A stretch of 40,691 bases of DNA from Perkinsus chesapeaki. Its lineage: Eukaryota > Perkinsozoa > Perkinsida > Perkinsidae. Below the pieces are notes generated by a model, which was not told the DNA's origin, ran no database searches, and saw only the letters and a program-made list of their open reading frames with translations. Each line of letters starts with the position of its first letter. Within the stretch, counting starts at the first letter, position 1. The position numbers were made by a program, and so were the translations under genes. Of this stretch, positions 1-40,691 are shown piece by piece. The DNA is taken from NCBI GenBank assembly GCA_013115145.1, contig JAAPAO010000310.1:1-40691 (forward strand), read 5' to 3'.

Positions 1-1870
1 TTTCCAAGCTGGTTCTGCGCATGAAACGGTTTTCATTAGCTTAGTACGTTAAACCCATGGGCTTTCACTCGAGTGACCAAGGTTCGAATCCCACATCAAA
101 CATTTTTCGTTTTTTCTTTGAAGCCTTCAATGAGGCAGTCTCTATCAATATACAGTACAACACAAGCGAGCTCCGCCCCTTCGCACCGAAGATCTAGTTT
201 TTTAATGTTATTTCTTATTATTAATATTTTGCGATAGATAACGATTCATGGGGAGTCCAATAGATTTCGCGTACTGTAACATAATAATATTAATAAATTT
301 TATTAGTTATTTAAGCAGCTAAGTACTTTATGTTAAATATTTTTTCAAAAGAAAAATGGTGCTGGTGGGATTCGAACCCATGGCAGATACGTCCCTATCA
401 TGTCCGGAGGTCTATTGGCAATGTCACGTCAATGGTGGAATGAGACAGGAGGATACGATACGAGAATGATTGGATGGGGAGGAGAGAATATTGATCAGAG
501 TCTTAGGATATGGCTGTGTGGTGGAGAAATTGTAATAATTTGGGGCGCAGTGACGGAGTGCTCGTAGGGGGGCACCGATTACGATCGACTGTGATGTGAA
601 AATAATATATAAATGGGATGAGGAAGAAGCGGAATAAACATTGAAATTTTTCCTTTGTGGGTATATTAAATACATATATTAGAACATTTATTTATAATAT
701 TATATTTTATATATTATTACCTATTAATTGAATAGTAACCATATATTAAATATACTCTATTTTTAGTTAACGGTGTGCACGCATGCACAAGGCAATATGA
801 TTCCTTTTTTAGGTGAATGCTCCCGATTCCTATGTAGCCCATATGTGGCGAGTTGCCAGCAATCCCAAGACGCGTCCAAAATATACAGTGCCGGGCGGGG
901 CTGTTGTTAATAATAGGTAGAAAGTCACTTGGTGGGGGAATTCAGTGGACTATTAAAATGAGCTTCCGTGAAGGGTGACCTTAGTGGCGCCCGCCGAATT
1001 TTTCAACCAATCCGCGCGTCAACCTAAGATTCCCCTACAGTCTCCTCTTCCTATATAGCTGTATTATCATTCAAAGCATGGAAGTTCACGGAAAGTCCAT
1101 AAGGAGAATTCGAGAAGTAAAAAAACTGTAGCGCAGTCACGGAGAAATATTTTCTTTTTTTTGCCCAAAAAATAAATTGAATATTTGTCAATGAAAATTT
1201 TGATTTCATTGTGATTTGTATCATATTCGGATTTCGCGGTAGTTTCTAGAAAATGTTACTGAGATAGCGAGACTCGATTATCTAGGCGAGCGCTTAATTT
1301 CGTGGCGAATCGTACAGATACCGAGCTGCTTCGGCGTGGTTTGATGATTGGATACAGAAGTTGGAGACTTTCCCGGCGTTCTCGGGTTATGGCACGGGCA
1401 AGAAACAGAAACCGGATATTAGTAGGTTTGAATATGGGATAGTAGGGCACAACATTGACTTGATTTGGGCTGACCTGCTGGTGTTGGGGACTTCAAACTA
1501 GCTCCTTTCCTAAATTCGAGTCGCTCAGTAGACGTTCGGGCCTAAGCAGCGCCAAGTAGGCACAATGACAGCCGTGACTGGGTTGAGTGTACTCTCTTTA
1601 ATAAGTTTTGTCATTACCGCAATAGCTCCGATTTTAGATCTGTTGTTGGTATTGAAATCAAATTATTGTATATAGTTGGTGAAAGACAGTGAACGCTGCG
1701 GGGATTGAATATGTTTTTGTCAGGCAATATTTTAGAAGTGAAAGAGCGACTGAAATGTAAACCGTTTGCATGGTTTTTGTACAGGTAATTTTTTGGAAAA
1801 TTTCGGAAAATTTAGAAAAGTTTTCCGCTTCAGATTCAGAGCCCTTTACTTTGATGCTGGTCTGGTCCCA
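1..1870. other. No gene seen; tRNA-like box B remnants
   Basis: No open frame here looks like a gene. Two stretches carry a tRNA-like internal promoter box B. The first is on the plus strand at 81-91, with a box-A-like sequence at 37-48 and a T-run just after. The second is on the minus strand around 361-385 and has a 4-bp T-stem. In neither case could I pair an acceptor stem, so these are not called as tRNAs. A CGTGGCG motif at 1296-1308 resembles the inverted-repeat family found in introns further right. Confidence 0.4.
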
Positions 1871-1925
1871 AGTGAAGTTTTCCATTTACGTGATGAGAAC
1901 TCTGGTATGTGCTTGGAAGCGCGAG
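1871..1925 (+). pseudogene. Isolated ricin-B lectin-like exon
   Basis: This frame reads SEVFHLRDENSGMCLEAR and is followed directly by a GTAAGA donor. It resembles SEFALRDGNWCLDVNEEG, part of the lectin gene's exon at 9766-9836, with the shared F-x-L-R-D and C-L signature of a ricin-B/beta-trefoil repeat. I found no continuation in phase downstream and no start upstream. It may be a relic of a lectin gene or a far-upstream exon of the gene at 7898-11101. Two minus-strand genes lie between, so a relic is more likely. The similarity is seen; the status is inferred. Confidence 0.35.
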
Positions 1926-2409
1926 GTAAGAAAACTGGTAGGGAGAAAATCAGCAATGAAAATTTGGATCAACATTATTGCGGCAGTGGCATGCGCAACG
2001 GGGACGATGTTGCGCAGCAGCTGCTGCTGCTGGAGGGCCTATCTATGCTGTAGCTATTGGACCCGGAGTCCGGGTCCCGGACCAATGATAGAAAAGCTGG
2101 TTCACAATATCTTCGCCCTTGAGACCATAGTGAGCTTTACGATCGCCTCAAATGTTATTGGTCAACACCCGCTCGATAGAGCTCCAGCCAAAAGCGAAAA
2201 ACCAAGCAGACTTTGCATCATTCGTATGTTTCAGTGGTGTTACAGGGAGAAATTTTGGTATTAAGTGGAAAAATTTGAGGATAATTTCATAGAATTCTTG
2301 TCGATTTTATACCTGCCAACAAGGTGTCACGGTCACTCGGTGGGGAAGTTTTTTCGGGCTGTTTGAGGGCATTGTGGAAATGTTCCGACTTCCCAGCACA
2401 GCGTCGAGT

Positions 2410-3530
2410 CGATTGAGTAATAATGCTTACCAGCCTATTAGTGGCGGAGCGAAATAATGGCAAGATAAATAACTGATGTGTCGAGTTATTGAACTCCGGT
2501 GCACACTGTCAACTAACACTACTGTTTGGTCGTATTGGCAGAGGTAATGAGAGCATTGCTCCAAGGAACGGGGTTTACTCAACTTGAATCAACTCGAGAC
2601 ATACAAAACATATAAGGATTACTGTTATAAGCTTATATTAGATCAACTCGGTCAGACTGGGATAGTTGTTCTAAATGGTAGAAGGGCAGATTGTGCTAAT
2701 GTCCCTGTTAAGCAGAAGCTCTGTCGGAGAACCATCTGAAGCTAATGATCCCAAGACTGCTTGCGTGTAATCAGAAGGAGAGGATAAAAAGCCTATAATC
2801 GTCGACTAGCAACACATGACTCAGGAATATTGTTAGCAAATATTATGTCAACCGGCTAGCCTAAGTTTCATTTTGCTTATGGAGTATGAAATCTTGACCC
2901 GAGATCTCTGTGTCCAGAGTACCCGCGTCGCTCTCAGCTACGAACTGTCCTAGATCCCCCGGGCCAAGTGGGGTTCGGGCGTAAGCTGGGCATATCTTAG
3001 GAAACTTTTCCAGCATATCCTTGTACTCGTCCGAGTCCAGAGGCAGAGATAGAATAGCTTCCGGCTCATCTGGATCGATTACTGTAAATCCATGTGGTCA
3101 AATGGTTTGATGCTGCCGCCACAGGTGAACGTTATCTGCATACTCTTGGTGGGGGAGTCGACAACAACCCTGATGTTTATGAATGGCTTGTTCACGGTGT
3201 AATTGTATGTACCATCGTACGGTGGAGGTGGATTAACTTGTAGACTCCTTGATCCGTACTCCTTGAAGGTATAACCAGAAGCATGGTCCAATCCGATCGC
3301 AATGAAAATGGCCGATAAATTCATTTGAAAGGTTGAAAGCTGAACACCATGTAAATAACAAGTTAGAATCAAAGATAGAACTCAGATAATCAACTGCTTA
3401 GCTTTAGCGAATCTCGCCAAAGCTGCATCCTTTCGACGGCTCCGCGGGAGGCAGCTGATGTCTCCAATTTCTGGTCGTTTCCGAAAGCGGTTCTGCAAGG
3501 TTTCCGAAGTAGGCAGTTTCTTGAGTCGAG
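2410..3530. repeat. Left unit of a diverged tandem duplication
   Basis: This unit matches 5095-6310 in order and orientation. It begins with a block sharing 'GTGTCGAGTTATT' and 'AACTAACACTACT', then carries the broken PYDGTY gene (2861-3324). It ends with a block around 3452-3525 that matches 6214-6303 ('TCTCCA.TTTCTGG', 'GCGGTTCT', 'TTCGAAGTA'). The offset is about 2.69 kb. The copies have diverged well beyond what an assembly artefact would give. Confidence 0.6.
2861..3324 (-). pseudogene. PYDGTY-family secreted protein, frameshifted
   Basis: On the minus strand an ATG at 3324 opens a hydrophobic leader (MNLSAIFIAIGLDHASGYTF), then PPPPYDGTYNY, FINIRVVV and MQITFTCGGS. The frame then runs into a stop near 3079. 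A different frame takes over directly and continues with family sequence (LDSDEYKDMLEKF, CPAYARTPL, GPGDLGQFVAE, TLDTEIS) to a stop at 2861-2863. Aligned to the intact copy at 26841-27341, one small indel near 3080-3095 explains the break. Either this is a young pseudogene or the assembly has an error. The intact homologues have no known function. If expressed, the protein would be secreted. Confidence 0.75.
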
Positions 3531-5094
3531 TATTTCGAATACCACATGAGTTACGTAGGCTAGCAGCGCTGGTTGTCTGCCCCATGTTTTGCCAAACGCA
3601 AGAACATGCAGTTAGGGGGCGGGACAAGGAGACCACTGGAGCCTCTCGCCATGGCGGGAGGAAGGCTCCCACTCGATCGGACCGACCGTGGGGCATGTGC
3701 CCACGCCATGGGGTGACGGAGAACTACCGCTAAATTCCTGCCATATTCTGTACAGTCATAGCTGTCGTAGATGAACCTTGTTCTATCGAGTTCAATCCCG
3801 AGACTAATCATACGAGACTAACAACGAGTTTTCGGTGACAGTTTTTTGCGCCAGGGTTAGAATTCACGTGACAGCATGTGCAGCACCGTTATTCGCAGAC
3901 TGACTTGCCCAACACTATAGGAGGACTGTGAAAGCATCTTAGCTTGGAAGGGAGGGGTATATGCATAGTCGAGTATTGCCAACACGAACGTTGTATTCGG
4001 TTGTTCCTATTGCTTACATCGTGGGTTCCTGGAGCCCGGCTCCACGGCATGATCTCGCCGCGCCGGTGTCACCGGTAGAGTTTTCATACGAGGTGCTATC
4101 AGAGTTTGGAGCCAGCACTGAATATAAGTATTTTGCAGTATACTCTTTACGTTTCTAACTTGTGCTGATATTTAGGGAACACAATTAGACCCAATGAATA
4201 ATTTAAACCCAATTAGGGCAACACAAACAAAATAGAATACCAAGTTTGGATGATCAGAATCTCATGCGACTCGTGTCACGAGCTGTATCGTACTGGAAGA
4301 ACGCCAAACGGTTTGGTTCAAATCTCGTCTGACAATTTGTAAGCTACACAAGGACTTATTATCCAATGATTGATCATCATTCAATTCATCGACCAGGTCG
4401 ATGACACAAGTGGCCGAACGAGTGGTGAATGCAGGTCGATTCGACCTCACGACTCGTCTTTAACGAGGGATATGCCCCGCGGTCATTTCACTTGTCTTCA
4501 GTCGACTGATTCAACTCAATACGCAACACAAATTGTGTTGTGTACTGAGTTAATTTGTATTGCGTTAGACAGTACTTTGGAACAGCCTTTTAAAAGTCAG
4601 AGAAATAGCTGCTATTAACGGTAACGAAGATCCCGTACAAAGAATAAGTGGTGTTCCAAGATCAGGGATCATTTCCCTGTTGGCCTGAGTTAGACTGTTC
4701 CAGATGGGGCAGGGTCATATTATGAAATTCAAATACGCCCTCGTTAGACCATCTAGTTTTATTGAAGTGGATTTAAATACTACAAATATAATGAAAGTTC
4801 TCCAATAACCGGTTTGCGTAAGGCTCTGAGCGAGCCCCGTGGAGCTAATGTCGATCAGCAGGAACCTCGACCAGAATCGTATTGAGAAGTAGAATGTCTC
4901 ACTCGTTGCTTCGTACTTTGACAAAACCTCCAGATCAGGTCAGACCAGGCCGCAAGGCTCCCGCGCGCGCGAGGGAGGACTGCCGCCGAAGGCCCCCAAA
5001 CGAGCTTGCCTGCATCGTGCGTGCAGGAAATCTTCGAGAAAGAGGGTAAAATATCGCGACACTTTTCAGAACAGTCACGATTCAGTACTAGTAC
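3531..5094. other. No supportable gene
   Basis: Only short frames are present on either strand, without splice-linked continuation or family resemblance. Nothing in this stretch supports a gene, RNA or mobile element. Confidence 0.5.
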
Positions 5095-6310
5095 TTGCCA
5101 GTCTATTATTGACCGCGAACGTCGAAACGGAATAATGGCAGCGCCATCATGGCAAGGTAGAGAAGTGATATGTGTCGAGTTATTTCACTCCGGATCCCAC
5201 TGTTAACTAACACTACTCGGAAATGCTGTCTGGACTCAAGTGGAGAACTACTAAGTCTCATGATCTCTTATATAAATCCTCATTCAGTCAAGTTAAGGCG
5301 TCGTAAAAACGGGTCATTGGGCCAGTATGCGTGCACCAGCACACACGCGCAACAAAAGGGAGCAGCTCTACAATAGAGCTGACGAATAATACTCGCCACC
5401 CAACATTGTAACTTGCTGTAACCGACCATTCTTTATTCTATCATGGGAAAAGATAACAAAGGAAAGAGTTGGACAGAACCATTGCACTTCAATGCTGCAA
5501 TTTTCACGAACTTAATGAGCGACATTTCGTGAACCATTTGACATGACTACTCTATAACTACCATATGCAGCAGGTGCAACTTCAAATAGGATGTCATGCT
5601 CTCGACTCCTTCTTTAGATCGACTGGAGCGTAGCCGAGGTTTGTAGACAGAATATGGTCGGCCATGTTAGCTACGAATTCCCCCAGATCACCCTTGTTCA
5701 GCGGTAGATCAGGGAAATCTGGGCAGAACCTAGTGAACTTCAGCAGCATATACTTGTACTCTTCAGACTCCAGATCGAGATCTAGACTGGTCTCCAACTG
5801 AGCTGGATTATGTTCCTCGAAATGGAAGGTGTGGTGATATTTTCCACCGTCACACTCGAACTTAATAAGCATAGTCTCATCGGCAGAATTGACAGCAATG
5901 ACAAGGTCCAGGTGAGGGTGCACCTCGCTGTAGGAGTATGTACCATCATAAGGCCGGGTATCTTCAAGTTGTTGAGGATAGCCATACTTCTCATAGGCGT
6001 AACCAGAAGTAAGAATGAACCCCATGAGAAGCATGAGAATAGCCGAGGAATTCATTTGATGGTATGAAAATTGATATGAAGCCCTACAAAGTCATTTGTT
6101 CTCGAAGACTAAAATATAAATCCCCGCTCCCCATAGCCCGGGACGTAGTTTGATAGCTGGGTGCCGCAGCTGTCGAGGAGACGGTCTAATAAAAACAGCT
6201 ATTGTCCCCCTTAACGGTTGTCTCCACTTTCTGGCCGCCACTCCAATGAGACTTGGCACGCGGTTCTCTGCGAAGCCTTCGAAGTAGCCAGCTTGTCAGC
6301 TACTGCCTAG
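5095..6310. repeat. Right unit of the diverged tandem duplication
   Basis: This is the partner of 2410-3530. It holds the intact PYDGTY gene at 5594-6055 and flanks recognisably similar to those of the left unit on both sides, so a whole segment was copied rather than the gene alone. Confidence 0.6.
5594..6055 (-). CDS. Small secreted PYDGTY-family protein
   Basis: This is an intronless 153-aa protein. Residues 1-20 (MNSSAILMLLMGFILTSGYA) form a typical signal peptide, so the protein probably enters the secretory pathway. Family landmarks follow: RPYDGTYSY near residues 34-42, a strand-like stretch (LDLVIAV), MLIKFECDGG with one conserved cysteine, a central ESEEYKYMLLKF segment with FCPDFPDLPL, and KGDLGEFVA near the C-terminus. 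The ATG at 6055 is the first in frame and precedes the signal peptide directly. Paralogues in the window lie at 26841-27341 (intact), 2861-3324 (frameshifted) and 6599-6844 (fragment). The molecular function is unknown. A host- or surface-directed role would be inference only. Confidence 0.85.
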   Translation of the reverse strand: MNSSAILMLLMGFILTSGYAYEKYGYPQQLEDTRPYDGTYSYSEVHPHLDLVIAVNSADETMLIKFECDGGKYHHTFHFEEHNPAQLETSLDLDLESEEYKYMLLKFTRFCPDFPDLPLNKGDLGEFVANMADHILSTNLGYAPVDLKKESRA

Positions 6311-6598
6311 TTCTCCCACTTGTTGCATGGCTCTCGGCGTAGTCAGAACCTGGAAGCCAGGGCATGAAGCCCTCGCCTTCTAGGGGACAAGAGCTCCTGG
6401 AAGAGCGCGCCGCCGCCGGGAGACAGGGACTCCCTGTCAGGGAGCCTTCGTCCGTTGCACCGTTGGGGATATCAGCTGTCGAATGCGGAACTGAGTGCCC
6501 TGAACTCGCCGTTAACTTCCTCCCGTGGTTTGCACAGTGGTAGGTCATCTATGAATGCTGCGATGTAAACGTTCATCCCAAGATGAACGGTAGGAGAT

Positions 6599-6844
6599 TT
6601 ATTTGAGGGGAAAGGATGAGCGGGACAAATCTTTTAGCAATTGATTCAGCATATCGTTGTCCTCGTCTGATCCCGGAAGCACGCAAAGAAGAGCGCACCA
6701 CTCAGATCGAGTAAGTAGAGTGAAATTGAAGGTGCGGTCATATGGTTTGCCACCCTTGGTACAGCTAAACTTGACAGGTAGTCTCGGTGAGATTTTTGAC
6801 AAAAGCCGTAATGTATGAGTACGGCTTGCACCCGGGTGTGACAT
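6599..6844 (-). pseudogene. PYDGTY-family fragment
   Basis: The minus-strand frame contains LPVKFSCTKGGKPYDRTFNF, then DEDNDMLNQLLKDL. These match the central part of the family (ITFTCG..RPYDHIFNF and LDSDDYKDMLKQF). There is no signal peptide, no PYDGTY start block and no PGDLG C-terminal block. Similarity begins near 6785, and sequence before that is unrelated. It is best read as a truncated relic next to the intact gene at 5594-6055. Confidence 0.6.
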
Positions 6845-7897
6845 ACCAGTGAGCTTTATTGTCTACCTTCTCTTGGAGTGAGCTTATGGAGCGCAGCTTG
6901 TGTGAGTGGCTGCTGCTATCCCCATCGCTGCTGCAACTTAGGCAAGACTGACCATCTTAAGTCTATGGCAACTGTAATGCAATACTCCATTTGATATATC
7001 GGTCTCCCGCATCGCCATTCAGCGACTCGCCAGGAGAGCTTGAGGCAAGCCATAGCTATGGACGAGCGACCTGTTCCGGATAAATGACCTCGCGATCTAT
7101 AGTTGTGCTCGTCCGAATATAAAACTGGCTTCTTATTTGAAAAGCTAATTTGATTTGACCCATCCATTAGAGTAGCTTGTCTCACATTTAGGGCAGTGGC
7201 TACTGCGACATGACTATCCCTGAATAAGTGAAGCTTTCCGGTGACCACAGTACGCGCGATCTAAAGTGCGGGTTTTGTGTCACCGGCATAACTTCTCGAC
7301 CAGACTACATGTCGACCTGAGATTTTGCACGGGCACTCTCCTAATATAGTTTTAATGTTAAAATGCTCCCCAGGTTAAGTTTTCTAAAATCGATTCTCGC
7401 TGCAGTTTTTTCCCATGCGCAAATGCCAGTCCAGGGTAAAACGGTTTCAAGTACCCGGATCGGCTCCGTAGTTAACTAGACGAGGGTGGAAAGATAATAA
7501 CCCCACACGTTCATTCTACACCGTTCCTTACACAGCTGACCTTTCATGAGGGCTCAGGAATAGCCTGGGAGTTGGCTTTCGCTCTTCCCCCTCATGTCTC
7601 GAATCCCATTGACATACCTCGGTCTACTGAGTAGAGGGTTAGATGTTTGCATTGAGTTTTAATACTTATCAATAAACTCTGGTGTCAATTCTAAGCCTTC
7701 GTTTTTCTAACCTGCATAGCAAATTTTTGGAACCGGACTTCATCCAGCCCGTCACGGGCTGCCCGTGCACTCAAGGCGCGTGCGGCAGAATCCGGGTACT
7801 ATTCGGTACTCTGCCTGCTGCAACCGAATCAGTTTATATATGTTACTAAACTTTAGATAGCACTAGGGTTAGCGAGTCCATGGTTCCGATTCATCAG
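6845..7897. other. No gene assigned; may hold 5' exons of the lectin gene
   Basis: The lectin gene that follows must start upstream of 7898, because its first recognised exon begins two bases into a codon. I could not identify an initiating exon here with confidence. A plus-strand frame near 7707-7795 is open but shows no lectin signature. No other gene is supported. Confidence 0.35.
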
Positions 7898-10800
7898 ATG
7901 CTACTGACGTGGTTCTAACGCAATGCTCGGAGAGCTCCAAGGGACAGCTCTGGCACAGAGGGAATCGCGATGGGAAGAAATGCTGCTCAGGCTTCCGGTA
8001 AGGGAGATATTTGTACCGACAATTTCAATTAAAAAAATCGCTGGAGTTCGGGTTTTGACGGGCTTGCCTCCCCGGACTGTACGCTGTTCATTATTCAGCA
8101 GCTATCCTTTATGGATCGATGAGCAAATATGAGAATTTGATAGACCTGCGTCGTGGTTGTCAGGAACTGGAACACGGATCAGTGCATATCGGCTGGGGGC
8201 CTCGGAGATGGGTTGAAGACTTACACGTGTAGCACCTACGGTGAATTCTGGGATCAATGGATCAAGCTGGATAATAAACAACTGTAAGGAAAAATGAAAA
8301 ACTTAATTATTTCCATGTGACTCTTTGGGGGTCTTCAACTGCATGCGGAAAAGATTTTTTTGGTCGCCTAGATCGACTGGGCAGGATTATTAAATTGTGA
8401 TTTAGATGGTCGTCGGCCCACAGCCAAGGCGAAGTGCATTTTTTTCTGAAAGCTCTTCATGTTTTTTTCAAAAATGCTCGGTGTTAAGTGCGGCTTTTCT
8501 CTGCCGTTTTATAGCGATATTTATCTGCCCTCGCGGAAGGTGCTCCTCAAAGATCAGATATTGCTCTCAGGATTTATTAGAGATTCCTGAACATGTCTCT
8601 AGAGGAGCCAAGAAAGCGTCGAATTTCGTATTCCTTCTGGGAAATTATGTCTCCCTGGTCTCCACATCGTTGATAACCTTTGTTGTTGTTGTTGTTGCTG
8701 TTGTTGAATCCTTTTCGCTTTTTTAGGAAATTATATTCTCAAAATCCTCGTGGTCGGAGTGGCTGCATCGGTGCTGAGCGAGAAAAAGGCGCTGAGGTCA
8801 CGATTGAGGACTGCGGCGTTCCCGGCTACAGACAAAGCTTCAGGGTGGGTATCTTTGCGCACTCGAAAGATTTTACAAGCGGCGTATCTTAGGTTGACCG
8901 GGAAACTGGAGGAATTATTGAAGTTGGCTCCGGTGAATGCCTTACTGCATCTCACGACCATTTTGAGTTGCTGCCCTGCGAGATCGACCCTGAATCGGGC
9001 AAGGTGAGCCCAGTCATGATTAATTTAGCGCGCGCCCGGGTGATCGATTGTACCAGGATACCGGTGTAGTAGTGATCGACGTCATTTTTTGTACACGGTC
9101 GGATATAGTCACGGCAGCGGTTATAGGTCGATGCGTCTCTAATGGCCAACGTCTATAAGATTTTTATATTGCGACTATAGTAAGATTCAGAAGTGAAGCG
9201 AATGTGAAACTGTCATAGGCTCCTAGTGTTTTCTAAGTGATAGACGAAACATGAACAGTGAAACGGCCAGTGATGGAATCGATCACCTGATCGATATGCG
9301 TTCAGGTTTTCGGTGAACAAGCCATCACCTTCACGGAGTTGAAGAGCAATCGATATCAACTTCGAGCCAGCGAAGTGGGGGAAGTGCCGCTTTGCGCGGA
9401 CAGTTCATCTGGAACGAAATTAGTTCTTTACTCGTGTTACAACCCAAAGGTAGGACTTTGACGTAAAAAGCGCGCGCCCAGTTGATCGATTAGATGAGAA
9501 ACAATAATCAAGAATGGGAGTTCCTGGAAAGGTTTTCTGATTTGGGATCGAATATCAAGTTTGGTGGGACGAAGTGTATGTCGGTTTTAGCTGGTGCGAA
9601 GACAACTCGGAAGGTAGGTATACAATCGATCACGTGATCGATTATGTGTATCAGGTATTCTACGACACTTGTGTGACTAATAATGGACTCCCCAAACCGG
9701 GTCAAAGGTTTGAGAAGGATTATTCAGGTAAATCGATTGCGCGATCGATTTGTATTTTTTTCTAGATTCTAAGTCTGAATTCGCCTTGCGGGACGGTAAC
9801 TGGTGTTTGGATGTAAATGAGGAAGGAGGAGTCCAAGTAGGGAGAATTTTTCCACTGGAAAAATTCATTTCTAAAATTTATACTTTTTTGCAATACTTGT
9901 AACGTATTCTGTTATTTTTTGCCTTTCTTCTATGGTCTGTTTCCTTGCTATTGCGGGAACAATTCCGATCTTTTGAAATTCAAGAATTCAATCCTTACGA
10001 TTTCTTTGCTCCATGGGTGCCAAGTTTCGAGTAATCGATCACGCGATCGATTATCGTATGAGGATGTGTTGATCAGGTTGCCTCTTGTGATGGCTCCAGC
10101 TCACAAAAATGGCGGAGCGAAGCTGATCAAATTTCCGCTCTCGTGAACATCGAAACTTCGATGTGCCTACAGGGAGACAAGGATGGTGATTTATCTATGT
10201 AAGCAGGTTGAATGACCGCGCGCCACGAAATATAAGCATTAGGCGATTGATAAGAGCGTATTGTTTTTTGCAAGATTTTGTGGCGCGCAAGAATGTGCAT
10301 TCAGTGTTTTTTCATGGGAAAAGTTTTGGGAATTTTCATTTTCCAGGTCATCATGCTCGTTTTCGCCTGGAGATTCTCAAAGATGGAATCTGGCTGAAAA
10401 CCTTGTTAGAGGCGGTGAGGAGGATGCGTGTATCGATTACAAACCGGTAAGATTATTAACTATTAATTATTTATGAACTATTAATTATATATCAATTATT
10501 AATTATTTATCAACTATTAATTATATATCAACTATTAATTATATATCAATTATTAATTATTTATCAACTATTAATTATATATTAACTATTAATTATATAT
10601 TAACTATTAATTATTTATCAACTATTAATTATGTTTTGACTATTAATTGTTTATCAACTATTAGTTATATATCAACTATTAATTATTTATTAACTATTAG
10701 TTATTTATTATTTTTCAATTATCAACAATTAGATCCACTTTCTCTTCAGGCATTCCCGTGAGAAACCTCTTAAGAAATGTTAATATTTTTTTGACGTTTA

Positions 10801-11101
10801 ATACTAGTTTCATAGTTCTCATCGAGAATTAATTTCGTGGCGCGGTGAAAAAGCATTATTATTGTTAGGTCCGAACGACACCGTTAAGCGTTGTCTCATG
10901 CCCTCGAGCAAGATCAATTAAATGGAGCATATATGAACCATTCGTAATAGCTAATGTTCGATATCGATCACGTGATCGATTTGGTTTTAGGAGCCTTTGG
11001 AGACTAGGTTGTACCGCGAGGCTCGCGGAAAATACCCGAAATTGCTTGCAGGAGAGGTTTCCCATACAGACGCTCCCGAAGGGAATATTATTGAAGTATA
11101 A
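7898..11101 (+). CDS. Multi-repeat ricin-B/beta-trefoil lectin protein, 5' partial
   Basis: Exons are 7898-7997, 8164-8283, 8727-8844, 8893-9003, 9306-9449, 9494-9613, 9655-9727, 9766-9836, 10077-10198, 10347-10446 and 10991-11101. Intron phases agree at every junction and give about 395 codons to a TAA stop. The protein is a chain of carbohydrate-binding-type repeats. Signature pieces, in order, are DVVLTQC..GQLW, DQCISAGG..YTC..DQW, SGCIGA..VTIEDC..RQSF, SGECLTA, LCADSSSGTKLVLYSC..NQEW, KCMSV..YDTC..QRF, WCLDVNEEGGVQVASCDGS, SQKW, SMCLQGDKDG and SPGDSQRWN..DACIDY. That gives at least seven QxW/F-type units, or two to three trefoils. Known family members bind glycans. No catalytic domain is visible in the recovered part, so the role is unknown. 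The last exon lacks lectin motifs, and an alternative final exon is possible at 11651-11707. The initiator exon and any signal peptide were not found. Confidence 0.85.
8681..8706 (+). repeat. TTG microsatellite in lectin intron
   Basis: A short run of TTG units with one CTG lies in the intron 8284-8726, close to its acceptor. No function is suggested. Confidence 0.8.
9277..9296. repeat. Intronic palindrome, degenerate copy
   Basis: ATCGAT arms surround CACCTG inside the 302-nt lectin intron 9004-9305, ten bases before the acceptor. This is a one-base variant of the perfect 20-mer at 9624-9643. Confidence 0.75.
9624..9643. repeat. Intronic palindrome AATCGATCACGTGATCGATT
   Basis: This perfect 20-bp palindrome lies inside the 41-nt lectin intron 9614-9654, ten bases after the donor and eleven before the acceptor. 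In RNA it could fold and bring the splice sites together. The identical 20-mer occurs at 14106-14125 in a DDB1 intron. Confidence 0.9.
9730..9751. repeat. Intronic palindrome, centre variant
   Basis: Arms AAATCGAT and ATCGATTT surround TGCGCG inside the 38-nt lectin intron 9728-9765. The left arm begins two bases after the start of the GT donor. This is the shortest intron in the reconstructed genes. Confidence 0.85.
10032..10053. repeat. Intronic palindrome, centre variant
   Basis: Arms TAATCGAT and ATCGATTA surround CACGCG in the 240-nt lectin intron 9837-10076. Confidence 0.85.
10218..10288. repeat. Intronic inverted repeat GCGCGCCACGAAAT
   Basis: The arm at 10218-10231 pairs with ATTTTGTGGCGCGC at 10275-10288. 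The only mismatch would be a G-U pair in RNA. The 43-nt loop and both arms lie inside the 148-nt lectin intron 10199-10346. The arm sequence recurs at 10831, 11109, 17095 and 17301. Confidence 0.8.
10452..10729. repeat. AT-rich 18-bp minisatellite in lectin intron
   Basis: About 15 units of roughly AACTATTAATTATTTATC are arranged in tandem inside the intron 10447-10990. Variation is mostly TATATATC versus TATTTATC. It contributes most of that intron's length. Confidence 0.9.
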
Positions 11102-11126
11102 TAATCCGTCACTGCGCCACAAAATT
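10831..11126. repeat. 18-bp inverted repeats around the lectin's terminal exon
   Basis: AATTTCGTGGCGCGGTGA at 10831-10848 faces TCACTGCGCCACAAAATT at 11109-11126, with two mismatches. The interval of 296 bp encloses the palindrome at 10963-10980 and the candidate last exon 10991-11101. The arms belong to the same family as those in introns of this gene and of DDB1. Confidence 0.65.
10963..10980. repeat. Intronic palindrome ATCGATCACGTGATCGAT
   Basis: This perfect 18-bp palindrome ends ten bases before the last lectin exon (10991). Its core is identical to the 20-mers at 9624 and 14106. Confidence 0.9.
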
Positions 11127-12967
11127 CCTGTGTTTCTTATTGTTATAACTTACTGTGTGTATAAGAGTTGATAATAGAACAGTGTTGTGTTGAGTCAAAT
11201 AGATCACTCGATCGATTTTGAGAATCTTGTAGATTTATTTTTTTACAAATTTTCATTTTAACCCGAAAAGTGTTGTCTGTCCCAATGACACAATTATTGT
11301 CCCTTCATATGTTTGACTTTATTGTTTCGTATCGCAATATCGGTAACCAGTTGAGTGACTACAGCAATCGAATGAGATTTCTAACCTTTATATTTTGCTA
11401 AGATCCTTAAGTAAGAAAGTCTTACTTTTTGTAAATAATGAAGTTGTTATCTGTCAAAAAAATCGGTGATCCTAATAACCTGTATTTATTTTTGATGTAT
11501 CTTTGGGAATTATAACACCTTCTGAAAGATATGAAACGGTTGATCGATTTGTCGTTTCCCGTGTTAGTAGTATTTCTCAAATATGTTTCAACGTTCGCAA
11601 CCACTTTTCCGTGCGAGAAGAATAAATAAATTAGTTTCTAACATTTACAGGCGGAAGTGGACGAGAGTTTCGCGGTATTTCACAAACAGGGACAGAACAG
11701 CTATTGAACAGAAGAAGATGTGGGCGGTAAGATTCGAGGGAAGAGCGGTATGAAATCCTACAGGATTTAGATGAAAGAGGGGTATGAAATCCTATAGCAT
11801 TTAAGTATCTTCCGGCTTCCGTAGCTCAAATCTGACAGACTTGTTCGCCGAATCGCTATAAGAAATACAGTCTTCAATACTGACTTACGATCGATGGAAT
11901 ACCTGTCGGCGTCCTTCACTGCGCCCTATGGGGTTCTCCAACGAGTTCTCATTAAAAATACAAGTTTTGGTGATGGAAAATGTAAAAAATTACGGAAATT
12001 TCCTAGAAATTTTCTGTAAAAATTAAATGTCTCTTTGCCATCTTTCTCATCAACGTGGATATCGGAAATTATCTGGTGATGATTTTGTTGAAAAATCGTA
12101 GAAATTTCGGAGATGTTTTTGTCTTACTCTTTCCAATAAATTTTGCGACTGGTAATTTGTCCTTATGGGCCGGTCTCATTTTCTCCGTTAACCGAGGGAA
12201 CGGAATCTGTCAGATTCTCATACGGCAACCTTTCGTGTGCACGAGATTTCTCCGGCCGTCTCACTTAACGCCTTATGGCTACTCGAGACTACCTCGCTCG
12301 GAAATAGACGAGAAAAAATACGAGGAGAAATTCTGTGACATGAGCCGGTAAGGACATGCCGCATGCGAGGATCGAACCTGCGACCTTAGGCTCCACAGGC
12401 AAGATGAAGAACGGTTTGGACTGTCTCCGACGATTATGCGGGCGTTGGCGGCGAGCGGGTTGAGGCAGCCGCCGCTGAGGTCACATTGACATGTTTGATT
12501 GAGTTTCAGCGGTTTCAGAGAGAGTCGTGCGAAAACAGTTTTTAAATTAGTATTTTTGGGCTCAATTCGTTGGGATGGTTTTGTTTCAGGTAATAGAAAA
12601 GCTCCAAAGGGGAGGAATGTGGCTTAATGGAGGAAGATTCACGCGCCCAGATATTAATGTTATCAGTTTCATGACAGATATAAATACTTAGTGATGAAAC
12701 GGTTGATCGATTTGTCCTTCGGGTTCTGACTTTGTTCATTCCACTCGACGCTCGGGTTAGCTTGGCCTTTGCCGACCGTGTCTAGATGGCAGTGTCAAAT
12801 TCAATCCTGTCAACACAATCATTTTCGAAAGCAAACGGCAACGAAATCGGAATCTCGTCGGTAGACTTTTGGTAACATGGCGATCGCAGACTTGGTAGGG
12901 CACCAAATCGCACTAGATACTCTCTCCATAGGGGAACGTGTTCCACGTGTTTGAAATTAGACCCTCA
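11102..12967. other. Intergenic: palindrome halves and a 23-bp direct repeat
   Basis: No complete gene is supported between the lectin gene and DDB1. The stretch holds a degenerate palindrome copy at about 11200-11219 and an identical 23-mer (starting ATGAAACGGTTGATCGATTT) at 11531-11553 and 12694-12716. A minus-strand tRNA-like box B lies near 12366-12380. An AG at 12959-12960 just before the DDB1 start could be a cis- or trans-splice acceptor. Confidence 0.5.
11651..11707 (+). CDS. Possible alternative last exon of the lectin gene
   Basis: After a TTTACAG acceptor the frame reads AEVDESFAVFHKQGQNSY and stops. It is in phase with splicing from a GTATAA donor at 11096, which would remove the two final codons of the exon ending at 11101. 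The donor is unusual, so the stop at 11099-11101 may be the real end. Confidence 0.3.
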   Translation, partial: AEVDESFAVFHKQGQNSY

Positions 12968-15900
12968 ATGCCATCCTCGTCATCACCTTCGCCGGTTTCC
13001 AGCCCCGATGAGGAGATGCGAGCATCATCATCATCCACTGAGGCGTCAAGTCCATCGGGATTCTACGTCTCAACGTTACAGCCGGCAACTGCTGTGGTTT
13101 CTGCGAGGTCAATTCTGGATGGGAAGTATCTAGTCGTTGCTAGAATCACAGAGAGGGTAAGGAAAAATAGTTTTATCTTTCGGAAGGGGGTGCTCATCAC
13201 AGCTGAAATTTAAATACATTATTATTATTGATATCGGTTGTCAAGAAATCGTTTTGGAAAAATCACATTTTCTTAATTTCTTGAGTTAATCGCTTTGTTT
13301 GCTTTGTAGCTCAGTAGTCGGTGGATTACCAATGGTGATGGTCTTAAAAGAGCCCCTCCACAGTAGACCGCAAATACGTAATGTATCCGGAGTTGAGATT
13401 TGTAGAACACCGGGGTTGCTCCTTGCAATACATCCCCGGAGCAACGATCGCGATCGTAGGATAGATACGCTGGTCCCGGTGCCTGCGATCTAGTAAATGG
13501 AAGAAATCGAAATCCGCGCTGGTTTTCACATATGCCTTTACGTGGGAGCACCGAGCTGTTAATCTCGGTGGTAAGCTAGCAGTGCTGCTGCACTGCCAGG
13601 CCGATTGGCAAGCAGCTCAGCCCTGGTACTAATCGATATGCTTCTACCCTGGCCGAAAGTATATCGCTCGTGCTTGAGTTGCAAAGATTTCATGTGGTGC
13701 TATTACACGTGCATGCGCTTACACGATCTTCAAACTCTGTCATGTTCAGATACAGATTTTCGGACCTTTTATTGGTGACACAATACTCGACGGTGAGGAG
13801 GAGGAGGAAGAGGTAGGTTATTGTAAGATTCCATCTCGGCCAATCGGTTGAGTTCATCAGACCCGTCGTGTGATGAGGGACGGACCCCTTCTGGAGTTTC
13901 CTGTGATGGCGAGAATCGTTTCGATGGAAGTTGTGCAGGAGTAAGTTTTTTTGTAAAGATTCTTCCGCGAAATATTTTTAGCAATTTGATTTTCTTCACG
14001 ACCGCCAAGAGGCAATTTGGACTTTGGCGGTTCACTGCGGAACCGACAAACCTCGAGGTCATCGGATCTGGGAAGCTGAGCAACTTATATGTAAGCGAAT
14101 CGCTCAATCGATCACGTGATCGATTTTCTCATTTAGCCATATCCAGCGACTGACAGTTCTCTCCGAGCATGTCACATTGTCGCCTACAATGACAAGACTG
14201 GACTCATTGCGGTGAGTATGTTTATCCGACGGAATATTTCACAGTAAATTCACAACTGGGAACAAACGATCGATACAATCCACTGTGTCACGAGTACTTG
14301 CTTGCATTTAATTTTTGTATTTGCATTCCTACTCTTACCATCCGGGCCTGTGGGGCGGGAATGGTTACGGTGAACTTCAGAATCGGTTGGAATGTTTCAA
14401 TCCCTTCTAAATTGCAGTCTCTATGGTAGCAGCTGACCTGAGATATTGTGAGCTCGACTCGAAGGCGCTTGTTCTCTATCTCGGGGAGCAAAAGCTGGAT
14501 GGTTCCAAATGGGAAATTTACATTAATGCGAAGAAGCTGGGAAATGTTGGTCGTGAAATAATATTATAATTCATCGTACTATGCTTTCGCTGTATGAGTA
14601 TGCGTTATAACTTCACATCGTATAGGTACATCTCTTCCGTGGCCAATTGTTTGTTCTCGATCTCAATAGTACTGAGAACTCGGCACCATTAGCAGGTCAA
14701 GCTCTCAGGATGGATACCGTCCCAGAGGTGCGTTGTCTGTGGAGTATTCCGATACCTGCGACCAGGGGCCATAGATGTTTCGTCAGCTGATCCTACGGGG
14801 TGTAAAGATCACGATGATCATGACTGTGATGAGATTTTCGCTCGCCCAGCTAAAATTTCTTCATCGTTTGTCATTTTCCTCATTTACTCTGTTGTTGTAT
14901 TGGGATTGAACATCGTATGCAGATTGTAATGAACCTCATCATTGGAGTCAGAATCGTGAAGTTTGGGGATCATTCTTATACAAGTCGCGAGAAGCGAATT
15001 TTTCGGTTGCTATTTTATTCGCCTTCTCAGGCAATTGACATGTGTTTTCTACCAACTGAAGGGGACGACAGGAGAATCACTTTGGCGGTGAGCATTGGGG
15101 TGTTGTCTCGATATGCGGATGCTGCTCCGGGGGGGATGACGAAATTATAAAGGGTGTCTCATAACTACTTTTCATACGCTTTTGAATGATAGTTTCTCGT
15201 CAACCAGAAGTGTTTGAAAATGAAGGTATAAAGGTGTCTCAGAATTATACTGGCGGAGTTTCACACCAGCACTCGCCCTCTGGCCTCCACACGAGCCCTG
15301 TGCGTGAAAATTTTTCGGGAGGTCAAAAACTCGGAAATTTTGACCCAATTTTTACCTAATTTCCGGAAACCCTTTACATACTGAAAAAGAAATCGCAGGC
15401 AAGCCGCTCTGGCTGCTGAGGTTGTGTTGCTCACTGTAGTTTGGAAGAGCCCGCATCTTTTAACGAGTCGGGACCCGAGACTTACTCGGTTCGAAAACCC
15501 TTATCATCAGAAGGGTATCTTATATTTGTGAGAGCGTTGCGGAGAATGCGGTATGAGAACAATGTTCTCCTCGTAACGCCGGTGCAGAGGCGAATTGAGT
15601 GCTGATTTTTGTTATACTAAGCTTCACTTGGAGCAGTGTGTGTGCTGGGAGATAGTCAGAATATATTAATAAGAATAATAATGGTAGCGTTCGGACAACA
15701 CTAACAGTCCTTATCAGAATACGGAGCTGTGAAGGCGTAATGGAACTGTTCCTGTATGATCTTGTAGCGACCAATTATCACAACAACGCAACACACACAG
15801 CTAAATTAAAGATTCACCGCAATCACGCTACTTGCAGGCTGATTATAATTGTACTAGCTTCAAGCTAAGATACCATCATGAAAGGGGACGAGGGGAAGTC

Positions 15901-16921
15901 ATCACGCTCAGACTTTAGCTTGTAGGTTCTGTACAGCAAGGAGCCGCTAGCCTATGAGCTCGAGGTGGCATTCTTCATTCTTGATATGGATAGGAAAACT
16001 CTGGAGACGGTATGCCCACGTTGGTCTATATTTCACATTGTTTTACTAGGCACCTCTTGACACCCATCCTCGGATCGATGTGACTAACCGAGGCACCCAA
16101 AGGATACTTCCGTTGTCTTATAACGAGCTCATTGCGATCGGTATGTCTGCCATGGTTTCACAGTTTTGATTACTCATCGTGGGTTCTGTGGGCGGTTGGC
16201 TAAGTTAGACTGACACCGATCAACTTCAAGGAGCGTGACCAACCCGATTGTCTCTGAGAGTTATGTGATTTTATGTGACAAAACATCGCACTCATCAATT
16301 GAATATCTTAGGTTGATGCTTGAAACTTGCATTTCATATATCATCCATCTTGTACTGGGCTATACATGACCTAATCGATCGCTACAGCTTTTCATTCCGG
16401 CTAGATCGAGCGCATTTACTCTTTCAGGCCCCAGAACTGTTACTCGGTACATGGTAAATCAACCCATGGATGAAACTGATAGTCCGATTGTCGGCGAGAT
16501 AACGACCAAGAATCTGGGAAAGGTAGGCTTGGTTTCCGTAACAAGTGGGGCAAGCCGGAGAAGTTGGTATTCACCTTTTTCGGTTGGAGCTCAGCCCTTC
16601 CTGGGGATCCAGTTATAATGGTGTATACCAGGCTTCAGTCTACTATTTATGCAATGAGCTTTCTGGTCATTTTAAGTGAGTTCGACTACCAAACTCAAGC
16701 CAGTGATGTGTCTCTTACTGGCAGCGGATCGAAAATGGCAATAAGATAGAAAATTGTGGTTCCGAGAATCTTGCGTCAAACTCCTCCGACTCAGTGCCAG
16801 TCACTGAGACGTCGTAATGAAATGCCCCGCCCTTCTTTGCGTAGGTGACAGTTGGATTATCGAAGGGAGATGACAAATGGTTCGTGGTCGACGAAGAGGG
16901 ATGGCTGCACGTCATTAAAGG
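12968..16921 (+). other. DDB1: DDB1 exon block A: first beta-propeller
   Basis: Exons are 12968-13156, 13756-13812, 13861-13940, 13982-14090, 14137-14211, 14626-14727, 15031-15087, 15926-16009, 16050-16140, 16428-16522 and 16845-16921. All have GT-AG borders and compatible phases. The block contains an acidic loop of six glutamates at 13795-13812 and ends in DEEGWLHVIK. Four introns are 40-48 nt long. The intron 14091-14136 consists mostly of the 20-bp palindrome. The intron 14212-14625 holds an extra minus-strand open frame. Confidence 0.88.
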
Positions 16922-19900
16922 GTGAGATAGTATCAGTCGAGGGAAGTTTTCGGAAGAATAATTTTTGTTATTTCCTGACTTCCTCCATATCTCCCTAGAT
17001 TGCCTGTATAGAGGAGATAAGTAAATGCTCTGCAGTTTATGGGTATTAGTCATACTCTTATAATACAAACTTTACATTATAAAGTATGGGCTACCGTCAC
17101 GCGCCACGAAACTATGTGGTGGTCCGGATCCTTGTTAGTATTGATAGCGTATTGGCCCTCAGTAAGTTTCATTTCAACACACGCAGGATTGAGTGTTCGG
17201 CCCTCGCCCGAAAATGGAAGGGGACTATTCGAAGACATTTTAGAAAAATGTCGTGACTGAAATGAGGTCTTACACGAGCCCTACATCAACGCTTATCTTT
17301 CGTCACGCGCCACAAAATTAGGGGCCGTTTAGGGCAGTTCTTATTACTGATATCTTCTTGACCTTCATCGAGTTTCATTCCGAAACACAAAAGTATTGAG
17401 TGATTTCTGAGCGATTAAAGTCACTTACGAAGTCTTGGAACATCCTTTACGGCTTTTATTAGAATAATGTGCGGTGTACAGTGTTATCACCAGCGATGGT
17501 TATTACCCAATTTGGTGTTAATATTAGTAATTGCATTTATACTGTCGAGCACTCCTCCGGCCAGGTTGATGATAGCAAGTATAGGGGTATCGCTGTGGTA
17601 GCGGGTTCAGTCAGTTGTCATAATCTCCTGAGCTTTGGTAAAATTGCCAAATTGTTACCATAAGGTCGAATATTAGGGTTCTCAATTCCTCAACTTTTGG
17701 GAAATGTTTTCAGAAAATGATTCCTCCCTTTCCCAGGTTTCCCCAGAGTGGCTGCATTCGATCTTCCCTGTCAGTCTAGGAGTATATTTTCCGTCAAAAT
17801 CTCCGCTTTAGTGCGGCTTCCTTATCCCCGACTAACATATTTCTGTGTTATATCACTTCCTGTTTTACCTGTAAATTTCAGAGGCTCCTCGGCACCCAAA
17901 GATGACGTAGCTCCCCATTTTTACACAGCTGAGGGGAACGGTGGCCAAAGTGCATCTGGCAAGCGCCGACGGGGATCATCGACCCGAAAGCAAACCCGAG
18001 GGAAGTCAACCAGAACTGTGGAGGCGGAAAATAGGAACCGTTGCGGCCTGGACTTCGACGTGAGTCAACATTAGTAGTTATTTCCGATCCCTGTGTGCCA
18101 GACGCTCGGGCCGGTTTCGAGTGGGGCGAGCTCGGCGCTGGCGGTTCTTTTGGATGGAAGACTTATTTTCGTGGCGAGTGACTGTGGGGATGCGCACCGA
18201 CTTTGCACGGTTTCGGTGGGTTGAAATGTGGATGTGTTGGTCGATTGGTGTTTTCTGTCAGTCGGAGGCGTACACTGATACGGAATCATTTGTGAAAACA
18301 ATGTAAGCTACTTCTACTCGCTGGCATCTTCACATTGGAGATAAATGCGCGGAAGAGAGGGCGTCGACGTTTGTTTTGGAAATGGCATCGAAAACCCGAA
18401 AACCCGATTTAAACCCGAAAACCAAAATCTTCAGAAACCCGAAAACCGATTATTGAGAATGATTGTTTTCAGCTACGCGGAGCTCTCGCTTTCACCGATA
18501 ATAGACTTCCAGTTGCGCAGCGGAAACCAAGATGAGCTGATCATGGTCACTGGCCGGGACGAGTCATCATATGTAAGCTCGGGGAAGTGGCGGCGGGGGC
18601 GGGGGGGAATATACGGTAGACAGTTGCCTTACGGTCCTCTTACGTTTAACAGACATGCTGAAGGGAGATAATCAGAACAAGATTCAGATAGCGCGACATG
18701 AATCGTTTTTGGAACAACAAATTCGCATATGTGGCCCTCAATCAGTGAAGAGCCAGAAAATCTTGATCTGATCTCCGCCGGAGCAGAGAGTTTGAAAAGT
18801 TTGTGTTCGAAGTCATCGACTAGTTCTACTTCTTTGAGAAAGACCCTCTGGCAGTGCGGCTCCTGAAGTTCGTGGGTATTACTATTGAGCTCATTGCTCA
18901 AAGCGCCTGTGTGGTATATAGTACGTCATGCATAACGCAGATGTAGGAAGTCTTCACGGGGCGTTGATAGTGCATCGATATCCGTAGCAGACTCAGCACC
19001 CTGGAGAATGGCTCTTATTGAAGGCTTCCTTTGCCTTGACGCCCAGTCGACCATTGTTGTTTTCAGATTCGTTCCATGAGACTTGGCTTGTCACTGAGAG
19101 AGCTAGCTCGAGTGCGATGTGATGCCCCTGCGGATGTATGGAGCATTAGTACTCCTGGAAGTCGGCCACTACTGGTAAGGATGTTCCAGAACATACATCC
19201 TGTACTCTATACTCTATTATAGAGTCTCTATACTCTAGTATACTCTATACTCTATACTCTAGTATACTCTAGTATACTCTAGTATACTCTAATATACTCT
19301 AGTATACTCTAGTATACTCTATACTCTAGTATACTCTAGTATACTCTAGTATACTCTAATATACTCTAGTATACTCTAGTATACTAGTATNNNNNNNNNN
19401 NNNNNNNNNNNNNNNNNNNNNNNNNNNNNNNNNNNNNNNNNNNNNNNNNNNNNNNNNNNNNNNNNNNNNNNNNNNNNNNNNNNNNNNNNNNNNNNNNNNN
19501 NNNNNNNNNNNNNNNNNNNNNNNNNNNNNNNNNNNNNNNNNNNNNNNNNNNNNNNNNNNNNNNNNNNNNNNNNNNNNNNNNNNNNNNNNNNNNNNNNNNN
19601 NNNNNNNNNNNNNNNNNNNNNNNNNNNNNNNNNNNNNNNNNNNNNNNNNNNNNNNNNNNNNNNNACTTATACTCTAGTATACTCTATACTCTAGTATACT
19701 CTAGTATACTCTATACTCTAGTATACTCTAGTATACTCTAGTATACTCTAGTATACTCTATACTCTAGTATACTCTATACTCTAGTATACTCTAGTATAC
19801 TCTAGTATACTCTATACTCTAGTATAATCTAGTATACTCTAGTATACTCTATACTCTAGTATACTCTAGTATACTCTATACTCTAGTATACTCTAGTATA

Positions 19901-22900
19901 CTCTATACTCCCCACTGTATTCACAAATGGATGCGGTTGGCAATGGATATTCAGGGATATTCCTATATTATCCATTGTCAATCCATTGTCAAGTCCTATA
20001 ATAGGACCTTTTGGAAATGAGCTCAACACCAGTACTTGTTAAATTATGTACATGCGGAAGTGTCTGTTATTATCCTAAGGTTGTTCATACTGCGCAAAAG
20101 CACTGTGGGTTTGGCAGGTACAGTCATTCGCCACGACCACAGTGGTGTATGGCTTCCTCACCATTGAGGACGATAATCGAACCGAGCTGAGTTAATCTCC
20201 CGGAACTCTGCAGCGTACGAACTCTATCTTCGCTTTTAGTTCCGATTGACTTCACCGGCAAGTTCGTCTCGGCACCGTCGCTTTGGTGCGGCTGCGTTGG
20301 TGGACTAGCAGTCCAAGTTACGGAGCGAACGGTGAGCTGTGCTTCTGTCGTGTGTTGTCCGACTAACATGTGCTCTTTCGGCTCGAGTCTTTGGTCTAGC
20401 GTTCATTACCACCACGTCTCCCTCCTAGCACTGGTACGTCACCCGCCAGGCCGACAATACCTCGTTAAATCTATACGGGCCACGTAGTGATCCGCAGCTG
20501 GAGTGGCGTACGTTTGTATCGTTTACAAGCTGTTGACATTCGAAGCCCAGCTGCTTCATCACCGATAAAACTCTAATCCGTTCCGGAACAGGATCGTCCT
20601 CGGCAACAGTTTTACGGTGGGACCTCCATCTTGAGTTATATTGCGAGATATATCCATGATAAATTATATTATTTAACTTTTATTATACATTTATATATAT
20701 AGAACAGCGAGGCATTGGTTGCTATTCGGTTGTCCCGAACCTCACAGAGACCAGGCTATGATTATATATTATATATATTATTTAAAATATTCGAACTTTC
20801 AAGTGAATGCTTGGTTGTTATCTATATCAGATAAGATTCATCGATGCCAAGTCGACTCCCCCAGTGCTGGTCTCCTCTGTGGATGTAGAGAACGCTGAAG
20901 CCTTCGTGACGGCCGATGGAGATAAAGATATTTTGTTCACTGTTAGCAGGAAAGGTGCCGATCGGTCGTCGAGTACACGCATCATGCCTTTTTCAGGGAA
21001 AGTGTTCTCGCATGAAGTGAACACGAAAACTCGCGCCATTCGATCTGAGGAAGTTCAACTGGACAGGTAAGGTTTCTACGGTCGAGCTCTGGTTACCTCA
21101 GTTCACCTATCAGGCCTGCGCTCGGTGCTTCGTGCATGTCGTATAAGACAAATTCGGGCGTTTTGGCGATTGGCTTGTGGCCATCAATTGGGAAGATAAA
21201 CTCCAAGCGGACGATTGTTGTAAAGCAAATGAAGGGTGGCGCGGAGAGAGAACTGAATGTAGGTTCTTCTGCTACTCTTGTCAGCTTTAGTTAACGTCGG
21301 ATGAATGAAGGACCGCCTGATTTTTGGAGGAGGCTCTTGAACGATGGTGGCGCTGAATAATTGTATTCTTACCGTTTCCTTCTTTGTGAATATGGGATTG
21401 AAGATATCCTATATTCCGACTTGCAGGTTGGATTCAAGGATGACTCTTCATTTTTGAATTTATAATCGGGCAAGCCACTGCCGATGCAATTGTTGTTCCT
21501 TCTATCAGGTCCCTTCCGATTCTTCAAAGTCAGGGACTTTGGTGCCAAGGTCGGTTATCCACTTTGTTGGAGTTATGATATCCTCTCTTATCAGATCGGT
21601 TGTAGTGTGCTCAGCTGGGGAACTGGGCCTCTCCGGCGCGCCGGAATCTGTGCTGATTCTGTGCGGCTTTGATGATGGTCGACTTTTTATTTTCTCACTC
21701 GACGACACCGGCTCTGCTCAGGTGAATTCGGTCGGATTTTGCTAATCGTCATTGAGGCATTTCAGGAGATAAATCTCGGAGGCGTGCGGCCAGTGATGCT
21801 TTCGAGGCTCGCAAGTGTTAACGGAGTGCTCGCTCGAGGTAGGCCACTCCCCCCTGCGGCGGTTGTATCTCATTGGCAGGCACCAATCTTCATTTCGTAA
21901 CTGCCGATTCTAGCGAGTGCGAAATTGTATGTAAGAATGTGAACCCATTGGAAGGGAACTGTCACGTCGAATGTGCTGTTGAATTCGGCGACAATGAGCT
22001 CGTCGCGTCCGAGGAAGGATCAACAGCGTTGCTTGCTCTAGTCACTTCTGAGGTACGAAAGATATCGGTGTTCAAGTTGTAGTGCTTATCATTTAGCCTT
22101 CTTTGGCGTTTGCCTCGCTTACACCAGACGAACCATGTGAGATTCATACAAGACAGAAGGAGATCGGCAATGGTAAGTATTGCGCTGGACGTGAAACTGT
22201 CGTAAAATATTTTTCAGGTCAAACTGGACTCCATGTCGAGCACGTCACAAAAGATCTCTACGCTGTTTCCACAATAACCATGTCCCCCAGAGCGGCCGGG
22301 GAAAAGGAAAATATGTGAGCAGTTGTGGATCCGGGTAACTTGGCGATTCACGTCTTGATCAGAGCAACCAACGGATCGGTATCGAGCACCTCGTCTGTGG
22401 TAGCCTGGCGAAGCGCTGTTGTGTGTTTTTACTACTCGTGTTCAGCGTCTTGTGATCGGATCAAGTTTGAGGGAAGTTTGTGTAATACCAGCTGACGAAG
22501 TGGATAGTGGAGTTGACGAGGCATCCTCTATTGAGGTAAGATCTACTCATTTTGCACAAGTCGACATTTTCGTAAACTAACGTATAAATACGCTTATGAT
22601 AAGCAATCCAAATCAAGTGAATTGCTTCGGGTAACCCGAATCGAGTTTGAAGTGATCAAGTGCCGTAAGCGTTGCGGATCGCAAAGCTGAATGGCAACGC
22701 GAATCTTATGCTCATATAACTCTCGATACTGTTGGGAGGCAACACCAGCGAATGGACTGTTAATATTAATTTAGTTTTTCACGGGTTTTAACGTTCGCTT
22801 CATATGGGGTCACCTTTCAGGTTTCGTCCTTGGCGACCATTTCCGCCGATGATTCTGAAGACAGCGGCGTGGCGTAGGTCCGATTTTGTATGTTTGGTGA

Positions 22901-25900
22901 TTATTTCCGAGCTGATAGGTATCTTTGTGTCGGCTCGTGTGTGGTACCGGGGACGCCTGAACCACCTGAAGTTGATGAGTCGGAGCCATCTAAAGGATTT
23001 GTTAAGATCTACAAAGTTGATGTGAGCCCTCCAGGGAACGTTTAAATGTACCTGGTTTGTTTGTCAGCCAACGGCGATGCTCCGTGGGGAATCGGATGGC
23101 AGATTATGCGAACGTGTTGCCATCGCCGAAGTTGAGGGTGTTCCATATCAGATTGGAATGTTGAAAGACGCCAATGGCCGAAAGTTTCTCTTGTGTGAGT
23201 TGCCTTTATCTACTTCCTCAATCCTGCGTAAGAGGTTCCCTAACCCCACATAGGAATCATTCGACAACATATATGAAAGGTTGATTGTCTTTCCTCAATG
23301 CACTTTGTATAATCACATAGAGCGGTTCCCCAACGTTCGCCAGCTGTGGTAGATAGGGTGGTCTGACGCTTCCACCCATCTGTGGCCCTCAACTCATTGC
23401 TTCCCTAAAATGCTCTCATCGGCTTCTGTTACCAATTCCAGTAACTCGTCAAGCCCCACAGTTAAGCTCTTCTCGAAGCCTTAAAATGCTCCCGATACGC
23501 ATCCTGCGTCTCCACAGTATCGTGAACCAAGTTACCGACACTATTACAACTGTATAGCAGCCAGAATTTGTCTCCAGTGCTGCTCGCAAATAGAGGTTGC
23601 AGTGATACAGTACCATTTGACATGCAATCCGCCAAGTCGAGCTGAATGCGTTGTGGCACTTTCGAATCGAAATTGCCATTCGCCCTACGTCTACTGTGGC
23701 CCAGGGTCTTATGTGGTGAGATCTTGAGATATGTTGCCCTTTTCATGCTTGAGCTGCACTTGTGCGATATATGCCGCGGTCGAGACTCGTGACGTGTCTC
23801 CCGTCTCCCCTGCGTAATTGCCCAGTAGTGCAGCCCCCCCATATGTCTGCTTGGTCTTCATCATCCGCAGCCATCTCCTTCGGAGAAACGACTGACGATA
23901 CTGCTGCTGCTGCTGTTCACACCCTACTGAAATCTCTCGAGTCCATCATTGTCACTGCTGCTATAGCGCTCTCTGACTTGGGAAAAGACTCGAGCAACGA
24001 CCTTTGGCGGAAGCTCGCCGAAGCTTCACCTTCTCAAGGGCACAGCTCTGGTCGTCATAAAATATCGACGAATCCTCCGCTCCACCATCACTCGTGCAGC
24101 GTCTACAGTCTCTTCCGGGGGGGGCTCTACTCCATTCTCTCCCAGCTTTGACTCCTTCTCAGCCGCTGCTCCCTTGTCTAGAAGGAGACTTAGCTTCCTA
24201 CGTAGACCTCTACTTTACTCCACATCAAACTACTGCCTCAACAAATAGGGTGCTCCAGCCCTATCACACGTTGCTGTTGAGTAACTGAGCGCATGCCCTT
24301 TAATAGGAAATATTCGACTGGATATGTTTCTAAAGCGAAAGGGAACATCAAATGAGAGAATGCTAGAGATATTCAACCCTACTGATTGACTCGGATATTT
24401 CTTCTGGATTGTTGTAGAGGTCTTTTATATCGTATAATGCTATTCAGGTACTATTAATAACGTATTGGAGGTTTACGCTGTAGAGCGCGCTGCTGATGGA
24501 GATATGAGGCTTGGCTTAGTCACCAAACGACATCTGCACGTTGCATCCATCTTCATGCAGATTCAGGGGTGAGTGCAGCTTTTAGCAGAGTTAACTTCCA
24601 GAGCAATTCAGGAGCAACGTTGCAGTTGGCGACATGACCCGGGGGGTGTCTTTACTTCATTTTGACTCGAAGGTTTCAGCTATTACCGAACTTGGTAAGC
24701 TGCACTCTCGATCTCTTCTATCTTTTTCTGAATTTGTCTCTGAGTTATCTTATCGATGTGCGTTGGGCATAAGGTGCCGATAAGCTTCCTCTTGCCATCA
24801 TTATAAGGTCCATCCGTTCCAGCGACTGTTTCATTTATTTTCGGGTTTTCGGGTTTCACTTAGTCCATGGTGGCTAACTCCTTAAGCGTATATCCCTTCC
24901 AACAGGGAATACAGCTACGGTGTACCCTTAATCGAGGGTTTATATTTTCGCGGGTACGCGGATGGGCGATTAACCAGTTTTGTCGTGCACTATCTGCGCA
25001 CAACTGATGTGATCTTTATCAGCTCGATATGAATTCTCAATGTGGCCCACTGCATTACATTTCCTATCAACTGGAGAGATACTGGTGACGGATGATAAGA
25101 TGAATCTTTTTATGCTTGGAAAGTGAGTCACTCGAGCGTTATTGAAATTAGTTTGTTTGCCAGGCAAAAGGACATCGGCAGAAATGGGTCGAAGGAAGCA
25201 TTCTCTCTCCAGGTTTGTCTTTCGTGCATGAAATTCTTTATACGTTCTGTGTGTCAGACTATGAGTCAATTCCATCTTGGACTCACAGTCAACTCTATCA
25301 AATCTGGTAGCATAAAGCCTTCAATATCGAGCAACAGTGCAATAAATCGAGAGCAGGTGGGTTGGTATTGAAATAATCGTATATGCTCGTGCGCACACGC
25401 ACTTCGAGATGGGTACCGAAAAATCTTGTCCGTAATGTAATGCTTGTCCCCGTGTTGGGATATATTAAATGCGGTTGCGCACATATGTTAGCAAAGATAA
25501 TAGGAAAGGAAAGATAAATCTTGTTAGGAAAGATAGATTTACAGAATTCCGGTAGAATCGTGCATTTTTCAACGGCATCGATTTGTCATTTCGATTTGGT
25601 GAGTAATTTCCCATGCCCAACAGAGGTGGGACTCCCCCCGTGGGAGATAGTTTTGCACTGGGGCCTTTCTGGCAGGGTAGTTTATATTGACGAGAGGCAC
25701 CACAAGCGCTGGTGACTGAAAACAGGCAAGCCCACAAATCCTCGACTGTTTTCAGTACCTAATTTGTTCTACTGAGGGTGCACTGGTCATGCTAACTTGC
25801 CTGGACACGTCTCTTGACATGGCACGTCTATTGCAGATTCAACATGCCATTGAGATTAACATTAACAAACAAAGTAAGAGAGCGCTGGTGCGCGGAGGAC

Positions 25901-26200
25901 TCTTGGGTTAGGCCAAGTAGGTCCTCAGTCCGACGCTCGACTCGACTGGAGGGCTTATCGCTCGATCGACTCGAACCTGATCAGAAGCACTGTGGAACCC
26001 TCTGGGTTTATCGACGGTGATTTACTGCAGCTTTTCTTAGTAACAGAAGATGATGATGATGATATTGCTGTAAGTTATCTTGGTTGTGATATGGTTGTGT
26101 AGTTTTGACGCAGGTGAGGGCGGCTAATACCCTTAATGACGGTACGACCGGCGATGCACTAAAGAAGGAAGTTGAAGAAGTTGTTGAGGCATTCGCATAA
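12968..26200 (+). CDS. DDB1: DDB1 homologue, CUL4 ubiquitin-ligase adaptor
   Basis: This protein would link substrate receptors to CUL4-RING ubiquitin ligases and act in DNA-damage recognition and protein turnover, mainly in the nucleus. About 36 exons give roughly 1,280 residues, compared with 1,140 in human DDB1. Residues follow the family from end to end: FYVSTLQPATAVVSA at the start of the first propeller, NLIFFTTAKRQFGLWRF, LFRGQLFVLDLN, WFVVDEEGWLHVIK, ALAVLLDGRLIFVASDCGD, LAIGLWPSIGKI, LILCGFDDGRLFIFSL, VAVGDMTRGVSLLHF, and PSGFIDGDLLQLFL before the helical end KKEVEEVVEAFA. The ATG at 12968 opens a Ser/Pro/Glu-rich extension of about 30 residues that vertebrate DDB1 lacks. The GFIDGDL block favours DDB1 over the paralogues SF3B3 and CPSF160. 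A stretch of about 60 residues is missing between exons ending at 19174 and starting at 20831. Exon coordinates are given in the four block entries. Confidence 0.93.
14106..14125. repeat. Intronic palindrome AATCGATCACGTGATCGATT
   Basis: This perfect 20-bp palindrome lies inside the 46-nt DDB1 intron 14091-14136. It is base-for-base identical to the one in the lectin intron at 9624-9643, about 4.5 kb away in another gene. Confidence 0.9.
17095..17319. repeat. Direct repeat of CGTCACGCGCCACRAAA units in DDB1 intron
   Basis: The units at 17095-17113 and 17301-17319 share the inverted-repeat family sequence. The roughly 110 bp after each is also similar (AGTTTCATT, ATTGAGTG). The period is 206 bp. 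Both lie in the 960-nt DDB1 intron 16922-17881. Confidence 0.65.
17882..19174 (+). other. DDB1: DDB1 exon block B: linker and second-propeller start
   Basis: Exons are 17882-18059, 18102-18215, 18262-18302, 18473-18572 and 19067-19174. The first encodes an insertion not seen in vertebrate DDB1: about 45 residues rich in Lys, Arg, Ser and Gly (SASGKRRRGSSTRKQTRGKS). It comes just before the strand LDFDTLGPVSSG. It could be a nuclear localisation signal or a disordered loop. Family sequence follows (LSPIIDFQLRSGNQDELIMV, MRLGLSLRELARV). The intron 18303-18472 carries an AACCCGAAAACCCGA repeat at 18390-18450. Confidence 0.87.
19202..19909. repeat. TATACTCTAG tandem array with assembly gap
   Basis: The array consists of 10-bp TATACTCTAG units mixed with shortened TATACTC units. 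It is interrupted by 274 Ns at 19391-19664 and lies inside a DDB1 intron. Array sequence abuts both sides of the gap, so the N length may not be the true length. Confidence 0.95.
20124..20640 (-). pseudogene. Possible retroelement remnant in DDB1 intron
   Basis: Read on the minus strand, about 20640 to 20425 is open with VMKQLGFECQQLV, then GPYRFNEVLSAWRVTYQC and a stop, then EGDVVVMNARPKTRAE. The GPY..VLS...TYQ..VVNAR arrangement recalls the GPY/F module at the end of some LTR-retrotransposon integrases. A second open frame of 81 codons follows to 20124. No integrase core, protease or LTR was found. It lies inside a DDB1 intron and is opposite in orientation to the host gene. The resemblance is by eye only. 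Confidence 0.3.
20831..22535 (+). other. DDB1: DDB1 exon block C: middle and third-propeller start
   Basis: Exons are 20831-21066, 21114-21258, 21509-21721, 21766-21838, 21880-22052, 22097-22172, 22218-22314 and an exon ending at 22535 whose frame is open from 22404 (ALLCVFTTRVQRLVIGSSLR). The join between 22314 and 22404 is not resolved. The phases do not fit unless an earlier donor or a tiny intron is used. Family blocks include AEAFVTADGDKDILFTV, SGVLAIGLWPSIGKI and VLILCGFDDGRLFIFSL. Five of the introns are 41-47 nt. Confidence 0.85.
22821..26200 (+). other. DDB1: DDB1 exon block D: third propeller and C-terminal helices
   Basis: Exons are 22821-22873, 22919-23021, 23068-23194, 24448-24568, 24612-24694, 25023-25122, 25164-25212, 25258-25356, 25545-25598 (tentative), 25756-25873, 25921-26069 and 26114-26200, ending in TAA. 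Key blocks are YLCVGSCVVPGTPEP, INNVLEVYAVERAADGD, SNVAVGDMTRGVSLLHF, GEILVTDDKMNLFMLGK, CSTEGALVMLTCLD, ARLDWRAYRS and PSGFIDGDLLQLFL, with five Asp codons after it. The 25545 exon keeps phase but may be spurious, because the next exon already supplies the expected family strand. Confidence 0.88.
23195..24447. other. Long DDB1 intron with open frames on both strands
   Basis: The flanking DDB1 exons are contiguous in the family alignment (DANGRKFLL then INNVLEVYAV), so this 1,253-bp stretch is intronic. It holds a 129-codon plus frame (23762-24151) and a minus frame of about 126 codons or more (from 23462). Neither is recognised. An insertion or a nested gene is possible. Confidence 0.4.
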
Positions 26201-26840
26201 ACATTGACTTTCTCAAAATATTTGTTTCATATTGTGATTTGGTTGATTCTCAGTCGGACAATAAATAACAAACTGATATGACTTATCTTTACTTGTCTGT
26301 AGTGGAGCCTTTCCTTATAAGTTTCCTGGCTCTACTATTGTTTAACCTACTGGGTGCTGCTCGTATTTTGCTCTTTTGGTTTTTCACTCGCCACGCCTAA
26401 CCTGAAGTCTCAGATCGGTCTGGAATGTAGTACTCTGATCGATCACCCAACATCGGTGCTCCGGCTAAGCTAGGTTACCACGGTGATTTAGAAACCGAGC
26501 AATTGTGACAATTAAATTGTCATTGATAGCTCTCCCCTGGCTCTTAATAGTTCAAAACTCTGGAGCTCCAAGTTGATGTGTGATATTATTTCGACCGACA
26601 AATGTCTGCATTACTCCGATAGGTCTCGTTTTATTTTCATCTACAGTCGATATGCGGCTAACTCAATCAACTCAACATGCTCTCATTACCATTATAAGCC
26701 GACAATTGACTGAGATAATATAGGACGGCTCTGAAGTGAGCGTCACGACAGATAGTCGAATAACGCAGAACTGACCATCTGACCTCCTACGACGACAGCA
26801 TAGTATGCCTACTGACTCATACCCTTGCGTGATACTGATA
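26201..26840. other. Intergenic, no gene seen
   Basis: This stretch separates convergent DDB1 and the minus-strand secreted gene. No exon-like frame, repeat or RNA was recognised. It presumably holds both 3' untranslated regions. Confidence 0.5.
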
Positions 26841-27341
26841 TCAGCAAATGCACGCATGATATGTGCATTGTAGGAGGCTAAGGCCCTCTTGCTTGTCCAT
26901 TATGATTTGTTTGTCTCCGATCTCTGTGTCCAGAGTAAGCGAGCCTATGTCAGCGGTGAATTTCCCTAGATCCCCCGGATGGAGCGGTCTGCTCGCATAG
27001 GCGGGAAATACCCTAACGAACTGCTTCAACATATCCTTGTAGTCGTCTGAGTCTAGAGCAAGAGATAATTTAGTTTCCCATTCACCTTGACCAGTCACCC
27101 TAAAATTGAAGATGTGGTCATATGGTCTAACGGTTTGGCCGCAGGTGAACGTAATATGCATAGTCTCACCCGGAGAGCTGATAACAACTCTGATGTTTAT
27201 GTAAGGCTTGCTCACGGTGTAGACGTATGTCCCATCATAAGGCTGAGGAGGAGCAAGTTGTCTAGCGGATTTATATTCGTTAAAGGCATAAGCAGGAGCA
27301 AGAATGGAACCCATAACCATGAAGATGGCGAATAGAGTCAT
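26841..27341 (-). CDS. Small secreted PYDGTY-family protein
   Basis: This is an intronless protein of 166 aa. The ATG at 27341 starts the leader MTLFAIFMVMGSILAPAYA, a clear signal peptide. An upstream in-frame TTG is ignored because the leader would then be internal. Mature landmarks are QPYDGTYVY, PYINIRVVISS, MHITFTCGQ, RPYDHIFNF, LDSDDYKDMLKQF, the FPAYASRPL segment and HPGDLGKFTAD, with a tail TLDTEIGDKQII. It is the closest intact relative of the broken copy at 2861-3324, although that copy lies 24 kb away across DDB1 and the lectin gene. The leader before the ATG also resembles the one at 3325-3360. The function is unknown. Confidence 0.87.
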   Translation of the reverse strand: MTLFAIFMVMGSILAPAYAFNEYKSARQLAPPQPYDGTYVYTVSKPYINIRVVISSPGETMHITFTCGQTVRPYDHIFNFRVTGQGEWETKLSLALDSDDYKDMLKQFVRVFPAYASRPLHPGDLGKFTADIGSLTLDTEIGDKQIIMDKQEGLSLLQCTYHACIC

Positions 27342-28018
27342 TCGAGTGTACGAAAGTTGAGAACCTGGCAAATAACTAGCCAAAAGTACGATTCCCCATC
27401 TGCCCAGCTGCAGTCAATCCGAATAGAAGCTCACTCTATTTGAAGTACTGATAAAGAACCATTTCTGATGTTGGAGTCCTGGCGGCCCCATGATTTTCCT
27501 GAGCCTCTGCTTCGCCTTGTGCACGCGTGTGAGGCCTGAGTCGTGTTGTGAGCCGTGTTGCCCATCAGAAGTTCCATGCGATGGCACTGGAACAAGCGGA
27601 ATAAGCGTAAGAGAGCAATTATGTTTATCCCTCCTTGTGCTTTATACCACTTCAGTGCAAAGTTCCCGCGCTCTATCCATTACGAGAATGCATTCACTCT
27701 AAGACAGCCACGGTCACGAGCGGTGTCTCTCAAGTACATTGGTCACCACGGTAAACTACAATGTGTTAGTATTTGCTGGGAAAGTGGGTAAGAGGATACC
27801 TCGCGTCTACATGGCCAAACTAGAGTGAAACCTCGACAACTGTAGCTATTGGAGAACGGGAATCGATTGGTGTAACTTGTGTAGTCCGTGAGCCCATCGC
27901 GATGGGTGTCACATGGGCTCCCGAAAGGCTGCAGCGCTCCATTCGCTGGTACTGCGGCACTTTGGCGGTGTCAATTGATGAACTAAGACAGCCAACATCA
28001 CAATGAACTCTGAAGAAT
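27342..28018. other. Intergenic, no gene seen
   Basis: A leader-like stretch similar to that before the other PYDGTY genes occupies the first 40 bases. No coding or RNA feature was recognised after that. Confidence 0.45.
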
Positions 28019-28344
28019 AACACAACAAAGGAGCTTGAGCCAGAATACCAATACTACGACCCTGGGACAATAGATATAAGCGCACTACCTGCACTTACGT
28101 TTTTGCACCAATCTATGTGTACGCAAACACAGTTTCTCATGGGACATAACAGGTTGTGCGAGAATCAGTAGCATAGAAAGATAGTAATCAATCTGGACCC
28201 TCAACGCTATATAACCCTTTTGGTCGGTTATTGCTATACGTGAGACAGTTGTAGTTTCTATATAATTCACTTTCTCCAGGAGAAAGTTAAACTTGTCCCA
28301 GGGTCGTAGTATTGGTATTCAGGGTCAAGCTCCTTTGTTGTGTT
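28019..28344. mobile_element. 326-bp element with 52-bp terminal inverted repeats
   Basis: The left arm 28019-28070 (starting AACACAACAAAGGAGCTTGA) is the reverse complement of the right arm 28293-28344 with only two mismatches in 52 positions. The interior of 222 bp has no coding potential that I trust. The size and long terminal inverted repeats fit a non-autonomous DNA transposon (MITE or foldback type). No convincing target-site duplication is visible. A large hairpin of other origin is the alternative. Confidence 0.7.
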
Positions 28345-28684
28345 TTCTTTAATCTTGAAATGCTTGACTTGTTAGTATCCGTTCCGGGCCTTGGAGTTTC
28401 CTATAAATGGAACCCTTCGACTTCGTTCCATTGTGGAGGATCAGGACTACGTCATCTCTTAATGTGAGTAACATGGAAGGCTCGAGCCCAGGAACACAAT
28501 CCAGTCTCCGGACTTGGGTAGAACACATGTCGCACATGTGAACACATTAACACACTGCCCCCCGAAAGGCAATTTCAATGTGAATCGAAAATCAGTCTTT
28601 GGGAATATGCGTGAGAACTTCTCGCTGAGAAGGATTGAAGAGCTTTGAATTTCATAAAGGCTTCCGCGCCAATATTTTTCCCAG

Positions 28685-29497
28685 ATGATGGGGAGGATTG
28701 AAAAGGCGCGAGTAGACTCATACAAACAAGATCGTATTCTTGTGTCGATTGAAGAGGAAGTTAAGAAACTACGGAAGACGGTAAGGAATCGGCTTTAAGC
28801 TGTTCGTCGAGGCTAGGGTGTGTCTCCTTCCTCGGTGTGTCCCCTCCTTTTTCGTCTTGGGGATGCTTGCCGATATTCTTGATCTTGAAGATGTTTCTCG
28901 ATCTTTTAGGATTAGGCTTTAATCAATGCCTGATCTTTAGTTTCCAGATCCATGGTTGAGGTAACCTCTTATGACTGAGATGAGAGCCTATCCTACATGC
29001 CACCGTTTCACCGCCTTGGGAGCCATTGCCCGACAGAGCTTCGTGCAGTCGCGTCTTCGGGTTTTAGGTAGGTACGTGAAAGGCTCGTACCGATAGCGCC
29101 TATCACTCCGTAAACTGCAAAAGTCCATCGATCAATCGGAAACTTCGAAACTTTATTAATCTACACTAGCTCGTCGGAGGCTACAAATGTATGACTCAGT
29201 GATTGAATGTTATAGGTAAATATTCTCGAAGAGCTGGCGGCTACCTCAGTGGACGTCCTCAGAGAGGGCATAGCAGAGTCGGTGGTAGGTTTGCAGCCAT
29301 CACCGCTGCGGATATTTGATTAGGAGTCCGTCTCAGTGAGATATTCCCAAGCCGAAGCACATCTGATGAGTGAGCCTCTCTCATGGATCGGGGGAGGAAG
29401 GCTAGATCGCGAGCTTCTCCTCGTGGCTGAGAAGATACAAGACCTGAACCGTCGCCTAGGGAAGATCGAGTCCATCCTTTCCGAGCATTTGCACTAG
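28685..29497 (+). CDS. 112-aa three-exon helical protein, unknown function
   Basis: Exons are 28685-28780, 29216-29284 and 29324-29497, all phase 0, joined over introns of 435 and 39 nt. The start MMGRIEKARVDSY follows a TTTTTCCCAG acceptor-like tract, which could be a trans-splice site or mark an upstream exon. The product is rich in Glu, Lys, Leu and Arg with heptad-like spacing (ILVSIEEEVKKLRKT, NILEELAATSVDVLREGI, ELLLVAEKIQDLNRRLGKI), so it is probably all-helical and coiled-coil. There is no signal peptide. I do not recognise the family. A small subunit of a coiled-coil complex is a guess. Confidence 0.7.
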
Positions 29498-29575
29498 CTA
29501 TCATTTTCTTGCGTTTAATACAATGACTGACATGGCGTAATGTTGCTGTTGGTAACATCCTAATTGTTGTATAGA

Positions 29576-30847
29576 ATGGATTGCCAGCCATCAACAAGGT
29601 TGACTCTTCTACGTATATTAGCTTTGCAAAAACTGCTCGGTGATGGAGCTATCTGCATGGCTTCGGCGGTCTGGGAGTTCTGTCGGTATCAAATCATTCC
29701 TGATATCATAGTTACTCGCCATACTGATCTGCCAGCTAAAACCACGGGCAGAACCATTGCTGCGGGACACGGCAACGAACTTTTACTCGCGTATATGGAC
29801 ACAGAAGGGTAAGTCGGCGAACGCCGCGTTCAGCTCTGAATAAGACCTCTACTCGCCGCTGTGGGGAAGGATGAACTTACCACTGTTATATAATGTCTAT
29901 CGATAACGTACCTAATTTATATATTTCCAAGCTTAGTTTCAGGGGACAGAACTACACGATAGGTAGCACACATGTTCGACTTCAAGGCCTTATACGGCTC
30001 AGCTCGGCGTAGGTTTTCGTCTAACGTTATATAATCGTACTTCAGCCACTCGTAATAGATCCTATCAATGCTATTCAGATATCATCTGGTGGACACCATC
30101 TGCCTCGAGTCATTAGAACAGAAGTCAGAATTCCGTGGTAGCAACCGATGGGATTGTTGGATGGCAAAGACGATGTGCGCCGTCGGTGATCGAATATGCT
30201 TCTATCGAGAACCCGGCTCTGGCGTTTATTCCTACGTTCGGAAGTCGGGATTCATGGACTTTGTCAACCCTGGTTCATTATTTCCTGTTCGGCATACAAT
30301 GTTAATGAGAGCCTGGAATAATACCGCTTATGCTTATGAGGGCAAACAACATTCACTGTGGCGTATCAATCCGTTCAATCATGACATAAAACTGGCCTAC
30401 AAACTCGCGATGTCTACTCCTCGTCGGAAAGAGCAACATGATCCACATATATTGGATTTTCAGGAGATGTGTGCAGTATGCGACGACGCTATTGTCGCTC
30501 TGGACTTATACGGTCAGCTCTATGAACTCCCTTCAATGGCACGAATCGAGTTGATATGGACAGTAAAATGTCCAGTAACGCAAAGCATGCGTCTGTTGGA
30601 TATATCTTGGTCGTTAACTGCTGAGGCGCTAGTGGGCATAGCACAACCAGAAGAAGTGGTACTCGTCATGAGGCTCGACCTCGACTTGAGAAAAGCATTT
30701 GTCGTTCAAGCGAAGTCTCTGGCTGTCGTTCACGAGCGGCGGAGACCTCAGAAAGCAAACTCGACATTTTCGAACGTCGTGTGTGTGGGTGGCTGTGCGT
30801 ACTTTTGTGGTCGAAGTGCAGATGAAATAATCGAGATAGCTATATAA
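29576..30847 (+). CDS. 333-aa protein, unknown family, paralogue of next gene
   Basis: Exon 1 (29576-29808) starts MDCQPSTRLTLLRILALQ and ends in phase 2 at a GTAAGT donor. Exon 2 (30079-30847) follows an ATTCAG acceptor and restores the frame through a shared glycine codon (DTEG then YHLVDTICLE). The product has 333 residues. The N-terminal 35 or so residues look helical. The rest has repeated short hydrophobic strands (MCAVGDRICFY, NTAYAYEGKQHSLWRINPF, MCAVCDDAIVALDLYGQLYE, VVCVGGCAYFCG), suggesting a beta-propeller-like fold. Its N-terminus aligns with that of the gene at 31252 (GDGAICMASAVWEFCR against GDHGREAMPHLMGYIMEYCR). There is no signal peptide and no known function. Confidence 0.75.
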
Positions 30848-31251
30848 CCCGTATCATTCAAGAATGCCTTCTATCATTACAACTCAAGTCGATATTACTT
30901 ACGACTCACCGTTTACTGTGAATAACACGAGAGTATTCGTTCTGGTGCAAATAGCCGACCGTGTTTGTTGTGAAGCTTTGCCACAAAAGGCATTGAGCTC
31001 CAATAATAATACGTTCCGGGCGTTTAATAATTAGATCTTGAAATAGTGTATTAATAGACATGTCTGGATACATCGTATATTATTCACGAACCATAAACGT
31101 CACATCGTTGCTCGTCCGCGACCGCCGCGCCGCGGTTCATTCGAACGCATGCGTGCTGAACAGTGTACCGTACGCCGTGAACGCATACACAAGCATGTTG
31201 TGTCTCACAGCACTGGCCTTAGTTGATATTTGTTAGCCTCCCGCAAATTTA

Positions 31252-32304
31252 ATGTTACAACTACCGTCACATGTTCAAGCTCTTCGTTGTATGGGTATTG
31301 GCAGACTCTGGGATGGTGATCATGGTAGAGAGGCGATGCCTCATCTGATGGGATATATTATGGAATATTGTCGCAAACCAACTATAACCCTGGATTGCCC
31401 TAAAGAAGATATACTTCTTGATCACACATTCTGCGAGTCATTCTTCTTCAACGATAATGGTAATCTTTACTCTGTCCTTAAAAGAGGAAGAGAGATCATG
31501 TTGAGGTGTATAAGTGCGTCATCCTGTTGCTCTGTCCCCCCTCCCGTCAACATCCCTCTATGTTTTAATGCTACCGAGGCCCCTTGGACTTGCTTTTATG
31601 AAGATAGGTCCAGGCTTCTCTATATATTGTATAATCGCTCTGTTCTACTCAAGTACGATATGAAAGCTCAGAAGGGTGGGACGTCCATCCACTTTCCGCA
31701 TGTACCTCGTAGTAGCCTTAATAATAACCAGTCTGGTACCGGTAAAAAAGGTCCAACTATTATGGTGGTTGGCAGCTCCTTCTACATTGGAATCGTGAGT
31801 AGACATGAGAGTCTAGGTCATTCAGCAGTTCGATATCATTTTAACATATTCTGTGCGAAGTTGACGAGAACCAGTGAGATGAGACTGATATTCAGCGATA
31901 GCCTAGTGAGCCCGATCCACGTTCATGACCCCAGTTCCTTATTGACATTCCTATATTCTTCTCCACACGGCATCGCTATACGCTATACCTCCGATCATAC
32001 TATGCATACAGTAACACTCGAAATGTTGAGGACAGAGAACCCTGTGCTGTTCAGCGAGAAGAGAGAAGAGACGTTGCAAAGGTGCGCATTCTCGCAGAGA
32101 ACTGGATTACACATCCCTAACGACAGTCCCTATTATACTTTGTATCATCCGCTCACACTTAAAAGGAGGGCAACTCTACATCGCGGTGAAGAGACACTAC
32201 CAGCAGGGTCGATGGTCTCATGTGATCGCTGGACAATTTGGCACACTAAGAACATGAACGCTGGGGGCACGTATCTGAGGCGGTATCATCCGTATGTGTT
32301 GTAG
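31252..32304 (+). CDS. 350-aa protein, unknown family, intronless paralogue
   Basis: A single open frame of 350 residues starts at MLQLPSHVQALRCMG. The N-terminal region resembles the previous gene, then come strand-rich segments (FCESFFFNDNGNLYSVLKRG, FYEDRSRLLYILYNRSVLLK, IMVVGSSFYIGIV, HGIAIRYTSDHTMHTVTLEM). As in the neighbour, this pattern suits a propeller-like beta fold. It has no intron, whereas its neighbour has one of 270 nt. There is no signal peptide or recognisable catalytic motif. About 400 bp without genes separate the two paralogues. Confidence 0.78.
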   Translation: MLQLPSHVQALRCMGIGRLWDGDHGREAMPHLMGYIMEYCRKPTITLDCPKEDILLDHTFCESFFFNDNGNLYSVLKRGREIMLRCISASSCCSVPPPVNIPLCFNATEAPWTCFYEDRSRLLYILYNRSVLLKYDMKAQKGGTSIHFPHVPRSSLNNNQSGTGKKGPTIMVVGSSFYIGIVSRHESLGHSAVRYHFNIFCAKLTRTSEMRLIFSDSLVSPIHVHDPSSLLTFLYSSPHGIAIRYTSDHTMHTVTLEMLRTENPVLFSEKREETLQRCAFSQRTGLHIPNDSPYYTLYHPLTLKRRATLHRGEETLPAGSMVSCDRWTIWHTKNMNAGGTYLRRYHPYVL

Positions 32305-32662
32305 TGGTCAGCTATCTTTAGTACATTCCTATTAGACTGTAGAAGGAGTGACTTTCTAACACCGTAGTTCCAAAGGCGTTGTGTTTCTACTACCAGTCTA
32401 GTTTGTGGTGGTCCGAATTCATATAGTTCTACTGTGGAACAAAGGGCTGTACGATAATGAAAGCACGGTACCGTCGAACGCGTTCCAAGCAAGCATCAGA
32501 GCCAGGCTGACTCAGTCAGCTCGGAGACTCGGATGTATCTCAAGTTTACGACTGTGGCTTCGCAAACATGTCTATCGCACCTTCGATTCGAGGCTCTAAA
32601 AGACGGTTGAGTAATTTGCAAAACGACGACAGTTAAAACTTTAACGTCCGGGTGGAGTGTGA
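32305..32662. other. Intergenic, no gene seen
   Basis: Only short overlapping frames are present on both strands. No exon, repeat or RNA was recognised. Confidence 0.45.
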
Positions 32663-32815
32663 TACGATAACTTAGGTGCGCTCTTCAGAGAACATGTCAA
32701 CAGCCGGATAATCGAGCTCAAAGGATCAACAGACTTTAATCTCCAGCCAAACGAGATCGTCCAAATAGCTATCCTAGAGTGGCAGACCTACAAGTATGAC
32801 GTGTACGCGTTGTAG
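32663..32815 (+). pseudogene. Possible C-terminal relic of the QPAG secreted family
   Basis: This 50-residue frame ends LFREHVNSR, FNLQPNEIVQIAIL and a stop. It faintly follows the C-terminal block of the 36316 gene (FRSRVSRAC, FQMQPGDLTYVVF). No upstream part of the family was found. The spacing and the F-R-x-x-V and Q-P-x-x-hydrophobic pattern are the only support. Confidence 0.3.
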
Positions 32816-33229
32816 GGCGCTTAGCGGTTTTCAGAGCATCCGAGCCGCCTACTAAGCAACGGTGCGTAAAAGAATCGAACCGGAAAGGTACCGAGAAATT
32901 GAGGATATCCCGCCGTAGTTCTTTTCATCAAGGCCGTTCTTCTCTCATCGCCTTCATCGCGGGGAAATATGAGGCATACGAGAGCCAAGGGCTGCTGGAA
33001 GACCTGACGATTACCGATGCGACCCATTGCGCATTGTGGGAATGGCAGATGGCACGAAACTACGTACGAAGCAGCAAGCGTGTCGCAACTCGACCACGGT
33101 GACATTATCGTAGAATGCTGTTGAATCTGAGAAGGTATTTAACACAGTGGACGGGGAGAGCACAGTGTACCAGCTCGATTGAAAATTCTGGATGCCCCAT
33201 ATCTGCGTATCAGCTCGGGGAGCTCGAAC

Positions 33230-33949
33230 ATGTCGGACAAGGCTGAGGGTGGGTCATCTCACGAGGGGGGAGCCTCCTCTGATGAGGCTGTACTTGACAT
33301 ACGCCCGATAATAGAGCAGGAAGATGATCAAACGGTAAGATTAGTCAACCGCAGGAAAACATTCATTGAGTTTTCTCGCAAATGCCTACGTTATGGCCCG
33401 TAGGATATGAGGCATAGTTATTGGGGTATGGACAATAAGCTACTGCAATCCATCAATGGCACGGACAAATGTCTCCAGAAAGAATCGGACCAATTAGAAA
33501 AGCATTATCCTCGACCACCATTAGAATATGTCGGAGCAATGCTCCGGGAGCATATCTTCTATGAGACTTCCTATCATACCTTCACAATAATACTGTTTAT
33601 TCGCACTCGAGATCGTCTCTCAAGAGAACTGATGTCTTCTATTGCGTTGTGTTTTCACAGCAAGTTACTTCTCACGCTTCTCATTTACTCCTTGGCTGCA
33701 GGGGCCTCGAGGTTGCTGTCACATGTTTCAGGCCCTCAGCTCCGAGCACCTAGGGGATACATCCTCCAGATGCACCAAGTGGACAGTAGGCATTTATTCA
33801 CCTCCACCAGTCTAATGACTTCCAAGAACTCGAGTCCCGCTAGTATGTGCTCCCGAATTCAGGCCGATGAAGAAAAAGAATTATTAAGGGCGCATGATAT
33901 TTACGGCGAGGATTTCGAGGCCGCGCTAGAGTCTGGTCAGTTCAAGTAG
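33230..33949 (+). CDS. Two-exon protein with acidic N-terminus, unknown function
   Basis: Exon 1 (33230-33334) encodes MSDKAEGGSSHEGGASSDEA and continues to EQEDDQT. It splices in phase 0 over a 69-nt intron to an exon starting at 33404 (DMRHSYWGMDNKLL). The frame then stays open to 33949 (EEKELLRAHDIYGEDFEAAL). The N-terminal 35 residues are low-complexity, acidic and probably disordered. The middle includes the hydrophobic segment SKLLLTLLIYSLAAGASRLL, a possible membrane helix or an unrecognised intron. A further donor at about 33945 and a CTTCTAG acceptor could extend the gene to about 34030-34093. No family is recognised. Confidence 0.55.
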
Positions 33950-35700
33950 GTCTTCCCATCACCTTCTCACACTTCGTGAATGACCTTCTAGATTCTCGGT
34001 TGGACGAACTGCAGTATCATTGAAGAGGAAATACCGCCGGCTATAAACGAGGCTCGGAGGCTGCTTGAAAGCTCTGGAAAGACGGCTCATTGACTGCGAT
34101 TCGCCAATATTCTGTTCTTCGTTCTCATGGCCATAATGCTGAGGGCGTCTCGTACTTTCCGAACCCTCTTTGTCATGTTGAGTTCTGAACAGGGGAACTT
34201 CAAGTTGCCTTTATTCCACTGAGGTTGGCTTATTCGGCCCAGGACGGAATCCAATCCTTTACTATATGTCCCCAAGTTGCCAGCTAAAAAACAATACACA
34301 TGACGGAGCACGAGTCGATAAAGAAAACACGCGATGCCATTGTCCTATCGACCGACCGCGATGTTCTATACAATCATCATACTCTACTAGAGTAACTCTA
34401 GAATGAGATAATGGTATACTCTCGGTTATAGCTCCTCTTCTACATTCCTTAGATCTATTAATTCTGAAGAAGACTACGCGTTGCTGATATGCGCAGCACA
34501 CTCGCTGACAGTTCAACTTCTCTTCAGTTCAGCGTCCCGCGTATGATTCACACGGTGTCCATTACATGCTGTATTACATGATGTCTCTTAACGCTTGTTG
34601 TGGATCTTCTACGGGTTATTTCGAGCTGATGTTCTGCACTGTGCAGCCCGCACATCTGCCCGCCACTAATGTGAGAATGTCAGCACTATTGTCTTGCTGG
34701 TGTACTATGACCTCCATAAAGGAGATAAACTCCCTAGAGTGGTAGTGATGGCTTAGCCATCATGGCTAGAATGAGATGTTGTTCTAAACGTCGGCGTTTA
34801 CAACATTGATGGTCTGCCGGTTATGAAGTCACGATTAGTTAAAAATAGTCTTGCAGCAGGGTCCCTGCTGCAGGAGTCGGTGGGAGTAGCCGGGTTCGGA
34901 ATGTAAGCAGAGCATGTGCACCCGAGAAAGAGGGCTAAAGGCGGCATTGAGCGACTGTCCTTGACTCCAGGGCAATCAGTAGCAGTCCAAGTTGGACTGT
35001 TCAACCTATACAGTATAATCCCAGTCTGGAATTCCCAGAGCACTGGTGAGTAGCTGTCGCAGCTGGAAATGAGGTTCACTAGGAAGGTGCAGCTTCGTCA
35101 GCCGCTGTTGGCAACCAAGCAAGTCATAGCCGGCAGTAGTGCCCGATTGGTTGTAACTGAATGGAAGTGGAGGAATGCATGGCTGCTATACAACCTGCAT
35201 GATACCAGGCTACTGTCAGTAGCCTACAGATGCGCTGCGGCCCCGTGACTCCGCAGAGTATAAAACGAGATGGTGCTGCCGTCTCATTTTCGTACTACCT
35301 CCATGGTAGGCCAGTGGCTACACATCAGCGGATGCGCCTGTTTCGCCGAAATTAGGATTGGGAAGTCATGTAAACAACCGAATAGTCGCAACTTTGACTC
35401 TAATTCTACACACTTCACTACTGAGTCGGTAATAGCGACACTTGCATTGGGCATCTTGAGGAAAGGTCCTTTGCTTGTAGAGGAGGTAGAACAAACTTTT
35501 CCGATGTTCTACCTCCTTTACATCATAGATCATATACGTGAGAAGTTCTGAAAGGGATTTCAAGCTCGTTCATGGATCTCACGCTCGTAAGCTGTGTACT
35601 AGCCGTTAAGGTTTGCTGAGCGAATTTGAAAGTTCAGCTGGAACTTTTTAACAGCTTGGTAAATATTGTAGATCTAAGAATGAGCCAGACTCTGGCTGCC
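33950..35700. other. No confident gene
   Basis: There are a few short frames, the best being plus 35270-35551 with 93 codons and no recognisable features. A minus-strand frame at 34262-34516 also lacks support. Any extra 3' exon of the 33230 gene would lie in the first 150 bases. Confidence 0.45.
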
Positions 35701-36004
35701 AGAGCAGGTAACGTCACAGGTCAACGACTTAATGATGTAAATTCCCTTCTCCTGTTGTTTCATGCACAACCTTCCACTTCAAGATGTCACTCCTGATGTC
35801 ACGGTGGGACAGCCTCCTCTTTTTTAGAGCATATTGCACTTCGCTTCACCCCAATATATGGATTTGGAGGGACGAGCTTTAGTTCTTCATCCTTCCCTGA
35901 TTTCTCTTCTGTCATTGCTGGTAATATGAACAATATAATATGGCATGTGTTTGATATAGTCTTCCAGGGCTCGTATCATTCCATCATGGCCCGTGACGGA
36001 CTCC

Positions 36005-36059
36005 ACCGCCGTGACTCACGGCGGTTTCACTGTGCTCCAATCGGAGTCTCCGACTCCGA
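36005..36059. promoter_or_regulatory. Two adjacent perfect hairpins upstream of the secreted gene
   Basis: At 36005-36025 the arms ACCGCCGTGA and TCACGGCGGT surround one base, creating a central TGACTCA like the bZIP/AP-1 site. At 36041-36059 the arms TCGGAGTC and GACTCCGA surround three bases. They lie about 260-310 bp before the ATG at 36316. A role in transcription is inference only. Confidence 0.4.
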
Positions 36060-36315
36060 GCAAGTGACATCAAACCTTGTTGATCATGCACATTGAATTT
36101 CTCATGCCCAATGGAGCTTAGAATATAAGACCGAGTGAGCCGAGCGTCATCCACTTAAAATCTCCAAGTCAGAGGGACACCACAAATTGTGGTCTACAAT
36201 AAAACAATCGACAAGTATGTTGCTCCAGGAGCCTCTATTCCGCATAGGAATGCGATATTCATGCAAAACTACCCGCAAACTGAGATCAGTGGCAGTGGGT
36301 TACTCACTATAGTCA

Positions 36316-37044
36316 ATGGTATTGCTATCTATTTGGTTGGCAATAGTCGCCCAAGCAACGCTCACTGTTGTCGCCCAGCCCGCAGGCAGATACCTCTACC
36401 GTGATTCTCAGAGAGGCTTTGCTGTCACCTTCTATATCGACACCAATATGGTGAGCGAGTTCACCTTCTCTGCCTTTTCTCCTGGATCTCTCTTCATTGA
36501 TTTCAATTACCCACTTCGCCAGGAAACCGGCGACAGGTATGCAATAGATTTTACTAGTGAGGCAGTCAATAAGTGGTATGCGGCAATTAAGCCTTATGTC
36601 AATTTCAACGAGGGTGACCTGACGGCTATCACTTTCACGAGTGAGGACTCTTTCTATGTCATGTTGGATGGGCGAAGGTTGGACTTGCTAAGGCGAGCCT
36701 ATTCCCCTAGGGTTGGAACGTTCTCCTATTCACCGGCTGGCTTCCCTCTCGTTCGTATGAACTTTACCGTCCAACCCGAAGACCGTCTCACCATGCGACT
36801 CTCGTGTGGTAGTAGGCAAGTGAGCTCTGGACCGTTGAATCTCGTTGAAAACGATCAGTTGCTGAAGTTTAAGTCGTATGATTTGGTCCCTGTCGCCGAG
36901 GTCAGTGCCTTCAGAAGCCGCGTCAGTCGAGCCTGTCGGTTGTTTCAAATGCAACCAGGTGACCTCACTTATGTTGTTTTCTCATCTTGGACAAATGTTT
37001 TCACTCTCCTCGGAGGACAGCGATTCGTCTTGACGAAAAACTAG
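36316..37044 (+). CDS. Secreted QPAG-family protein with two-fold module
   Basis: This is an intronless protein of 242 aa. The leader MVLLSIWLAIVAQATLTVVA is a clear signal peptide, with the mature chain starting QPAGRYLYRD. The chain falls into two similar halves. The first runs through FTFSAFSPGSLF, NKWYAAIKPYVNFNEGDLTA and SEDSFYVMLDGRRLDLLRR. The second runs through GTFSYSPAGFPLVRMNF, LTMRLSCGSRQ, VSAFRSRVSRACRL and QPGDLTYVVFSS, then VFTLLGGQRFVL. In each half a strand pair precedes a G-D-L block. The second half also resembles the single module of the PYDGTY proteins. A diverged second copy with a frameshift lies at 38902-39644. The function is unknown and secretion is predicted. Confidence 0.87.
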   Translation: MVLLSIWLAIVAQATLTVVAQPAGRYLYRDSQRGFAVTFYIDTNMVSEFTFSAFSPGSLFIDFNYPLRQETGDRYAIDFTSEAVNKWYAAIKPYVNFNEGDLTAITFTSEDSFYVMLDGRRLDLLRRAYSPRVGTFSYSPAGFPLVRMNFTVQPEDRLTMRLSCGSRQVSSGPLNLVENDQLLKFKSYDLVPVAEVSAFRSRVSRACRLFQMQPGDLTYVVFSSWTNVFTLLGGQRFVLTKN

Positions 37045-37350
37045 CTACTGTAGTCGATTCATAGGCTGCTCTGGGTCTTCTGTATAGCCCTACAAGCGGC
37101 TGTTCAAAGCAACCCGTCGTCTTCTGTAATGACACTTTTGTATGGCTGTGACAAGTGGTTAGCTTTTTTTTTCTGGTTTTGCTGCCAGTAGCGGACCATC
37201 CCAGTATTCGGACGAGCTGGCATATGACACTATACTTGGACGAGCGTTCAAGCTGATAAGCATACTTCTTTCAGCATCAAAATAGTGTTGTTTTCAGCTC
37301 GCCATACTGCGTGTGCTACTCAGTGAAGTTTACTAAGGAAGGGGCGGTAT

Positions 37351-38299
37351 ACCGTTCCTGTTGCACTTTAGGGAACCCAAGGCCTCACTCAACCAGATTC
37401 GTTCACTCTCTGTTATTTGACACTATTTGTTTTACGGAAACTGAGCTAAGTTTCCATCCGACACAACAACAACTTACCCGCCTAATGCAGGCAAAGGTAG
37501 CCTACGGCGTAGGCTAGGCCCTACGCCAGCGTACATGATGTACGCTCACCGATTCAAAAGTGCCACACGCATGGTCGCCTACCTTCTTACCTATGTCGAT
37601 GACAGAAACATGACCGACTACGAAGTTATTCTTCAGAATTTGCGAATTTGGCCCCTCGGCGAGGGGATCTCGCATCGATCGCCATAATTTTCCGAGAACA
37701 ATAATAGGCAAAATGCGCGTGGCTGCACATGAAATCATCGAGAAATGAAGCAGTATTATTACCCTATCATCCGACCACAGTGATTGAACCACTACATTTC
37801 TCACAATCCTCGTGCCCTAGCTTTGCCTAGTGGTATAATCTTTTCCATGATTCTTTCCCACGCTCCTAATTTCTCCTCTACCAATGTTTGGTAACCAAAC
37901 ATTTGTTAAACATATCAATCGGATTGATTCGATCTTGTCAGCATCTCGCTCAAAAGGCTGATCCCCGAGTAGGAGACCGATCGGACGTCGTGATCACAAA
38001 GAGATACATACAACGACCGTGGCTGATGGCTCAATCAGCGTCACAGACCATTTGACATTAATGAAAGGGTGTCATACCTCAAGCTTGATGCCTCCTTCAC
38101 ATCGTTGGAGTTTGAGAGAGTTCCTGGTAGCTCAAGCAGTAAATGTCAAGTTAGCAGTTCAAGCTCCTTTAATAAAGGACCTTTATGAGTCTAACTTCGG
38201 CGAGGGTAATTCGAGGCTCGACGGAGGCCGTCTACCGAGTTCTGAGAAACCGTGGAATTGTGACTGAGAAAATGCAGACAAGGTCTAGCCGTAGACCCA
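37351..38299. other. Spacer between duplicated units, no gene seen
   Basis: This unique stretch lies between the two duplicated units. Short frames on both strands show no family features. Confidence 0.45.
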
Positions 38300-39950
38300 G
38301 TAATATATATTCTCCTTTTCTAGTCACTACAGTGGAAGCAGCTGGATTGTACAACAGTGCAGTCTCATCCACATCTCCCCGCTTCACCGTGTCACTCCTG
38401 TGGTCCTTAGTGGGACGGTCACGTGGTCCTTACAGCAGAGTACACTTTGCTGTACTTCAATATACGGGATTGAATGGACGAGCTCCATATCTCCGAGTCC
38501 CCACTCTCTCATTCATTATGGTCACACTCTGTTGCTGATGGCTATTATACGAACAATACGATATGCTTCGATCCGTGAAGCCCTCCATGGAGCGTGTGAT
38601 ACTATCACTGCCGTGTCCCGCTCTCTGATGGTGTCTGTCAGATAAGTCTAATGCTTGAGTCGGCCGATGTTTTTGAGTAGGTGCCATCACACCCCGCTTT
38701 TCATGCATATCAGCTTTGTGACGCACAGTTCTCACCTGGAACGCAAGACCGCAAGAACCGACCAATACATCCGAGATATGGATTATGTGAGCTTGGGGAG
38801 CCTCAGTTCCTTAAGGGAGTAGAGCATCTTTCATGCATATGACGGTAAACGAAAATTTCGTCACAAGAATCACTCAGACAGTGGCCATTCTATCCTAATC
38901 GATGGTGTTCGCATATATTTGGCTCACAATATTTGCTCAAGTAGTTCGCACTGCTGTCGCTCAGCCAGCAGGCAAGTACGCCTACCGTGATGCTGACGGC
39001 CTTGATCTCTCCTACTATATCACCACCGTGGTGACACCACGGATGAGCTGGAGGTGTTCGTCTTTCTCTCCCGGCACACTATTCTCGTAGAGGAGGATTA
39101 CCCGCTCCGCCAGCTAGACGATGGTCGATATAGCATCGATTTTAACCGCTCTGCTGATGGAGTCAACAAGTGGTATACGGGAATACAGCCCGACGTCAAT
39201 AATATCACTATTAAACCTGGCGACCTAACGACTCTAGCTTTCACAAGTGACGATTCTTTCTATGTTATGTTGGGTGGGAGAAGATTCGACTTGCTCAGAA
39301 AAGCGTTCACCCCAATATGGGGAACGTTCTCGTACGCCTCCTCCTCTCTTCGTATGAATTTCACCGTCGATGATGAAGACAATCTCATTAATATGCAAAT
39401 CTCGTGTGACGGCATACAGGTGCCTCCAGCAACGTTTGAACTCGTTGTGAACATGGAGTCTCTACAGTTTAGGTCGTATGATTTAACTCCTGTCCCCGCG
39501 GTCAATGCGTTCAGAAGCCGCGTCAGTGCTGCTTGCCCGAGTCTTCGCATACAACCAGGTGATCTCACTTATGTTGTCTTCTCGTATTTTACAAGTGCCT
39601 TCGTTGTCCTCGGAGGGCAACGATTCACTTTGGTAAAAAACTAACTTCTGGGATCCATCTGTTGGCTCCCTCTGGCATCCTGTGAAGCTCTACTAGCGGC
39701 AACCCATCGTCTTCTCAGAGGACTCTTCTGAGGAGACTCTTCTGTATGGTTGTGGCTAATGGTGAGTCTTTCGCTGCCAGTGGCGGATCCATGCAGTATT
39801 CGGACAAGCTGGTATATGAGCCGTATAATATAACCCTATCTTTAACAGGCATTCAAGCTGATCGGAAAACCTTTTCTTGTATCAGAATAGAGTTGTTTTC
39901 AGTGCAATATGCGTGTTATTCATTGTGATTCTCTCTCCAACTTTCCGCTA
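38300..39950. repeat. Right unit of right-hand tandem duplication
   Basis: This is the partner of 35700-37350. It contains the frameshifted secreted gene and matching upstream and downstream blocks. Confidence 0.65.
38902..39644 (+). pseudogene. QPAG-family secreted protein with frameshift
   Basis: The ATG at 38902 opens MVFAYIWLTIFAQVVRTAVA, a signal peptide, then QPAGKYAYRD. The frame ends at a TAG near 39088, just after FSPGTLF. A second frame, open from before that point, carries the rest of the family: EEDYPLRQLDDGRYSIDF, NKWYTGIQPDV, PGDLTTLAFTSDDSFYVML, FRSRVSAACPSLRIQPGDLT and VVLGGQRFTLVKN, to a TAA at 39644. One small indel in about 39030-39090 explains this. No splice signals fit. 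The long conserved second frame suggests a recent break or an assembly error. Confidence 0.75.
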
Positions 39951-40691
39951 TCCGTGAGTCCAACTTGAAGAACATTTGACACCGCGTCTCATGTGCGCTC
40001 CCTGCCTTTCCCAAATGCCTTTTCGTCGTTTAACTCAATTTCCATGCTCGAGAATACGCAGCGGGATCCTTCAGACAAAGTCAACCACTGCAGCTAATCA
40101 AGACAAAATTCTTAACAGCGCCACTGCAGGGGAATGCTGCAGCGGTGCTCGCCCCTATGATACCACCCTGCTGGCAGGTACCGGGGTTGTGGGGGATGTG
40201 TTTCGCGGACTTTTCTGGGAAGTATGAGGTTGCCCTCGAGGTTGTGCGTCTCAAGACACATTTCCCTGTGAAGGCGAATCACCCATTTCACTCACTAAGT
40301 GAGTCTCACTTGTAATTTGCTAACTTTACACAATTCAATTGGGTAGAGGGCTTTCGAACGTCGCACGTGTCGTCGAAATATTCGCCCTCCTGAGAAAGTT
40401 ATTCAAACCATTTTTTGAGACACCCTGCAGTTAGTTGATACGGAACTAGAAGCTCAGGTGCGCTAACACAGCAGGACTTATGTTACAGGAGGAACCTTGA
40501 GAGATAGTTAGTTCACGTTAGAGATATTAGCGATTACCGAGAACATACCAAGGCCCTTGGTCCAAGGGCAGGCGAATACCCGCCGCGCCGGAGCGAGCGA
40601 CGGCGGACCTAGCTGAGTGCCCTTGGGCTCAAAACCCCCGGACCTAATGACGGTCTGGGAGGGAGAGGTGGGAAGAAAGGAGTCGGGACGT
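39951..40691. other. No gene; inverted-repeat structure near the end
   Basis: There is no supportable gene. At 40553-40626 one CCAAGGGC block can pair either with the GCCCTTGG just upstream or with a second GCCCTTGG downstream. An inner CCGCCG/CGGCGG pair adds stability to the second option. At about 40420-40437 a GAGACACCCTGCAG stretch mirrors the GGGTGTCTCA motifs in a DDB1 intron. Confidence 0.4.

Follow-up and report, generated by a model that had tools for sequence, protein, structure and literature searches.

The genome of the shellfish parasite Perkinsus chesapeaki contains a rigid, high-copy palindrome, ATCGAT-N6-ATCGAT (motif A), most copies of which lie in very short introns that, where paralogs allow a comparison, look older than the perfect palindrome. 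The first-pass annotation of a single 40,691-nucleotide stretch, referred to here as the window, had noted the palindrome in introns of two genes and proposed that it be counted genome-wide. The observation holds up and extends further than first claimed: across 35.4 Mb (884 contigs) the pattern occurs 393 times, as compared with 3 times for the reversed pattern. Changing the spacer to 5 or 7 leaves 12 and 9 copies, respectively, in the same 35.4 Mb (reversed controls, 1 and 4), and the consensus is about WA-ATCGAT-YRNNYR-ATCGAT-TW. Our tentative preference, to which we give somewhat less than an even chance, is that the palindrome is a high-copy rigid site read as double-stranded DNA by a putative two-fold symmetric protein, mostly in pre-existing introns of about 40–50 nt.

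As Table 1 shows, the palindromes of the window lie in or near two genes for which deposited proteins are available. The protein built from the window exons matches "DNA damage-binding protein 1a" (DDB1a) of P. chesapeaki (P0001), and threading this 1289-aa protein onto the window gives an exact fit with 39 introns, including 14091–14136; 23 of the 39 are 40–49 nt in length, and 16 are 170 nt or more. The lectin gene, which lies upstream, matches P0002 (FOL47_005644), a P. chesapeaki protein with a ricin-B-lectin domain. Exon-by-exon comparison reveals that the spliced lectin model corresponds to the last 387 of the 399 residues in P0002, and the match requires introns 9004–9305, 9450–9493, 9614–9654, 9728–9765, 9837–10076, and 10944–10990 among a total of 10. 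All six perfect-arm palindromes in the window are intronic, four of them in introns of 38–47 nt and the others in a 302-nt and a 240-nt intron, with the borders given by deposited gene models rather than RNA-seq junctions. The sequences and coordinates reported in the first pass are correct, including the identity of the 20-mer at 9624–9643 and 14106–14125, and the three splice junctions proposed there hold as gene models, with which deposited P0001 and P0002 agree. Variants with at most three mismatches are confirmed at 9277, 9731, 10033, and 10962, and an additional degenerate palindrome is found at 11198.

Table 1. Palindromes, host introns, and half-site relatives in the window
Feature	Position	Strand	Context
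Motif B, carries palindrome half-site	9028..9049	+	In lectin intron 9004-9305
Palindrome (motif A), centre CACCTG	9277..9296	.	In 302-nt lectin intron 9004-9305, from P0002 match
Motif B	9470..9491	+	In 44-nt lectin intron 9450-9493
41-nt lectin intron with palindrome 9624-9643 (CACGTG)	9614..9654	+	P0002 match
38-nt lectin intron with palindrome 9731-9750 (centre TGCGCG)	9728..9765	+	P0002 match
Palindrome, centre CACGCG	10033..10052	.	In 240-nt lectin intron 9837-10076, P0002 match
47-nt lectin intron with palindrome 10962-10981 (CACGTG)	10944..10990	+	P0002 match
Degenerate palindrome, one arm mismatch	11198..11217	.	Downstream of lectin coding sequence
Motif H (GAAACGGTTGATCGATTT)	11533..11550	+	Outside both deposited coding models
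Motif H, second copy	12696..12713	+	Between lectin and DDB1 coding models
46-nt DDB1 intron with palindrome 14106-14125 (CACGTG)	14091..14136	+	P0001 threading

An origin of the palindrome in chance or composition was rejected. The window holds seven matches to the 20-mer at ≤3 mismatches, whereas 100 dinucleotide shuffles hold 0, and the reversed-pattern control points the same way genome-wide. The 25-nt flanks of 136 sites are unrelated (26% mean identity, maximum 16/25, with some of the compared stretches including N runs), which also argues against an assembly artefact; together, we regard an artefact of composition or assembly as having a negligible probability. The 20-mer has 0 matches in viral contigs.

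The palindrome is concentrated in short introns. A crude, home-made gene finder was run on 246.7 kb, consisting mostly of site-rich loci plus the window. By its predictions, introns no longer than 80 nt, which make up 13.0 kb, contain 20 of the 55 copies, and 65 kb of intergenic DNA contains 5; the others fall in longer introns (24 copies, 96 kb) and exons (6 copies, 73 kb). The gene finder overruns gene ends, and several of the six copies that it calls exonic have plausible GT-AG flanks by eye but were not counted as intronic. An initial intron test was positive for 16 of 54 palindromes vs 206 of 5000 random places. With a separate score based on splice sites and coding flanks, which mildly prefers lengths near 46 nt, 25 of 55 copies are above the random 95th percentile. 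Among 80 previously unused sites (L031 was dropped for its short flank, and L081 is counted twice because two of its sites overlap within a single predicted intron), 44 are above the random 90th percentile, where 8 are expected, and 34 are above the 95th; the median chosen intron length for the 44 is 48 nt. Of 28 short introns in deposited models, the score finds 23, an optimistic sensitivity since the training loci include these calibration introns, and it is positive in 25 of 600 windows within long introns and 13 of 391 within exons. Correcting for sensitivity and background, we estimate that about 65% of sites lie in short introns; roughly a third are outside recognisable short introns, being in longer introns, intergenic, or missed by the score. 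The host introns are of ordinary length and are not lengthened. The excess in short introns over the DNA between genes, the association with introns, and the spread through many genes are all upheld.

Comparison with paralogs shows that, at most positions where this can be tested, the introns predate the perfect palindrome. Contig C478 carries a lectin paralog (L027) with identities of 56, 52, and 45% over three matched pieces; its introns match four of the five lectin palindrome introns in position and phase, the fifth lying beyond the compared stretch. It also shares the position and phase of the motif B lectin intron 9450–9493. The partner introns in L027 contain neither A nor B with perfect arms; the one opposite 9614–9654, roughly 650 nt long, has at L027 1758–1775 a look-alike with one mismatch and an unchanged spacer, possibly an older palindrome that has since decayed. 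Both palindrome introns in the best-aligned part of a glycosyltransferase-like pair (L010/L011, 36% identical) have a partner intron at the matching position, with motif C or nothing opposite the palindrome. A NAD-kinase-like pair (L005/L006, 37%) shares two of four, one of them facing a motif B intron; of the remaining two, one falls at the edge of the alignment and the other lies in a 446-nt predicted intron of a doubtful gene model. The names of these two pairs were read from sequence, not from a family search, and their intron lengths were taken from the crude gene finder. Overall, for 8 of 10 testable palindrome introns the paralog has an intron that agrees in position and phase, and 0 of the 8 partners have a perfect palindrome. 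The palindrome is therefore not the intron maker where this can be tested, and something seems to place or keep it in existing introns.

These data bear on the suggestion, made in the first pass, of an introner element, in which insertion of the palindrome generates a new intron. Introners are described as a leading explanation for bursts of intron gain, with families whose median lengths range from 30 to 654 nt (PMC9860276). The recurrence of one sequence in introns of many genes is like these elements, as are the strong enrichment in short introns, the several repeat families that occupy introns, and the existence of families down to 30 nt. However, the introner version conflicts with the eight shared positions, with a one-mismatch look-alike in only one partner; the splice sites and flanks are not common between sites, and no target duplication is clear. 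Unlike in the introners of PMC9860276, here about 22 nt are shared out of a 45-nt intron, the splice sites are unshared, and the introns predate the perfect motif where tested. The introner elements of Amoebophrya, an alveolate relative, likewise carry inverted repeats of 8–20 nt inside introns, but according to PMC7789003 these pair the intron ends, the boundaries carry direct repeats, and the splice sites are non-canonical, whereas P. chesapeaki has canonical GT-AG introns with a central palindrome. We consider intron creation by the palindrome to have only a slim probability. A literature search by title and abstract opening found no paper on the palindrome motif or on Perkinsus introners. 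A sequence common to many introns is usually read as the mark of an introner; here the paralogs also have those introns, so common content need not mean intron gain.

The pattern of conservation is informative as to how the palindrome may be read. Across 60 sites, with up to five mismatches allowed anywhere in the 22-mer, the arms are 97–100% constant and the centre is 77–93% constant; conservation declines across two outer bases per side and is absent further out, so that the boundaries are sharp. Palindromy of the flanks past the core plus one base is at chance level. Changes in the centre are nearly all transitions and are strand-symmetric, as expected for a double-stranded DNA site and not for an RNA stem. 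A hairpin in the RNA that aids splicing by drawing the splice sites together would suit the mid-intron location and the ability of the palindrome to fold (mean z −2.22 for palindrome introns, n = 19), although any palindrome of this kind has to fold. However, palindrome-free short introns fold hardly more than chance predicts (mean z −0.16 sense and −0.15 antisense, n = 195), and the spacer is exactly 6. In addition, at centre pairs 1–6 and 2–5 on the sense strand of 78 scored introns, the 156 pairs comprise 124 Watson–Crick, 16 G.U, 14 A.C, and 2 other, with no preference for G.U over A.C, and the non-palindromic motif B carries the half-site in either orientation. Selection on pairing, as originally proposed, is thus not supported, and the hairpin is among the least probable of the biological explanations.

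The further suggestion of a mobile unit survives in part. A tiny non-autonomous palindrome (MITE-like or REP-like), with the 22-bp unit as the whole element, may have been copied recently into existing introns by a putative enzyme, the host introns later returning to their preferred length. The sharp boundaries and the paralog partners that lack a perfect copy are in line with this, and intermediates are few: spacer-6 sites number 55 with perfect arms, 11 with one mismatch, and 19 with two, where shuffled arms give 0, 0.7, and 10.6. Copies also cluster, since 47 of the 125 A sites listed (those up to contig 347) have another A within 2 kb; B is within this distance for 29 and C for 15, where 1.4–2.6% each would be expected under uniformity and an assumed mean contig of 55 kb. 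On the other hand, no target-site duplication is clear, the best of 56 offset-length combinations giving 7 of 55 vs 3.4 expected for 2-mers and longer repeats occurring at no more than 2 sites. The arms form an inverted repeat with a 6-bp interior, and neither a longer element nor a common flank is seen at any of the 136 sites; the host introns are not lengthened, and the centre varies far more than the arms within the same copies. Spread is possible, though not as an intron-making element where tested, and we rate recent copying, the main rival, as rather unlikely. Bacterial REP sequences, the copies of which are tied to the RAYT transposase, and cyanobacterial HIP1 are high-copy short palindromes in non-coding DNA; they are bacterial, and resemble the palindrome in copy number, shortness, and location. 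If mobile, the palindrome would rank as extremely small among the mobile units of eukaryotes.

We rate the dimer-read DNA site above copying for two reasons: the unequal conservation of arms and centre within the same copies is hard to obtain by neutral decay, and the half-site recurs at fixed spacing in two other motifs. The half-site TGATCGATT occurs 105 times in 246.7 kb, as compared with 4.0 expected. Motif B (GCGCKCGCCC-N3-TGATCGATT) is present in 124 copies and motif H, in which the half-site is joined to a different partner, in 119 (reversed controls, 0 for each). Motif B occurs in introns in both orientations (6 sense, 3 antisense), and 0 of 6 scored copies of motif H were found in short introns. 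The conserved arms, the rigid spacer of 6, the freer and strand-symmetric centre, the either-way orientation of B, and the unrelated flanks all fit a dimeric site. The scarcity of one-mismatch sites, which also fits recent copying, counts against this reading, as does the share of sites outside recognisable short introns. A candidate dimeric protein would recognise the ATCGAT arms on double-stranded DNA, and selection via binding, not recent copying, would preserve them; its function might be a chromatin or transcription mark in gene bodies rather than a splicing aid. Dimeric sites with a free N6 centre, such as that of bacterial CAP, have conserved arms, a fixed spacer, and a freer centre, and the DREF/BEAF sites of flies have an ATCGAT core. 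Unlike these, the P. chesapeaki palindrome lies mainly in protist short introns. If it is a protein site, very short introns would be addressable DNA positions within genes. A dimer site alone leaves unexplained the preference for short introns over long introns and intergenic DNA, as well as the unrelated repeat families in the same introns.

Indeed, other repeats share this location. Of the listed occurrences, short introns hold 15 of 34 for motif D (tRNA T-arm), 11 of 23 for E (GTATCTTGCACG...AAGATAC, some counted on both strands), 5 of 16 for F (TTTTGTGGCGC), and 6 of 20 for G (GCGGAGCGAAGC). A repeat family is present in 64 of 183 predicted 36–60-nt introns outside the window and in 1 of 23 short DDB1 introns, a contrast biased by the choice of loci for motif A. 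Searches of Rfam at gathering scores gave no match in the window and, in L005, L013, L022, L024, and L027, one tRNA only, at the L022 edge. It is conceivable, though unlikely, that the ancient, length-locked introns of P. chesapeaki gain and lose short modules from a small repertoire, among them the ATCGAT palindrome, its half-site relative B, tRNA-end pieces, and a 28-nt module, with position being inherited and content being a changeable DNA-level mark. Alternatively, captured pieces such as tRNA ends, repeat ends, and the palindrome may enter introns as their interiors undergo deletion and repair, with selection holding the total at 40–50 nt. The 64 of 183 introns, the different or absent fillers in paralogous introns, and the tRNA T-arm pieces in D introns speak for such refilling, but invariant arms with a free centre are not expected of captured filler, no source locus was identified, and such families are nearly absent from short DDB1 introns; we consider it quite improbable. 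Motif C (CTTGCATTTYCTCAACG; 121 copies, control 0) is in the sense orientation in 7 of 8 above-threshold introns (9 scored) and ends 3–5 nt from the acceptor in 5 of the 7; it may carry a branch point. Finally, the lectin paralog L027 has short introns of its own, at 186–224 and 352–402, that contain tRNA T-arm pieces.

The introns of DDB1 fall into two length classes, one of 40–49 nt (n = 23) and the other of 170–1253 nt (n = 16), and this division suggests that the length of the short class is under strict control.

Certain short introns consist in bulk of a piece of a tRNA T-arm (GGTTCGANTCC), found in either orientation, with a run of T following the piece and adjoining the acceptor; further examples lie at L022, L024 and other loci. 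In a lectin intron, an AT-rich, tandem-like repeat is built around CAACTATTAATTATATAT.

At L013, a genomic stretch, the palindrome occurs three times inside 150 bases, at spacings of 63 and 69, and this trio may represent either introns or a regulatory stretch. A distinct repeat, ATCGATGAGATATCGAT, which has ATCGAT arms with a spacer of 5 and is separate from the N6 palindrome, accounts for 5 of the 12 spacer-5 matches in the P. chesapeaki contigs (G000). Copies of motif H (GAAACGGTTGATCGATTT) are locally grouped on some of these contigs, with a copy-to-copy spacing of 32 bases in the C354 group.

Coordinates of the features described
Feature	Sequence	Position
DDB1 introns	window	12968-26197
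T-arm short introns	L027 (lectin paralog locus)	186-224, 352-402
Lectin intron	window	10447-10868
AT-rich repeat	window	10447-10720
Palindrome trio	L013	416-566
ATCGATGAGATATCGAT repeat	G000 C43	15724, 16891
ATCGATGAGATATCGAT repeat	G000 C20	70298
ATCGATGAGATATCGAT repeat	G000 C372	9661
ATCGATGAGATATCGAT repeat	G000 C585	15455
Motif H group	G000 C270	8399-9446
Motif H group	G000 C354	15694-15775
Motif H group	G000 C459	7909-8027
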